A stretch of DNA of 64,000 nt, from assembly GCF_900182605.1 (NCBI RefSeq), contig NZ_FXTB01000007.1, positions 62,001 through 126,000 of the forward strand. Reading direction: 5' to 3'. The notes beneath the pieces are model-generated. The model was not told where the DNA came from. It ran no database searches and saw nothing but the letters and a program-made list of their open reading frames with translations. Of this stretch, positions 1-64,000 are shown in pieces (position 1 is the stretch's first letter; every line of letters begins with the position of its first letter). The translations under genes and the position numbers were made by a program. The DNA is from Saccharicrinis carchari. GTDB lineage: Bacteria > Bacteroidota > Bacteroidia > Bacteroidales > Marinilabiliaceae.

Positions 1-2
1 AT

Positions 3-50
3 GCCATTATAAATAATCTTATTGATCCGGAGACTGTTAAAAGCAAATAG
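3..50 (+). CDS. C-terminal tail of an upstream gene (partial)
   Basis: The frame beginning at base 3 is open from the window edge and ends in TAG at 48-50, giving a 15-residue tail (AIINNLIDPETVKSK). It has protein-like composition and stops 20 bases before the next gene. Too little is visible to name the protein, and a short open frame at an edge can arise by chance. Confidence 0.35.
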   Translation, partial: AIINNLIDPETVKSK

Positions 51-70
51 TGTTTGCTATATTTGCGTTG

Positions 71-343
71 ATGAAAAAAATTGACCTCAACGAATACTGC
101 CCCTGCTGCGGATACAACTCTTTTGATCCGAAAAAAAGACTTGAATTGGAAATATGTCCCATTTGCTTTTGGGAGGACGATCCCCTGCAATTTAACGATC
201 CCCATCTCGAATTCAGTGGCAATCTGGTATCGCTTAGCCAGGCACAACAAAATTATACTCACTCTGGTGCTAGCCACGAAGATATGAAGCGTTACTGCCA
301 AAAACCGGGCGAAAATGCAAAACGAAATCCGGAGTGGTCCTAA
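71..343 (+). CDS. CPCC-type cysteine-rich protein
   Basis: A 90-residue protein of the small cysteine-rich CPCC family (function unknown, probably a metal-binding mini-domain). The N-terminus carries the defining pattern: CPCCGY at residues 10-15, then ICPICFWEDD about 18 residues later, so four cysteines in two CxxC knuckles that would bind one zinc. I take the ATG at 71 rather than the in-frame GTG at 50 because family members start just before the first knuckle. A Bacteroidota -7 element (TATATTTG, 58-65) lies only 6 bases ahead of that ATG, so the transcript may be almost leaderless. The gene stands alone; the next gene is 360 bases away. Confidence 0.8.
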   Translation: MKKIDLNEYCPCCGYNSFDPKKRLELEICPICFWEDDPLQFNDPHLEFSGNLVSLSQAQQNYTHSGASHEDMKRYCQKPGENAKRNPEWS

Positions 344-681
344 ACACCCCCGTACTGATCATCCTACCCTTATATTATTTCTTGCTTCAAAAAAACTAAT
401 TATCTGCTCGGTCCAATAAAATAAATTACAATAGAGCTAAAGCTCAATACACTCTGGGCACTGTATTCAATAATTCTTATAAGTACAATAACTTAAAATC
501 TCAATCCGTATTTTATTTTACTACGCATACGCATAGTACTAACACGCGATACCTGCGCTGCTCACTCCCCCACCCTGTACAATTCTCCAGAAAAATCATC
601 AAAAAATCAGGTGAAACCAATATTTATAGTTGCACGCGATCATATTTTTAACTAATTTGGCAGAATAGCTAAACGAGAATG
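344..681. other. Intergenic region ahead of perR
   Basis: AT-rich stretch without a convincing gene on either strand. The only structure I see is near its right end: TTAACTAATTTGG at about 648-660 resembles a -7 element and precedes the perfect palindrome at 682-697. Confidence 0.5.
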
Positions 682-697
682 ATTCTTATATAAGAAT
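682..697. promoter_or_regulatory. Palindromic operator in front of perR
   Basis: ATTCTTATATAAGAAT is a perfect 16-base palindrome that ends 7 bases before the perR start codon. AT-rich palindromes of this size are typical Fur/PerR boxes, and its position at the transcript start suggests autorepression of the perR-peroxiredoxin pair. The assignment to PerR is inferred from position and symmetry. Confidence 0.6.
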
Positions 698-704
698 TAG
701 AAGC

Positions 705-1130
705 ATGAGTTATAAACAAAGCGAAATAAGAAATTTGTTATCGGAGGCCGGATTAAAGGTAACCCCCCAAAGGGTGGAAATTTTAAATGCCATATACACT
801 TTAAAAAACCATCCTACCGCCGAAAAAATTATAGAACATATCCGTAAATCGAATCCCAATATTGCCACAGGTACGGTTTATAAAGTGCTGGATACGCTGG
901 TACAAAAAAACCTTGTTAAAAGAGTTAAGACCGATCGCGACATCATGCGCTATGATGGAATAACTGAAAACCATCACCATTTATATTGCAGCAAATGCGA
1001 TACAATAGAAGATTATAACGATCCTGAACTGGATCAGTTGCTAAGCGAATATTTTAACAAAAAAAATTTGAAGCACTTTGCAATAGAAGATGTTGTACTT
1101 CAGATACGAGGTACATTTCATAAATGCTAA
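705..1130 (+). CDS. perR: PerR-type peroxide-sensing regulator (Fur family)
   Basis: 141-residue Fur-family repressor: winged helix at about residues 1-84 (recognition-helix region ATGTVYKVLDTL at 54-65), dimerisation and metal domain after it. The Fe/Mn sensing ligands of Bacillus PerR (H37, D85, H91, H93, D104) have counterparts at H36, D84, H90, H92 and D103; the aspartate at the last position points to PerR rather than Fur. The structural zinc site has C95 and C98, but the C-terminal CxxC is degraded: F138 stands where the first cysteine should be and only C141, the last residue, remains. A peroxiredoxin gene follows 51 bases downstream, which supports a peroxide role. A perfect palindrome sits just upstream. 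Confidence 0.85.
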   Translation: MSYKQSEIRNLLSEAGLKVTPQRVEILNAIYTLKNHPTAEKIIEHIRKSNPNIATGTVYKVLDTLVQKNLVKRVKTDRDIMRYDGITENHHHLYCSKCDTIEDYNDPELDQLLSEYFNKKNLKHFAIEDVVLQIRGTFHKC

Positions 1131-1181
1131 TATAAATTCAAACAATAAATTTTTACAACTAACTATTTAACACTATTTGAA

Positions 1182-1898
1182 ATGGAAGAACAAAAATTAG
1201 AACAAGAAGTAATAAGTATGCCACGCATTGGCGACCCGGCACCGGAATTTACTGCAGTAACTACGCAGGGCGATATTAATTTTCCAAAAGATTATGCAGG
1301 CGAATGGGTAATCCTATTTAGCCATCCGGCCGACTTTACACCGGTATGCACCTCAGAGTTTATGACCTTTGCCACCATGGAAGAAAAATTTGCAAAAGCC
1401 AACTGCAAATTGGTGGGGCTTTCTATTGACGGACTTTACAGCCACATTGCCTGGTTGCGTACCATTAAAGAGAAAATTGAATACAAGGGCATGAAAAATG
1501 TTGAAGTGAAATTCCCCTTGATTGAAGATATTTCGATGAACGTAGCCAAAAAGTACGGTATGATTCAACCTAATGAGGATAGCACAAAAGCCGTTAGAGC
1601 GGTATTTTTTATCGATCCCAAAGGAATTATCCGTACCATTATTTATTACCCGCTAAGCTTAGGCCGTAACTTTGAGGAATTGTATCGCGTTGTAATAGCA
1701 CTACAGGCCGCCGATGAATTTGGTGTGGCCACACCAGCCGACTGGCAGCCTGGCGACGATGTAATCGTTAGTCCGGCCGGATCGTGCGGATCGGCTCAGG
1801 AACGCATGGAAGACAGTGCAATTGATTGTAAGGATTGGTTTTTCTGCACCAAAAAACTGGACAAAAATCTTGTGTTAGACAAGATACTTAAGAAGTAA
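1182..1898 (+). CDS. Peroxiredoxin (Prx6 / archaeal AhpC-TSA type)
   Basis: 238-residue thiol peroxidase that reduces H2O2 and organic hydroperoxides in the cytoplasm. The peroxidatic site reads HPADFTPVCTSEF, with C56 as the attacking cysteine; the extended C-terminal half (LSLGRNFEELYRVVIALQ, then ATPADWQPGDDVIV) is characteristic of the Prx6-like subgroup. Two cysteines near the C-terminus (DCKDWFFC, about 216 and 223) resemble the resolving cysteines of archaeal members, so a 2-Cys mechanism is possible. It lies 51 bases behind perR on the same strand and is probably co-transcribed and peroxide-induced. Confidence 0.9.
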   Translation: MEEQKLEQEVISMPRIGDPAPEFTAVTTQGDINFPKDYAGEWVILFSHPADFTPVCTSEFMTFATMEEKFAKANCKLVGLSIDGLYSHIAWLRTIKEKIEYKGMKNVEVKFPLIEDISMNVAKKYGMIQPNEDSTKAVRAVFFIDPKGIIRTIIYYPLSLGRNFEELYRVVIALQAADEFGVATPADWQPGDDVIVSPAGSCGSAQERMEDSAIDCKDWFFCTKKLDKNLVLDKILKK

Positions 1899-1924
1899 GA
1901 CCTACGTACCATCTGTACAATTAT

Positions 1925-1972
1925 AAAAAAACTGCGTCTCCGTTATTACTTTCGGAGACACAGTTTTTTTTA
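1925..1972 (+). terminator. Rho-independent terminator after the peroxiredoxin gene
   Basis: AACTGCGTCTCCG and CGGAGACACAGTT form a 13-base stem with one mismatch around a 9-base loop, followed by a run of T. It sits 30 bases after the stop codon. The A-run on the left would also let it work for transcripts from the other strand. Confidence 0.85.
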
Positions 1973-2056
1973 TACATAAAACAATGTTCTACATTATTAT
2001 CTCACCCCACTGTGGCTAATTAAAATTTCTTTAACAGCCAATCCTACACAAGGCAA

Positions 2057-2425
2057 CTAATTCATATGTTTAATCAACTCTTGTTCCACTAATGATTTTT
2101 TCAGCGGCTTCTGGAAATAGCCATCAATAAGTTGGTCGTTTAAAGCTTTTTCTATTTCGGGGGTCATACCGTATCCCGACAAAAGAAAGAATGGTATCTC
2201 CCCTCTTTGAATACGCGCAGTTTCAATAAACTCCAAACCATTCATTCCGGGCATTTTCATATCGCTTACCACAACATTAACCTCCGGGTTGCTTTGCAAC
2301 AACTCAAGCGCTTCGCTCCCGGATTGGGCCGTGATAATTTTAAAAATATTCCGAAACATGATATTAAATAATTTTAAGTTGATTGGTTCGTCATCAACAT
2401 AAAGAACAACACCTGCATTCTTCAT
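2057..2425 (-). CDS. Single-domain response regulator (CheY-like receiver)
   Basis: 122 residues, a receiver domain with no output domain. Acidic pocket D11-D12 (YVDDEP), phospho-acceptor D55 (VVVSDMKMPGMNG), switch residue S83 and conserved K106 (FQKPL) are all present, so it should be phosphorylatable. It stands alone with no histidine kinase in the window. Such stand-alone receivers usually act by protein-protein contact, for example with a kinase or a diguanylate-type enzyme elsewhere. Confidence 0.88.
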   Translation of the reverse strand: MKNAGVVLYVDDEPINLKLFNIMFRNIFKIITAQSGSEALELLQSNPEVNVVVSDMKMPGMNGLEFIETARIQRGEIPFFLLSGYGMTPEIEKALNDQLIDGYFQKPLKKSLVEQELIKHMN

Positions 2426-2800
2426 TTAAACTAACATTTTAAAACGGATAACATAAAAATAGATTCATTTAATAAAAAATCCACTTAAACACTTCATCCT
2501 AATTCATTTATCTGGTTGCACATTGCTTGTAATCCTATCGCTTTTGCAATGTCTACTATATTAAACACTTACATTACTAATACGAAACAATCTCAGTTTT
2601 ATTACATGAAACTTTGGTAAATTTAACCGTCAAATATATCAATAAAACCCAATACTAAATAATAATACCGCTAAATAAATTAATCGTCTTGCACATTATT
2701 ACCCATTGTACTTTTAACTTTTAAAAAAACAGCAACATACTTAATGTTAGCACATTAAAAACATAGCCTGGTTAAAGTTTATATTTTTTCGGATTTTATT
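2426..2800. other. Intergenic region ahead of tRNA-Ser(UGA)
   Basis: About 375 bases of AT-rich sequence between the response regulator (leftward) and the tRNA (rightward). I see no gene. It must hold the promoters for both; only the tRNA promoter (2801-2830) is recognisable. Confidence 0.5.
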
Positions 2801-2830
2801 TTTGCAGTTCAAAAAAATGCTATACATTTG
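2801..2830 (+). promoter_or_regulatory. Promoter of tRNA-Ser(UGA)
   Basis: TTTG (2801-2804), an 18-base spacer, then TACATTTG (2823-2830): a full match to the Bacteroidota primary-sigma pattern TTTG-N18-20-TAnnTTTG. The predicted start is about 65 bases before the mature tRNA. A second possible -7 (TATTTTTG) overlaps the -33 at 2797-2804. Confidence 0.6.
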
Positions 2831-2903
2831 CAGCCGTTATCAAAAGAGATACACGTTCAAACAACTACTACAGCATGGTTTTTGGACACGATATAAAAAC
2901 TTT

Positions 2904-2988
2904 GGAGAGATGGCAGAGTGGTCGAATGCGGCGGTCTTGAAAACCGTTGTACCGCGAGGTACCGGGGGTTCGAATCCCTCTCTCTCCG
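2904..2988 (+). tRNA. tRNA-Ser(UGA)
   Basis: Acceptor stem GGAGAGA pairs with TCTCTCC, discriminator G (the serine identity base), D-arm, anticodon stem CGGT with loop TTGAAAA giving anticodon TGA, a long class-II variable arm (TACCGCGAGGTA), and T-arm GGGGGTTCGAATCCC. The CCA end is not encoded, as is normal in Bacteroidota. Confidence 0.95.
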
Positions 2989-3039
2989 CAATTTAGCTTG
3001 ATAATCAGGCGGATACGAAATTTACACGTATTTTTACAC

Positions 3040-3067
3040 GCATCACTTGAAAAAGTGATGCGTTTTT
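3040..3067 (+). terminator. Terminator after tRNA-Ser(UGA)
   Basis: CGCATCACTT, loop GAAA, AAGTGATGCG, then TTTTTT: a perfect 10-base stem with a stable GNRA loop and a U-run, about 50 bases after the tRNA. Confidence 0.9.
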
Positions 3068-3392
3068 TGTTTCTATACAAGGTTGCTTTTTACGACATGT
3101 ATTGTAACTTTTAATTAATAATCTCCTTTCTTTTGTCGGTAACGGACTCGTTGGCTGCGGATGCAGAAAGAAAATTGTTATTACATGCTCTGTTTTATTT
3201 CTCTCTGCATGGAGATTGGCTCCATGGTTAGAAATTAAATGGAGCGTTTGGTTAAAATAAACTTCTTCTAGCCAAAACACCCATAAATAAGATATCTATA
3301 TCTCAGGCTGGGTTAATCCTTAAAGCAAAAAATATTGTAGATTAAAGAACCTATTTCTGCGCAAAAAATTAGACGGGCAAAAAAAGTAATAA

Positions 3393-3567
3393 AAATTAAG
3401 GAATATAATAAGCGATGATATTGCTGAATTTGTGTCTTAAGAAAATAACCGTGTAAAAGACTGGAGGGGGATTAAGCTTCAAAAAGTAAGTGTTTCGCTC
3501 AAAAACTTTGCAGAAGGCCTTAAAAATGGTGTTGTTTCAATTTGTCATGATGGGATTACTCCCAACA
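3393..3567 (+). pseudogene. Possible decayed coding fragment of unknown origin
   Basis: The plus frame reads ISDDIAEFVS, a TAA stop, then ENNRVKDWRGIKLQKVSV and onward to FAEGLKNGVVSICHDGI before running into the repeated motif at 3568. The composition (charged and hydrophobic residues in protein-like alternation) suggests former coding sequence broken by a stop and cut off on the right. I do not recognise the family; it could still be a chance open frame. Confidence 0.3.
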
Positions 3568-3591
3568 GGACAGAGTTCAATTTACACTCCC
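3568..3591 (+). repeat. Copy 1 of a 24-base motif shared with 59155-59178
   Basis: Reads GGACAGAGTTCA, A, TTTACACTCCC; the copy at 59155 differs by one base (A to G). Both copies directly follow a truncated coding sequence and both are downstream of a tRNA-Ser. Read on the other strand it begins GGGAGTGTAAA, which resembles the outer end of IS256-type insertion sequences. I infer a leftover IS end. Confidence 0.5.
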
Positions 3592-3925
3592 CACCTATAA
3601 GCTTCATTACTTTTAATTCAAACTAAAAATTAATCGGCAAGGTATAACTTACGCTAACCGCTCTTCCTCGGTGATTAATTATTTGCTATTTCCAATCTAA
3701 AATATGAAAATCTGATACATTATTACTTTTATTGTAATGCTTAAACTGAACAAAAAAACAGCGATACACTCACCTTTACGGAGATAAATTCCAAAAAAGG
3801 CTTGCTTATTATATGCTCACCCATAAAAAGTGCTCCTATACTTTTTTTAACCACTTCATTTTAATAACTTAAATAACTCATTGGTTACTGCTTTTACATT
3901 GCTTCAAAACAAAATAAATTGAGTT

Positions 3926-4876
3926 ATGGTACTAACAGTTACTTTAAACCCGGCCATCGATAAAATACTTATTGTTGATTCTTTTGAGGTGCATAAGTTA
4001 CATCGGCTTTCGAAAGGAGAAATGAGTATGGTTTCTGCTGGTGGCAAAGGGGTAAACATTGCCAATACACTTGCTAAAATGGGTGATGAGGTAATCGCTT
4101 CCGGCTTTGCCGGGGGACATGCCGGCCATATGTTATGCGATGCCATCAGAAAAGAAGGCATCACTACCAATTTTATCTTCACTCAGGGTTCTACACGCAC
4201 TAACATCTCTATTTTGGATAGAGAAAATGAAACATTAACGGAGATTAATGATTTTGGTCAAGAAATACCGCAAGAGGATATAACGTTTTTTATGGAGAAT
4301 TACGAGCGACTATTAGCCAGAGTAAAATTAATTGCCATTGCCGGATCCTTACCACTGGGTGTATTGCCCGAGATATATATTCAGATGGTTGATTTGGCGC
4401 GCAAACAGGGCAAAAAAGTAATGGTGCATACCTCTCCAAAATATTTACCCGTTTTAATGGAGGCACAGCCTTTTTTAATAAATCCGGATATGAGATCAGA
4501 TCATTTTATACTGGGAAAAAATGTGGACGGAGTAGATCAATTTATTAGCACAGGACGAGAGATATTAAAAAAATGTCCGAACACCGAATATATCATTTTT
4601 ACACATCGACTGGAGAATGTAGTTGTGGTGTCTCAATCAAAGGCTTTTGTATTACGACCTCGAAATATGAGCATAGTTAATATGTTGGGATATGCCGACG
4701 CCTATTTGGCAGGTTTTATTCATGCTTATATAAATAGAGAAAAAGAGGAGGAAGTACTGCGCTATGCTTCAGCAGCCGGATTAACTGACGTGGAGGATAT
4801 TTATAAGGAAATATCAGCTATTGATAAAATTGGAGCTAATTTATCCAGAATTGATATAGAAGTAGTTAATTTTTAG
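3926..4876 (+). CDS. PfkB-family sugar kinase (1-phosphofructokinase/LacC branch), diverged
   Basis: 316 residues, the length and layout of hexose-phosphate kinases of the 1-phosphofructokinase/tagatose-6-phosphate kinase branch. The opening TVTLNPAIDK and substrate motif GGKGVNIANTLAKMG (39-53) are typical. The nucleotide site is not: the usual GxGD reads GYAD at 255-258, keeping the catalytic aspartate D258 but replacing the second glycine of the anion hole by alanine, and the usual KPN motif reads NPD at 186-188. Activity may be altered or lost. It begins an operon with a CBS-domain protein 7 bases downstream and a Na+/H+-antiporter-like permease, an unusual setting for a glycolytic enzyme. 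Confidence 0.8.
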   Translation: MVLTVTLNPAIDKILIVDSFEVHKLHRLSKGEMSMVSAGGKGVNIANTLAKMGDEVIASGFAGGHAGHMLCDAIRKEGITTNFIFTQGSTRTNISILDRENETLTEINDFGQEIPQEDITFFMENYERLLARVKLIAIAGSLPLGVLPEIYIQMVDLARKQGKKVMVHTSPKYLPVLMEAQPFLINPDMRSDHFILGKNVDGVDQFISTGREILKKCPNTEYIIFTHRLENVVVVSQSKAFVLRPRNMSIVNMLGYADAYLAGFIHAYINREKEEEVLRYASAAGLTDVEDIYKEISAIDKIGANLSRIDIEVVNF

Positions 4877-4883
4877 TGAAACC

Positions 4884-5327
4884 ATGAAAAAAGTTCAAGA
4901 GTATATTCATAAAGATATTACCTGTGTGAATGAAAATTCCACTTTGCACAGGGTAATCAATACGATGAAACTACATCGCTTAAGTGCACTGCCCGTGGTT
5001 AATAAATTGGGCGAATATATGGGATGCATCAGCGAACAGGATATTTTAAACGGAGCTATACCAGCCTATATGAAAACCATGTACGACACTTCGTTTATGG
5101 CGGCATTGGATCACATAACTATCCATTTAAAAAACAAACTGGATCATAAAATTATTGATTTTATCGACGAAAAATATCCTTGTGTATCACCGGATGAATC
5201 GATGTCGTATGCGGCAGATCTATTATACCGCCAAAAAGGAACCATTTTACCCGTTGTTGAAGGCAAAACGCTCATCGGCATGTTAACTCGAATTGATATT
5301 CTGTCTGTTTCACTGGATATAAATTAA
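4884..5327 (+). CDS. CBS-domain protein
   Basis: 147 residues made of two CBS motifs and little else. The first half (YIHKDITCVNENSTLHRVIN to GCISEQDIL) and the second (YPCVSPDESMSYAADLLYR to IGMLTRIDILSV) each end in the R/QxDIL strand typical of CBS modules. Such Bateman modules bind adenine nucleotides and report energy or ionic state. A connecting insert of about 35 residues lies between them. It starts 7 bases after the kinase and ends 5 bases before the permease, so the three are one transcript; regulation of one partner by this protein is the simplest inference. Confidence 0.85.
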   Translation: MKKVQEYIHKDITCVNENSTLHRVINTMKLHRLSALPVVNKLGEYMGCISEQDILNGAIPAYMKTMYDTSFMAALDHITIHLKNKLDHKIIDFIDEKYPCVSPDESMSYAADLLYRQKGTILPVVEGKTLIGMLTRIDILSVSLDIN

Positions 5328-5332
5328 TCGAT

Positions 5333-6637
5333 ATGTTGTTACTCGTTTCAAGTCAAATAAGCACTTTCCATATAATTATTGCCTTAGTTGTGTTTACACT
5401 GACTTTTACATTGATTACGACGGAAAAACTGCCCAATGCCATTGCTGCCATGTTAGGTGGTTTCCTGTTTGTTGCATTCCATATTATTAGCCAGAATGAG
5501 GCCGTGGAATATATTGATTTTGATACAATTGGCTTACTTTGCGGTATGATGATGACGGTTGCCATCATGCGAAAAACAGGCTTGTTTGAATATATTGCTA
5601 TCAAAGGCATAAAAATTACAGGTGGAAACCCATGGCGAATATTGGTGGTTTTATCCATCGTAACCGCCGTATTATCGGCATTTCTTGATAATGTAACAAC
5701 AGTTCTAATTATCGTTCCTTTAACCTTTGCGGTTGCCGATACCATTAAAATAAGTCCATTGCCCTTACTGATTTCTGAAATTCTTTTTTCCAATATTGGC
5801 GGAGCCGCCACCTTAATTGGCGATCCACCCAATATAATGATCGGGGGTGCTACCCATCTCGATTTTATGGACTTTATCATTAACAACTTGCCTATTGTTA
5901 TAATCGTTTCAATTGTTACATTCGGCTTGCTAAGCATAATCTATAAAAAAAAGCTTAATGCAATAGAAGTTGACACGAGCAAAGTGGATGCCTTTGATGA
6001 GAAACGAGCCATTAAGGATAAAAAATTTTTGATTAAAAACTTAATTGTTTTTGCGCTGATTATTGGAGCTTTTATGACGCACCATATACATCATGTTAGT
6101 CTTGCTTCGGTTGCACTGGGGGGAGGTTTTTTACTGATGATGATCACCAAAGAAGATCCTGAAGAGATTTTAAAGGAAGTAGAGTGGCCTACCTTATTCT
6201 TTTTTATTGGTTTATTTGTTATCGTTGGAGGCCTCGAAAAAACAGGTGTAATAACCTATCTGGCCGATCAAATGATTGTTGCTACCGGAGGAGAAGCCGT
6301 GAAAGCATCCCAGCTTATTTTATGGATGTCGGCTATATGTACTACCTTTATCAATAGCATTCCATATACGGCTACCATGATTTCCGTAATAGAAAATATG
6401 GGGGAAGCAGCAGGAGGAAATATCGATTCGCTTTGGTGGGCATTATCCTTAGGCGCCTGCTTTGGCGGCAATGGGACTTTGATAGGTGCAGCCGCCAATA
6501 TTATTGTGGCCGGATTTACGCAAAAAACGGATCATCCTTTGCGCTTTAAAGAGTATTTAAAAATAGGCATTCCGCTTATGTTAGTATCTATTGCACTTGC
6601 TTCGTTGTATATCCATTTTAGGTACTTTTTATTATAG
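5333..6637 (+). CDS. NhaD/ArsB-type membrane permease (Na+/H+ antiporter-like)
   Basis: 434 residues with about 11-12 membrane segments, ion-transporter superfamily of ArsB, NhaD and the eukaryotic P protein. Family signatures are visible: AFLDNVTTVLIIVPL in the first half, GGAATLIGDPPNIMIG after it, and the pseudo-repeat FINSIPYTATMISVI with GGNGTLIGAAANIIVAG in the second half. These paired loops with Asp/Asn form the ion path. By family it most likely exchanges Na+ (or Li+) for H+ at the inner membrane. Last gene of the kinase-CBS-permease operon. Confidence 0.85.
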   Translation: MLLLVSSQISTFHIIIALVVFTLTFTLITTEKLPNAIAAMLGGFLFVAFHIISQNEAVEYIDFDTIGLLCGMMMTVAIMRKTGLFEYIAIKGIKITGGNPWRILVVLSIVTAVLSAFLDNVTTVLIIVPLTFAVADTIKISPLPLLISEILFSNIGGAATLIGDPPNIMIGGATHLDFMDFIINNLPIVIIVSIVTFGLLSIIYKKKLNAIEVDTSKVDAFDEKRAIKDKKFLIKNLIVFALIIGAFMTHHIHHVSLASVALGGGFLLMMITKEDPEEILKEVEWPTLFFFIGLFVIVGGLEKTGVITYLADQMIVATGGEAVKASQLILWMSAICTTFINSIPYTATMISVIENMGEAAGGNIDSLWWALSLGACFGGNGTLIGAAANIIVAGFTQKTDHPLRFKEYLKIGIPLMLVSIALASLYIHFRYFLL

Positions 6638-7047
6638 GCCGAAGAATGTACTGTCAGAACAGAAATAAATACCTGGTTATTTAGGCTAAATCAAACTCAA
6701 AAATAAATGCTTGTTTTTCTATTTTTTACATTGCATAGTAAACAATGCTCCTTCAATCCTACTTCGAATTGTATATGATTTTATTAGGCTGTGTAGTAGT
6801 CATATCCCCCAAAAAGAGATAAATATTTATGTAATATCGATATATATAAGCTCAGGCTATAAGCATTACCTATAAATGCTTCCAGCATGAGATTAAGCAG
6901 GCTACATAAAGGAGCAAGCATCAATTACACAAATAAGTTATTAAAACAATATTTTTTTGGTAACGAATCATGTTATTTTTACGCGAAAAAAACTAAGAGC
7001 TAACAAATCTTAAAGTCCTGTTAGGAGTTTTAAAAACCAATACTATA
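6638..7047. other. Intergenic region, 410 bases
   Basis: AT-rich, no gene visible. A small imperfect hairpin (AAGCATTACCTATAAATGCTT, about 6862-6882) is the only local structure; no U-run follows it, so I do not call a terminator. Confidence 0.4.
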
Positions 7048-7428
7048 ATGATAACAGTAACAGCGGCCATCATACAAAAAGCATCTAAAATCCTGATTAC
7101 ACGCAGGGGACCCGGTAAGCATATGGCCGGGCATTGGGAGTTTCCCGGCGGTAAATTAGATGCCAACGAAACCGAGCAAGAATGTTTGGCCAGGGAAATT
7201 AAAGAAGAATTAAATATTACGATAAAGATAAATGACTTTTACATGGAGAACACGCACCAATATGAAGCGAAGCAAATCCTTTTAAGGGCTTATAAATGCG
7301 TACACCTTTCGGGCAACATTGTATTACACGATCATGATAAAATGGCCTGGATAACAAAGGAGGAGTTGAATAATTACAAGTTTGCTCCTGCGGACATCCC
7401 TATTGTAGTAGCTTTAGCCAAAGTTTAA
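7048..7428 (+). CDS. Nudix hydrolase, MutT-like
   Basis: 126 residues, the size of MutT (8-oxo-dGTP diphosphatase, which cleans the nucleotide pool of oxidised GTP). The Nudix box starts at GGKLDANETEQECLAREI and ends KEELNI, matching GX5EX7REUXEEXGU except for Asn in place of the final Gly. The N-terminal VTAAIIQKASKILITRRGPG and WEFPGGK are typical of MutT-type enzymes. Single gene. Other nucleotide substrates cannot be excluded. Confidence 0.85.
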   Translation: MITVTAAIIQKASKILITRRGPGKHMAGHWEFPGGKLDANETEQECLAREIKEELNITIKINDFYMENTHQYEAKQILLRAYKCVHLSGNIVLHDHDKMAWITKEELNNYKFAPADIPIVVALAKV

Positions 7429-7548
7429 GGATGGACGGGTAATATTTGTTCCGAATGATAAAAAATGGATCCAACTTATGTAGCATTGGTTAATTTTGGA
7501 TACCAAACCTTATAAGCTATAGCCAATAATTTTGCCGACTAACTTGAG

Positions 7549-7576
7549 CGAGCCAAACTTTTGTGGTTTTGGCTCG
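7549..7576. other. Hairpin downstream of the Nudix gene
   Basis: CGAGCCAAA and TTTGGCTCG pair in a 9-base perfect stem around a 10-base loop, 120 bases after the Nudix stop. No T-run follows, so it may stabilise a 3' end rather than terminate. Confidence 0.4.
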
Positions 7577-7702
7577 TCCAGGTTAAATGTCCCAATACTT
7601 ACAACTTGTTATCTATTATACTTACTTTATCCATAAACCTTGCTATTTTTACGGAGATGAATTGAAAGCTATTTTTTAAGACCTGTTACCAATAAAATAA
7701 CA

Positions 7703-10156
7703 ATGATGAAACAAACCATACTTCTCACCATTTGCGTACTATTTTCACTTACCGCAAACGGACAGCGTACGGTAATCACCCTCCATAAAAACTGGAAGTT
7801 TACCCGGATCGATAACAACGAGGCCATTAAAATGGATTATGACGATACCGCTTGGGAGCATGTTAGCGTGCCACACGATTGGGCCATCACCGGACCCTTC
7901 GATAAGGAGTTAGACAAACAGGTGGTAGCCATTGTACAAAACAACGAAAAGGTGGCCACCGAAAAAACAGGACGTACAGGTGCCTTGCCGTATATTGGCG
8001 TGGGCTGGTATCGTAAACAATTTCGGGTGCCACAGTTTACCGAGGGTAAAAAAGTACTGCTTACTTTTGATGGCGCCATGAGTGAGGCGCAGGTTTATTT
8101 GAATGGTAAAAAAGTAGGCTATAGACCTTATGGTTACAGCTACTTTTATTTCGACATATCCGAACACCTGCTAAAAGGCCAGGATAACACGCTGGCTGTT
8201 CGTTTAGAGAACCACAAAAAATCATCCCGCTGGTATCCCGGCGCCGGACTGTATCGTAAGGTACAACTCATCTTAAAAGATGAAGTTAGCTTTAGACATT
8301 GGGGAACCTTTGTCACTACCCCATTTATTTCGGGTGAGCAGGCCAAAGTAAATATAAAAGCTGAGGTGGACGGAAGCGATTTAACGCTGGTAAGCGAAAT
8401 TATGGATGCCAATGGAAAGCGGGTGAGTCAACACAGCAGCCAACAAATATTTGGCCACACCATGGAGCAAAATCTGGAAGTTCTTAATCCAACATTATGG
8501 AGCCCCGAAACGCCCTATTTATATACGGCAAAATTAAAACTATACCAAGGCAATCAATTAAAAGATGAGCAGCTAATCCGCTTTGGCATCCGCCAGATTG
8601 CCTACGAGCCGGATAAAGGATTTGTGCTAAACAGCGAGGTAACTAAGTTCAAAGGCGTGTGCTTACATCACGATTTAGGCCCCATAGGCGCCGCTATCAA
8701 TACGGCAGCATTGCGTCGCCAGTTGGTCATTCTCAAAGATATGGGCTGCAATGCCGTTCGCTCTTCACACAACATGCCCTCGTTGGAGCAATTGGAATTA
8801 TGCGACGAAATGGGCTTTCTGTTCCTGGCCGAGAGTTTTGACGAGTGGGCCAAGGCCAAAGTAGAAAATGGCTACCATCGCTTTTTTAACGAGTGGGCCG
8901 AAAAAGATGTGGTAAACCTGGTACGTGCCACACGTAATCATCCCAGCATCGTAATGTGGAGTTCCGGTAACGAGGTACCCGACCAATATGGGAGTCTCGG
9001 CGTAAAAAGAGCCAAATGGTTGCAGGATATTTTTCATCGCGAAGATCCCACGCGACCTGTCACGGTGGGTATGGATCAGGTAAAAGCGGTGATGAAAAGT
9101 GGCTTTGGTGCCGTGCTTGACATACCCGGCCTCAATTACCGCACACATCTGTACAAAGAAGCCTACGATAAATTTCCACAGGGTTTTATTTTGGGCTCAG
9201 AAACGGCTTCAACGGTAAGTTCAAGGGGCGTGTATAAGTTCCCCGTTGAGCCCGGCAAAATGGTGCAATACCCCGATGGGCAATCTTCATCGTACGATTT
9301 GGAAGCCTGCAGCTGGAGCAATGTGCCCGACGAGGATTTTGTTTTGCAGGATGACCATGATTGGGTGATAGGCGAATTTGTTTGGACAGGCTTCGACTAC
9401 CTGGGCGAGCCAACACCCTATGATAATTACTGGCCATCGCGAAGTTCCTATTTTGGCATATGCGATTTGGCCGGATTACCCAAGGATCGTTATTATTTAT
9501 ATCGCAGTCGCTGGAATACGAAAGATGAAACACTCCACATCCTTCCGCACTGGAATTGGAAAGGCCGTGAGGGCGAAACTACGCCTGTTTTTGTATATAC
9601 CAACCATCCCAGTGCCGAGCTTTTTGTAAACGGAAAGAGCCAGGGCGTGCAAACAAAGAATGACTCCAGCCCGCAAAATCGTTACCGGCTTATGTGGATG
9701 GACGTAAAATACGAGCCAGGCACTATTAAGGTAATTGCTTTTGATGAACAGGGTAACCAAATGGCCCAAAAGGAAATGCACACCGCAGGTGTTCCGCACC
9801 ACCTTGTGCTCTCAGCCGACCGCAAAGTGATCAGTGCCGATGGAAAGGACCTTAGCTATGTTACCGTTTCGGTGGTGGATAAGGACGGCAACCTGTGCCC
9901 TAATGCCAGCAATCACTTATCCTTTAAAGTAAAGGGAGCAGGCACCTACCGTGCAGCATGTAACGGCGATGCCACCTCGCTGCAAATGTTTCACCTTCCC
10001 ACCATGAAAGCCTTCAGCGGAAAACTGGTGGTATTGGTACAAGCTACCGATAAGCCCGGCAACATAAAGCTCGAGGTCAGTGGCAAAGGATTAAAAAAAG
10101 GGGCGATATCAATAGTCTCGGAATCTGCCACTGGTGCTGTAACAATGGAGCTATAA
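7703..10156 (+). CDS. Secreted GH2 glycoside hydrolase (beta-galactosidase-like)
   Basis: 817 residues with a signal peptide (about 1-20, cleavage near ANGQ). Order: GH2 sugar-binding jelly roll (about 25-190), immunoglobulin-like domain (about 195-300), TIM barrel (about 305-600), then two C-terminal beta domains of the DUF4982 and invasin/Ig-like type. Acid/base E424 lies in MWSSGNEVPD and the likely nucleophile E500 in FILGSETAS. The DUF4982-bearing GH2 group includes exo-beta-galactosidases from polysaccharide-degrading Bacteroidota; the exact substrate cannot be read from sequence. No SusC/D pair is near, so it is not in a classical polysaccharide utilisation locus here. Confidence 0.88.
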   Translation: MMKQTILLTICVLFSLTANGQRTVITLHKNWKFTRIDNNEAIKMDYDDTAWEHVSVPHDWAITGPFDKELDKQVVAIVQNNEKVATEKTGRTGALPYIGVGWYRKQFRVPQFTEGKKVLLTFDGAMSEAQVYLNGKKVGYRPYGYSYFYFDISEHLLKGQDNTLAVRLENHKKSSRWYPGAGLYRKVQLILKDEVSFRHWGTFVTTPFISGEQAKVNIKAEVDGSDLTLVSEIMDANGKRVSQHSSQQIFGHTMEQNLEVLNPTLWSPETPYLYTAKLKLYQGNQLKDEQLIRFGIRQIAYEPDKGFVLNSEVTKFKGVCLHHDLGPIGAAINTAALRRQLVILKDMGCNAVRSSHNMPSLEQLELCDEMGFLFLAESFDEWAKAKVENGYHRFFNEWAEKDVVNLVRATRNHPSIVMWSSGNEVPDQYGSLGVKRAKWLQDIFHREDPTRPVTVGMDQVKAVMKSGFGAVLDIPGLNYRTHLYKEAYDKFPQGFILGSETASTVSSRGVYKFPVEPGKMVQYPDGQSSSYDLEACSWSNVPDEDFVLQDDHDWVIGEFVWTGFDYLGEPTPYDNYWPSRSSYFGICDLAGLPKDRYYLYRSRWNTKDETLHILPHWNWKGREGETTPVFVYTNHPSAELFVNGKSQGVQTKNDSSPQNRYRLMWMDVKYEPGTIKVIAFDEQGNQMAQKEMHTAGVPHHLVLSADRKVISADGKDLSYVTVSVVDKDGNLCPNASNHLSFKVKGAGTYRAACNGDATSLQMFHLPTMKAFSGKLVVLVQATDKPGNIKLEVSGKGLKKGAISIVSESATGAVTMEL

Positions 10157-10200
10157 AAGAATGCTAAAGCCAAAGGATTGGGAAAATAAACAGGATTAAA

Positions 10201-10228
10201 AAAGGCCGATCATATTGGATCGGCCTTT
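10201..10228 (+). terminator. Terminator between GH2 and trxB
   Basis: AAAGGCCGATC, loop ATATT, GGATCGGCCTTT: an 11-12 base stem 45 bases after the GH2 stop. The U-run is short on the plus strand, whereas A-rich sequence precedes it, so it may serve both convergent genes. Confidence 0.75.
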
Positions 10229-10343
10229 CAAAAGAATTATAAATAAATTCACTTTAACTCTGGAAAAATCTTTAGCATAAGCCGCAATTTGCTTGCGTCA
10301 GCTAAAAGTGATAAAGGTACGCGTTTTTCGGGTTAATCTAAAT

Positions 10344-11342
10344 CTAATTCTCCCCCAAAAATCTTTCTGCGTCCATTGCTGCCCGACAACCGGAACCGGC
10401 CGCTGTTACAGCTTGACGGTAGTGACTATCCATCACATCGCCACAAGCAAAAACACCTTCCACATTTGTTTTTGAAGTTCCCGAAACAGTATCAATATAA
10501 CCTACCTCGTCGGTGGTCAGGTAATCTTTAAATATTTCAGAGTTGGGGGTATGACCAATAGCAAGGAAAAAACCGTCAATGGCCAAATTCACCTCTTCTT
10601 CGTTATCTTCGCCCTTATTTTTAACCAGGCGCACTCCTTCAACTACACCATCGCCTGTTAAGCCCAGCGTTTGATGCTTCCAGAGCACTTCTATTTTTGG
10701 ATTCGCAAATACCCGATCCTGCATTACCTGTGAAGCCCTGAACACATCGCGACGTACAATCATATACACTTTTTCGGCTAATCCGGCCAGATACAAGGCT
10801 TCTTCGCAAGCCGTATCGCCACCGCCTACAACGGCCACTTTTTTGCCCCGGTAAAAGAAACCATCACAGGTGGCACAGGCCGACACACCCGATCCTGCAT
10901 ATTTTGTTTCGTCCTCTATACCCAGATATTTTGCCGTTGCCCCGGTAGAAATAATCACCGTTTCGGCTTCAATTACCTTATCTCCGTCAATGGTAATTTT
11001 AAACGGACGCTGGCTAAGGTCGGCTGCAGTGGCATGTCCCATACGTACATCTGTACCAAATCGCTCGGCCTGTTTTTTAAAATCTTCCATCATAGCGGGT
11101 CCCGTGGTTCCATCGGGATATCCGGGGTAGTTCTCCACCTCCGTGGTAGTCGTAAGCTGACCTCCCGGCTGCATACCTTCATATAGTACAGGTGCCAGAT
11201 TAGCACGCGATGCATAAATAGCCGCCGTATATCCGGCAGGCCCCGAACCAATTATCAATACTTTAACACGCTCGGTGCTGCTAATTTCGTCCGAGGACTT
11301 TTTTTCGGATGTTAATCCCTCCATTTTTTTAAATAATGCCAT
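10344..11342 (-). CDS. trxB: Thioredoxin-disulfide reductase
   Basis: 332 residues; flavoenzyme passing electrons from NADPH to thioredoxin. FAD-binding GSGPAG at 32-37, redox-active CATC at 156-159, NADP-binding GGGDTA at 173-178 and C-terminal FAD motif FACGDVMD near 300 are all intact. There is an N-terminal extension of about 24 residues, rich in charge (KKMEGLTSEKKSSDE), before the usual start. A start inside it is possible, but no second Met lies just before the FAD strand. Four TGTCA/TGACA half-sites lie 95-160 bases upstream. Confidence 0.95.
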   Translation of the reverse strand: MALFKKMEGLTSEKKSSDEISSTERVKVLIIGSGPAGYTAAIYASRANLAPVLYEGMQPGGQLTTTTEVENYPGYPDGTTGPAMMEDFKKQAERFGTDVRMGHATAADLSQRPFKITIDGDKVIEAETVIISTGATAKYLGIEDETKYAGSGVSACATCDGFFYRGKKVAVVGGGDTACEEALYLAGLAEKVYMIVRRDVFRASQVMQDRVFANPKIEVLWKHQTLGLTGDGVVEGVRLVKNKGEDNEEEVNLAIDGFFLAIGHTPNSEIFKDYLTTDEVGYIDTVSGTSKTNVEGVFACGDVMDSHYRQAVTAAGSGCRAAMDAERFLGEN

Positions 11343-11434
11343 AATAGTATCTCTATGTTTTTTATCGTATTTATATATTTACATTTTTACATGTCAAAAG
11401 TAGTGCCTTTTTTATATTATTCAAAAAAACACCA

Positions 11435-11501
11435 TTTTGTCAGTCAAAACACTGACAAAAGTAATACATTATAACAAATGACAGAATACCCCTTTGTCAT
11501 T
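11435..11501. promoter_or_regulatory. Two inverted repeats of TGTCA/TGACA upstream of trxB
   Basis: Within the 316-base gap between trxB (leftward) and the next gene (rightward), TTTTGTCAGT (11435-11444) faces ACTGACAAAA (11451-11460), a perfect 10-base inverted repeat. AATGACA (11477-11483) faces TGTCATT (11495-11501), a perfect 7-base one. Repeated half-sites of the same word indicate an operator for a dimeric regulator. Similar half-sites occur upstream of htpG. A -7-like TATTTTTG at 11612-11619 probably serves the rightward gene; the rest of the gap shows nothing further. Confidence 0.5.
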
Positions 11502-11658
11502 AATTAATAAATTTATGGTTCAGAACACGTTACAAATAACCATCTTAGTATAAAAAAACAGGGAAATGGAAAGAATTATCTATTACATGCACAAACTTAG
11601 CCTCTAATTACTATTTTTGACGCGATAGCCTGGATAATAAATCTTACCCTTACAAGTT

Positions 11659-12654
11659 GTGAAATATTTTTTGTGTGTCGTATTGTGTGTGTCCGCTTTT
11701 ACCCTAAACGGACAAATTAATGATAGGATAAAGTTAACGGTCGATTCCATTGGCTCTAACGTAGCCAGCATAGGCACATTGGCAGCTACTTTTAATCATA
11801 AGTTTAAAAGCGACAGCGATAAGGTGGGAGCAGCCTACTATTGGATAGCCAAAAACATTGTTTACGACACCCAAACTTACTTTTCGAAAAAACGAAAACC
11901 TACCTACAACTTTAAATACAAAACACAGGAAGAGAAACGCAGAAAGATGCACAAGGTAGACATGCGTATAGCCGATGAAGCCTTTAAGGAACGTAAAGCT
12001 GTAGCAAGGGGGTTTTCAATTATGTTTAAACGCTTATGTAACAATTGCGGGGTAGAATGCGAAATTGTGGCGGGCAGTGTAAAAATTAAACCGAAAGACA
12101 TTGGTCGTAAAGCCGGACGCACTAATTACTTTTGGAATACCGTAAAAATAAATAACAAGTGGTTTTTAGTAGATGTGGCTATGGGAGCCGGATCGCTCAA
12201 CGAAAAAAGCAAAACTTTTATTCCGAATTATAACGAAACCTTTTATTTAACTCCTCCGGACTACTTTTTTTTGAATCATTATCCTAAAAAGGAAGAATGG
12301 CTTTACTGTGATAGAAACAACGAAGAGTTTAGTGCACTACCCCTGTTTTACCAATCGTATGTAGATGCTGATATCGATTTATATTTACCAACAGAGGGAA
12401 CCATTACATCTGTTTCGGAAGATACCCTAAGCATCGCCTTTGTTCATCGGAATAAAAATAGTACAAATGCACTTCCCAATGATTTCTCATATGCTTTTGA
12501 AGCCGACAGGAAAGCCAAAGTTATTCCGGCTGATGTAAAGGAGGATAAAGTAAAGCTACAAATACCCATGACCAAAAGAAGATATGATTATCTCACTATC
12601 TTTTTAAATTCAGAAGCGCTGGTAACCTTTAAAGTAAAAACAAATACGCTGTAG
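11659..12654 (+). CDS. Exported transglutaminase-fold protein, catalytic residues lost
   Basis: 331 residues starting at GTG, required for the signal peptide (KYFLCVVLCVSAFTLNGQ). The region at about 45-180 has the layout of transglutaminase/protease-like domains: AAYYWIAKNIVYD, then ERKAVARGFSIMFKRLC, then TNYFWNTVKINNKWFLVDVAMGAG. In active members the middle motif has Cys (KxVCxGY) and the last one His (HAWN). Here those positions are A116 and Y157; only D172 remains. The fold should be kept but the thiol chemistry is gone. The C-terminal 140 residues look like beta-rich domains. Probably a periplasmic binding or scaffolding protein; the substrate is unknown. Confidence 0.75.
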   Translation: MKYFLCVVLCVSAFTLNGQINDRIKLTVDSIGSNVASIGTLAATFNHKFKSDSDKVGAAYYWIAKNIVYDTQTYFSKKRKPTYNFKYKTQEEKRRKMHKVDMRIADEAFKERKAVARGFSIMFKRLCNNCGVECEIVAGSVKIKPKDIGRKAGRTNYFWNTVKINNKWFLVDVAMGAGSLNEKSKTFIPNYNETFYLTPPDYFFLNHYPKKEEWLYCDRNNEEFSALPLFYQSYVDADIDLYLPTEGTITSVSEDTLSIAFVHRNKNSTNALPNDFSYAFEADRKAKVIPADVKEDKVKLQIPMTKRRYDYLTIFLNSEALVTFKVKTNTL

Positions 12655-12752
12655 CGCGTAACAAACAGTAGTGTACAAAACGTAGGCTGCCACACAGCAA
12701 CAGAATCAAACCATTGTATGTATGTGCGCTCATAGCATGCTGTTACACGGAA

Positions 12753-13691
12753 TTAATTCAACTCAAAATGATAGGTGATAGTTCCTTTTTGAAATGCAGT
12801 TGCATTGGGGTCGGAATTGAATCTGGCTTTTTTGGCAGCTTCGATAGCCGCCTTTTTTAAAGTTGAATTTTGCGTTGTAGATCCTTTTAATTGGTATTCC
12901 GCCGCAACCACTTTCCCGTATTTATCTACGGTTACCTGAACCACAATAATACCTTCCTCCTGTATGCTATATCCGGGTTGTGGAAGCGAACCCACGAGCG
13001 AGCGACCGGTAAGTGAAAAGCCTGATCCAGAATTACCCAGACCACTGCCCGTTCGATTTTTACTGTTGGCATCACCCGTTACATAACCCTGATTTCCCTG
13101 TCCGCCTGCCTCACCTTCCGAGGTGCTGTTGCTGTTGGATTTACCAAAGGCACTGCCCACTTTACTACGCGCTTCATCTGCTATCCGTTGCTGCTCTTCC
13201 TGTTTTTTCCTTTCCGCCTCAATCTTCTGTTGACGCTCCAGCTCGGCCTGTCTTTTGGCTTGGGCTTCTGCCTTGGCTTTACGGTCGGCCTTTTCTTTTA
13301 TTCTTCGTTCCTCCTCTTCCCGTTTTTTTCGGGCTTCGTCTTCGCGTTGTTTTTTGAGTTTCTCTTCTTTCTCTTTTTTCTTTTGCTCGGCACTTTTAAC
13401 TTCTGGTGCTTCGTCAAAATCCTGTGTTTTTACAGTCTCCTCGGCTTTAGGTGCAGGTTCTTCTTTTACAAGCGGTGGCGGAGGACTAACCTTGGGTTCC
13501 GAGGGAGTTGGCTTGGCGGCCGCTTTGGGGGGTTCTGTTTCACCCAGCCCCGTTTGTACGTTACCCAGGTTAACCAACACTCCCTCTTCCTCCTGGGGGA
13601 TCGTTTTTAATCCAAAAAAAATCAAAAGCAACAGAATCAGCACATGAAATAGTACCGATCCAATTACACCTCGTCTGCTATAGTGTTCCAT
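12753..13691 (-). CDS. TonB-family energy transducer
   Basis: 312 residues: short cytoplasmic start, one membrane anchor (about 9-27), a proline- and lysine-rich stretch (about 50-90), a long charged helix rich in K/E/R/A (about 100-175) that would cross the periplasm, a Gly/Ser/Asn-rich linker, and a C-terminal TonB/TolA-like domain (about 225-312, with PQPGYSIQEEGIIVVQVTVD). The charged helix makes it TolA-like in design. It is the last gene of the ExbB-ExbD-ExbD-TonB set and would convey proton-motive force to outer-membrane receptors or to the Tol-Pal envelope system. Confidence 0.85.
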   Translation of the reverse strand: MEHYSRRGVIGSVLFHVLILLLLIFFGLKTIPQEEEGVLVNLGNVQTGLGETEPPKAAAKPTPSEPKVSPPPPLVKEEPAPKAEETVKTQDFDEAPEVKSAEQKKKEKEEKLKKQREDEARKKREEEERRIKEKADRKAKAEAQAKRQAELERQQKIEAERKKQEEQQRIADEARSKVGSAFGKSNSNSTSEGEAGGQGNQGYVTGDANSKNRTGSGLGNSGSGFSLTGRSLVGSLPQPGYSIQEEGIIVVQVTVDKYGKVVAAEYQLKGSTTQNSTLKKAAIEAAKKARFNSDPNATAFQKGTITYHFELN

Positions 13692-13745
13692 TTGTTTACT
13701 TTTTGGGGAGCGATTAAGTTCCGTAAGTTATTATCCCGCCATTTT

Positions 13746-14141
13746 TTATCGTGACTGGGTGGCTAATATTAACCTATATTTATTTCGCACGGCAATGTCC
13801 CTTATTTTACCAACAACCGAAAAAGGAACCGATTCGTCAACATGCAATGCAATATAGGTTTCCGGCTCAGCGGTCATTATTTCCTTCAAACGGCGTTCTA
13901 TTTGCCAAAACGAAATTTCCTCCCCCTCTACAAAATATTTTAAATCTTTGGTAACCGATATGGTGGTATTGGGTTTTGCAGATACCTGGTGGTCGCTTTT
14001 GGGAAGCACCAAATCTTTGCTTGCCGGTGGAGTGACCATAGTAGAGGTTATCATAAAAAATATAAGCAGCAAAAACACAATATCCGTCATGCTCGACATG
14101 CTAAATCCAGACTCTACCTTACTTCGTTTCTTTAATCCCAT
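13746..14141 (-). CDS. ExbD/TolR-family protein (second copy)
   Basis: 131 residues with one N-terminal membrane helix and a periplasmic domain. FSMSSMTDIVFLLLIFFMITS carries the conserved Asp of the proton path (D22, in MTDIVF). It lies 54 bases upstream of the TonB gene. Its first 40 residues nearly match the other ExbD (14331-14720) while the periplasmic parts differ, indicating an old duplication with the two subunits specialised for a heteromeric channel. Confidence 0.9.
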   Translation of the reverse strand: MGLKKRSKVESGFSMSSMTDIVFLLLIFFMITSTMVTPPASKDLVLPKSDHQVSAKPNTTISVTKDLKYFVEGEEISFWQIERRLKEIMTAEPETYIALHVDESVPFSVVGKIRDIAVRNKYRLILATQSR

Positions 14142-14330
14142 TTTTTATTGATAATTACACTATCGACAAAAGAAAATTACAAATACTTATCAGCGCATTT
14201 TAAAAACCAAAGCCTATAACAGCGCTTATTCCTCCGCATTACGATTTTAGCACTCTTTTACCCTAAACCGTAACTTAAGCCTTTTTATTTTAAACCTAAA
14301 AGGAATATCTTAAAATTGTTTGCGGTTAAA

Positions 14331-14720
14331 TTACCTAATATCCAGCACCACTTTTATTTGATGTGTTTCGGCAATATCCAGTATTTTAGCCACGGCACCT
14401 GTAGGTGCATTTTTATTGGTCCGTAATTTTATAAAGGTCTTATCGCTCGAATTATATTTTTTCAACAGTGCATTTTCCAACTGCGCATCGCTCACTCTTT
14501 GGTTGTCGATGGTAAAATTACCCGCACTTGAAACCCTTGCATTGATAAACTTATCAATCACCACTTTTTTGGTGGCCTGTTTAGGTATCAGTAATTTAAT
14601 GGCGTTGGGATGCACCATCGTAGATGTTATCATAAAAAATATGAGCAGCAGAAATACAATGTCGGTCATACTCGACATGCTAAAACTGGCACTTATTTTT
14701 GTTCTTCTTTTTAAAGCCAT
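14331..14720 (-). CDS. ExbD/TolR-family protein (first copy)
   Basis: 129 residues, same design as its neighbour: charged start, single membrane helix with the proton-path Asp in MTDIVFLLLIFF, and a periplasmic domain ending in a beta strand (HQIKVVLDIR). A 189-base gap separates it from the second ExbD; I see no gene there. It is the partner of the ExbB/TolQ subunit encoded about 0.6 kb upstream. Confidence 0.9.
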   Translation of the reverse strand: MALKRRTKISASFSMSSMTDIVFLLLIFFMITSTMVHPNAIKLLIPKQATKKVVIDKFINARVSSAGNFTIDNQRVSDAQLENALLKKYNSSDKTFIKLRTNKNAPTGAVAKILDIAETHQIKVVLDIR

Positions 14721-14793
14721 ATTACTTGTTATTAGTGGCCAATAGTCTTCCGCCCCACTACCTGCGAAATTGCTTTAAGCCAATTGCCAACAA

Positions 14794-15135
14794 CTATTTA
14801 TCCGACCAAACGGCCAGCTCGTTTCCCGAGGGATCCATAAAATGAAATCGTTGTCCGCCCGGAAAAGGAAAAATATCTTTGGAGATAGCTCCACCCATTT
14901 GAATTATTTTATTTTTAACGCTGTTTAGATTTTTGTGGTAAAGCACTATTAATGCGCCATTCACAATATCTCCTTCGGTTTGTTCAAATCCTCCATACAG
15001 CCCACTATCCGAAAAAGCCGCATAGCTTGGTCCATAATCTGTGAACGACCATGCAAAGCACTTTGTATAAAACCTTTTTATTTCTTCAAGGTTTTTGGCT
15101 TTAAGCTCAAGGTAACTAATATGATTGTCTCTCAT
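14794..15135 (-). CDS. VOC-family (glyoxalase/bleomycin-resistance fold) protein
   Basis: 113 residues from the preferred ATG at 15135 (an in-frame ATG 8 codons earlier is less likely because the first VOC strand starts at HISYLELKA). A single beta-alpha-beta-beta-beta pair: ISYLELKAKNLEEIKRFYTKCFAW and, in the second half, FPGGQRFHFMDPSGNELAVWS. The latter ending (DPxGNELAVW) is typical of the family. Function unknown. It interrupts the otherwise contiguous exbB-exbD-exbD-tonB order, reading in the same direction. Confidence 0.8.
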   Translation of the reverse strand: MRDNHISYLELKAKNLEEIKRFYTKCFAWSFTDYGPSYAAFSDSGLYGGFEQTEGDIVNGALIVLYHKNLNSVKNKIIQMGGAISKDIFPFPGGQRFHFMDPSGNELAVWSDK

Positions 15136-15194
15136 GTTTATGTCGATAATATCCAACACGCTCGTTTGTTAAGGACAGGTCTATTGCTAAAATA

Positions 15195-15300
15195 CCGGTA
15201 TCGTATCAGCATACAGTTATCAGTACATATTTCATTTTAAACTTTAACCCCAGGTCTTTAAACTTGTAACCCAAAACTATCAGCTTGCAACTTAAAATGG
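15195..15300. repeat. Degenerate AACTTGTAAC-type intergenic repeat
   Basis: AACTTTAACCCCAGG, TTTAAACTTGTAACCC and AGCTTGCAACTTAAAA recur as loose variants of one word. A similar run occurs at about 24078-24125 (TTTAAACTTGCGTAACTCG). Such low-complexity runs are common between genes in Bacteroidota; no function is evident. Confidence 0.35.
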
Positions 15301-15316
15301 ATGCCTGTAGCCACAC

Positions 15317-16006
15317 TTATGAGGCCGGTTCGTTCAATAAATCCATAAACTCCATTGTGCGGGCTTCTAATTTAAATACCACTTTTTCTACCCTTGCCAC
15401 CAGAAAATTATAAGCAAAGTAGGCAATAATACCTACTACCAAACCGGTTACTGTGGTAACCATTGCCGTATAAATTCCCGACGATAACAAGCTTACGTTG
15501 ATATTATTCCCTGCATTGGCCATATCAAAAAATGCTTTTATCATACCAATTACAGTGCCCAGGAAACCTATCATAGGAGCGCCACCGGCCACCGTTGCCA
15601 AGGTAGGCAGACCTTTTTCCAATCGACTAATTTCCAGGTTACCAACGTTTTCTATGGCTGTATTTACATCTTGCAATGGACGCCCGATGCGGCTAATCCC
15701 TTTTTCAATCATCCGGCTAACGGGATTATCTACATGCTGACATAGCGAGTAAGCCGAATCTATTTTACCCTCGTGGATGTACTCTTTGATTTTGTTCATA
15801 AAACTCAAATCTTCTGAGGAAGCCTTTTTAATGGCAAAGTAACGTTCAATAAAGATGTAAACGGCTACCACCGACAGTACCACAAGCGGTATCATAATTA
15901 AGCCGCCTGCTTTGGCCATCTCAAAATAATTCATTTCGTTTTGTGCAACTTCGGCTATTACTTCCGTTTCGTCAGCTACAGTTTGTATCAGTAATAAAGG
16001 ATTCAT
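15317..16006 (-). CDS. ExbB/TolQ-family proton channel subunit
   Basis: 229 residues with three membrane helices: about 33-52 (GGLIMIPLVVLSVVAVYIFI), about 140-165 and about 180-205. The conserved MotA/TolQ/ExbB region GGAPMIGFLGTVIGMIKAFF, followed by LLSSGIYTAMVTTVTGLVVG, forms the proton path. First gene of the leftward energising locus. An N-terminal stretch of about 25 residues precedes the first helix and may be partly cleaved or periplasmic. Confidence 0.9.
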   Translation of the reverse strand: MNPLLLIQTVADETEVIAEVAQNEMNYFEMAKAGGLIMIPLVVLSVVAVYIFIERYFAIKKASSEDLSFMNKIKEYIHEGKIDSAYSLCQHVDNPVSRMIEKGISRIGRPLQDVNTAIENVGNLEISRLEKGLPTLATVAGGAPMIGFLGTVIGMIKAFFDMANAGNNINVSLLSSGIYTAMVTTVTGLVVGIIAYFAYNFLVARVEKVVFKLEARTMEFMDLLNEPAS

Positions 16007-16161
16007 GAATATGAGGTGTTTTATTTTTCGTAAAAATATAAATTGTTTGCAAATGTAAAACGAATATCTTGTATTAAAAGTATGACAGGATTGTTTTTAA
16101 ATTAATCGTTATTGCCTTTAAATGGCAATAAATGCATCTGTGTTAAAAATTTTATGGTTGA

Positions 16162-20061
<3,900 letters not shown>

Positions 20062-20167
20062 TTAGTTGATTTATTTTATCCCTTTACATTGCGCTATTGG
20101 CACTATTGAATCAATCAGTATCAGATAATAGACACAAAACCATGTGGTCTGCCATTTGCTAAATCAT

Positions 20168-20189
20168 CCCCGCCTTTTTAAAGGCGGGG
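20168..20189. other. Perfect 10-base hairpin after the LacZ-like gene
   Basis: CCCCGCCTTT, loop TT, AAAGGCGGGG. Strong stem about 110 bases after the stop codon but without a U-run. It is flanked by two direct copies of ACAAAACCATGTGG (20134-20147 and 20248-20261). It may be a 3'-end stabiliser or an intergenic repeat unit. Confidence 0.5.
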
Positions 20190-20320
20190 AACTATTACCC
20201 ATACCATTTCGCTGAAAACAAATGAGCCATGCCATAATTTATCTTAAACAAAACCATGTGGCAGATTAGCAGTTATCTTTCATTAATGATTCGTTTTCAG
20301 CCACAATTAACCGCCAATCG

Positions 20321-20518
20321 CTATTTGCAAACGTTTTTCACCCGTCCAACAACACCCGACTGCAACTGTACTTTTATGCCGTGTGGATGACTGGCAGATT
20401 TGGTTAGAATTCGTTTTACCAATCCGCGCGTCAGTTCGCCGGTGCGTTGATGAATTTTTTGCACCACCTCTACCTCGGCGCCAACCTGTATGTTTGTTCT
20501 ATGGTTTCCCTGGCTCAT
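20321..20518 (-). CDS. YwbE family protein
   Basis: 65 residues matching the YwbE family throughout: NIQVGAEVEVVQKIHQRTGE, then LTRGLVKRILTKS, then SHPHGIKVQLQSGVVGRV. It forms a compact KOW-like beta barrel of unknown function, probably nucleic-acid associated. Family members are of the same length, so it is complete. It lies 19 bases behind the cyclase gene and is probably translated from the same transcript. Confidence 0.9.
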   Translation of the reverse strand: MSQGNHRTNIQVGAEVEVVQKIHQRTGELTRGLVKRILTKSASHPHGIKVQLQSGVVGRVKNVCK

Positions 20519-20537
20519 CGTATTAAATTTGTTTTCA

Positions 20538-21656
20538 TTAATAATCTATTTTTTTCTTACGTTTTCGTTTCCGGGTTTTTAATTTTACGTTATACAGCAG
20601 AACGCCCCTTTTTTTCCCTCTTAGTTTAATATTACCCACCTCTTTCGTATTCAATTCTTTTTTATCGCTGAGGGCTTCAAACAGCACCCCCGATATAAGC
20701 AAATTTTGCCTAAACTCGCTACAGGCCGACTCAATACGCGCCGCTGTGTTAATAGTATCTCCATTGTACGAAATATCTCGTCGTATACTGCCCACTTGCA
20801 ATACCATAACCTTACCCATATGCAGACCGGCCTTAAACTGAGGCACTTCGCCATATTTTCGCCGGTAATAGCGTGCCCGTCGTTCTATTACTCTTAAAAA
20901 AGCATAAAAAGCCTTTATACAATTGTTGTCTTTCAGTCCTTTTTTTTGCTTCCAGGTAACAATGGCACCGTCGCCCATATATTGGTATATTTCGCCATAG
21001 TAATTGTACATCACTTGCATATCGTTAAAAACATCCTGCACCAGACGGCTAAATTTTTTATGCCCCAGCACCTCTGCTTTTGTTGTTGACGATTTCATAT
21101 CGATGAACATGAATATTTTATTCTCTTCGGTAGGTTTGTTCAATCGCCCAAAAAACCAATTAACAAAGTTGCCCACACCAATTTTTCTGTACATTTCCCT
21201 AAATGTGCTGTTGGCTATACAAGCCAGATAAAAATAGGCGGTAAAGCGGAAATGCTTTAACTCAAAATCAGGGACGTATTTTAAAAATGTTTGGTAATCG
21301 ATTAAAGTGTATAGGTCCAAGGATTTATTGGCGGCTAAAAACAGGATGGCAAAAGCCAGTGCAAAATACAAAAACGACCTTAAAAAAACCATGTTGCGTA
21401 TGGGCGATAAACGCATCAAACGTTCAGAGAAAAACACATCTAAAAAGGTAAAAAGCAGTGTTACCAACAATGCGGCAAGTAAGGTATTGGTATAAACCGA
21501 ATCCGTAGGTAATAAACCAAAGTAATTAATAAATAAGGTCTCGTCTCCTGTTAAAAACAAATAGAAAAACAGGCTTATATTCCAGAATATCAAGTGATAC
21601 CTGAAGGATTTAAGGGACTGGGCAAACCATATTTTTATTTTTTCTTTCAGAAACAT
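20538..21656 (-). CDS. Membrane-bound class III adenylate cyclase
   Basis: 372 residues. N-terminal membrane half with about four hydrophobic helices (about 21-36, 56-75, 90-108, 136-152), then the catalytic cyclase homology domain (about 180-345). Metal-binding aspartates D186 (MFIDMKSST) and D229 (YMGDGAIV), and the transition-state pair N303 and R307 (NTAARIE), are present. The base-selecting positions look like K275 and D300, the adenylate cyclase pairing. The C-terminus is a strongly basic tail (KTRKRKRKKK). It should make cAMP, which is unusual but not unknown in Bacteroidota. Just upstream of ywbE. Confidence 0.85.
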   Translation of the reverse strand: MFLKEKIKIWFAQSLKSFRYHLIFWNISLFFYLFLTGDETLFINYFGLLPTDSVYTNTLLAALLVTLLFTFLDVFFSERLMRLSPIRNMVFLRSFLYFALAFAILFLAANKSLDLYTLIDYQTFLKYVPDFELKHFRFTAYFYLACIANSTFREMYRKIGVGNFVNWFFGRLNKPTEENKIFMFIDMKSSTTKAEVLGHKKFSRLVQDVFNDMQVMYNYYGEIYQYMGDGAIVTWKQKKGLKDNNCIKAFYAFLRVIERRARYYRRKYGEVPQFKAGLHMGKVMVLQVGSIRRDISYNGDTINTAARIESACSEFRQNLLISGVLFEALSDKKELNTKEVGNIKLRGKKRGVLLYNVKLKTRKRKRKKKIDY

Positions 21657-21773
21657 ACTTATCTGTTGTATTCTACCCTTATTGTGGGTAAGGAGTAAGC
21701 ACTGACTTACTCATAAGCGTGTACCCATTACAGGTATAATTTGTTTCGTAAAAGAACGAAGAGTTTTAAACAA

Positions 21774-21806
21774 AAAAAGCCGCTCGATAAAAATCGAACG
21801 GCTTTT
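21774..21806 (-). terminator. Terminator of htpG
   Basis: On the minus strand AAAAGCCGTTCGAT, loop TTTT, ATCGAGCGGCTTTT with one mismatch, followed by a run of seven T. It starts 23 bases after the htpG stop codon. Confidence 0.9.
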
Positions 21807-21828
21807 GCAATATTTCTATTTGTTTGGC

Positions 21829-23883
21829 TTATATCAGATCGATGCTTCGCTTCACAAACTTTGTTAAGGCTTCACCTTTTAACATATTATTTGATAAAAG
21901 TGCAAGGTCAATCAGCTGCGACACCAATTTATTATCCATGCTAAAGGCGCTCAATATCTTGGTTTTTTTGTCATTCAGTTCACTTATCTTTTTATCCAGG
22001 TCACTCAGCTCATCTTTTTGAGCCTGAGGTATCTCTTCCTCTTTTTTCCCTTCCTTGGCTTTTTCAATCTCTGAACGTTTTTTGTTCAAACTCTCTATTT
22101 TGCTACGTAAAGAGTCTGTCTGCTCGCCCACTTTTTCTTTTTTCTCAGCTAAAATACGCTCAACCAAAGGATGGTTTTCGTTAACTACCAATTGATAACT
22201 ATCGGGCATTTCGCCATAAAAATTCATCCCTCCACCTTGCATGGCACTCATTTCCTTCATACGACGCATAAACTCTTGCTGGGTAATCATGGCCGGATTG
22301 GCACTGGCTCCCATTGCCTCAAAGGCCACAATAAAGTTCATTTTATCGCTGTTAGGCACCTTGGCCGAAAAAACCTGAGTTAAATCATCCTTATCCCCGG
22401 CAGTGAGTTTCGACTCTATTGTATCTTCTTTTGGTATAAGCTTTTCAACCACATCGGCATCAACCCTTACAAAGCGGGTTTTTTCGAGTTTTTGCTCCAA
22501 ATGATTGATAAAGTGGGTATCCAATTGCCCGTCCATCTCTAACACATCATAGCCCTTGTCTTTGGCTCCTTGAATAAAACTATGCTGCTCCGTAGCATTG
22601 GTGGTATACAGATACACCAATTGCTTGTCCTTATCCGTTTGGTTTTCCTTGATGATTTCCTTGTACTCATCCAGCGTAAAATACTTACCATCGGTATTTT
22701 TAAGCAAAGCAAATTTTTGTGCCTTGTCATAAAACTTCTCCTCGGTTAACTTGCCGTATTCAATAAAGAGCTTAAGAGAATCCCATTTTTCCTCAAAACC
22801 TTTTCTGTCTTCTTTAAAGATTTCGGCCAAACGATCGGCCACCTTTTTGGTGATATGGTTCGAGATCTTTTTTACGTTACCATCGGATTGCAGATAGGAA
22901 CGTGACACGTTAAGTGGTATGTCGGGTGAGTCCAGCACGCCATGCAACAAAGTAAGAAATTCCGGTACAATGTTTTCTACAGAATCGGTAATAAACACCT
23001 GATTGCTGTACAATTGTATCTTATTTTTTTGAACCTCCACATTATTTTTAATCTTAGGGAAATAAAGAACGCCCGTAAGATTAAAGGGATAATCTACATT
23101 CAGATGGATATTAAAGATGGGATCTTCACTCATGGGGTACAAATCCCTATAAAACTTCTTGTAATCCTCATCCTTTAAATCCGCCGGCTTACGCGTCCAT
23201 AGAGGATTGGTATCGTTAACCACATTATCCTCCTCCAACTCTACCTCTTTACCGTCTTTCCATTCTGTTTTTTTGCCAAACGTAACCTCAATAGGCAAAA
23301 AGCGACAGTATTTATTCAGCAGGCGAGTTATCTCTGCTTTTTCGAGGAACTGCTTGTTTTCGTCGTCGATGTACAACACAATGTCGGTACCTCTGTCCTC
23401 TTTTTTTATCTCATCTATGGTGTATTCAGGACTACCATCGCACGACCATTTTACTGCCTGTGCACCTTCCTTATGCGATAAAGTATGTATTTCTACTTTT
23501 TTTGCAACCATAAAAGACGAGTAGAATCCTAATCCAAAATGCCCGATAATGGCATGAGCATCTGTTTTATATTTATCCAGAAACTCCTCGGCACCTGAAA
23601 AAGCAATCTGATTGATGTATTTCTCAATTTCTTCGGCTGTCATTCCAACGCCCCGGTCTGATATGGTCAGTGTTTTTTCTTTTGGGTCGATGGCTATTTT
23701 CACTTTTAAGTCACCTATTTCGCCCTTAAACTCACCCACGCTCGATAGCGTCTTTAACTTTTGTGAGGCATCTACAGCGTTGGAAACAAGCTCCCTCAAG
23801 AAAATTTCATGATCCGAATAAAGGAATTTTTTAATGATGGGGAAAATATTTTCTGACGAAACCCCAATATTACCTTTTGACAT
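21829..23883 (-). CDS. htpG: HtpG, Hsp90-family chaperone
   Basis: 684 residues. N-terminal GHKL ATPase with E31, N35 and D38 in LRELVSNAVDAS, the DRGVGM loop at 76-81 and GHFGLGFYSSF near 118. Middle domain (about 240-470) with ITDSVENIVPEFLTLLHGVLDSPDIPLNVSR, shown here in part: the arginine loop that completes the ATPase. C-terminal dimerisation domain. It is longer than E. coli HtpG (624) because of a charged coiled segment near 590-650 (KKRSEIEKAKEGKKEEEI), a common feature in Bacteroidota. The upstream region has TGACA half-sites and a sigma-54-like element. Confidence 0.97.
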   Translation of the reverse strand: MSKGNIGVSSENIFPIIKKFLYSDHEIFLRELVSNAVDASQKLKTLSSVGEFKGEIGDLKVKIAIDPKEKTLTISDRGVGMTAEEIEKYINQIAFSGAEEFLDKYKTDAHAIIGHFGLGFYSSFMVAKKVEIHTLSHKEGAQAVKWSCDGSPEYTIDEIKKEDRGTDIVLYIDDENKQFLEKAEITRLLNKYCRFLPIEVTFGKKTEWKDGKEVELEEDNVVNDTNPLWTRKPADLKDEDYKKFYRDLYPMSEDPIFNIHLNVDYPFNLTGVLYFPKIKNNVEVQKNKIQLYSNQVFITDSVENIVPEFLTLLHGVLDSPDIPLNVSRSYLQSDGNVKKISNHITKKVADRLAEIFKEDRKGFEEKWDSLKLFIEYGKLTEEKFYDKAQKFALLKNTDGKYFTLDEYKEIIKENQTDKDKQLVYLYTTNATEQHSFIQGAKDKGYDVLEMDGQLDTHFINHLEQKLEKTRFVRVDADVVEKLIPKEDTIESKLTAGDKDDLTQVFSAKVPNSDKMNFIVAFEAMGASANPAMITQQEFMRRMKEMSAMQGGGMNFYGEMPDSYQLVVNENHPLVERILAEKKEKVGEQTDSLRSKIESLNKKRSEIEKAKEGKKEEEIPQAQKDELSDLDKKISELNDKKTKILSAFSMDNKLVSQLIDLALLSNNMLKGEALTKFVKRSIDLI

Positions 23884-23932
23884 AGTATTGTTCGTTTTTT
23901 ATTGATGAAACATATTTTAAAGCAGCCTGTAC

Positions 23933-23947
23933 GCAAACCCTGTGCCA
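23933..23947 (-). promoter_or_regulatory. Sigma-54-like promoter element ahead of htpG
   Basis: On the minus strand the sequence reads TGGCAC, AGGGT, TTGC: all ten core bases of the -24/-12 sigma-54 consensus with correct spacing, also preceded by C as in the consensus. Transcription would begin about 38 bases before the htpG start codon. Chance occurrence remains possible, and I cannot see whether the genome encodes RpoN. Confidence 0.35.
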
Positions 23948-23959
23948 GCCAAACAGCAA

Positions 23960-24024
23960 TGACAGATAGTCAGAAAATGTGACAAAAGCTTATTTAAAAA
24001 GACAAAATATGGTATAGTTTGTCA
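23960..24024. promoter_or_regulatory. TGACA/TGTCA half-sites upstream of htpG
   Basis: TGACA at 23960-23964 and 23980-23984, GTCAG at 23969-23973 and TGTCA at 24020-24024. Their contexts (AATGACAGA, TGACAAAAG, TTTGTCAG) closely resemble those ahead of trxB. They lie 75-140 bases upstream of the start codon. Confidence 0.4.
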
Positions 24025-24208
24025 GAATGAAGGCGGATATAACAATGGGATGATGGGAAGATGTGGCGGTATGTCATTTTGTAACTTTTAAACTTGCGTA
24101 ACTCGTCACTTTAAACCTGTAAGCTCCATGTTTATAAATTGCTTGTCGTTATATATTCATTAACACACTGACCGATTGGGCTTTTACCAGGTAATTACGA
24201 GGATACTC
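24025..24208. other. Remaining intergenic sequence between htpG and abgT
   Basis: No gene. It includes a run of loose AACTTGTAAC-type words at about 24078-24125 (TAACTTTTAAACTTGCGTAA and TTTAAACCTGTAAGCTCC), related in style to 15195-15300. Confidence 0.4.
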
Positions 24209-24238
24209 TTGCGGTATTTTAATTATTTCTTATATTCG
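24209..24238 (+). promoter_or_regulatory. Promoter of abgT
   Basis: TTG (24209-24211), a 19-base spacer, TATATTCG (24231-24238). One mismatch to the Bacteroidota -7 element, correct spacing, and 32 bases before the start codon. Confidence 0.5.
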
Positions 24239-24270
24239 CCATCTGAAAAAAACAGTTTAAATATACAATT

Positions 24271-25806
24271 ATGGTAGATGTGAAGAAGAAGCAAGGTTTT
24301 TTTACAAAAATGCTCAACTGGACCGAAAAAGCCGGGAATGCATTGCCTCATCCGGCCACCCTATTCGCCCTTTTTGCATTGGCGGCCTTGATTTTTTCTG
24401 CTGTAGGCAGCCTATTGGGCTGGGAAGTTATTCATCCGGGCACCAAGGAGTTGGTTAAACCGGTAAACTTGCTTTCGCACGACGGGATACATCGTATCAT
24501 TTTAGAGATGGTGGAGAACTTTACAAGCTTTGCACCTTTGGGTATAGTGCTTGTGGCCATGTTAGGTATTGGCATAGCTGAACAAAGCGGACTGATAGGC
24601 GCTATTATCCGCCTTTTGGTTCTCAATACCAAACAACACTTACTTACCTTTATTGTTGTTTTCACCGGAATATTGTCGAATCTGGCCTCCGATGTAGGTT
24701 ACGTTCTGTTAATACCTTTGGCCGGGGTAATTTTTATAGCGGTGGGCCGACATCCCATTGCGGGAATGGCAGCCGCTTTTGCCGGAGTATCGGGTGGTTT
24801 TAGCGCCAACCTGGTTTTGGGTACGGTAGACCCCCTGCTTGCCGGCCTATCGCAGGAGGCAGCTCACATTTTGGATCCCAGCTATCAAGTAAACGCCACG
24901 GCAAATTACTACTTTATGGTTGCCTCTACATTTGTTATTGCTTTTGCCGGCACTTTTGTTACCGAAAAACTGGTAGAACCCCGTTTAGGTACTTACATAA
25001 AAAACGAGCGGGATAAGGCAGAAAATTTCGATGGACTGTCACCTATTGAAAAACGTGGTCTCATTTACTCGTCCTTGGTGTTTTTATTGGTATTTATTGT
25101 TATACTTATAGGCATTATTCCGGAGGACGGTTTTTTTAGAGGTGTTAACGGAAGCATTCTAAACTCCCCCTTGATAAAAGGCGTTGTAGCCATGTTATTC
25201 GTAGTAGCCGGTCTTATGGGACTTGTTTATGGATTTACCACAAAAGTATTTAAAAACGATGCCGATGTAATGGACGGTATGGCCAAATCGATGAAAACGC
25301 TGGCCTCCTATTTGGTTTTGGTATTTTTTGCAGCGCAGTTTGTAGCCTATTTTAAATGGAGCAACCTGGGTATTATACTCGCCGTTAAGGGAGCCGGAGT
25401 ACTTATGGCGGCCGAAATTGGCTTGATACCCCTGATGATACTTTTTATATTGTTATCGGCTGCTATTAACATGTTAATGGGTAGTGCTTCGGCCAAGTGG
25501 GCCATTCTGGCTCCTATATTTATTCCCATGTTTATGATCATGGGCTACTCCCCGGAGTTATCGCAAATAGTTTACCGCATAGGCGACAGCGTTACCAATG
25601 TAATTTCGCCAATGATGAGTTTTTATGCGCTCATTATTGCCTTTTTTCAAAAGTACGATCCCAAAGCCGGCATAGGCACTATTATAGCCACCATGCTTCC
25701 TTATACCTTAATATTTTTAGTGGCATGGATATTATTACTGGTGGTTTGGCTTTTGGTAGGTATACCTCTGGGGCCGGGTGCCAAGGTATTTTATACGCTT
25801 CCGTAA
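24271..25806 (+). CDS. AbgT-family transporter
   Basis: 511 residues with about 11-12 membrane segments. The family's opening (LNWTEKAGNALPHPATLFALF) and its later motifs (GVSGGFSANLVLGTVDPLLAG, then MLMGSASAKWAILAPIFIPMFM and GDSVTNVISPMMSF) are clear. AbgT of E. coli takes up p-aminobenzoyl-glutamate, a folate breakdown product; related proteins export antimetabolites such as sulfonamides using the proton gradient. Which role applies cannot be told. No abgA/B hydrolase gene is nearby, which mildly favours the export role or salvage with remote enzymes. Confidence 0.92.
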   Translation: MVDVKKKQGFFTKMLNWTEKAGNALPHPATLFALFALAALIFSAVGSLLGWEVIHPGTKELVKPVNLLSHDGIHRIILEMVENFTSFAPLGIVLVAMLGIGIAEQSGLIGAIIRLLVLNTKQHLLTFIVVFTGILSNLASDVGYVLLIPLAGVIFIAVGRHPIAGMAAAFAGVSGGFSANLVLGTVDPLLAGLSQEAAHILDPSYQVNATANYYFMVASTFVIAFAGTFVTEKLVEPRLGTYIKNERDKAENFDGLSPIEKRGLIYSSLVFLLVFIVILIGIIPEDGFFRGVNGSILNSPLIKGVVAMLFVVAGLMGLVYGFTTKVFKNDADVMDGMAKSMKTLASYLVLVFFAAQFVAYFKWSNLGIILAVKGAGVLMAAEIGLIPLMILFILLSAAINMLMGSASAKWAILAPIFIPMFMIMGYSPELSQIVYRIGDSVTNVISPMMSFYALIIAFFQKYDPKAGIGTIIATMLPYTLIFLVAWILLLVVWLLVGIPLGPGAKVFYTLP

Positions 25807-25822
25807 AGCTTGTATCATAATC

Positions 25823-26281
25823 TTATACGAATATTTTATCCAGCACTTTGCTTCTATGGTCGAATATCTGATTAAGCTTTTTTCGTATAAAAAGCGTATT
25901 GGCTAATTTTCCGAATAGGCCGATAGGCGGTTTATAGCTCACAATATCTTTCATTAAAACGCCATCTTCACCTGGCTCAATAATATGTTGATGATGCCAT
26001 AATGCGTAAGGTCCCACTCTTTGTTCATCTACAAAATACTTTTTATTTTTTAGGTGAGTTATTTCTGTTACCCAGTGGGTGGCTATGCCCAACATTGGCT
26101 TCACCGTGTAGCTTATTATCATGCCCTCATAAATCTTATCAGGCAGGTCGGAACTGCGTATATCGAAACCCATATGTTCAGGCGTTATTTTTTTTAAATT
26201 CTGAGGTGAGCTGATAAAATCCCAAACCTCGTCGACAGATGCCTTTATTACTTGTTCCCGCTTAAATTGATAAAATCCCAT
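25823..26281 (-). CDS. SRPBCC-family ligand-binding protein
   Basis: 152 residues with the START-like helix-grip pattern: opening strand and helix FKREQVIKASVDEVWDFISSPQNLKKITP, a middle EVTxx-type strand (THWVTEITHLKNKKYFVDEQ), and a C-terminal helix (KLNQIFDHRSKVLDKIF). This is the polyketide-cyclase/CoxG-like group, which binds hydrophobic ligands. Function unknown. It converges with abgT with only 17 bases between the stops. Confidence 0.8.
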   Translation of the reverse strand: MGFYQFKREQVIKASVDEVWDFISSPQNLKKITPEHMGFDIRSSDLPDKIYEGMIISYTVKPMLGIATHWVTEITHLKNKKYFVDEQRVGPYALWHHQHIIEPGEDGVLMKDIVSYKPPIGLFGKLANTLFIRKKLNQIFDHRSKVLDKIFV

Positions 26282-26367
26282 GACGTTAATTTAACTATTT
26301 ACTACTGTTCAATTATATCTTAAAAAAGCTAAACAGTTGAGCTGTTGTTTTTGTTTGAGGCCACAAA

Positions 26368-26405
26368 AAAAACCGTTGACATGTATAAACACACCAACGG
26401 TTTTT
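26368..26405 (-). terminator. Terminator of the ferredoxin-cupin pair
   Basis: On the minus strand AAAAACCGTTG, 16-base loop, CAACGGTTTTT followed by more T. Perfect 11-base stem located 30 bases after the cupin stop. Confidence 0.85.
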
Positions 26406-26434
26406 ATTTCATCCAATAAAATAAGCTTTATTAC

Positions 26435-26773
26435 TTATAAAACGCGTGTCGACTTTTCCGGGCGGGGTGCTTTGGTCACCAGAATCCTGGCCTGCATACT
26501 ACCCTGGTTGCTGAGGTAATGCACAATGTTAGCCGGACTTTCGATAAGAGCATCCTTTTCAAAAGTTGCCGATTCATCGCCAATATGCACAGTGGGGCTC
26601 CCCTCTAAAACATAAAACACTACATCCACCGGTGTTTTATGAGGCTTTAAGGCCTCGCCGGGTTTTAATGTTATATGCATCATTTGGGCTGATGCCGCAC
26701 TGTACAATTGTTTCACCTCTACTTTGTGCGGATTTTCCTTAGTTGGTTCCGTACTAAAATGTCGCGAAATCAT
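26435..26773 (-). CDS. Small cupin-domain protein
   Basis: 112 residues forming a single cupin barrel: MMHITLKPGEALKPHKTPVDVVFYVLEGSPTVHIGD corresponds in part to cupin motif 1 (one His, H44, where a second is usual) and ESPANIVHYLSNQG to motif 2 (H84). The incomplete metal set (the typical HxH is PHK) leaves metal binding uncertain. It follows the ferredoxin gene after 8 bases and is probably in one transcript with it. Substrate unknown. Confidence 0.8.
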   Translation of the reverse strand: MISRHFSTEPTKENPHKVEVKQLYSAASAQMMHITLKPGEALKPHKTPVDVVFYVLEGSPTVHIGDESATFEKDALIESPANIVHYLSNQGSMQARILVTKAPRPEKSTRVL

Positions 26774-26781
26774 ACGAGTTT

Positions 26782-26970
26782 TTATTCATACTTAATAACC
26801 TCCACCGGACAGCTTTCGGCAGCATCTATTATGCACTCTTCGTTTGCCTCAAAATCGGCTCCCGCAATAACTTCTGCCTCATCGGGCATTTCAAATACAT
26901 CGGGACAAATACTTTCACATACTCCGCAGGAAGTACATCCCTCTTCTATCCAAACTTTTTTAATTGCCAT
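26782..26970 (-). CDS. Single-cluster [4Fe-4S] ferredoxin
   Basis: 62 residues. CTSCGVC at 12-18 and the distal C54 in SCPVEVI provide four ligands for one [4Fe-4S] cluster. C22 and C46 are positioned as the disulfide pair seen in one-cluster ferredoxins, since a complete second CxxCxxC set is missing. Highly acidic, as expected for an electron carrier. It sits between glutamate dehydrogenase and the cupin gene on the same strand; the redox partner is not evident. Confidence 0.9.
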   Translation of the reverse strand: MAIKKVWIEEGCTSCGVCESICPDVFEMPDEAEVIAGADFEANEECIIDAAESCPVEVIKYE

Positions 26971-27051
26971 AGTGATTCAATTTTAAAAGATTTAAAAATA
27001 AAAAGCTATTGTATGGTTTACTCGATACCACAGAAATAGTAGGAGCTTCGA

Positions 27052-28419
27052 TTATACCACACCTTGAGTTATCATTGCATTGGCCACCTTTATAAAACCG
27101 CATATATTAGCTCCTTTTACATAATTGATGGACCCATCGGGTTCGCGACCATGTTTTACACAGGAGCTATGTATATTTTGCATAATAGTTTTAAGTTTAT
27201 CATCCACCTTTTCGCGTGTCCAGGATATCCGCATTGAGTTTTGCGTCATCTCCAGCCCGGATGTGGCAACACCACCGGCATTTGCCGCTTTACCCGGTGC
27301 AAATAAAACTTTGTGCTCATGGAATAAATTAACTGCTTCGGGGGTACATGGCATATTGGCTCCTTCGGCTACACATTTACATCCGTTATCTATAAGTAAT
27401 TTAGCGCTATCTCCGTTCAGTTCGTTTTGGGTGGCGCAAGGTAATGCGATATCACATTTTACGCCCCATGGTTTTTCCTGCGGATGATAAGTGGCATTCG
27501 GATACTCATCAACATACTGGGATATCCTTCCACGGTAGCCATTCTTAATCAATTTAATATGCTCCAGTTTTGCCGTATCAATTCCTTCGCTATCGTAAAT
27601 ATAACCGCTGGAATCGGACAAGGTTACCACCTTTCCGCCTAACTCAATCACCTTTTCGGTGGCAAATTGAGCCACATTGCCAGAACCACTTATTGCAACT
27701 GTTTTTCCTTTTATCGAATCGTCTTGTGTATTCAACATTTCCTGGGTAAAATATACTGCACCATAACCGGTAGCTTCCGGACGTAGCAGACTCCCCCCAA
27801 ACTCGGCTCCTTTACCTGTAAAAACACCAACAAACCTGTTTGTTAAACGCTTATACTGACCAAACATATAGCCAATTTCCCGACCTCCGACACCTATGTC
27901 GCCGGCGGGTACATCGGTAAACGAACCTACATGTCGCTGCAATTCGGTAACAAACGACTGGCAAAACTTCATCACCTCAAAATCTGTTTTACCTTTTGGA
28001 TTGAAATCAGAACCACCCTTTGCCCCTCCCATGGGTAGCGAGGTAAGTCCATTCTTTAATACTTGTTCAAAAGCCAAAAATTTAAATACACTTTGGGTAA
28101 CACTGGGATGAAAGCGCAAGCCTCCTTTGTAGGGGCCTATGGAGCTATTCATCTGTACTCTGTATCCTTTATTAATTTGTATTTCGCCCTGGTCGTCTAA
28201 CCAAGGTATTCTAAAACTGACCACCCTTTCCGGTTCGGTCATGCGCTCCAAAATTTTATGTTTTATATAAATAGGATTTTCCAATATATATGGAGCTACA
28301 CTTTCTACCACCTCTTGCACTGCTTGATGGAATTCAGGTTCGTGCGGATTTTTTCTGATCACTTCCGACATAAAGTTGTCGATGTACTTTTGTACTTTTT
28401 CTGATTGCATATAGGCCAA
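27052..28419 (-). CDS. gdhA: NADP-type glutamate dehydrogenase
   Basis: 455 residues, the length of hexameric bacterial enzymes. It interconverts 2-oxoglutarate plus ammonia and glutamate. PMGGAKGGSDF at 129-139 holds the catalytic lysine K134; GPYKGGLRFHPSV at 95-107 holds the substrate lysine; SGSGNVAQFA is the dinucleotide-binding turn. The long-form sequence and similarity to E. coli-type GdhA point to NADP(H) and ammonia assimilation. Start uncertain by three codons (a second Met at residue 4). Confidence 0.95.
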   Translation of the reverse strand: MAYMQSEKVQKYIDNFMSEVIRKNPHEPEFHQAVQEVVESVAPYILENPIYIKHKILERMTEPERVVSFRIPWLDDQGEIQINKGYRVQMNSSIGPYKGGLRFHPSVTQSVFKFLAFEQVLKNGLTSLPMGGAKGGSDFNPKGKTDFEVMKFCQSFVTELQRHVGSFTDVPAGDIGVGGREIGYMFGQYKRLTNRFVGVFTGKGAEFGGSLLRPEATGYGAVYFTQEMLNTQDDSIKGKTVAISGSGNVAQFATEKVIELGGKVVTLSDSSGYIYDSEGIDTAKLEHIKLIKNGYRGRISQYVDEYPNATYHPQEKPWGVKCDIALPCATQNELNGDSAKLLIDNGCKCVAEGANMPCTPEAVNLFHEHKVLFAPGKAANAGGVATSGLEMTQNSMRISWTREKVDDKLKTIMQNIHSSCVKHGREPDGSINYVKGANICGFIKVANAMITQGVV

Positions 28420-28733
28420 TGTTATTAATAAATAAATTAAAGTTGCGTAAAGATAAAATCTTTGACCTACAAACTATACTACGTTCGCAAAAAAAACATT
28501 CACAACCTGCAAAAAATCATTTTTTTATCCGATTCTTAAACATTCGTTAACATTTTTATCCGTACAAATTTTAGAGTGAACGTAAAAAAGAGATAGCTCA
28601 CCTGTTTTGACTCTGCTAACAGGATGAGATATTCAGCACAGCCCAATTTTCCGATATCCCTATTTCTTAATAAGAATCGAAGCTAGCATCGGGTTGTAAG
28701 CCGGCCAATTTAGCTGTTCCTTATTTCCCGGTT
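28420..28733. other. Intergenic region upstream of gdhA
   Basis: About 310 bases, no gene visible. It should contain the gdhA promoter. On the minus strand, TATAGTTTG at about 28478 upstream of the start is the closest approach to a -7 element. Confidence 0.4.
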
Positions 28734-29186
28734 TTACCGAACCATAGGCCTATGACATATTTTAAAAGAAACAAGCAATAACAAGCTCACCTTTGTTAAT
28801 TCAAATAATCCAAACCATACATGCAGCAAGGAGCTGGGCATTTCAGTTCCATCTATGATGAGCTGGGCATTATGGCTGAGTTGGGGTAAAAGCCAAAAAG
28901 ATTGCAAAGCTATTATGGCGGATATTATCCATAACCAAGCATTTTTCATTTGCAATATGGCTCTAAACTCTAATTTCTGTGACAAACGTAAAATCCAAAC
29001 GCTTATCAGCAGAATTATTTCTACCCTATTTAAGGCAGTAAATATTAGCTTGCCAATGCTTAATCCAATTTCACGTGTTACCCCATCAGCCCTGAACTTT
29101 AACCAAGCTTCCATAAAGCTGATGGAACTGACAAAACCTGCCCAAAAGAGCATTATTATAATCATAACACGCTCGGATGCTCTCAT
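28734..29186 (-). CDS. Four-helix membrane protein in the nitrosative-stress cluster
   Basis: 150 residues with four hydrophobic helices (about 6-24, 43-65, 81-100 and 119-140). Helix 1 ends in SFMEAWLKFRA and helix 4 contains FGLFELTKVSLLLLVSF, so polar and acidic residues are buried in the membrane, reminiscent of small TMEM205/DUF4149-like proteins. I do not recognise it firmly. It begins 18 bases after the hemerythrin gene, so it is likely part of the same transcript and of the NO or oxygen response. Confidence 0.7.
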   Translation of the reverse strand: MRASERVMIIIMLFWAGFVSSISFMEAWLKFRADGVTREIGLSIGKLIFTALNRVEIILLISVWILRLSQKLEFRAILQMKNAWLWIISAIIALQSFWLLPQLSHNAQLIIDGTEMPSSLLHVWFGLFELTKVSLLLLVSFKICHRPMVR

Positions 29187-29204
29187 TTTATAGATAATAA
29201 TGGT

Positions 29205-29714
29205 TTATACAAACTTTAGACTCTCTACGTTTCTCAAGTTATTAAAAGCATTGTCCGCTTTCTCGTATAACCTATTCACCTGTTCTTTCTGCTCCTCGCT
29301 CAAAGCCTGCTCGGCCATTGGATAAAGCACATTATCCTCCTTATAAATATGCTGCTGCAACAGGTATCCATATGCCCGGGTGTTTTCGATAAGGCTGGTG
29401 TTATTTTTATTTGCAAGGCCCGCCTCCATACCTTGCAGGTACTCTCTTCCTTCCTGATGCTCGTGTAACATTACAGGTATCGGATTACAATGCAAACCAT
29501 CCACATTCTCTAACATGGCTTTAAAGAGTATGTCCTCCTCTTTGGCATGATGAAATTTGTCGGCATAATTTTTAATAAAGTCGATGGTTTTTTCAAAAAA
29601 TACGGTATCCACTTCCTTGCCGTTTTCAATTAGTTCGCACTCGTTCAAGGCTGCCGAAATGACTTTTAGAATATATTGGTGTTCGTCGGATAAAATTTGA
29701 GTAATGTTATTCAT
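29205..29714 (-). CDS. Hemerythrin-domain protein
   Basis: 169 residues, a four-helix bundle. Di-iron ligand motifs in order: H12 in DEHQYIL, HHAKEED near 55-61, LHEHQEGREYL near 83-93 and QHIYKEDNVLYP near 120-131. This is the common HHE pattern. Close homologues bind O2 or NO or act in iron handling. Position next to RIC and the NO reductase suggests nitrosative or oxygen stress. Confidence 0.88.
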   Translation of the reverse strand: MNNITQILSDEHQYILKVISAALNECELIENGKEVDTVFFEKTIDFIKNYADKFHHAKEEDILFKAMLENVDGLHCNPIPVMLHEHQEGREYLQGMEAGLANKNNTSLIENTRAYGYLLQQHIYKEDNVLYPMAEQALSEEQKEQVNRLYEKADNAFNNLRNVESLKFV

Positions 29715-29829
29715 TGAAGTAAAATATAGTTTATTTTTTTACACTGTTCATTGATGGATTAAACCCTTAGGTCTGAAGCGAAATGATTATTTAGCCCGGT
29801 ATGAGCATAAGGGCTAATAATGGAATCAC

Positions 29830-30267
29830 TTACACAATTCTGTTTAAAACCGCATCGCCCCGCCGGATAGAATCCGACAGAGCGCTTATAGTTTCTGTTT
29901 TTGCTATCTCAAAAAAGCCGTCCCTCACCACAATATATTTATCGTGAAGTGGACAAGGGTTATCATTGTGGCAGCTTTTTAAGCCAAAACCGCATTTATG
30001 AAAGCAGTTATCCCCTTCCATCACATGGATAACTTGATACAATGTTAAATGCGATTGATTTTCGTCAAAGAAGAAACCACCACCCCTACCTTTTGCCGAA
30101 TTCAGCAATTGGTGCTTGGTAAGATTTTGTAGTATTTTTGCCGTATATGCTTCTGGAGCTTCAATTTCGCCGGCAATTTCACCAACACCCGGTCTTTTGT
30201 TTTCCCAGTTTCGCAACTGAATAAAAACCAATGCTCTAATGGCATACTCTGTACTTTTTGATAGCAT
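29830..30267 (-). CDS. Rrf2-family Fe-S regulator (NsrR/IscR-like)
   Basis: 145 residues. Winged helix at 1-75 (STEYAIRALVFIQLR, RGGGFFF wing) and a cysteine-bearing loop with C88, C92, C99 and C105; C92, C99 and C105 match the three-cysteine cluster of NsrR/IscR in spacing. It lies 13 bases behind the RIC gene and close to the NO reductase, so an NO-sensing role like NsrR is the natural inference. The likely operator is the palindrome at 31057-31086. Confidence 0.88.
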   Translation of the reverse strand: MLSKSTEYAIRALVFIQLRNWENKRPGVGEIAGEIEAPEAYTAKILQNLTKHQLLNSAKGRGGGFFFDENQSHLTLYQVIHVMEGDNCFHKCGFGLKSCHNDNPCPLHDKYIVVRDGFFEIAKTETISALSDSIRRGDAVLNRIV

Positions 30268-30280
30268 AGAAGTTTATTTT

Positions 30281-31006
30281 TTACTGACTCACCTTTTTGT
30301 TATTTAATTGCAACGCTTTAACAAAAAGAATATTGTTTTCTAAGTGTATATGTCGGTGCAAATCTTTTTCGAAATCACTTAACGTTTGATAGGTAATTCT
30401 ATATGTAGTACATCCATCTGCAGGAGGAGTATAGGTTGATGTTAGCTCAGATATTTGAACCAAGCGCTCACCTTCTGCCTGATGCTCTTCGTCCAATAAA
30501 GCAATATTCTTTTTTGCATCTTCCCAAACCCGCTTAAAATCAGCACTTTCCTTATTCAATTTCACCAATTTACGTATCAGAGGAAATACAAGAATTTCTT
30601 CTTTCTGCATATGCATAGTCAGGTTTCCCGCAACAACATCAAAGAGTTCTTTTACCTCAAATAATTCGGGATGATTACCACCATGCACGTTGCACAATTT
30701 TTCAAGCTTCTGTTTTAAGAAGGGTATATTATCACTTACGTAAGTGTGGTGTCTTTTTTCGATATAATCACAAAGCTCGTCCAATTCCATCCCATCTATA
30801 TACTTTGAATCAGGATCCTTAACTGTAAGCATCGCTTCTAATTCGGGTACTAAAGCATTGAGGTCTGCTCCTGATTTTTTACAGGCTTCTTCGAGGGTAA
30901 TTCCCCCGCCACAACAAAAGTCAATTTTATTTTTGTCGAAAAGCTGTGCAGTTTTATAATTAGCTTTTACAATGTCGCCAACGCGGGTGTTCAATTTTAT
31001 TTCCAT
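30281..31006 (-). CDS. ric: Iron-sulfur cluster repair di-iron protein (ScdA/YtfE/RIC)
   Basis: 241 residues. N-terminal ScdA domain with DFCCGGG at 29-35, then a hemerythrin-like bundle with RHHTYV, VHGGNHPEL, MHMQKEEILVFP, DEEHQAEGE and LHRHIHLENNILF. These supply the di-iron site that releases iron and mends Fe-S clusters damaged by NO or peroxide. First gene of a leftward operon, divergent from the NO reductase with 125 bases between. Confidence 0.93.
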   Translation of the reverse strand: MEIKLNTRVGDIVKANYKTAQLFDKNKIDFCCGGGITLEEACKKSGADLNALVPELEAMLTVKDPDSKYIDGMELDELCDYIEKRHHTYVSDNIPFLKQKLEKLCNVHGGNHPELFEVKELFDVVAGNLTMHMQKEEILVFPLIRKLVKLNKESADFKRVWEDAKKNIALLDEEHQAEGERLVQISELTSTYTPPADGCTTYRITYQTLSDFEKDLHRHIHLENNILFVKALQLNNKKVSQ

Positions 31007-31040
31007 GATGATTTAATTTTATTGTTAAAATATTACGCTA

Positions 31041-31102
31041 CAAAGATATCAAAATTTTATAAAAGGATATAAATATCTTTTTATAATTTTATCTTATATT
31101 TG
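31041..31102. promoter_or_regulatory. Divergent promoters around a shared palindromic operator (ric / NO reductase)
   Basis: Centre: TTATAAAAGGATAT (31057-31070), AA, ATATCTTTTTATAA (31073-31086), a 14-base inverted repeat with one mismatch. Rightward -7 element TATATTTG at 31095-31102 and leftward -7 element TATCTTTG (plus strand CAAAGATA, 31041-31048) lie at equal distance from the centre, both full TAnnTTTG matches. A dimer bound in the middle would cover both -33 regions and repress both genes. The Rrf2 protein next door is the likely ligand. Confidence 0.65.
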
Positions 31103-31131
31103 CCACTCTAATTTTAAATCCTTATTTAGTT

Positions 31132-33372
31132 ATGAACACAAAAAAGCTTTGGATAGCGTTTACCATGGTAATGGTAATATCTTTTGGAATTCTTGGGTAC
31201 TATGGGTACGAAATATACAAGGAAGCACCACCCATCCCCAAAAAAGTAGTTACTGCCGATGGAACGGTAATTTTTACTGCAAGTGATATCAAAGACGGCC
31301 AAAACGTTTGGCAATCAATTGGAGGCCAGGAAGTAGGATCGGTATGGGGGCACGGTGCCTACAAGGCCCCTGACTGGACAGCGGATTGGTTACACCGCGA
31401 AGCTGTTTTTATCTTAGATAAACTGGGTGAAGCAGAATACGCAGAACGTTATGACAAGCTTGACGATGAAAAGCAGGCCTTGTTGCAAAAAAGGCTTCAG
31501 AATGAATTACGAACCAACTCTTATGATTTTGAAACCGGAATACTGCATATTTCAGCATTAAGGCTTGAGGCATTTAAAGCCATAAGCCGCCATTATGCCA
31601 ATTTGTTTATGGATGGCGAGCAAGAGGCGGACCTGCGTGAGGCCTATGCCATACCCGCCAACAGCATTAAGGATGCCGACAGGATGTTTAAGTTCAACTG
31701 CTTTTTATTTTGGGCAACCTGGTCCACTGTTACAGAGCGGCCGGGGCAAGAAATAAGCTATACCAACAACTGGCCGCCCGAAAAACTGGTGGCCAACGAG
31801 CCCAGTGGCTCCTTGCTGCTCTGGACCGGTTTTAGCGTAATCATATTAATTGCCGGTATCGGTATGCTGGCCTGGTACTATGCCTCGCACCGAGATGAAG
31901 AGGAAAACAGCGAAGTACCCGCGGTAAATCCCTTGTCGGGTGTAAAGCAAACGCCATCAATGAAGGCAACCCTAAAATACTTTTGGGTAGTTACCGCACT
32001 TATCCTGGTACAAATACTCATGGGCGTGGTCACGGCACACTATGGGGTTGAAGGGCTAGCTTTTTATGGTTTCCCCCTGGCCGATTTCCTGCCCTACTCC
32101 ATTACGCGAACCTGGCATATTCAGTTAGCTATTTTTTGGATAGCCACCTCATGGTTAGCCACCGGATTGTTTATTGCGCCGGCCGTATCGGGCAAAGAGC
32201 CCAAATTTCAGAAACTGGGAGTAGATATTCTGTTTGGGGCACTGCTGGTAATTGTTCTCGGTTCGTTGGCCGGACAGTGGTTTGGCGTAATGCAAAAACT
32301 TGGCTTGGCCGAGAATTTTTGGTTTGGCCATCAAGGCTATGAATATGTAGATTTAGGGCGTTTTTGGCAAATATTCCTCTTCCTGGGATTATTTATCTGG
32401 CTATTTTTAATGGGCAGGGCTATTTGGCCAGCACTGCAAAAACGAGACGAAAACCAACATCTACTTTGGATGTTTTTAATTGCCTCTATTGCCATCGCTG
32501 CTTTTTATGGTGCCGGATTAATGTGGGGGCAGCAAACACACTTAACGATAGCCTCCTATTGGCGCTGGTGGGTGGTTCATCTTTGGGTAGAAGGTTTCTT
32601 TGAGGTGTTTGCCACGGTGGTTATTGCCTTTTTATTTGTGCGCATGCAATTGCTTCGCCCTTCCATTGCCACAGCAAGTGTATTGTTTTCAACTGTTATA
32701 TTTCTTTCGGGGGGTATCCTCGGCACCTTCCACCATTTATACTTTGCTGGTACTCCAACGGCTGTTTTGGCCATTGGGGCAAGTTTTAGTGCCCTGGAGG
32801 TAGCACCCTTGGTATTTATGGGATTCGAGGCGTATCATAACATAAAAATCAGCAAGGCAACAGCATGGGTTGCTGCATATAAATGGCCTATTTACTTTTT
32901 TGTTTCCGTTGCCTTTTGGAACCTGCTGGGAGCCGGGGTATTCGGATTCTTAATCAACCCCCCTATTGCCTTATATTATATGCAGGGCTTAAACACCACT
33001 CCAGTACATGCCCATACGGCTCTGTTTGGCGTGTACGGTATGTTAGGCATTGGCCTGATGCTATTTGTACTACGCGATATGGACCTGGAGGCAGAATGGA
33101 AAGAGAAACCCATTAAATACGCCTTTTGGGGCTTAAATATAGGTTTGCTACTGATGGTGCTCTTGAGCGTTTTGCCGGTAGGACTGGCACAAACCGTAGC
33201 AAGCGTTAAGCACGGCCTGTGGTATGCCCGCTCGGCAGAATTTCTGGAAACACCCTTTTTAGAAACCATACGATGGATGCGTGTAATCGGCGACACCATT
33301 TTTGCCGTTGGTGCATTGTACCTGGTGTGGTTTGTTTTTGGACTGAAAGGAGGATGGTCTGTAAAGAAATAA
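31132..33372 (+). CDS. norZ: Quinol-type nitric oxide reductase (qNOR, single subunit)
   Basis: 746 residues: an N-terminal helix and periplasmic cytochrome-c-like fold without haem site (about 30-220, WQSIGGQEVGSVWGHGAYKAPDWTADWLHREA in part), then a 12-helix haem-copper-oxidase-like core. Histidines for haem b, haem b3 and the non-haem iron are in RTWHIQLAIFW, FFEVFATV with preceding VVHLWVEG, FHHLYFAGTP and VHAHTALFGVYGM. Glutamates in the VEGFFE stretch are typical of NOR. It reduces NO to N2O using quinol at the inner membrane. With no nitrite reductase in view, the likely role is detoxification. Confidence 0.93.
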   Translation: MNTKKLWIAFTMVMVISFGILGYYGYEIYKEAPPIPKKVVTADGTVIFTASDIKDGQNVWQSIGGQEVGSVWGHGAYKAPDWTADWLHREAVFILDKLGEAEYAERYDKLDDEKQALLQKRLQNELRTNSYDFETGILHISALRLEAFKAISRHYANLFMDGEQEADLREAYAIPANSIKDADRMFKFNCFLFWATWSTVTERPGQEISYTNNWPPEKLVANEPSGSLLLWTGFSVIILIAGIGMLAWYYASHRDEEENSEVPAVNPLSGVKQTPSMKATLKYFWVVTALILVQILMGVVTAHYGVEGLAFYGFPLADFLPYSITRTWHIQLAIFWIATSWLATGLFIAPAVSGKEPKFQKLGVDILFGALLVIVLGSLAGQWFGVMQKLGLAENFWFGHQGYEYVDLGRFWQIFLFLGLFIWLFLMGRAIWPALQKRDENQHLLWMFLIASIAIAAFYGAGLMWGQQTHLTIASYWRWWVVHLWVEGFFEVFATVVIAFLFVRMQLLRPSIATASVLFSTVIFLSGGILGTFHHLYFAGTPTAVLAIGASFSALEVAPLVFMGFEAYHNIKISKATAWVAAYKWPIYFFVSVAFWNLLGAGVFGFLINPPIALYYMQGLNTTPVHAHTALFGVYGMLGIGLMLFVLRDMDLEAEWKEKPIKYAFWGLNIGLLLMVLLSVLPVGLAQTVASVKHGLWYARSAEFLETPFLETIRWMRVIGDTIFAVGALYLVWFVFGLKGGWSVKK

Positions 33373-33397
33373 GCACATTTTAAATTGTGCATTTAAC

Positions 33398-33427
33398 AAA
33401 AAGTCCGGCTTTTGTTGGGCTTTTTGT
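33398..33427 (+). terminator. Terminator of the NO reductase gene
   Basis: AAAAAGTCC, 9-base loop, GGGCTTTTT, then TGTTATTT: stem with one G-T pair. A smaller hairpin (GCACA...TGTGC) lies just before it. The remaining 270 bases up to the next gene hold nothing I recognise. Confidence 0.7.
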
Positions 33428-33695
33428 TATTTACAATACTTTTCTAAGTTGGAATACCTGCAATAAGGACCTTACAGGGAACTCTTATCTCTGCCATAAA
33501 AACTATCCCGTTTGTATTTCAATGCCCTACCCATAAGTACAATAGCATGAATTACAAATAGATTAGTTAAATACAAATGATCATTTAAACACTTGATGTG
33601 CAGTCCGAAGAATTATTCACCAAACATACATCGCAGTGCCACTACGGTAAATTATGAATGCCGATTTATATTAATTTTAACAATTTCCGTATTGG

Positions 33696-34067
33696 TTATC
33701 TATGTTGGTCAATTAATATGTTATTTCCATCCGGGTCGGTTAATGATATGTGTGCCGGTCCACTTGTGCCTGAATCTACTTCTGAATTTAATGCCATGCC
33801 ACTTTTTTTTAGCTGTTCCTGAATAACTCTAACGTCATCAAAATCTTCTATATTTTGCGCATTTTCGTCCCAGCCTGGATTAAATGTTATGATGTTATTT
33901 TCGAACATTCCTTCAAATAGCCCAATAATCGCATTGCCATTTTTCATAATGAGCCATTTTTGATTAATGTCGCCACCTAAGTCTGTAAACCCCAAATTTT
34001 CATAAAATTCTTTTGATTTTTGAATATCTTTCACTGCAAGACTTATTGAAAAAGCTCCTAATTTCAT
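33696..34067 (-). CDS. VOC-family (glyoxalase-fold) protein
   Basis: 123 residues from the Met at 34067 (another in-frame Met is two codons earlier). Typical single-domain VOC: FSISLAVKDIQKSKEFYENLGF at the start, the middle strand QKWLIMKNGNAIIGLFEG, and PAHISLTDPDGNNILIDQH at the end, where the conserved DPDGN loop is present. One metal-binding His or Glu set may be formed by H and the final strand. Substrate unknown; not closely similar to the other VOC protein in the window. Confidence 0.82.
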   Translation of the reverse strand: MKLGAFSISLAVKDIQKSKEFYENLGFTDLGGDINQKWLIMKNGNAIIGLFEGMFENNIITFNPGWDENAQNIEDFDDVRVIQEQLKKSGMALNSEVDSGTSGPAHISLTDPDGNNILIDQHR

Positions 34068-34532
34068 AATCATTCTATTTTAGTTCATTATTTCAAGTTC
34101 ATTATGCTTATGCTAAAATTCTCATAAAGTTTTTCTTGATACAATTATCACTAAATTATTATTTAAACAACAATTACATCAAAACATCTCCAACTTAGTA
34201 AGTTATTTCGTCTTATTAGTGCCAACAGCTCTGGCTATCATTAATACTTTTATATGATTTTGTACTAAACAGCAATGAATAATAAGCCATATGAGATTAC
34301 ACCCTGCAGAAGCGGGGTAGTTTTATGCAATACAGTTAAACATAACAGTTTGCTCATAACAAACATTTACATATTACGAGCAAAATCAGCTTAAGTAATG
34401 TGAGGGATCAAGTCCAAAAATCGCTTCCCCAATATACAAAAAACAAAATATTAAATGGCTTGAGTACAACATCAAATACATATTAAGCCAAGGCCTTAAA
34501 CGATGCTTAGTTGTTGTGCGTTCTAATATTTT
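34068..34532. other. Intergenic region, 465 bases
   Basis: AT-rich with many stops on both strands. I see no gene, strong hairpin or repeat beyond small local dyads. Confidence 0.4.
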
Positions 34533-35234
34533 TCATTCTGATATTTCCGCCTGCCAATATTCATAGCTTTTTATTTCTCCGTTTTCCATTTTAAACGCAT
34601 AAGACATTCGCTTTACTTTAGAAATTTTAAAGTCAATTTTATTTTTAAAAAGTTCTCCGTCATACGAAAAAGTATGATATTCTCCATTTTCTCCGCACAA
34701 ATCAATTTCGTCCGGTAATGATTTAGCAAAGTCGCTGTCTATATCTCTTCCTATAAATGTCTGGTCTAATTTGTCTGCTTGTGCTACAATTATTTTTGTT
34801 TTAATTCCTGAATTCAAGAAATCGCTCATTATTTCTTCGGATGTCTTTTCCCAAAGTGGTTCAACAACCTCAATGCCAAACGGTTTAAGTTTGCTTTCTC
34901 TATACGTTTTAACATCGTCTAAAAATATGTCGCCAAAAATAAAATGTGCAACTTTTTGACTTTTAAAGTGCTCCACCGCTTCGGCCATTCGTTCCTCATT
35001 GGTGCTTTTGTCCTTTGAAAGCAAAACCGTATAAAGCGGAATTCCAATACTGTCAGCTTGTTTTAATAATAGATTTAAGGGAATGGAATGCATTGAAGAT
35101 GTTAATGTTTCTTCGTTGATAGTAGTCAATAACGCTATAACTTCAAATTCATCTTCTTGCAGTGTTTTTTGCAATGCTAACGCAGAATCTTTTCCTCCAC
35201 TCCAATTAAATACTGCTTTTTTTCTTACTCTCAT
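34533..35234 (-). CDS. Diphthine-ammonia ligase-like PP-loop ATPase (DUF71)
   Basis: 233 residues. N-terminal PP-loop SGGKDSALAL near 11-20 marks ATP-pyrophosphatase chemistry. The second conserved block HFIFGDIFLDDVKTYRE and the third EYHTFSYDGELFK are typical of the DUF71/Dph6 family. In eukaryotes Dph6 amidates diphthine on EF2; bacteria lack diphthamide, and bacterial members are thought to modify other substrates, possibly in B12 or nucleotide metabolism. Single gene, low GC compared with its neighbours by eye. Confidence 0.85.
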   Translation of the reverse strand: MRVRKKAVFNWSGGKDSALALQKTLQEDEFEVIALLTTINEETLTSSMHSIPLNLLLKQADSIGIPLYTVLLSKDKSTNEERMAEAVEHFKSQKVAHFIFGDIFLDDVKTYRESKLKPFGIEVVEPLWEKTSEEIMSDFLNSGIKTKIIVAQADKLDQTFIGRDIDSDFAKSLPDEIDLCGENGEYHTFSYDGELFKNKIDFKISKVKRMSYAFKMENGEIKSYEYWQAEISE

Positions 35235-35441
35235 ATTTTCTATCTCGGCTTGTTTTTACTGACGCACAATTTTTTGATAAGCGCACACCATATGTTATTA
35301 TTGCAATTATGTATGAAGCTATTTTGTTGGTTAAATGTAGTACAATACGAAAGAATTATAGCAAAATGGAGTAGAATATTAAATAAGAAGGCAATAGTGC
35401 TGTTAAAGATACATAGAAACACGATAGCAGTTGAAGCAACC
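35235..35441. other. Gap between the PP-loop gene and the clpB terminator
   Basis: With the clpB terminator and its 3' tail this makes a 305-base gap. It contains the promoter side of the PP-loop gene. Nothing else is recognisable. Confidence 0.35.
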
Positions 35442-35489
35442 ACAAAAAAATACGTTTTATAGTCGTTTATAACGACTATAAAACGTATT
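35442..35489 (-). terminator. Terminator of clpB
   Basis: On the minus strand a perfect 19-base stem beginning AATACGTTTTATAGTCGTT, a 3-base loop, and its exact complement, then seven T. It is about 50 bases after the clpB stop and is unusually long and perfect. Confidence 0.9.
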
Positions 35490-35539
35490 GAGTTATTGCA
35501 ATGATTACTAATATTTTACTTTTTCGCCACTACGATCTA

Positions 35540-38122
35540 TTAATTCTTAAATATCAAATCGTTGTTCCTGTAATCTACCATAATTTTTTTGTCCCTTTCG
35601 ATGGTATCGGCCAAAATTTGTTTCGACAGCTCATTCAATACTTTCTTTTGCAGAACGCGCTTGATAGGTCGTGCACCAAAAAGAGGATCAAAACCGGCAT
35701 TGGCTATAAAGCGTACCGCCTCGTCGGTAATGTCAATCTTAACCTGCTTGCTGTCCAAGGTTGATTTTATACCATTAAACTGAAGCCTTACAATTTCCTC
35801 GATCTCTTTTTTACTCAAGGGCGAGAACATGACAATGTCATCTATGCGGTTTAAAAACTCAGGACGGATAGTTTTCCTTAACAGGTCGAACACCTCCGTT
35901 TTGGTTTTTTCCATCATTTGATTCTGATTTTCCTCGGTGGCATATTCAAAGTTTTGCTGTATAATATGGCTACCGGCATTAGAGGTCATAATGATGATCG
36001 TGTTTTTAAAATCCACCACCCTGCCCTTATTATCGGTCAGGCGACCGTCGTCCAATACCTGTAACAGCACGTTAAATACATCGGGGTGTGCCTTTTCAAT
36101 TTCATCTAACAATACTACCGAATAAGGCTTACGACGCACTGCTTCGGTAAGCTGGCCTCCTTCGTCGTAACCCACGTATCCCGGCGGTGCGCCTATAAGG
36201 CGCGATACAGAATGCCTTTCCTGAAACTCAGACATATCGATACGAGTCATTTTATTTTCGTCATCGAACAGGAAGGCCGCCAGTGTTTTGGCCAACTCCG
36301 TTTTACCCACACCCGACATACCAAGGAATATAAAGGAGCCCACCGGTCTTTTTTCATCCTGCAAACCTGCTCTGCTTCGCCTAATGGCATTTGCCACTGC
36401 TTCAATGGCCTCCTCCTGTCCAACTACCCTTTTGCGCAACTCTGCTTCTAAGGTCAGTAGTTTTTCTTTTTCGCTCTTTAACATCCGGGTAACCGGTATG
36501 CCTGTCCATCGGCTTACAACGCCGGCAATATCTTCCGAATCCACCTCTTCTTTTATCATGGGGTTTTCGGTTTGCCTGTCGCTGAGTTTTTGCTTTAGTT
36601 TTTCTATTTGCTCTTCGGCAGCCCGTATTTTACCATAGCGGAGCTCAGCCACCTTATCAAACTGTCCTTCGCGTTCGGCTTTTTGCGCCTCAAATTTAAA
36701 ATGCTCAATGTCCGATTTATTTTTTTGTATCTCGTCAACAATTGATTTTTCCTCCTGCCACTTGGCTCTCAGGCTGCTGCGCTGGTCCTTTAATTCCGAC
36801 AACTCCTTGCTGAGTCTTTGCAATTTCGCGCCATCGCCTTCTCTTTTGATGGCCTCACGCTCAATCTCTAATTGCTTCACCCTTCTTTCTAATTCATCCA
36901 CCTCTTCGGGAACGGAATTCATCTCCAATCGTAATTTAGCGGCCGCCTCATCTATCAGGTCGATAGCCTTATCGGGCAAAAACCTATCGGAGATATATTT
37001 GGTAGATAAACTTACAGCGGCTATAATGGCATCGTCCATAATCCTAACCTTATGGTGAGTTTCGTACCTTTCTTTCAGTCCGCGCAATATCGAAATAGCA
37101 CTGGGCATGTCAGGTTCGTTCACCATTACCAACTGGAAACGACGTTCCAGTGCCTTATCTTTCTCAAAGTATTTTTGATATTCATTCAAGGTTGTTGCCC
37201 CTACCGCACGTAAATCGCCTCGGGCCAAGGCAGGTTTAAGTATATTGGCCGCATCCATGGCACCTTCGCTCTTACCGGCACCCACTAAAGTGTGTATTTC
37301 GTCGATAAACAGGATAATACCTCCATCGCTGGCCTCCACTTCTTTTACAACCGCCTTTAAACGTTCTTCAAATTCGCCTTTATATTTAGCGCCGGCTATT
37401 AGTGCACCCATATCCAATGAAAATATAAGTTTGGTTTTTAAATTGTCGGGCACATCACCATCAACAATACGCATGGCCAGGCCTTCACCTATGGCCGTTT
37501 TTCCTACACCGGGCTCACCCACCAAAATAGGGTTATTTTTGGTACGTCGAGATAGTATTTGCAGCACACGCCTTATCTCCTCATCTCGTCCGATAACAGG
37601 ATCTAACTTACCCAAACGAGCGCTTTCGTTCAGGTTGATGGCATAACGGTTCAATGCATTGTATTTATCTTCGGCTGAGGGAGAATCTACTTTAGCTCCC
37701 TTCCGCAACTCTTCAATGGCCATGATCAGTGCCTTTTCGGATATCCCGGCATCTTTTAGCAGGCTGGATACGGCATCCTTAACCGACAAAAGTCCCAGCA
37801 ACAAATGCTCGATACTTACATACTGATCGCCAAACTGTTTGAGGTAATCCTTGGCTCGAAGCATAACCTGATTACTGGCACGTGACAGGTAAGGCTCACC
37901 ACCTGAAACCTTGGGGTAACTTTGTATGATGGCTTCCAAAGGATTGTTGATATTTTTTACCTCTAACTTATTGAACAAATGCGATATCACATTTTCGTCG
38001 ACCGCAAGTATGGCCTTTAAAATATGCCCCGGCTCAATGGCCTGATGACTAAGACTACTGGCAATACTAAGGGATTGCTGAATAGCCTCTTGCGATTTGA
38101 TGGTATATTCTTGTAAATTCAT
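35540..38122 (-). CDS. clpB: ClpB disaggregase (Hsp100)
   Basis: 860 residues. N-terminal repeat domain (1-145), first AAA+ ring with GEPGVGKTA at 202-210, a middle coiled-coil propeller (about 400-525, [17 protein letters not shown] and [18 protein letters not shown]) that binds DnaK, and second AAA+ ring with [15 protein letters not shown] near 600 and arginine fingers. The C-terminus ends in FKN without ClpP-binding IGF loop features, consistent with ClpB and not ClpA/C. It solubilises aggregated protein together with DnaK. Single gene with its own terminator. Confidence 0.97.
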
Positions 38123-38648
38123 GATTTATAATTTTGTTAAAATTTGGTGAACAAAACGTATCAAATGTTTTGCCATTATGCAAAATAGGTCATTTTGACC
38201 ACTCACTTCTATTTTAGCTGACATTATTGCAGACTACAAGTGTACAATAAGCTATGTTTTACCTAAGAAAGCCCTTGCATAGGCTGTTGCTGAGCCATAG
38301 GAGTTTGGCGCAAAATAAAGGACAAGCATTTAAGCTGACAATTAACAAGATCTTCCCACTCCTCCTGAGCCCCAGACCCGCTTCCGCAAAATTGCCGTTA
38401 GCTCCCACCCGACTGTCGGCAGACAAGTTTTTTGGTACTGCTGCATCCGGAGCTACCCGAAAAAACATCATCCGTCGTATTAGGCTACTACAAGCTAACA
38501 ACCGCCTGCCTATTTTGAGAGAATTAATTGTTCCCGTACTTTTTTTCTTTTTATATTAGTCCAATCAAAACACAACACACAAGCGCTGTAATAATTTAAA
38601 TCAAAAAGGCACGCACAGCAAAACGAAGGAAATCACCAAGCCAAAAGC
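38123..38648. other. Intergenic region with an unexplained GC-richer segment
   Basis: The first 100 bases are AT-rich and hold the clpB promoter region; they include GGTCATTTTGACC (38189-38201) and a TGACA (38219-38223). From about 38290 to 38500 the sequence becomes GC-richer and both strands have open frames of 80-100 codons. Neither reads like a known protein. Short dyads are visible (CCGACTGTCGG near 38409, TAGCTCC facing GGAGCTA). It may be a structured RNA, a decayed gene or a repeat. Confidence 0.4.
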
Positions 38649-38675
38649 ATGTTTTCACTAAGGAAAGTACACTGT

Positions 38676-40535
38676 ATGTTAAACATTGAATTTACACAAA
38701 AAAGGTACCTGCTACTGCTTTGTGTATTTTTTATGCTGTGTAGCCCACCTACATGTATTTATGCCCAATCGCCTGTTACAGCTACCGACACCATCAAGCA
38801 AAAAGATAAGAGCCTCCAATATTATTTAAAGCAGCAATCGGAAAACAGCCTTGTTTACAAAAAGCTATATGAATGGTTGGTAGTTTCAAAGGATTCCAAC
38901 ATATTTAAAAGTGATTTACTTTCGGAATTCGACAAAGAAAATGCCAAGTACAACCACAAGGTAATTAGCAGCATAAAAATAAAACAGGTATCACCATTTG
39001 CCAAGAGCATTCTGGATACGCTGGGCATTACTACCAATCGCCTAGAAGAACGATTGAGCAAGTTGCGTTTCGAAACTAAAGAGAGCATTATAAAAAACAA
39101 CCTTACCTTTAAAAACGGTGAGTTTGTAAAAGGACAAAATTTAAAGGACAGTGAGCGGCTGTTACGTTCTTTAAATTTTATAACCGATGCGTTGATTGTT
39201 GTTGAACCTGCTTCCACAGATACCTCATTGGTGAATGTTTTGGTGATAACGCAGGACAGCTACCCCTATGGCGGCCTGCTTTCACTATCGGGCACCTATC
39301 CACGCCTGGGCTTTTACAGCCGCAATGTTTTGGGTTTCGGATTAGAGATGGGGCATGAACTAAACACCAGACCCACCAAAAACAGGAGCTTTGGCATTTA
39401 TGAATACTTGCGTTGGCAAAATATTTATGGTTCTTATTTTACATTAAAAGCCGAAGTAAAAGACCAGCACGATGTGCATTTTTATACTATTGGTGCGCAA
39501 AAAGATTTTTTTATCCCCGAGATAAAATATGCCGGCGGCTTTAACATCCACCGCAATTATGCCATGGATACAAACCCAATATCGTTTCCTGCAGGCTATC
39601 ACAACAATTATGATTATTTAATACAGGATTACTGGGCGGGTAAATCTATAATGACCAATGCCGAGAACTTTTTTAACAGATCCAGCCTCACCTTTAACGC
39701 ACAAGCTTTATTTTCGAAATATTATGCTTTAAGCGACTCCATGAGGCAACTACCACGATACCTACCCAACCAATCCTTGTTTGGATCTGTATCTTTCTCG
39801 AAACGTGATTTTTATAAAAATCAATTGATATACAACTATGGGCGAACCGAGGATGTGCCCTATGGATTTATTGGAGCTTTGAGTTTTGGCTTTAACCATA
39901 ACGAAATTAAGAACCGACTTTTTGCCGGTGCCCATTTTTCTTCAGGCAAGGCGCTTATACCCAATAAAGGCTACTTATTTTTAAGCGGCGACTTACAATC
40001 TTTTTTTTACCGCAAAAAACCGGAGGATTCGAGGCTAAAACTTAAAGCGCAATATATTTCGTCGTTAAAAAAAGTTGGTTTACACCGTTGGCGTGCCTTT
40101 CTTTCTGCCGATTACGTAAAGGGATACCATAATAGCTACCCCAATTATCTTTACATCAGCGAGTCCAGGCAAGGCATAAAGGCATTCAATAGCAAAGCCC
40201 TTTGGGGTACGGAAAAGATGGTGGTCAGTGCCGAAAGCATCCTTTTTTCGAGCAGGGAGCTATTGGGGTTTAAAATGGCCTTTTTCGGATTTTATGATAT
40301 GGGTTGGATATCAAATGGCAAAAGCGTATTCAGAAACAAGCCCTTTTATTCGTTGGGTGGCGGCTTTAGAATACGAAACGACAATTTGGTTATCAACACC
40401 ATACAAATACAACTGGCCTATTTTCCGCGTGTACCACCGCAGGGTACTTTATTTGACTTTAGAATGAGCACGGAACAAGTAAATAGTTTTAAGCAACTTG
40501 CTCCGCGCAAACCGTATGTTGATGTTTATAAATAA
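38676..40535 (+). CDS. Outer-membrane beta-barrel protein with POTRA-like N-terminus
   Basis: 619 residues from the ATG at 38676, chosen because it places a normal signal peptide (QKRYLLLLCVFFMLCSPP, cleavage near IYAQS). An upstream in-frame ATG at 38649 would add nine residues. Residues about 90-200 have alternating strands and helices (IKIKQVSPFAKSILDTLG ... LNFITDALIVVEP) like POTRA domains of Omp85 proteins. The rest is a series of amphipathic strands with aromatic ends, ending without the usual final Phe. Related to BamA/TamA-like surface antigens; could assemble or transport envelope components. Confidence 0.75.
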   Translation: MLNIEFTQKRYLLLLCVFFMLCSPPTCIYAQSPVTATDTIKQKDKSLQYYLKQQSENSLVYKKLYEWLVVSKDSNIFKSDLLSEFDKENAKYNHKVISSIKIKQVSPFAKSILDTLGITTNRLEERLSKLRFETKESIIKNNLTFKNGEFVKGQNLKDSERLLRSLNFITDALIVVEPASTDTSLVNVLVITQDSYPYGGLLSLSGTYPRLGFYSRNVLGFGLEMGHELNTRPTKNRSFGIYEYLRWQNIYGSYFTLKAEVKDQHDVHFYTIGAQKDFFIPEIKYAGGFNIHRNYAMDTNPISFPAGYHNNYDYLIQDYWAGKSIMTNAENFFNRSSLTFNAQALFSKYYALSDSMRQLPRYLPNQSLFGSVSFSKRDFYKNQLIYNYGRTEDVPYGFIGALSFGFNHNEIKNRLFAGAHFSSGKALIPNKGYLFLSGDLQSFFYRKKPEDSRLKLKAQYISSLKKVGLHRWRAFLSADYVKGYHNSYPNYLYISESRQGIKAFNSKALWGTEKMVVSAESILFSSRELLGFKMAFFGFYDMGWISNGKSVFRNKPFYSLGGGFRIRNDNLVINTIQIQLAYFPRVPPQGTLFDFRMSTEQVNSFKQLAPRKPYVDVYK

Positions 40536-40539
40536 ATTG

Positions 40540-42699
40540 TTATAAAAAATCATTAAAATAATTGGTCACCTTTTGCATCAGGTGCACACGATCGGGACCC
40601 AGCACATTGTGCTCGTGTCCCGGGTAAACGAAGTAATCGACCTGCTTACGATTTTTAACACATTGCTGCAGAAAATACAAACTGTGCTGCCAAACCACTA
40701 CGGGATCCATGGCTCCATGGATAAGCAACAAGCGCCCCTGTATATCATTTGTTCGCTCATTTAGGTTGGAGCCCATGTACCCTTCTTTGTTCTCGTCCGG
40801 GGTATCCATATATCTTTCGCCATACATTATCTCATAGTATTTCCAATCCGTTACCGGACCGCCCGACACACCTACCTTAAATACTCCGGGGTACTTTTGC
40901 ATGAGATTGATGGTCATAAAACCACCATAACTCCATCCATGCACGCCTATCCTATCGGCATCAACGTAAGGCAACGATTTAAGGTATTTAACTCCCTCCA
41001 TTTGATCGGCCACTTCGGCTTCGCCCAGCTGACGATGTATTACTTTTTCAAACTCACAACCCCGGTAAGGCGTGCCTCTGTTATCCATGGTAAAAGCAAT
41101 ATACCCCTGCTGAGCCATATAAACCTGCCACATACGGGCACCGCCTAGCCAGCTGTTTTTAACCAATTGGGCATGAGGCCCACCATACACGTATACCACA
41201 ACAGGATATTTTTTTGTGGCATCAAAATTAGGCGGCAGTATCATTCGGCTATACAATTCTGTTTTTCCATCGGCGGAGTACAGCGTATCCATCACTATAT
41301 TACCCATTTCGTAACCATCAAAAGGATTTTTGGCTCGATGCAATATTTCGGTCGAACGTTCTTTTATATCAATAACACTTATCTCCCTCGGTGTATCCAC
41401 ATTCGAAAAAACATCAATGGCCTTGGCTCCGGAGGAGCTCAACCTGGTAGCATGCATACCATCGCCCGAAGTGATACGCGTAATTTTTCCGTTGCGTAAG
41501 GCTACCTGATATAAGTTTCTGTTTAAGGCTCCACCATCTTTGGTACTTTCAAAGAACAAATGTTTGTTGTTCGCATCAAAACCCAACACTTTAGTTACCA
41601 CCCAACTCCCTTTAGTAAGCTGCTTATGCAAACCTTTATCCAAGTCGTACAAATATAAATGGTTGAAACCGTCGCGTTCGCTTTGCCAAATAAAACGATT
41701 AGTAAAACCATTTTTACCGTCCGGAATAAACAACGGCGGATTCTCGGGTTCCACCCATGTATCACTCTTTTCCTGGAACAACTGCTTGATCCACTCACCC
41801 GACCGGCTGTCGTACACATTCAGCTTCATATTGTCCTGCCCCCTGTTAAGCTCGGCAATTAAAATATTTTTTTCGTCGCCACTCCAGGCAATATTGGTCA
41901 GGTACTTTTCCCTGGGTTCGCCAGTGCTCATAAAAACCACGTTGTCATTTTCCAAATCATATACACCCAAGCTCACCCAGTGGCTATCCATCCCTGCCAT
42001 TGGATATTTAATATTTTTTACTTCGGCCACCCTGGTATTAATGTTTACCAAAGGGTAATCTGTTACCATTGTTTCGTCCATCCGATAAAAAGCTAAGAAC
42101 TTACCCGAAGGTGCCCAAAATACACCTTTGTTTATACCAAACTCGTTACGATGTACCGATTGACCTACCACTATCCCTTTGTCGGAACCTTTGGCAACTA
42201 AAACCGGTTCTTGATTACGCCGGGCAACATATAAGTTGTGCTTATAATTATACACTATTGCTTGTGCCTTAGGGTTAAAATCTATATTTTTTGCCTCATC
42301 AGGAAAATGGATATGATAGTCTATCGTTTTTAATACGCTGTTAAACACTACAATGCTATTGCCATTGTTAAGCCAAAACAGCTCCATGTTTAACCACTGA
42401 ATATTCCACAAGTTTTTTGTTTCCCTTAAACCCTTTTCTTGTAGTAATTTGTTTATTTCGGTAATACAAAACAATAAAGTTTTCTCTTGGTAACCCGCCA
42501 TCAGATATATGCTATCCGATTCATTCAATACCAGTTCGTCTGTATTGCCCCGGAAGCTGATATTTTTATATTCCGGTATAAAATTTCGATAATTTTTTCC
42601 ACCTGCTATTACCTCCTCCAAATTCAATTTTTTGAGTTCTTGTGCAGACGCAAAAACCGCTATTGAAATGAATACTAGCGCGAAGTATAATCTTTTCAT
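40540..42699 (-). CDS. Dipeptidyl peptidase IV (S9B serine peptidase)
   Basis: 719 residues with a signal peptide (cleavage near ASAQE at about 19). An eight-bladed beta-propeller (about 60-480) precedes an alpha/beta-hydrolase domain. Catalytic triad S590 (GWSYGGF), D665 (GAMDPVV) and H697 (GHEHNV). The double-Glu motif that anchors the substrate N-terminus is expected in the propeller. It removes X-Pro or X-Ala dipeptides from peptides in the periplasm, as in Porphyromonas and Bacteroides. It converges with the outer-membrane protein gene, 4 bases apart. Confidence 0.95.
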   Translation of the reverse strand: MKRLYFALVFISIAVFASAQELKKLNLEEVIAGGKNYRNFIPEYKNISFRGNTDELVLNESDSIYLMAGYQEKTLLFCITEINKLLQEKGLRETKNLWNIQWLNMELFWLNNGNSIVVFNSVLKTIDYHIHFPDEAKNIDFNPKAQAIVYNYKHNLYVARRNQEPVLVAKGSDKGIVVGQSVHRNEFGINKGVFWAPSGKFLAFYRMDETMVTDYPLVNINTRVAEVKNIKYPMAGMDSHWVSLGVYDLENDNVVFMSTGEPREKYLTNIAWSGDEKNILIAELNRGQDNMKLNVYDSRSGEWIKQLFQEKSDTWVEPENPPLFIPDGKNGFTNRFIWQSERDGFNHLYLYDLDKGLHKQLTKGSWVVTKVLGFDANNKHLFFESTKDGGALNRNLYQVALRNGKITRITSGDGMHATRLSSSGAKAIDVFSNVDTPREISVIDIKERSTEILHRAKNPFDGYEMGNIVMDTLYSADGKTELYSRMILPPNFDATKKYPVVVYVYGGPHAQLVKNSWLGGARMWQVYMAQQGYIAFTMDNRGTPYRGCEFEKVIHRQLGEAEVADQMEGVKYLKSLPYVDADRIGVHGWSYGGFMTINLMQKYPGVFKVGVSGGPVTDWKYYEIMYGERYMDTPDENKEGYMGSNLNERTNDIQGRLLLIHGAMDPVVVWQHSLYFLQQCVKNRKQVDYFVYPGHEHNVLGPDRVHLMQKVTNYFNDFL

Positions 42700-42931
42700 A
42701 ATTACTTTTTATTTGTTACAACAACAATTTCGGGATAAATATCAGCGATTTTTTTCAGAAAACGAATTATATTCGATCAGAACAATTGAATGTGTGGTGT
42801 ATTTTAATAAAAATACCTACTTTAGTCCGTTGAATAATTAAAGCAGGCAAAGTATTATAATAATTATTAAATGTTTTGCGTTTGCTATATTTAAGGGTTT
42901 CATTCACTGTATATTAAAAACACAAATATCG

Positions 42932-43366
42932 ATGAAAAAAGGACTATTACTAACCGTAGTTATAATTTTCACACTCGCTTTATTTGCACCTGCAACCATT
43001 AATTCCCAGCAGGATAAAATAGAAGATTGCTCTATTTTAATAAAAGCACCTTTTATTCCAAACGGGCAGCCGTTACGGGCTTTTTTAACCGGCGATGAAG
43101 TGGCTGAATTTCGCACTACCTTTTTAAATGGCAGTGTATATAGGTTAGCCGCGTGCTCTGCCGGCAATCAATCCATTATTTTTTCGGTTTACGACACCAA
43201 CCGCAACCTATTATTTACCAATGATGAGTACAACAAAGCCAAGGTATGGGATTTTAAAATTGCCGGCTCGGTAGAGTGCATTATTGAAGCAAAACTCGAT
43301 AGCAAAGAGGCCTCATCGGGCATGGCACTCATGTATATTGGATTTAAAAGATTAGAAGAAAAATAA
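42932..43366 (+). CDS. Small exported protein of unknown function
   Basis: 144 residues. Signal peptide at about 1-25 (LLLTVVIIFTLALFAPATINSQ). The mature part has about 115 residues, predicted mainly beta: FLTGDEVAEFRTTFLNGSVYRLAACSAG, then IIFSVYDTNRNLLFTND, then WDFKIAGSVECIIEAKLD. Two or three cysteines may form a disulfide. The layout resembles small periplasmic lectin- or CBM-like sandwiches, but I recognise no family. It lies 49 bases ahead of the large ABC transporter gene on the same strand, so the two are probably co-transcribed. Confidence 0.7.
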   Translation: MKKGLLLTVVIIFTLALFAPATINSQQDKIEDCSILIKAPFIPNGQPLRAFLTGDEVAEFRTTFLNGSVYRLAACSAGNQSIIFSVYDTNRNLLFTNDEYNKAKVWDFKIAGSVECIIEAKLDSKEASSGMALMYIGFKRLEEK

Positions 43367-43415
43367 GGAATTAAAAACTAATCAACCCAAGCATAAATTT
43401 AATTAAACCACATAG

Positions 43416-46400
43416 ATGAGCGAAGGGATATTAAAAGCACTAATGCAATTGTTTGCGTTAATTGCCTTTCCTCAAAAGGACAATGAGTCGCGTAGGCTCA
43501 TTGTTAAAAACTTTCTCGGTCAGCAGCTGAACAAGACAATGGTGGAGGAGTATCTTGCCATTTACGAATCGCATTATCAGGATCACGCATCAAAATTAAA
43601 AAAACTACAACAAACCGAAACCTCCAGGACAACGCTAAGTGCGAACTCTGTTAAGGCCTTACGCATTTCTCACGCCATCAATAAAGAGCTTACACACTAC
43701 CAAAAACTGATTGTTATCATTCGCTTGATAGAGTTTTTAAAATCGGGCGTAGAGATAAGTACCTTTGAACGTGATTTTGTAAGCACAATAGCCCAAACAT
43801 TTCATATTAATGATGCCGAATATACTTTGATGGAGCACTTTGTGATAAGTGATCATAAACTTACCATCGACAACAGAAACGTACTTATCATTAACAACAA
43901 ACCAGAAAACGAAAGAAACAATGCCCGTCATCTGGTGTGGGACTATGTTAAAAACGAAATTAAAATATTGCGTATTAAATCGGCCGGACTGTATTTGTTA
44001 AAAACAGATGATACGATTGATATCAGTATTAACGGACAATTACTGAGCCCCAATAGAATACACGTTTTAACGCCGGGCTGCTCTATCCGCACTAAACGCA
44101 GTAACCCTATTTATTACAGCGATATCGTAGGCACATATACCCACGACAACATAACTACACCTATCCATTTTACAGCGCAAAACATATCGTACCGTTTTAA
44201 CAATAAAACCATGGGTGTACAAACCATGAGTTTAAGCAGTCAATCCGGGAAACTGGTGGGCATAATGGGCACCAGTGGCGCAGGGAAGACCACCCTCACC
44301 AATATATTGAGTGGCATATACACCCCTTACACCGGAAAGGTATTGATTAATGGTGTGGACATACACAACAGCAACAAAACCGACGGACTGATAGGCTATG
44401 TATCGCAGGACGATTTGTTAATGGAAAACCTGACTGTATACCAAAACCTGTTGTACAATGCCAAGCTTTGTTTTGGCGATTACAGTGAGTTTAAAATACA
44501 ACGGCGAGTACTTAATCTCCTTAACTCACTTGGCCTTGCCGAAATAAAAGACATGAAGGTAGGCTCGCCGCTCAACAAAAAAATAAGCGGTGGGCAACGA
44601 AAACGACTTAACATTGCCCTGGAGTTGATTCGCGAACCGGCTGTATTGTTTTTAGATGAACCCACATCGGGACTGTCGTCGCGAGATTCGGATAATATTA
44701 TCGATTTGTTAAAAGAGCTGGCACAGAAGGGAAAACTCATTTTTATAGTAATTCATCAACCATCGAGCGATATTTTTAAAATGTTTAACCAGCTTTTGGT
44801 GCTCGATGAAGGAGGGTATCTTATATACGACGGCAACCCGGTAGAGAGCATTACTTATTTTAAAAGCAGCGTAAAACAAGCTAACCGGCAGGAGAGTGAA
44901 TGCAATACCTGCGGCAACGTGAATCCCGAACAAGTGCTGAACATCATCACTTCGCAGGTGATAGATGAGTACGGATCGTTTACACACAATCGTAAAATAG
45001 CCCCTACCGAATGGCACGAAAGGTTTAAAGCCGATAAAAAACCGGTAAACCCCACCGTAGAAAAATCAGCTGTTGAACTACCTAAAATAAACTTTAAAGT
45101 ACCCAACAAATTCAAGCAGTTTATGGTGTTTGTTAAACGCGATATACTGTCCAAACTATCCAATCGACAATACCTGCTCATCAATTTATTAGAAACGCCG
45201 GTATTGGCCTTGCTGCTGTCCTCCATTATAAAATATTATAATGTAAATGCGCTGAACGATCAAGGTTATGTTTTCCAAAACAACCCCAACGTCGTGATAT
45301 ATATTATCATGTTGGTTATAATTGCCATTTTTGTGGGTTTAACGGTAAGTGCAGAAGAAATCATAAGCGACCGAAAGATATTAAAACGAGAGGCCTTCCT
45401 TAACCTGAGCCGTTTTAGCTACCTGTTGTCCAAGGTTTTTATTCTGATCATCATATCTGCTGTACAAACATTTCTGCTCGTTATTATTGGAAACAGCATT
45501 ATTGAAATTAAAGGGATGTTTTTTGAATACTGGCTAATTCTTTTTAGCGTTTCAATATTTTCTAACCTACTGGGACTTAACATATCCGACAGCTTCAAAC
45601 AAGCCGTTAACATCTACATACTAATACCATTTTTAATTATACCGCAAATTATTTTATCGGGTGTATTTATCAGCTATGATAATTTAAACCCCTCCTATAC
45701 AAAACCTGACTCGATACCCTGGTTTGGCGAAATAATCACCGCCCGATGGGCTTTTGAAGCCTTGGCAGTTCATCAGTTCACAGAAAACGACTTTGAAAAA
45801 CAATTTTATTTATACGATAAAATAAAAAGCGTAGCGCACTTTAAAAAAGAATATTGGGTACCTGCTCTTGAAGCAAAACTTGAGTACTGCCGAAATAAAA
45901 TACGATCTAACGAAAGTTTAAAAGATGCCAACAACCAGCTGATGGACGGACTGGCATTGTTGAAAAATGAAATTATTGCCGAAAACAAGAGTGCACTTAT
46001 TAAACAAGACATCCCATTTGTGGAGAAGCTATCCCCCGCCAAATTTAACGAAGCAGCTTACCGTGATGTTAAAAGTTATTTAAAGGAAAAGAAAAGTACC
46101 TATAGAAGATTATTCAACAGTACGGACGAGAGCCTGGATCGGAGAAAAAAGAAGATGACCGGCAGTAATGCTAACCGCGATTCGTTAAATCAATTAAAGC
46201 GAGATTATTTTAATTTAGAGCTGGAACGCTATGTACGTAACTCTAACCATATATTTTCCGATAAAATAATAGAGTACAAAGGCCGTCTGGTGCAAAAATC
46301 AGATCCTATTTTTAAGGAGCCGGAAAGCAAATGGCTAAAAGCTCATTTCCTTAGCCCTTACAAACGCTTTGGTACACTACAAATTAACACCTTATGGGCT

Positions 46401-46529
46401 AACCTAATTGTTATATGGCTGTTTAACTTGTTTTTATTTTTTACGCTTCAATCGGCTTTACTTAAAAAACTAATGGGCCAAATGTCGGGATTATATCAAT
46501 TGCTGAAACGAAATGGTGGGAATGAATAG
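43416..46529 (+). CDS. ABCG-type fused ABC transporter with extra N-terminal regions
   Basis: 1037 residues in one chain. Residues 1-150 look like a TerB-like helical bundle, followed by a beta segment (about 175-235, with INGQLLSPNRIHVLTPGCSIR) that resembles an FHA-type fold. The ATPase follows: Walker A GTSGAGKTT at 285-293, signature SGGQRKR at 391-397, Walker B VLFLDEPTSGL at 410-420. Then about six membrane helices of the ABC-2 type (from 590). Between helices 5 and 6 lies a highly charged helical insert (about 780-970, for example KSYLKEKKSTYRRLF) of unknown purpose. ATPase-before-permease order is that of ABCG/White exporters. Substrate unknown. Confidence 0.85.
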   Translation: MSEGILKALMQLFALIAFPQKDNESRRLIVKNFLGQQLNKTMVEEYLAIYESHYQDHASKLKKLQQTETSRTTLSANSVKALRISHAINKELTHYQKLIVIIRLIEFLKSGVEISTFERDFVSTIAQTFHINDAEYTLMEHFVISDHKLTIDNRNVLIINNKPENERNNARHLVWDYVKNEIKILRIKSAGLYLLKTDDTIDISINGQLLSPNRIHVLTPGCSIRTKRSNPIYYSDIVGTYTHDNITTPIHFTAQNISYRFNNKTMGVQTMSLSSQSGKLVGIMGTSGAGKTTLTNILSGIYTPYTGKVLINGVDIHNSNKTDGLIGYVSQDDLLMENLTVYQNLLYNAKLCFGDYSEFKIQRRVLNLLNSLGLAEIKDMKVGSPLNKKISGGQRKRLNIALELIREPAVLFLDEPTSGLSSRDSDNIIDLLKELAQKGKLIFIVIHQPSSDIFKMFNQLLVLDEGGYLIYDGNPVESITYFKSSVKQANRQESECNTCGNVNPEQVLNIITSQVIDEYGSFTHNRKIAPTEWHERFKADKKPVNPTVEKSAVELPKINFKVPNKFKQFMVFVKRDILSKLSNRQYLLINLLETPVLALLLSSIIKYYNVNALNDQGYVFQNNPNVVIYIIMLVIIAIFVGLTVSAEEIISDRKILKREAFLNLSRFSYLLSKVFILIIISAVQTFLLVIIGNSIIEIKGMFFEYWLILFSVSIFSNLLGLNISDSFKQAVNIYILIPFLIIPQIILSGVFISYDNLNPSYTKPDSIPWFGEIITARWAFEALAVHQFTENDFEKQFYLYDKIKSVAHFKKEYWVPALEAKLEYCRNKIRSNESLKDANNQLMDGLALLKNEIIAENKSALIKQDIPFVEKLSPAKFNEAAYRDVKSYLKEKKSTYRRLFNSTDESLDRRKKKMTGSNANRDSLNQLKRDYFNLELERYVRNSNHIFSDKIIEYKGRLVQKSDPIFKEPESKWLKAHFLSPYKRFGTLQINTLWANLIVIWLFNLFLFFTLQSALLKKLMGQMSGLYQLLKRNGGNE

Positions 46530-46581
46530 ACAACAAGAATAATGTAATTTAGTTGGTAAGCAGCATCCTTTTAATTTAGAA

Positions 46582-46625
46582 TATAAAGCACCTATGATAA
46601 GATTTAACACCATAGGCACTTTATA
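46582..46625. other. Hairpin between the ABC transporter and siaC
   Basis: TATAAAG-CA-CCTATG faces CATAGG-CA-CTTTATA around a 14-base loop, with a 2-base internal mismatch. It lies between convergent genes and may act as a weak bidirectional terminator; no clear U-run. Confidence 0.4.
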
Positions 46626-46667
46626 AACAGACTCTTAAATAGTTAGCTTATCGTATAAAAAAAAGCT

Positions 46668-47048
46668 TTATTCTTCCATCTCTATCATTTTAAATGGAAT
46701 ATTAATAATTGATTGGTAATCTTCGCCAGCCTCAAACATATCTTCGTCGTCCTCTTCGTAATACCAATTTACCTCCACCTTTTGTCCTTTTTTATAAAGC
46801 CCTTCGAGTTTTTTAAATAAATCAAGTATACATTTCGAGGAGCTCGTGTTAAAATATTCAAGCTGCACATTAACTGCCGTTTGATCCTGATCCTGAGCGC
46901 TATATTCCTCTAACCAGTCAATTAGCGGTTTGTAAAACTCAATTGAATTTTCTGGGATTGAACGTCCTTTTATTTCAATAATTCCCTTTTCGCCGTCGAA
47001 CCTGATCGACGGGGTTTTAGGTGTTCCCTCTCGTACAATTGTTTCCAT
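46668..47048 (-). CDS. siaC: SiaC-family regulatory phosphoprotein (DUF1987)
   Basis: 126 residues matching SiaC/DUF1987: TPSIRFDGEKGIIEIKGRSIPENS, FYKPLIDWLEEY, VNVQLEYFNTSSSKCILDLF and NWYYEEDDEDMFEAGEDYQS. The TSSSK segment near 70 holds the Ser/Thr phospho-site position of SiaC. In Pseudomonas SiaC is phosphorylated by SiaB, dephosphorylated by SiaA, and when free activates the diguanylate cyclase SiaD. Here it follows siaB after 21 bases; SiaA and SiaD are not adjacent. Confidence 0.88.
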   Translation of the reverse strand: METIVREGTPKTPSIRFDGEKGIIEIKGRSIPENSIEFYKPLIDWLEEYSAQDQDQTAVNVQLEYFNTSSSKCILDLFKKLEGLYKKGQKVEVNWYYEEDDEDMFEAGEDYQSIINIPFKMIEMEE

Positions 47049-47069
47049 AGTGATGACTAAAATGCAGTT

Positions 47070-47618
47070 CTAACTAATATAAACGTCTAATGAAAAAAAT
47101 ATATGATGATCGTTGTACTTATAAAAATAGTACTCCAATTTATTTCCTGTTTTTCTAACTATATCCAACATACCAAGGCCTCCACCGCCCAGGTCCGAAA
47201 ACTCACCGTTACCCATAATATCCAAGTAGAGCATACGTACTTCTTTATCTGTAAGGGAGTTTACCTGATCTATTCTGTCTTTTATCAAGCTTATTTTATC
47301 TCTGTTCACAAAATTACCGGTCGAAATTCTGTAAAAAGGGCCGTCTTTGCTCAAGATAATCACACCAAAATTACGATGTTGCCCCAAATCCAGATCTACA
47401 GGCGGCACATCCACATGATGATACAAGTTTTGCAAGCATTCAACAAATACATTGTACACTTTTTTTCTCACCTTAAATTTTTCATTTTTCAGGTTGAGGC
47501 TTTTCTCAATGGTATCGAGCGCTTCTGTAATAAGTTCAGGAGTAATATTGCCATTGAAGTTGAGCAGAATCTCTCCCTCCAATTTTTCGTTATACCACTG
47601 CTTAATGTTAAATGCCAT
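47070..47618 (-). CDS. siaB: SiaB-family protein kinase
   Basis: 182 residues of the SiaB/DUF6272 family, an ATPase-like fold related to GHKL anti-sigma kinases. The N-box region VYNVFVECLQNLYHHV (about 54-69) and the later glycine-rich GGGGLGMLDIVRKTGN (about 149-164) are the ATP-contacting parts. It should phosphorylate SiaC, the product of the next gene. A TATATTTG -7 element (minus strand, 47642-47649) lies 25 bases upstream, so siaB-siaC has its own promoter. Confidence 0.85.
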   Translation of the reverse strand: MAFNIKQWYNEKLEGEILLNFNGNITPELITEALDTIEKSLNLKNEKFKVRKKVYNVFVECLQNLYHHVDVPPVDLDLGQHRNFGVIILSKDGPFYRISTGNFVNRDKISLIKDRIDQVNSLTDKEVRMLYLDIMGNGEFSDLGGGGLGMLDIVRKTGNKLEYYFYKYNDHHIFFSLDVYIS

Positions 47619-47759
47619 CTTAGATTTTATAATGCTTGATACAAATATATAAAAATAGGCTATTGTTTAAGCTTTTTTAAAACATAATTTATTGAAAGAC
47701 CAGGATGCGATAGAATCTGTTTTACAAAAACCAAGTGTGAAAACCCACTATTTTAGTAG

Positions 47760-48686
47760 CTAAATGCCGCCGCCTTCGGCATAAAAAGCATCGCGTGGTT
47801 TAAACTGAATAATTTTAGAGTAGGGTGGAACATTGTTGGTAACCCAGACGTTACCACCAATAACCGACCCTTTACCAACTGTGATACGTCCCAATATGGT
47901 GGCCTGCGAATAAATCACCACATCATCTTCAACTATGGGATGACGTGCTATGCCTTTAATCGGGTTGCCGTCTTCATCGAGCGGAAAGCTTTTTGCCCCC
48001 AAAGTTACACCTTGATAAAGTTTTACATTTTTACCAATGATTGATGTTGCCCCAATAACTACCCCTGTGCCATGGTCAATGGTAAAGTACTCTCCGATCT
48101 GTGCCGAGGGGTGAATATCTATTCCCGTTTCGGAATGGGCCATTTCCGCTATCATCCTGGGTATAACCGGGACCTCTAACTTACCAAGGGCATGTGCCAC
48201 GCGATAGCTGGAAATAGCACGTATGGCAGGGTAACAAAAAATAACTTCGCCCGTGCTCTTGGCTGCCGGGTCGCCCACGAAAGCAGCTTCAACATCGGTG
48301 GTAAGTACCCGCCTCAACTCAGGTAACAAAGTCACCAACTTTTTAGTGATATCATAAGCTTTTTCCTTGTGATCCACCAACCTTTGCGCACTATCGTCGT
48401 CGCACTGAAAGCATAAACCGGCCAATATTTGGTTGTTAAGCAATTCGAAAAGTCGCTCGGTGTTTACTCCCAAATAATAATGTATACTTTCTGAGCGAAC
48501 CGGGGAATCTCCAAAATAACCAGGAAAAATAATTTCGCGTATCAAGTTCACTATCTTGGCCAACTTATCGCCTGAGGGCATGGGGTGCTCAAAAAAATGT
48601 CTGTGGCATACCTCTTTATACGAACTTTCGCGCGAAAGCGCTGCAATGGTTTTCTGTATTTCTTTCGGGTATTTAAAAATAGTCAT
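47760..48686 (-). CDS. cysE: Serine O-acetyltransferase
   Basis: 308 residues. N-terminal helical region (about 1-150), then left-handed beta-helix hexapeptide repeats: IGEYFTIDHGTGVVIGATSI, IGKNVKLYQGVTLGAKSF, VEDDVVIYSQATILGRI. The His of DHGTG is the catalytic base. It makes O-acetylserine from serine and acetyl-CoA, the first step of cysteine synthesis. The sequence corresponds to the long EpsC-type enzyme. Its start overlaps the stop of the NadR-type kinase by 4 bases (ATGA), so translation is coupled. Confidence 0.92.
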   Translation of the reverse strand: MTIFKYPKEIQKTIAALSRESSYKEVCHRHFFEHPMPSGDKLAKIVNLIREIIFPGYFGDSPVRSESIHYYLGVNTERLFELLNNQILAGLCFQCDDDSAQRLVDHKEKAYDITKKLVTLLPELRRVLTTDVEAAFVGDPAAKSTGEVIFCYPAIRAISSYRVAHALGKLEVPVIPRMIAEMAHSETGIDIHPSAQIGEYFTIDHGTGVVIGATSIIGKNVKLYQGVTLGAKSFPLDEDGNPIKGIARHPIVEDDVVIYSQATILGRITVGKGSVIGGNVWVTNNVPPYSKIIQFKPRDAFYAEGGGI

Positions 48687-49201
48687 ATTATAATTTTTTT
48701 AAACCTTTCTTCAATAGCTTCAAACGCATTAGTGAGTCTTTTTTCACCCTTACCTTCAATAATTTTATAGGCATAACCATATCTCTCCAATTCGGTTTTG
48801 TATAAATTAAAAAGAAAAGTCCTTTTATCTTTGTTTTCCCGTACCCCGTCGGGTTGCCAGGTTATATCGTTTTTCAGCAATAAATAAAAATCAACCGGCC
48901 GTTTTGCCAGCTCCTCTTCAAACCAGCCGGGCAATTTATTAAATACCTGCATAAACCAAACTTTGGTAACAATAAGGTAGGTATCGAAAAAACAGTATCT
49001 GGCCCTATCGGTTCTATCGTCGTACTCCTTTAACTGCTGCTTCGCGATGGCAACTACATCGTTATAGCGATACGGCCGTTTTAAATTTTCAACATATTCC
49101 CGTGCAAATTCTTTTACATGGTCTCCTTTATAAATATGGGCCAATTGCCCGGACAAGGTTGATTTGCCTACACACTCCGGCCCTGTTAAAACAATTTTCA
49201 T
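48683..49201 (-). CDS. NadR-type ribosylnicotinamide kinase (stand-alone)
   Basis: 172 residues, a P-loop kinase: Walker A GPECVGKST near 7-15, FAREYVE and DTYLIVTKVW as substrate-side motifs. It corresponds to the C-terminal kinase domain of NadR, without the NMN adenylyltransferase and helix-turn-helix parts. It should phosphorylate nicotinamide riboside to NMN. The pnuC gene 20 bases upstream supplies the uptake side, which supports this assignment. It overlaps cysE by 4 bases. Confidence 0.87.
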   Translation of the reverse strand: MKIVLTGPECVGKSTLSGQLAHIYKGDHVKEFAREYVENLKRPYRYNDVVAIAKQQLKEYDDRTDRARYCFFDTYLIVTKVWFMQVFNKLPGWFEEELAKRPVDFYLLLKNDITWQPDGVRENKDKRTFLFNLYKTELERYGYAYKIIEGKGEKRLTNAFEAIEERFKKIII

Positions 49202-49221
49202 ATATATTTTACTTGCAGATA

Positions 49222-49833
49222 TTAAATTACCTGTACCGTTTTTTGTTGTGTTTTAAGATGGCTGAGCCAGGCGAAATACCCCCAAACAGCCATGACGGTA
49301 TAAATAGCAAACAATATAACTGTGATATACAAACCCTTATAAATATACATTCCCATCGACACAAAATCTACTACAATCCATATCAGCCACTGCTCGATAT
49401 ACTTTTTTGCTAACATCCAGGTAGCTACAAAACTGGCTGCCGTAGTAAAAGCATCCCAATATGGCATATCGGAGGCCGCTATGTTTAGCATGGGCGGTAC
49501 GGTTATCAACAAAAATGTGAGTAGTCCATACAGCAAGCCAAAGGCCAGTAGAAACAGGGCCGCCCTGTTTTTTGTTGTTTTAAGAATTCGTGTTGTTTCT
49601 TTATGCTCGTTCAACTGCCTGCTGCGCCATATTATCCAGCCTACAACGCTCACCACCAGATAATACACTTGTAAAATCATATCGGCGTATAAGCGGGCAT
49701 CAAAAAAAACAGCCATATAAAAAGCCGAGGTCAGGATGCCCATAGGCCAAAGCCATATTTTTTGATTCACCGAAAAGTACAAATAAACCAAGGCTGCCAA
49801 AGTACCCACCCCTTCGATCCACGAGAAATCCAT
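49222..49833 (-). CDS. pnuC: Nicotinamide riboside transporter PnuC
   Basis: 203 residues with about seven membrane helices. Family motifs: IEGVGTLAALVYLYFSVNQKIWLWPMG in part at the start, WIIWRSR in the middle and WDAFTTAASFVATWMLAKKYIEQW then DFVSMGMYIYKGLY near the end. PnuC carries nicotinamide riboside by facilitated diffusion, trapped inside by phosphorylation. The next gene encodes such a kinase. I see no TPP riboswitch upstream, so the thiamine-type relative PnuT is less likely. Confidence 0.92.
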   Translation of the reverse strand: MDFSWIEGVGTLAALVYLYFSVNQKIWLWPMGILTSAFYMAVFFDARLYADMILQVYYLVVSVVGWIIWRSRQLNEHKETTRILKTTKNRAALFLLAFGLLYGLLTFLLITVPPMLNIAASDMPYWDAFTTAASFVATWMLAKKYIEQWLIWIVVDFVSMGMYIYKGLYITVILFAIYTVMAVWGYFAWLSHLKTQQKTVQVI

Positions 49834-49841
49834 TTCACCAC

Positions 49842-51449
49842 TTAATTTAATAAATTTGTATATTCCGATTCGCTCAAAAGAAGTTGCAGCGCCTTATTAT
49901 ATACCCGGGTACTTGGATTAATGGTTTCAAAGTATTCACTTGAGGTATAAAGGCTACGTGCTATTAAGGCTTTTATTTGAGCTTTTGCCAGTAATACCGA
50001 TACTTTTTTGAATTCTTCGACATCCGATTTTAGTTTTCTTTTCTTCCCTTCGGCAATCAATTCATTCAGCATAGATTCACCCACCTCAAACTTTTTGTTG
50101 AACTGCTCAAAAGTAAGATATTCTGCTTCCAACTGCTTACGATGAATATCCAGATAATTGAGCACAAACTGGTTCAAGGCACCCGACGCCACCAGGTCAC
50201 GATAATAAGGTGAAAAACCAGTGGTGTCGGCAGGCACAAATAAATCGGGCATTACCCCGCCTCCCCCATATACCAGACGCTGCTTGGTTTTGGTGTAATA
50301 TTTTTTTTCTGTATCCAGGTGAATACTGTCTACGTTCAACACTTCGCCATTGCTATATCTATCGTAAATCTCTCGTTGATACGACTCCAGGCCCTTGTTG
50401 TACGGCTTCTGTATGCTTCTACCCGAGGGGGTGTAATATTTGGCAATAGTTAAACGTATCATAGAGCCGTCCGGCAGGTTCAATGGTCTCTGCACCAGTC
50501 CCTTACCATAACTGCGTCGTCCGATAACCACTCCACGATCCCAATCCTGCACTGCACCCGACACTATTTCGCTGGCCGATGCAGAGCCTTCGTCGATCAG
50601 AATCACTACCCTACCCGACTCAAACAATCCTTTTCCCCCGGCAATATAATCTTTACGGGGACTGGTGAGTCCTTCGGTATAAACAATCAATTTCTTTTCG
50701 GTCAATAATTCGTCAGAAATATCGATAGCCGCCTTAAGATATCCTCCCGGGTTTCCTCTTAAATCGAGTATGAGATCTTGCATCCCCTGGTCACTGAGTT
50801 TTTTGAGTGCCTTTTCGAACTCCGCATGTGTGGTGCCCGAAAACTGATTTATTTTTACATAACCTATTTGAGGTGTTGCCATATATGTAGCTTCAACGCT
50901 ATAAATAGGTATTTTATCGCGGGTAACCGTAAAGCTAATTAAATCCTTCACATTATTTCTGAGTATCTGCAACTTTACTTTGGTACCTTTTTTTCCTTTT
51001 AACTTACTAAAAACATCGGTATTTTTTAAACCTACGCCCGCCACATTTTCGCCATCTATGGTCAATATCCTGTCGCCTGCCTGGATACCTACTTTTTCAG
51101 AGGGGCCACCCGATATAGGGGTGACTACCATAAGGGTGTCTTTAAAAATATTAAACTGAACGCCAATACCTTCAAAGCTGCCATCTAATGGTTCATTCAT
51201 TTTGGCCACCTCTTCTTTTGATATATACACTGAATGGGGATCGAGCTTAGTAAGCATCCCCACAATGGCATCCTCAACCAATTTTTCGTCGTTGGTGGAA
51301 TCAACATAAAAAGTTGAAATAAGTTTATACGCCAATTGTAACTTTTGCAGGTCGCGATCATTTTTTTGTGCATGCAAGGATCCACCGGCACCCATCAGTA
51401 AAAAACCTACCAGCACATATTTAAACACAATATTCTTGGAGATAATCAT
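49842..51449 (-). CDS. S41 C-terminal processing peptidase
   Basis: 535 residues with a signal peptide or anchor (about 8-27, cleavage near LHAQK). PDZ domain at about 95-175 (GGPSEKVGIQAGDRILTIDG), then the S41 core: LRGNPGGYLKAA at 230-241, catalytic serine in GSASASEIVSGA (288-299) and the lysine K316 in YGKG. A C-terminal helical extension of about 100 residues follows. Acts in the periplasm on C-termini of envelope proteins. First gene of the operon with pnuC (8 bases away), kinase and cysE. Confidence 0.92.
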   Translation of the reverse strand: MIISKNIVFKYVLVGFLLMGAGGSLHAQKNDRDLQKLQLAYKLISTFYVDSTNDEKLVEDAIVGMLTKLDPHSVYISKEEVAKMNEPLDGSFEGIGVQFNIFKDTLMVVTPISGGPSEKVGIQAGDRILTIDGENVAGVGLKNTDVFSKLKGKKGTKVKLQILRNNVKDLISFTVTRDKIPIYSVEATYMATPQIGYVKINQFSGTTHAEFEKALKKLSDQGMQDLILDLRGNPGGYLKAAIDISDELLTEKKLIVYTEGLTSPRKDYIAGGKGLFESGRVVILIDEGSASASEIVSGAVQDWDRGVVIGRRSYGKGLVQRPLNLPDGSMIRLTIAKYYTPSGRSIQKPYNKGLESYQREIYDRYSNGEVLNVDSIHLDTEKKYYTKTKQRLVYGGGGVMPDLFVPADTTGFSPYYRDLVASGALNQFVLNYLDIHRKQLEAEYLTFEQFNKKFEVGESMLNELIAEGKKRKLKSDVEEFKKVSVLLAKAQIKALIARSLYTSSEYFETINPSTRVYNKALQLLLSESEYTNLLN

Positions 51450-51580
51450 AAATTAATTAATTAAACCGGGCAATTATAAAAACCGGGCTATGTGGGTAAA
51501 ATAACGCTAAAATATAAGCTTTGTTTACAGTTACTTTATACAAAGATAAAAACAATAGGGAAAGCAGACGGTGATAAAAG

Positions 51581-51609
51581 AAAAAAGGCCAGAAAAAAAT
51601 CCGGCCTTT
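51581..51609 (-). terminator. Terminator of guaA
   Basis: On the minus strand AAAGGCC, 12-base T-rich loop, GGCCTTT and six T in all. It starts 8 bases after the guaA stop codon. Confidence 0.8.
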
Positions 51610-51616
51610 CTTTATA

Positions 51617-53146
51617 TTATTCCCACTCAATAGTAGCTGGTGGCTTTGAACTAATATCGTACACAACCCGATTAACCCCTTTTACCTTATTGATGATATC
51701 GTTAGATACTTTGGCCAAAAATTCGTATGGCAAATGAACCCAATCGGCTGTCATACCATCGGTAGACTCTACCGCTCTAAGCGCCACTACCCTTTCGTAG
51801 GTGCGCTCATCGCCCATTACGCCCACAGATTGTACGGGCAGCAACATGGCTCCTGCCTGCCACACCCTATCGTACAGCTCGTTATCTTTTAGCCCTTGTA
51901 TAAATATGTGGTCAACTTGTTGTAGAATATCTATTTTTTCCTGGGTAATGTCGCCCAAAATACGGATGGCCAGCCCGGGCCCCGGAAAAGGATGACGTCC
52001 CAGTAAAGCAGGTGATATACCCAAGGCTTTACCTACCCTGCGTACTTCGTCCTTAAACAGCAGGTTAAGCGGCTCAACCACTTTAAGGTTCATTTCTTCG
52101 GGTAAACCGCCTACATTATGATGCGATTTAATGGTGGCTGATGGCCCATTAACGGACACCGACTCGATAACATCAGGATAGATGGTTCCCTGCGCCAACC
52201 ATTTTACATTTTGTATTTTGTGTGCTTCACGATCGAATACTTCGATAAAAACACGACCTATTATTTTTCGTTTCGTTTCGGGATCCGACACACCGGCCAG
52301 CGCATCGAGGAAGTGCTTGCGTGCATCTACCCCTATAACGTTAAGTCCCATATGTTTGTAGGAGTCCAACACGGTTTGAAATTCATTTTTACGCAACAAT
52401 CCGTTGTCTACAAATATACACGTTAAGTTGTCGTGGATAGCCTTGTTCAGCAGTACGCCGGCCACGGTTGAATCAACCCCTCCGGATAGTCCGAGTACCA
52501 CCTTATCGTTACCCAACTTGGTTTTAAGCTCCTTGACGGTGGTATCGACAAACGAACCTGGTGTCCAATCCTGCTTGCATCCGCATATCGTGGCCACAAA
52601 GTTAAATAGAATAGTTTTACCGTCGGTAGAATGGTACACCTCGGGATGGAATTGAAGCCCCCAGGTTTGTTCATCGCTTACTTCGTAGGCAGCCACTTTT
52701 ACATCAGCGGTGCTTGCAATGATTCGATATTTATCGGGCAATTGGGCTATGGTATCCCCATGCGACATCCACACCTGCGACTGATCGGAAACGCCGGTCA
52801 TTAATTCATTTTTCCGATCAATAAATTCCAGCTTTGCCCGGCCGTATTCGCGTGTATCCGAAGGTTTTACCTCGCCCCCAAAGCTATGCGCCAGAAATTG
52901 TGCTCCATAGCAAATACCCAACAAAGGAAAGCGGCCTTTTATTTGATTCAGATCGGGCACCGGTGCTTTTGGGTCGCGCACACTATGTGGGCTTCCGGAA
53001 AGGATAACACCCTTTACATCCGCGTTTAAATGAGGCACAGAATGGTATGGGTATATTTCGCAATACACATTTAATTCACGTACTTTACGGGCTATCAACT
53101 GGGTATATTGCGACCCAAAATCAAGAATAACTATTTTTTCTTGCAT
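51617..53146 (-). CDS. guaA: GMP synthase (glutamine-hydrolysing)
   Basis: 509 residues from the Met at 53146, which gives the usual start [13 protein letters not shown]; an in-frame Met ten codons earlier is less likely. Glutamine amidotransferase domain first, with nucleophile C79 in GICYGAQ and the His-Glu pair in [10 protein letters not shown]. The ATP pyrophosphatase domain has GLSGGVDST near 220-228, and the dimerisation domain ends in KPPATIEWE. It converts XMP to GMP. Single gene with its own terminator. Confidence 0.97.
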
Positions 53147-53668
53147 TAAACTGAAATATGGAAGATTAAAACTCAACTAAAATAATTGGCGCAAAGATAA
53201 TTATTCAGACCGGATATCTCAATAGGCAGATAAATGATTTGATGATTTGATAATGTGGGGATATGATGATGTACGGATATCATTTAAGGTTTATTTTTTA
53301 CCCCAAAGGCGCAATGAACGCAGAGGCATTACGCTTTGCGTGCTCTGCATCTTTGCGGTTGTATTTGTTATTCCCTTATTTCAAAATCAAGTATAATAAG
53401 CCATCGCACAAATAAATTAAGTTCCTATATTGTAACAATTCCGTTGGCCAGATCGCTTTATTGATAATGCCAATCATTTGAAGCAATAAGCTACCGATGG
53501 TTGAATTTTACAATAATGATCCATTAAGTTAATATTTATAATAGAAGGTATTGTTAATTTGTATTTTTACCAACTCAACAATTCCGTTTTCATTCTCCTG
53601 TTGCTATGGGGTAATAAACCTATTGAAGCATTGAAGTGAGCACGCAAAACAAGACAACGAAAAAAAAT
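53147..53668. other. Intergenic region between guaA and the EamA transporter
   Basis: About 520 bases without a gene. It includes a simple-sequence stretch of ATGATTTGATGATTTGATAA type (about 53232-53275) and the palindromic repeat described next. The last 120 bases are AT-rich and presumably hold the transporter promoter. Confidence 0.5.
53303..53361. repeat. CGCAAAG-type palindromic intergenic repeat
   Basis: CCAAAGGCGCAATGAACGC ... GCGTGCTCTGCATCTTTGCGG. The left arm and the complement of the right arm are variants of the word CGCAAAGACGCAGAG. This kind of intergenic palindrome is scattered through many Bacteroidota genomes; no coding function. Confidence 0.5.
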
Positions 53669-54595
53669 ATGTCGCAAGCCCATCAACCCAACAAATCACC
53701 CAAAGCCTATATAGGGCTGCTACTGATGACCAGCATTGTGGGCTTTTCGTTTATTTTTTTAAAGATTGGATTAAGGCACACTGGCGCCATGCACCTTATG
53801 GCGTATCGTTTTACGGCAGCCACCATTTCGCTGTTTATTTTATGGGTTTTTGGCATTATCAAAATCCCTCCCTTAAGTTCTAAGAAGGCCAAACCCTTGT
53901 TGATCCTTTCCTTGTTCTATCCTTTGTTGTTTTTTACCCTCCAGACTTTTGGCATGGAACACAGTACAGCTTCCGAAGCAGGGATAATTTTTGCCACCGT
54001 GCCGGTTCTCACCCTACTTGCCGCCCGTATTTTTTTGAAAGAGAAAACCACCATTCTGCAAAAAACCGGAATCACATTATCCATAGCAGGTATTCTATTT
54101 ATCATTTACCATACCGGAAACTTATCCGGTGATACTACGCTAACAGGTATTTTGTTGTTATTGATGTCGGTATTAACTGTGATTACCTACTACATACTGG
54201 GAAAAAAAATCAGCGTTAATTTTTCGGCCATTGAAATCACAGTCTGGATGACTATTTTGGCATTTCTGGTATTTAACGGTTGGAGTATGGCAAGTCATAT
54301 ACAAAACCATACATTACAGCAGTACTATACTCCTTTGCTTGAAAATGAATTTCTTTGGGCTGTACTATATTTGGGGGTATTATCCTCGATGCTCACCTCT
54401 TTTCTCACTAATTACGCACTAAGGCATATTCCGGCTTCACAAATTGCTGTATTCAATAATCTTAGCCCGGTTATTGCCATCGTGGGCGGAGTTTTACTTC
54501 TTAACGAAAACCTTTTTACCTATCATATCATTGGAGGATTATTGGTTTTGACAGGTGTGGCCATGACCGTATTTTTCAAAAATAAAGACAAATAG
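53669..54595 (+). CDS. EamA/DMT-family transporter
   Basis: 308 residues from the ATG at 53669; an in-frame GTG at 53636 would add 11 residues. Ten membrane helices in two EamA halves: the first has GLRHTGAMHLMAYRFTAATISL and TASEAGIIFATVPVLTLLAARIF, the second has GVLSSMLTSFLTNYALRHIPASQIAVFNNLSPVIAIVGG in part. Drug/metabolite exporters of this superfamily move amino acids, nucleotides or other metabolites; the substrate cannot be inferred. Single gene. Confidence 0.88.
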   Translation: MSQAHQPNKSPKAYIGLLLMTSIVGFSFIFLKIGLRHTGAMHLMAYRFTAATISLFILWVFGIIKIPPLSSKKAKPLLILSLFYPLLFFTLQTFGMEHSTASEAGIIFATVPVLTLLAARIFLKEKTTILQKTGITLSIAGILFIIYHTGNLSGDTTLTGILLLLMSVLTVITYYILGKKISVNFSAIEITVWMTILAFLVFNGWSMASHIQNHTLQQYYTPLLENEFLWAVLYLGVLSSMLTSFLTNYALRHIPASQIAVFNNLSPVIAIVGGVLLLNENLFTYHIIGGLLVLTGVAMTVFFKNKDK

Positions 54596-54638
54596 CCGGA
54601 CATACCGGCCATGGTGGGTTGCTGACCGATATATGCCT

Positions 54639-55403
54639 TTACTCACACTCCACTACCAAACCATCGTAGGCCAATTGAATGTTGGGTGGCAGAAGAGGAT
54701 TTTCAATGGCATACCGGCCCAACTGATGCGAAATATGCGTAATATATCCCCTGGGTGGATTTACCTTTTGAAGCACCTCCACCGCTTCGCTTAAAGAAAA
54801 ATGAGATACGTGAGGCTCTTTTCGCACGCCATTTATTACCATCACCTGCGACCCACGAACCTTATTAAGGGATGCATTGGGTATATAGTTAAAATCAGTG
54901 AGGTAACTGAAGCTGCCTATCCTAAATCCCAACACAGGAAGCTTCATGTGCATTCCTCTAATCGGAATTATCTCGATACCGTTTATTTTAAAAGCTTGCT
55001 CATCAATAAGCTTTAGATTTATTTTGGGGACACCGGGATAGGGTCGTTCAACAAAAGCATAGGCGAACTCATTTTTTACCGCCTGCAACACACGTTGTTC
55101 GGCAAACACATCAACCGGTTTTTTGGTCATCCAATTAAACGCTCTCACATCATCAAGCCCCGCAATATGATCTTTATGCTCGTGGGTGAGGAGTATGGCA
55201 TCGAGGCTGCGTACATCATGAAGGAGCATCTGCTGTCTGAAATCCGGCCCCGGATCTATAACAATCTTCAGTCCTCCCACCTCTATTAATACAGAAGAAC
55301 GAAGCCTTCTATCGTGCGAATCGGTAGATTTACAAACATCACATTGACAAGCTATAACGGGCACTCCTTGCGAAGTCCCGGTGCCTAAAAAGGTTACTTT
55401 CAA
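54639..55403 (-). CDS. PhnP-like metallo-beta-lactamase-fold phosphodiesterase
   Basis: 254 residues. Opening FLGTGTSQGVPVIACQCDVC with a cysteine pair that can bind structural zinc as in PhnP. Metal ligands in LTHEHKDHIAGLDD (HxHxDH), later a conserved Asp (YLTDFNYI) and the final ISHQLGR histidine. PhnP cleaves cyclic ribose phosphates in phosphonate breakdown; stand-alone relatives in Bacteroidota act on cyclic phosphodiesters of unknown identity. Overlaps the HAD gene by 4 bases, hence translationally coupled to it. Confidence 0.88.
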   Translation of the reverse strand: MKVTFLGTGTSQGVPVIACQCDVCKSTDSHDRRLRSSVLIEVGGLKIVIDPGPDFRQQMLLHDVRSLDAILLTHEHKDHIAGLDDVRAFNWMTKKPVDVFAEQRVLQAVKNEFAYAFVERPYPGVPKINLKLIDEQAFKINGIEIIPIRGMHMKLPVLGFRIGSFSYLTDFNYIPNASLNKVRGSQVMVINGVRKEPHVSHFSLSEAVEVLQKVNPPRGYITHISHQLGRYAIENPLLPPNIQLAYDGLVVECE

Positions 55404-56068
55404 GGTTCACTTATTTTTATGTACTTCCTTAAATAATCGATCATTTGCTGGGCACTGTGTACCATTTTAACATCATTACCCCCCTCAGCTGGTTCCCCAA
55501 AGCCCCAACTCACCCCCAGCGGTATCATTCCTGCGGATTTTGCTGTTTGCACATCTACCAAAGAGTCGCCTACGAACAAAATATTATGAGGAGGGCAAGC
55601 TACTTGCTGTGCCAAATATAAGGCGCCTGAAGGGTCAGGCTTGCGCGGGAAACGATCGCTCTGCCCCAATACCTCTTTAAAACTCCATTTGCTTAAATAG
55701 TGTTCTACTATAATGTGCGTTAGATGCTGTGGTTTGTTCGTATGAATGGCCAATGGGATACGATTTTCATCCAGCATATCCAGTACCACACTCATATCAG
55801 GATAAAGTGTGCTTTTTACATTTATATTCTTACTATAATAATACTCAAACTGAGTTATATAATGCGATGTGTCGCCCTCACGTTTTTCCAATGGCAGGGA
55901 GGCCTCAACCAAAGTACGCGCTCCGTTTCCTATCCAACCCACATATTTATTCAACGGATGAATAGGGTAGCCAAATTGTTGCAACATCTTATTATTGGCA
56001 TCGGCAATATCCTCGATAGAATTTAACAAGGTACCGTCCAAATCAAATATTACCGCTTTTATTTCCAT
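55400..56068 (-). CDS. HAD-family phosphatase (phosphoglycolate phosphatase-like)
   Basis: 222 residues. Motif I DLDGTLLNSIED near 9-20 with nucleophile D9, a helical cap domain (about 20-90), motif II IHTNKP near 120, a lysine in FPRKPDP and motif III FVGDSLVDVQTAKSAG. This is the Gph/PGP subgroup, which clears 2-phosphoglycolate, though substrates vary. It is transcribed with the PhnP-like hydrolase, so a shared task in phosphate-ester repair is possible. Confidence 0.88.
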   Translation of the reverse strand: MEIKAVIFDLDGTLLNSIEDIADANNKMLQQFGYPIHPLNKYVGWIGNGARTLVEASLPLEKREGDTSHYITQFEYYYSKNINVKSTLYPDMSVVLDMLDENRIPLAIHTNKPQHLTHIIVEHYLSKWSFKEVLGQSDRFPRKPDPSGALYLAQQVACPPHNILFVGDSLVDVQTAKSAGMIPLGVSWGFGEPAEGGNDVKMVHSAQQMIDYLRKYIKISEP

Positions 56069-56134
56069 TTGTTAAATATATTAATCACAGTTTTAGTATC
56101 GAGCATTTAGTAGCAAGTTACGTTATTACTATTT

Positions 56135-56171
56135 AAAAAAGGACGTACCATAATAACCTGGAACGCCCTTT
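56135..56171 (-). terminator. Terminator of purC
   Basis: On the minus strand AAAGGGCGTTCC, 10-base loop, GGTACGTCCTTT then TTT; 12-base stem with one G-T pair and one mismatch. About 47 bases after the purC stop. Confidence 0.7.
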
Positions 56172-56217
56172 AATTATACAATTTACGGCTAAAATAGTTG
56201 TGTACTAAATATAGTGT

Positions 56218-57165
56218 TTATAATTGACCTAAGTAATTGTTTACATTTTTCCGGATGCGTGCCGCTACGTCAGTACCTTCTGCCCTCTTAAAAGTATCGC
56301 CCGTAATCTGCTCGTACAATTCTATATAGCGCTCCGACACACTATTTACATACTCGGGGCTCATTTCCGGTATTTGCTGTCCTTCTTTTCCCTGAAAACC
56401 ATTTTCGATGAGCCACTGACGCACAAATTCTTTGGAGAGTTGCTTTTGCTGTTCTCCTTTTTCCAGACGCTCCTGATACCCTTTGCTATAAAAGTAGCGC
56501 GATGAGTCGGGCGTATGTATTTCATCAATAAGATAAATTTTGCCATCTTTTTTACCGAACTCATATTTGGTATCCACTAATATCAGCCCTTTTTCGGCAG
56601 CTATTTCCGTTCCTCGTTGAAATAGTTCCCTGGTGTATTTTTCGAGCATCACATAATCGGCTTCTGAAACAAGCCCTTGCGCCAGTATCTCTTCGCGCGA
56701 AATATCCTCGTCGTGTCCTACATCGGCTTTGGTGGTAGGTGTAAGGAGGGGCTCATCAAACTTTTGGTTTTCTACCATTCCTTCGGGTAAAGCCACACCA
56801 CACAAGCTTCTTTTACCTGCTTTGTACTCTCGCCAGGCATGTCCCGTTAGGTAGCCACGAATAACCATCTCCACTTTAAAGGGCTCGCACAAATGCCCTA
56901 CGGTTACCATAGGATCGGGAGTGGCAATTTTCCAGTTGGGAACAATATCAGCCGTAGCATCCAAAAATTTTTCGGCTATCTGATTTAAAACCTGCCCTTT
57001 AAAAGGGATGCCTTTAGGTAGCACCACATCAAAGGCCGAAATTCGATCCGACACTACCATCACCAAATATTGATCGTCAATATTGTACACGTCGCGCACT
57101 TTACCAACATAATGCCCCTTTTGCTTTGGGAAATTGAATTCGTTTTGTACAATTGCTTCGCTCAT
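56218..57165 (-). CDS. purC: SAICAR synthase (PurC)
   Basis: 315 residues, the length of the longer (yeast-like) enzymes. It ligates aspartate to CAIR in purine synthesis. Motifs: [10 protein letters not shown] near 21-30, [24 protein letters not shown] in part, [17 protein letters not shown] and the metal/ATP segment [15 protein letters not shown]-terminal helical extension ([16 protein letters not shown]). With guaA the second purine gene in the neighbourhood, though not in one operon. Confidence 0.96.
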
Positions 57166-57272
57166 ATATTATTTATTTTTTAGTTGTTTAACTTACTCGT
57201 GCAGCCCTCCCACCTAATCAGGTTGCATACGGCCGGATATTGCTTTGTTCCATTTGGGTACAGGTTGACTGC

Positions 57273-58154
57273 TTACTGAAGCAAGGCATCCATCGCTTGG
57301 GCTTCGGCTTTCATTTCCAGACGCAAATAAATATTTTTTAAGTACTTGATGTATTTTTCTTCTTTCTTATTGGTTTTTCTTAAATCCTCAAAAAGCATTC
57401 TGGCTTGCCTGAAGTCATTTGTCACTTTTTTCAAATCGCGTTTCAAGTAAACATAGGCCGTATAATTTTTATCTTTATTGTACTCGGCCATCAGGCTTTG
57501 GTATTGATCTTCGGCCTTATTGTAATAGTACATTGCTTTCCACTCTTTTGCTTTAAGGTAGGAAGGGTTTTCATTTAATAAATTATTTACAAACAATACT
57601 GCGTCCTTACTTTTACCGGTTTTTTCCAACGCGTCTATGTAAGCCATACTTTGCTCCTCGTTTGTCGATTTTAACTGCGGATACAATTCAACAACAGATT
57701 TATCATCAGCCGTGTTCAACGCAAGAGCAAACTTTTCGTTTACCACAAAATCACTTTGACCATTGTCACTTAAATAATCGCTGTACTTACTTAAAACAGC
57801 ATTGGCCTGTTTGGTATTTCCTATCTGCTTAATACTCTGCAAATAACCCTTAATACCTTCCACCGAAACGGAATCGTTTAAAGCCTGCGCGTAATAATCG
57901 GCAGCTGCATTGGCATTGTCAATCTGTAAAGCAGAATGAGCCGCTGCAAATACAAGGGAGTAAGGTACTTTTAAATCATTATTTTTGTAGTTGCTTATCA
58001 CCGCGGACAGCTGGGTGAATGCCTGTGCATAGTTTTTATTGGCATAGCTGTTCATAGCCGCTGTACCAGAACTTTCTATCTTTTTTAAAGGGCTACAGCT
58101 AAACATGGCCCCTAACAATATGCTTGATAATATTAATATCCCATTTGCTCTCAT
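57273..58154 (-). CDS. Lipoprotein with helical (TPR-like) repeats
   Basis: 293 residues starting at the Met at 58154, chosen because it gives a lipoprotein signal peptide (ILILSSILLGAMFSCS) with lipobox AMFSC; upstream in-frame Met codons would destroy it. After the Cys the protein is all helix, with paired helices of the TPR type (YANKNYAQAFTQLSAVISNYK, then LVFAAAHSALQIDNANAAADYYAQAL). Function unknown; likely an outer-membrane-anchored scaffold in the periplasm. Confidence 0.78.
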   Translation of the reverse strand: MRANGILILSSILLGAMFSCSPLKKIESSGTAAMNSYANKNYAQAFTQLSAVISNYKNNDLKVPYSLVFAAAHSALQIDNANAAADYYAQALNDSVSVEGIKGYLQSIKQIGNTKQANAVLSKYSDYLSDNGQSDFVVNEKFALALNTADDKSVVELYPQLKSTNEEQSMAYIDALEKTGKSKDAVLFVNNLLNENPSYLKAKEWKAMYYYNKAEDQYQSLMAEYNKDKNYTAYVYLKRDLKKVTNDFRQARMLFEDLRKTNKKEEKYIKYLKNIYLRLEMKAEAQAMDALLQ

Positions 58155-58272
58155 GTGATTTTTTTTAGTGCTGCACAAAGATAAAAAAATGCCTATTGGA
58201 TACCAGCGCATTCGGCAGATTCCACTAATTTTTTTCATCTGTCAGGATGGAAATGTAAAATTAAATTCTATT

Positions 58273-58304
58273 TTTGTGGGCGCAATTGAAAAAGGTTCTA
58301 TTTG
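58273..58304 (+). promoter_or_regulatory. Likely promoter of tRNA-Ser(GGA)
   Basis: TTTG (58273-58276), about 20 bases, then TTCTATTTG ending at 58304. The layout (TTTTTG ... TTTGCC) parallels the promoter ahead of the other tRNA-Ser at 2801-2830. About 28 bases before the mature tRNA. Confidence 0.45.
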
Positions 58305-58332
58305 CCTGTAGGTTCTAACGAGCCAAAAACAC

Positions 58333-58420
<88 letters not shown>

Positions 58421-58427
58421 AAAAGAA

Positions 58428-58456
58428 AATGCCCGACAGTGTCGGGCATTTTTTGT
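58428..58456 (+). terminator. Terminator after tRNA-Ser(GGA)
   Basis: AATGCCCGACA, central G, TGTCGGGCATT then TTTT; allowing a small loop the stem has about 9 pairs. It begins 8 bases after the tRNA. Its right arm overlaps a larger inverted repeat (58446-58508). Confidence 0.85.
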
Positions 58457-58508
58457 ATCCCCACGTGCCGGCAGCTTGCTGGCGTAAACGGAAGGATACA
58501 AAAAATGC
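58446..58508. repeat. 15-base perfect inverted repeat between the two att copies
   Basis: GCATTTTTTGTATCC (58446-58460) and GGATACAAAAAATGC (58494-58508) are exact complements, 33 bases apart; the interior is GC-rich and contains CAGCTTGCTG. It would form a long hairpin that competes with the terminator immediately before it. Confidence 0.65.
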
Positions 58509-58570
58509 CACAAACTTTGTTTGTTTCATTTTCATGCTTGTACAGGAATCCCACTTAGGGATCATGAAAT

Positions 58571-58587
58571 AATCCCCCTCTCTCCGC
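58571..58587 (+). repeat. Attachment-type direct repeat, downstream copy
   Basis: AATCCCCCTCTCTCCGC again, 167 bases after the copy in the tRNA. It lies between the tRNA and the integrase remnant, the usual place of an att site next to int. Confidence 0.7.
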
Positions 58588-58621
58588 TGAATAAAATGTC
58601 AATAAAAGACAGAAAAGAGAC

Positions 58622-58658
58622 AAGTCCTACACTTTCAATAAGTTGTAGGACTTTTTTT
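58622..58658 (+). terminator. Terminator-like hairpin before the integrase remnant
   Basis: AAGTCCTACA, 12-base loop, TGTAGGACTT then TTTTT. Perfect 10-base stem with U-run. It probably shields the integrase promoter region from read-through. Further right (58690-58800) there are several GTCACGATT/GTGAC words ahead of the integrase but no other gene. Confidence 0.8.
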
Positions 58659-58849
58659 ATGTCTTTATGTTTTGTCTGACTTACTTAATATGCCTGAAAA
58701 TGACACGAAATCGTGACTAAATTGTGACCAATAATTTTCAGGTAAAAAAAGGTCACGATTTGTCCAAAATTGACAGTACTTTGTCCGAGCTTGGCAGTCC
58801 TATAATTATTTCATTTTGAGATTGATAATGTAATTTTACAAATTAAAAA

Positions 58850-59150
58850 ATGATGATTATGAGAAGTACATTTAATGTTCTTTTTTTCCTAAAAAAGAAT
58901 GCAAAAAAGAAGGATGGAACAGCACCTATCGTGGCCAGAATTACCATTAATGGAAAAAACAGTCAATTCAACACCAAACAATTTATCACAAAAGATATCT
59001 GGAATGTTGAATTAAACAGAGTTAAAGGGTGGAATGCCGAAGCAAAAAAAATTAATGGTGTTTTGGATGAAATTAAATCTTCCCTCCGCAACCACTACAA
59101 TGATTAAAAACGTAAAGAAACGATTATTACAGCCGAAAAAGTAAAATAAA
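58850..59150 (+). pseudogene. Truncated tyrosine integrase (N-terminal arm-binding part)
   Basis: 85 open codons that match the start of Bacteroidota tyrosine integrases: FNVLFFLKKNAKKKDGTAPI, ARITINGKNSQFNTKQFITKDIWN and WNAEAKKINGVLDEIKSSLRNHY. Reading on past the TAA (59105-59107) gives KRKETIITAEKVK, the normal continuation of this domain, before another stop where the 59155 motif begins. The core-binding and catalytic domains (R-H-R-Y) are absent; an intact protein has about 400 residues. It is clearly a fragment of an element that used the adjacent tRNA-Ser. Confidence 0.8.
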
Positions 59151-59154
59151 CATC

Positions 59155-59178
59155 GGACAGAGTTCAGTTTACACTCCC
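59155..59178 (+). repeat. Copy 2 of the 24-base motif shared with 3568-3591
   Basis: GGACAGAGTTCA, G, TTTACACTCCC, one base different from copy 1, with similar flank (ACATAT against ACCTAT) on the right. It starts where the integrase reading frame breaks off. Probably the end of a lost insertion sequence. Confidence 0.5.
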
Positions 59179-59224
59179 ACATATTACCAGGGCAGGGTGC
59201 CATTTCCATTCATAAGCCTTCCTT

Positions 59225-62200
59225 TTACAATGGTTTGTTGGGAGCATTTAGTTTCACAAACTTTATTTCGGGCAGCACAATTTTTATTTCTTTTTCCGAA
59301 TCTTCTTTTTGCCAATAAACGATATAGTTCACATTTCCCTGGGCAAGCTGATAGCTTTTTTGTTGGTAGCGCTTTATCTCCTCTTTAAAACAAGCCGCGT
59401 ATTTAAGCACACAATTACCCGAAGCATCATAACAGCCTTCCTCATCCACGGTAAGCGCATCGCCGCTTTTAAGGGTATGTACAAATTTTTGGCGGTAGAT
59501 AAAATAATCGAGCCAGATGTGTTTATGTGTAAGCTGCACCACGAGTACGCTTGTTGCAGGATAAGCTACCTCATCGTTTATCCGGTTTATTCCGGAACAG
59601 GAAATATCGTCGAGGTAGTTACCGTTTAAATGTATTATCAGGTTTTCTTTGGCTCTGGTCATACCCACATAGAGCTCCCGCTTTTTGGCATCGGTATCGG
59701 GATGGATGCCGTTGAGCATCATAAACACATTATCGAACTCTTTACCCTTAGCCTTATGAATAGTGGAAACAAAAATGGTTTCACCGCGGGCACTCATAAA
59801 ATCCTCGAGCTTCGATTCCCGGACAAAAACCTCAAAGTCGGATTGGTATTTCTTCTTCGGATTACTTAATTCAAAATCCTTAATCAGATTTATGCAGATA
59901 TCTATTTTCGTACTTCCTTTGTACATGTTCCAGAGCTTACGTTTGGCGGCCTTCCAGTTTTCTTCGGAAATGGTGTACTTGTCGGCCGTAAAATCCAGCG
60001 CCCGGATAAAACAACGTACTTCGAGCAGGTTATACAAGCTAAAACCCTCATTGCTTTGTATGAGCCTGGCAGGCGTACCATAATGCAGCAGGAGCCCTGT
60101 TATTTGTTCGGCTTCGGCATTGGTATGCGTCAGCACGCAACTTGTTCCGCTAAGGGTGGCCGATAAAACACTTTGCACCACAGGTTCAATCAGGTTAGCC
60201 CCGGCATGTTTAACTATACTGAGCAAGCCAGTGTCCCGCGTTTGGGGTACGATGGGTATTGCTTTGAGGCGATGGGTAATTTTTTGAACAAACTGGTTTG
60301 TAAACTCAATCAAATTAGCCTTGCTGCGGTAATTTTCAACCAATTCCACTTTTTTCGCTTTCTGATGGGCGATAAACTGTTCGAGGTACCGGGCACTTGC
60401 CCCCCTGAACTCGTATATGTTCTGGTCGTCGTCGCCAACAGCTATCACCCGCATTTCTTCGTTGTGCTCCATCAGGGCTTTTATCAACTCAAACTCGTGC
60501 ATGTCCATATCCTGCGCCTCATCAACCACAAGCACTGCTTTGCTTATCCGGTTTGGCTCTATATCCTTATTGCGGATTTTTTCTACTGTGTTGCGGATGA
60601 TGGTTGACGACTTTTCGATGGAACCCACCTTGCCCAGCACATCGAAACAGTAGGCATGAAAAGTTTTAATTTCGATATAAGCGGCGGCATTGCCGATTAA
60701 TTGAAACAAGCGTTTTTTGAATTCGGTGGCTGCCGCCCTGGAAAAAGTGACCATCAGCAATTGTTCGTGCTTTACATCTTCCATCAGCAATAAGGAGGCA
60801 AGCTTATGCACCAGCACCCTTGTTTTGCCACTTCCGGGTCCCGCGGCCACAGCCATATAAGGCGAGCTTTTATCTTTAATAATGCCCAACTGGGCAGGCG
60901 ACAGCTCGCCGAATAGTTGCCTGAATTTGGACGGTGTGATGTTTCTTTTTATCTCGTCCTGCCTGCTCCCTTTAAAATACTTGTTCAGGAAAGATGCATA
61001 ATTAAGCTGAAAATAATCCTCAACAAATTGCAAAGCCTCCCTGTAATCGCTAATCATCTTTTTAGCGTATTCGCCTACGATATGAATCTGCTGTACCTTA
61101 TTTTCGTAATAATGATTTAACTTTCTGTAATCATCTACTTTATACCTTATTTTATTGTCCGCTTCGAGTCGCTCAATGGTTAAGGAATTGTACACCACCA
61201 AAAAACCGCCCTCAATTTTCAGGGCATCAATGCGCGAAAGATAAAACAGGGCATCTTCCACCTCGTCCAGGGAAATCCGGAGCTTAAATAAAGCATGCTG
61301 ATTTTCATATTCCTTTTTCAGCTCATGAACCGAAAAGGCCACCAAGACCTGTTGCGGGCTCGTGGTGGTATCGGAAGGACTCTCATTGCTTTTAGCGTAA
61401 AGGTAATCGACGATAAATCGGGCCAGTGCATGCCTTTTTTCCAGTTTCTGTTGTAATTCGGATTTTGAAAAGTTCGATAAAAGGGTCAGGTGGTTCCTTG
61501 AAAAATTGTGCTGTATACGCTTCAGCCAGTTTTTAATCGACCAAAAATTGATAATCGTTTTTATTTTATTGAGCGATACATCGGTACAGCCGTTTTCCAC
61601 GGCCTTCTCGTTCAGTTGCTTAAGGTTAAAAGCTTTTTCTTTCTGATCCAGTTGCATTACCAGGAACTGTTCTATTTTACCCATGGTAGTAACGATATGC
61701 AAGGAGCGGTTTCTGTTGTCGCTTCGATGAATAAAGGCGGTTAAATCTTTGGTATCGGCCAGTATATTTTCGGCACGCAACAAATTAATCACATTAATCA
61801 CTTCCTCTTTCACGATGCCTAAGTGGTCGGATATGTAATCCACCCTCGATTCGGCCACCTCCCCATCGGCGGCTTGCTTTCCGCTTTTGCTCGAAAACAG
61901 TTTTTTAATAATCCGGACAGCCTGTTCCCTCTGCCTTCCGGTAAACATTTCGGACCGGTTAATTTTCTGAATAGCCTCACTGGCACTTTTCGACAGGATG
62001 CTGTTAGCAAAAATTCTGGGCATATTCTGTCCCCGCTTCAGGTAGCCCGCCTCTTCGAGTGCGGAGATCGCTGTTGTTACCCTTGTTTCCATCTCCAGCA
62101 CATTGTCATCCCATCCGGCTTTGCGCGCAATCTCCAATGCCGAATTAGATACCCACTGCCTAAAACGGGTAAGGTCTTTAATTGCTTTCCAAATCTGCTG

Positions 62201-64000
62201 TATCTCTTTGATATTTAATTTGGTTTGATTCAGCAAAATAAAATGCTTGCTCAAATCCTCCTCGTTAAAAAGCACATAGCAATCGGCGGTGATGTGCTCA
62301 TCGCGGCCTGCCCGGCCCGCTTCCTGCACATAATTTTCGAGCGAGTCCGACAGTTCGAAATAAATCACCATGCCCACATCCTTTTTGTCCACGCCCATCC
62401 CAAAAGCCGATGTGGCCACCATCACGTCCACATTGCCACGAATAAAAGCATCCTGATTGTCCGATTTTTCCTGCTTATTCATTTTGCCATGGTAGGGCCG
62501 CGCCAAGTACCCATCGTTAGTCAGCCTTTCGGCTATTTGATAAGCTCTTCGGGTACGTGAAACATAGATAATGGTGGGGCATCTTTTGCCGTCGAGTAAC
62601 AGGCGTAAGGTATCGTACTTTTCTTCGTCGCTTTCCTTCGGAATCACCTGAAAACTCAGGTTGGGACGCGATACCTTTGCACTAAAGGTTTCAAACCTCA
62701 GGTTTAGTTTGTTGTAAAAATAATCCTTGATGTCCTGAATAACATTTTGCTTGGCAGTGGCCGTAAAGCAGGAAACAGGGATGCCGCTCTCCAGGTTTTT
62801 CTTCTCCTGCAACATCCCAATAAAGTCGCCGATATACAGGTAATCCACTCTAAAATCCTGCCCCCAGGCCGAAAAGCAATGTGCCTCGTCAATGACAAAG
62901 CGCACGATATTTCTACCGAGCAACAGGTGCTCGATCGACCGCGACCGGAGCGATTCGGGCGAAATATACAGGATGGAGGCAGCGCCGTTTTGGACCCGCT
63001 CGAAAGATTTAGCCCTTTCAATGGGATCCAGCAAGCCATTGATGGTAACCGCATCGGTAATATTTGCATTTTCCAGGTTATCTACCTGGTCTTTCATCAA
63101 CGACTGCAGCGGTGATATCACCACGGTGAGGCCTTTAACGCTCTCGCCGCTCATTAGTGCCGGCACCTGAAAGGTAACGGACTTACCCCCTCCGGTAGGA
63201 AAAACCGCCAACACCGACTTATTGGCAATGGCCGCCTTTACTGCCTGCTCCTGCAAGGCCACGCCATTATATCTTCTGTAAGCATCGAACCCGAAATACT
63301 TTTTTAAAGCCAGGTTGGCATCGAGCTTTTGCTTGCAATAGGCACAACCTTGCAGGCAAGGGTTGTTGCGCAGCAAAAACATGACCCTTTCCACTTCAGG
63401 ATAATTTTTAACAACCCACGGAGGTGTTAGCGAATACCTGCTGTTGGTATTGATTAAAGCCAGGCAATACGCCAGTGCAACGGGGGCATCCCGAACTATT
63501 TTTTTCAAATCCACATGCCGGCAAATACGCTGGTCAAAGTATTTGTGCGTCAGGCGGTATAAATCAGTGTTGAAAAGGGAATAACCCACGAAAGCAAAAA
63601 AGGCCGAAAACTCCTTTTTGTCTGCCAGCAGCGCATAATACACTTGCTTTAGGTCTTCATCCGTAGTCCGGAATGCCTCCACCTCATCCATAAACAGCTC
63701 CCGGGCTTTTATAGCATCGTTCAGCGGGTTGTTCAACTCCTCTGTTTGTAGTTTATCGTCCTTTAACAAGGCATGGTATGGTTGGGCGGGAAATAAAAGC
63801 GGCGATAAAAACAAGGTGTCGATGGCCCGGAATGGCGGTAGTGGCCCACGAACAGCCTGCCGGATAAATGGCAGGTCGTGCTTAATAATATTATGGCCGC
63901 ACACATACTCCTTATCCTGAATAAACTGCATCAGCCCGGACACAGCGCCCGTGTGTAATGTTAATCCGTTTCCGCTTATACCACCGATATCACGAATCAG
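59225..64000 (-). CDS. Exonuclease-RecQ-UvrD fusion helicase (5' end outside the window)
   Basis: At least 1591 residues; the frame is open to the right edge, so the true start is outside. Numbering from the GTG at 63943: DEDD exonuclease remainder at about 1-95 (N18 and D23 in GHNIIKHDLPF, D76 in PLNDAIKA), a cysteine knuckle CLQGCAYC (196-203), a RecQ helicase with FPTGGGKS (248-255), IDEAHCFSAWGQDF (351 on) and EAGRAGRDEH, a winged-helix and linker region (about 590-990), then a UvrD/Rep helicase with AAGPGSGKTR (about 1035), DEAQD (about 1141), GDDDQNIYEFRGA and STIHKAKGKEFD (about 1400). All ATPase motifs look intact. Two helicases of opposite superfamilies plus a nuclease in one chain suggest DNA repair or defence. 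Confidence 0.88.
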   Translation of the reverse strand: MIRDIGGISGNGLTLHTGAVSGLMQFIQDKEYVCGHNIIKHDLPFIRQAVRGPLPPFRAIDTLFLSPLLFPAQPYHALLKDDKLQTEELNNPLNDAIKARELFMDEVEAFRTTDEDLKQVYYALLADKKEFSAFFAFVGYSLFNTDLYRLTHKYFDQRICRHVDLKKIVRDAPVALAYCLALINTNSRYSLTPPWVVKNYPEVERVMFLLRNNPCLQGCAYCKQKLDANLALKKYFGFDAYRRYNGVALQEQAVKAAIANKSVLAVFPTGGGKSVTFQVPALMSGESVKGLTVVISPLQSLMKDQVDNLENANITDAVTINGLLDPIERAKSFERVQNGAASILYISPESLRSRSIEHLLLGRNIVRFVIDEAHCFSAWGQDFRVDYLYIGDFIGMLQEKKNLESGIPVSCFTATAKQNVIQDIKDYFYNKLNLRFETFSAKVSRPNLSFQVIPKESDEEKYDTLRLLLDGKRCPTIIYVSRTRRAYQIAERLTNDGYLARPYHGKMNKQEKSDNQDAFIRGNVDVMVATSAFGMGVDKKDVGMVIYFELSDSLENYVQEAGRAGRDEHITADCYVLFNEEDLSKHFILLNQTKLNIKEIQQIWKAIKDLTRFRQWVSNSALEIARKAGWDDNVLEMETRVTTAISALEEAGYLKRGQNMPRIFANSILSKSASEAIQKINRSEMFTGRQREQAVRIIKKLFSSKSGKQAADGEVAESRVDYISDHLGIVKEEVINVINLLRAENILADTKDLTAFIHRSDNRNRSLHIVTTMGKIEQFLVMQLDQKEKAFNLKQLNEKAVENGCTDVSLNKIKTIINFWSIKNWLKRIQHNFSRNHLTLLSNFSKSELQQKLEKRHALARFIVDYLYAKSNESPSDTTTSPQQVLVAFSVHELKKEYENQHALFKLRISLDEVEDALFYLSRIDALKIEGGFLVVYNSLTIERLEADNKIRYKVDDYRKLNHYYENKVQQIHIVGEYAKKMISDYREALQFVEDYFQLNYASFLNKYFKGSRQDEIKRNITPSKFRQLFGELSPAQLGIIKDKSSPYMAVAAGPGSGKTRVLVHKLASLLLMEDVKHEQLLMVTFSRAAATEFKKRLFQLIGNAAAYIEIKTFHAYCFDVLGKVGSIEKSSTIIRNTVEKIRNKDIEPNRISKAVLVVDEAQDMDMHEFELIKALMEHNEEMRVIAVGDDDQNIYEFRGASARYLEQFIAHQKAKKVELVENYRSKANLIEFTNQFVQKITHRLKAIPIVPQTRDTGLLSIVKHAGANLIEPVVQSVLSATLSGTSCVLTHTNAEAEQITGLLLHYGTPARLIQSNEGFSLYNLLEVRCFIRALDFTADKYTISEENWKAAKRKLWNMYKGSTKIDICINLIKDFELSNPKKKYQSDFEVFVRESKLEDFMSARGETIFVSTIHKAKGKEFDNVFMMLNGIHPDTDAKKRELYVGMTRAKENLIIHLNGNYLDDISCSGINRINDEVAYPATSVLVVQLTHKHIWLDYFIYRQKFVHTLKSGDALTVDEEGCYDASGNCVLKYAACFKEEIKRYQQKSYQLAQGNVNYIVYWQKEDSEKEIKIVLPEIKFVKLNAPNKPL

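Follow-up and report, generated by a model that had tools for sequence, protein, structure and literature searches.

The gene at positions 59225-64000 (minus strand) of the DNA analysed here, a 64,000-nucleotide stretch of the Saccharicrinis carchari genome (the window), encodes a helicase-nuclease variant that joins an exonuclease, a RecQ helicase and a UvrD helicase in one chain and has an unusual, strictly conserved exonuclease site. The fusion appears to be mobile and horizontally transferred, and is not a core gene. Our preferred interpretation, which we regard as probable though well short of secure, is that it is a helicase-nuclease of defence islands that spreads horizontally on mobile DNA. 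Its gene neighbours suggest an anti-phage activity.

The frame is open to the window's right edge, and the start codon lies outside, at an ATG 48 nt or a GTG 72 nt past that edge in the assembly contig. The ATG matches the start of 52 of 74 aligned homologues in its own alignment column. The product comprises 1607 aa from the ATG and 1615 aa from the GTG; residue numbers below are counted from the GTG. The alignment contains the full-length sequences of 74 of 81 loci, the window's own included, and leaves out two loci with a broken frame (L042, L044) and five with products shorter than 1500 aa, mostly at contig ends (L061, L085, L088, L092, L095).

Pfam matches on the fusion are all well over their cut-offs: DEAD (98.9 bits), Helicase_C (75.4), UvrD-helicase (110.1, cut-off 23) and UvrD_C (72.5, cut-off 25.6). 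Together with motifs, alignment and models they divide the minus-strand frame into an N-terminal DEDD-type exonuclease domain (residues 9-185, 63518-64000 within the window), a linker with four cysteines (63335-63523), an SF2 RecQ helicase core with intact motifs (residues 273-590, 62303-63256), a middle region (residues 591-1050, 60923-62302), an SF1 UvrD/PcrA-type helicase core with intact motifs (residues 1057-1482, 59627-60904) and a C-terminal beta-rich domain (residues 1483-1615, 59228-59626). The helicase motifs of both cores are conserved across the 74 aligned sequences. In sequence, the first core comes closest to solved helicases of the RecQ/BLM/WRN type and the second to PcrA/UvrD. 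AlphaFold2 models reached a mean pLDDT of 84.5 for the stretch of the L018 homologue matching residues 10-660 and of 78.2 for residues 620-1615 of the window protein. In Foldseek searches, PcrA (1pjr, E 4.6e-23) was the best match of the second model, and the best 50 matches of the N-terminal model were all RecQ-type helicases, so that this search is uninformative on the exonuclease domain. The C-terminal domain is modelled confidently except for its last residues and has no Pfam match; the middle region has weak, sub-cut-off winged-helix-like Pfam matches. The four cysteines of the linker (C184, C239, C243, C246), a possible Zn or Fe-S site, are invariant in all 74 sequences, absent from Nostoc and Calothrix relatives and mostly absent from an Aliarcobacter one.

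Tested against models of named families, the fusion belongs to broad groups and falls outside their canonical members. It scores 275.4 bits with the broad RecQ model TIGR00614 (cut-off 219.8) and 302.7 bits with the canonical bacterial RecQ model TIGR01389, far below the cut-off of 640.2, and Pfam finds neither an RQC nor an HRDC domain in it, the middle region included. Likewise, the UvrD-helicase and UvrD_C matches and the SF1 motifs place the second core among the UvrD/PcrA/Rep helicases in the broad sense, and its scores with pcrA (132.2 bits, cut-off 911.2) and uvrD (116 bits, cut-off 1144.45) set it apart from UvrD or PcrA proper.

The exonuclease domain is altered in a specific way. A first-pass annotation of the window had recognized the three-part chain, which the open frame, the Pfam matches and the motif conservation in the 74 sequences bear out, but it had called the exonuclease a remnant whose DxE motif lay beyond the edge. 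The motif is indeed just outside, intact, at 64019-64027, and the domain is therefore complete. All 74 full-length sequences, the window's own included, have D16, E18, D66 and D119. Motif II (GHNxxxHD) lies at 63875-63898, a conserved PYH loop at 63752-63781 and motif III (NNPLND) at 63716-63733, all on the minus strand. In DEDDh enzymes the residue five before the last Asp is His, the general base, and the host's three RNase_T proteins have His there; the corresponding residue of the fusion, N114, is Asn in 73 of the 74 sequences and Ser in one. The fusion thus has the four acids of the DEDDh exonucleases and lacks their His, and the earlier statement that all motifs are intact holds for the helicase motifs and the four acids and fails at motif III. 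The four acids and the Asn recur in seven distant plasmid relatives (27-48% identity) from Bacteroidota, Campylobacterota, Cyanobacteriota and Pseudomonadota, which also share an invariant His, residue 100 in the window protein. The predicted active site is, then, altered yet strictly conserved. The model topology, strand-strand-strand-helix-strand-helix-strand, follows the order expected of DEDD enzymes; its first strand bears D and E, and a late helix bears the last D. Profile similarity is weak: the RNase_T profile PF00929 has no match to the fusion at E 1, the best PDB profile match reaches only E 0.42, and hhalign against the host's three RNase_T proteins gives probability 42 and E 2.6e-4 over just 40 columns. 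For this reason the domain is named DEDD-type by motif and fold, and its activity is a prediction. Because the catalytic His is missing, digestion by this domain is uncertain.

The distribution of the fusion is patchy. Single matches of at least 1470 residues were found in 19 of 61 related genomes, the host's own included, and two more of the 61 (G054 and G026) hold fragments. Within the genus, six of nine genomes carry it, again counting the host's own. A phylum-wide census, run at E 1e-200 and therefore missing relatives near 30% identity, recovered it in 15 of 392 genomes and 12 of 179 genera, own included. All 19 carriers have further RecQ-type matches; in the host there are two, in frames of 656 and 756 aa. 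The homologue set used below consists of the best 80 of 106 confirmed relatives (L017-L096), or 81 loci with the window's own. Most are from Bacteroidota, and some records are named Bacillota, Planctomycetota, Chlorobiota, Fibrobacterota or Cloacimonadota; many of the non-Bacteroidota records are metagenome bins, in which mis-binning is possible, and one is flagged as contaminated. A quick tree of the homologues, in which some deep joins have long branches, intermixes families and phyla. In two of the 80 (L042, L044) the homologue is split into two open frames, as expected of a dispensable gene. The match at L068 covers 6.5 kb instead of 4.8 kb.

Relatives also occur on plasmids, where nine of 481 matching records reach at least 80% coverage, and in a viral-contig collection, where eight were found with an alignment query. 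A first scan of the viral contigs was empty, its patterns having been derived from one protein only. Six of the eight viral-contig ORFs measure 1577-1633 aa; that of L204 (974 aa) is cut by the contig end, and that of L210 (1463 aa) is without its N-terminus. These contigs may include host DNA. None of 50,697 phage records contains the fusion at 80% or more of its length.

Gene order speaks for mobility. Across the 19 fusion loci of the related genomes (236 ORFs), 167 of 171 pairs have no neighbour in common, compared with 34 of 153 pairs of canonical recQ loci in 18 of the same genomes (288 ORFs), where 65 pairs have three or more; some contigs end early, and the recQ set mixes paralogues (L131 is shorter), lacks G002 and leaves out L143 (G054). 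A fixed genomic place of the fusion was rejected on this lack of synteny and on the copy in G004 (C3:404335), which lies 1.06 Mb from that genome's tRNA-Ser site. The comparison also disposes of the fixed, syntenic place in all relatives that the first-pass annotation had named as the observation that would count against its own reading.

tRNA genes are concentrated close to the fusion. Over 80 loci, eight tRNAs lie in the 141 kb within 1 kb of it and nine in the remaining 967 kb, a 6.1-fold contrast (p 6e-4); cut-offs of 1.5, 2 and 3 kb give p values from 0.0016 to 0.0035. Overall, recQ loci are richer in tRNAs (12 in 364 kb, against 17 in 1490 kb for fusion loci), so the argument rests on the near-far contrast inside the fusion loci. 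Since recQ sits at a conserved place, its tRNA density was set aside; those tRNAs are probably co-inherited with recQ. PMC12458937 describes defence islands that encode YprA-type helicases and are carried by elements integrating at tRNA genes.

At the host locus, the fusion lies 804 bases from a tRNA-Ser(GGA) gene (58333-58420, plus strand) that borders a variable hotspot. Several details that the first-pass annotation had read from the letters were recovered by search: the tRNA at about 0.8 kb, a 17-base, att-like direct repeat of its 3' end (58571-58587, plus), an integrase remnant, which is a truncated tyrosine recombinase with an Arm-DNA-bind_5 domain only (58850-59107, plus; E 5e-13), and a repeat 46 bases from the gene. 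The last is a 44-bp dispersed repeat (59135-59178, unstranded) found by a genome repeat search, whose end is 46 bases from the fusion's stop codon; related copies of about 24-48 bp occur at nine genome places, this one and 3568-3591 included, and the repeat looks like an insertion-sequence end. A further copy is situated about 94 bases from where contig C4 ends. A right-hand att site was not found: with up to one mismatch, the 17-mer recurs only at two other tRNA-Ser genes. Directly after the tRNA-Ser, between the two att-like copies, is an extended, terminator-like inverted repeat (58430-58509), part of which matches itself on the minus strand.

The gene left of the tRNA-Ser is present in nine of nine genus genomes, each time with a tRNA-Ser beside it (GGA in eight, TGA in G001), and what lies past the tRNA mostly differs across the genus, in a comparison that covers only 2.4 kb of G006. 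G001 and G008 have two genes in common there (79-81% identity), and single distant matches (22-35%) connect G000 with G003 (HsdR), G004 with G007 and G001 with G003. The last of these involves a 404-aa ORF of G001, 28% identical to its G003 counterpart, which is taken from its N-terminus to be a tyrosine recombinase. At its tRNA-Ser site (C100, locus L202), G003 holds a different type I restriction-modification (R-M) system, with HsdM_N at C100:5980 and an HsdR-like protein 22% identical to the window's HsdR.

Extending the sequence to the right, as had been proposed, supplied the full N-terminus and brought a type I R-M operon into view. The plus-strand genes right of the window encode, in order, a HEPN protein, a 125-aa protein and a SecB-like protein; then follow on the minus strand HsdR, an ImmA/IrrE-type peptidase, a PD-(D/E)XK_3 protein, HsdS, HsdM and an HTH regulator, so that a complete type I R-M operon lies three genes from the fusion. 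The HEPN/125-aa/SecB-like cassette (L009:7577-8777, plus; window-equivalent 64577-65777) resembles toxin-antitoxin-chaperone modules, though with a HEPN protein. The peptidase and PD-(D/E)XK_3 genes sit between hsdS and hsdR (L009:12456-13879, minus).

Across the homologues, the fusion is repeatedly beside or near restriction and other defence genes, of different types. An HNH nuclease gene overlaps it by 4 nt at L032 and L049; a methyltransferase-HIT protein abuts it at L037, and L039 has a HIT protein from the same cluster; an AbiEii-type gene lies 38 nt upstream at L018, and a type IV restriction enzyme at most 52 nt downstream at L038. Viral contig L204 encodes on one strand an N6/N4 methylase (type III Mod), AbiV-HEPN, Res and the cut-off fusion. 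Sixteen of the 20 plasmid matches listed were examined in their regions (H6, H9, H11 and H20 being left out), two of them without annotation, and in four of the 16 a recognized defence system of several genes, or the key gene of one, lies no more than about 10 kb away. An Allochromatium plasmid has type I R-M and an HNH gene near the fusion; on a Scytonema plasmid DrmA-DrmB-DrmC are upstream on the same strand with two genes intervening; on a Pseudanabaena plasmid DruE is nearby and a CARF-WYL gene adjoins the fusion; and on a Thiothrix plasmid CRISPR type I-D genes and a ZorD/DpdE-like helicase are found near it. The other 12 regions have no known defence system by product name.

Matches to PADLOC defence families (E 1e-8, 137 ORFs per set) numbered 243 for the nearest neighbours (137 of 264 ORFs), 157 for ORFs at least 6 kb away (137 from 288) and 30 beside recQ (137 from 150), a conserved chromosomal locus used as control; since these tallies count families, several per protein, they are a contrast and not a rate. 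Detail was available for the best 25 families of each tally, and strong matches (BrxC, Jet, GajA) occur in the distal set as well. Many ordinary or housekeeping genes are among the best 25 of 172 Pfam families of the nearest neighbours. Type I R-M as a constant partner was rejected: in phmmer searches with the window's own proteins, HsdR-like and HsdM-like neighbours each occur at 3 of 81 loci, own included. Of 34 genomes, two have HsdM_N no more than 20 kb from the fusion: the host, and G093, in which it follows the fusion directly and on the same strand. With 72 HsdM_N matches in the 34 genomes, about 0.7 would be expected by chance, and no enrichment is shown for HsdM_N. The window's integrase family was likewise rejected as a constant companion, being within 20 kb of the fusion in one of 34 carrier genomes (the host's own), and even the commonest neighbour family is present at no more than 7 of the 81 loci. 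The proposed survey of homologue contexts thus gave a divided answer: tRNAs are enriched within 1 kb and defence families exceed those of recQ flanks, but there is no fixed defence partner and recQ loci are the richer in tRNAs overall.

Comparison with known systems places the fusion close to several of them and inside none. Gabija pairs the OLD-family nuclease GajA with the UvrD-like helicase GajB; like the fusion, it brings a nuclease and a UvrD-type helicase together in defence islands. The SF1 part is matched by GajB models, and GajB chains are among the Foldseek matches. The fusion differs in being one chain, in having a DEDD-type instead of an OLD/TOPRIM nuclease and in its added RecQ motor, and the nine right-hand neighbours scanned at the window locus include no GajA and no OLD/TOPRIM domain. 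RecBCD and AddAB likewise apply an SF1 motor and a nuclease to DNA ends, and RecB and AddA are among the Foldseek matches; the fusion, by contrast, has no PD-(D/E)XK domain in Pfam, its second motor is an SF2 RecQ, and it is sporadic rather than core. According to PMC12407980, Gabija acts on linear DNA devoid of RecBCD. Hachiman (HamAB), similarly a helicase-nuclease defence, is described in PMC12278908 as a complex that senses aberrant or damaged DNA; it consists of two proteins with one helicase and a nuclease of another family. The best reading is that the fusion would work like Gabija, Hachiman or RecBCD but stands outside them.

Similar domain combinations are found elsewhere. The RecQ core of WRN is among the sequence matches; motif III of the fusion differs in its Asn. 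WRN joins an N-terminal DEDD-superfamily exonuclease to RecQ, but is DEDDy, eukaryotic and without a UvrD part. Bacillus subtilis DinG fuses an N-terminal DEDD exonuclease to an XPD-like helicase (passages of PMC12525004). The helicase families of the fusion are different, and DinG has one motor only. The RecQ cores of DpdF (313 bits) and PsyrT (256 bits) score on the fusion much as TIGR01389 does (303 bits). RqlH and PsyrT are the same kind of protein. RqlH has a phosphoribosyltransferase domain, according to PMC4670107, and no such family is among the fusion's 12 Pfam matches at E 0.001. As for DpdF, the Pfam matches of the window's neighbours give no sign of Dpd genes. No description of an exonuclease-RecQ-UvrD fusion was found in searches of open-access papers, judged by titles, abstract beginnings and selected passages.

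How such a protein might act can be sketched from its parts. Both helicase families, RecQ and UvrD, translocate in the 3' to 5' direction, which is also the direction in which DEDD exonucleases digest DNA. Single-stranded DNA exposed where foreign DNA is broken, nicked or forked, such as the ends left by a nearby restriction enzyme, would let the two motors load and unwind 3'-5'; the 3' end released in this way would pass to the exonuclease, with destruction of phage or plasmid DNA that has been cut or is replicating. As there is no constant partner gene, the fusion is probably a stand-alone effector that cooperates with whichever endonuclease is nearby. A bolder version, which we offer as a speculation with the balance clearly against it, is a one-chain, two-motor "after-cut" shredder that would take ends from any co-resident restriction system (type I, III, IV, HNH or DISARM) and digest the DNA through a new DEDDn class of exonuclease. 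In this class Asn would stand in place of His, and the site would be completed by a distant invariant His, carried on a mobile loop, only when the motors feed DNA.

Other explanations have to be weighed against this defence role. The fusion could be an accessory DNA-repair or recombination enzyme, for damage tolerance or end resection, gained and lost horizontally and found in islands because accessory genes collect there. Repair is the general role of RecQ, UvrD and DEDD exonucleases, and the many ordinary neighbour genes and the lack of a fixed defence partner agree with such a role. It fits less well with an occurrence in only 15 of 392 genomes of the phylum, with flanks that match more defence families than those of recQ, with the operon-like adjacency to restriction genes at some loci and with carriers that all keep other RecQs, and we consider it unlikely. 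In its stronger form, a conserved repair protein of the phylum, as the first-pass annotation had offered for an alternative, it is contradicted by a presence in only 15 of 392 genomes. That annotation's leading idea, cargo of a mobile island, has fared well in view of the patchy occurrence, the absent synteny, the variable tRNA-Ser hotspot and the occurrence near tRNAs, on plasmids and on predicted viral contigs; the anti-phage role that it attached to this idea is favoured by the neighbours, and the exonuclease remnant had to be given up.

The altered site leaves room for an explanation in which the exonuclease domain is dead and would serve as a sensor of DNA ends or 3' termini, with the helicases doing the work by remodelling or toxicity. 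It would account for the Asn that takes the place of the general base in 73 of 74 sequences and in seven distant ones, and for the weak profile similarity to active exonucleases; a decayed site, on the other hand, would hardly keep its four metal-binding acids down to 27% identity, or the invariant His100 nearby in sequence, and we are inclined to doubt this explanation. Even less probable, in our estimate, is that the fusion helps mobile elements to replicate or persist, or acts in anti-restriction for its carrier element. It does adjoin parA/parB genes on an Aliarcobacter plasmid, shares its region with ssb and parA genes on a Bacteroides finegoldii plasmid and has large serine recombinases in its flank on viral contigs L203 and L205. 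A helper of this kind is at odds with the limit of seven loci for any neighbour family, with the single carrier genome in which the window's integrase family is near, and with the absence of the near-complete fusion from the phage records.

The plasmid annotations seen name the protein only "RecQ family ATP-dependent DNA helicase" or "ATP-dependent DNA helicase RecQ". If the fusion is a defence effector, as we favour, a family present in Bacteroidota, Bacillota (metagenome bins), Cyanobacteriota, Pseudomonadota and Campylobacterota would have been misfiled under repair. The combination of an altered exonuclease site with two 3'-5' motor families in one chain is directly testable with purified protein.
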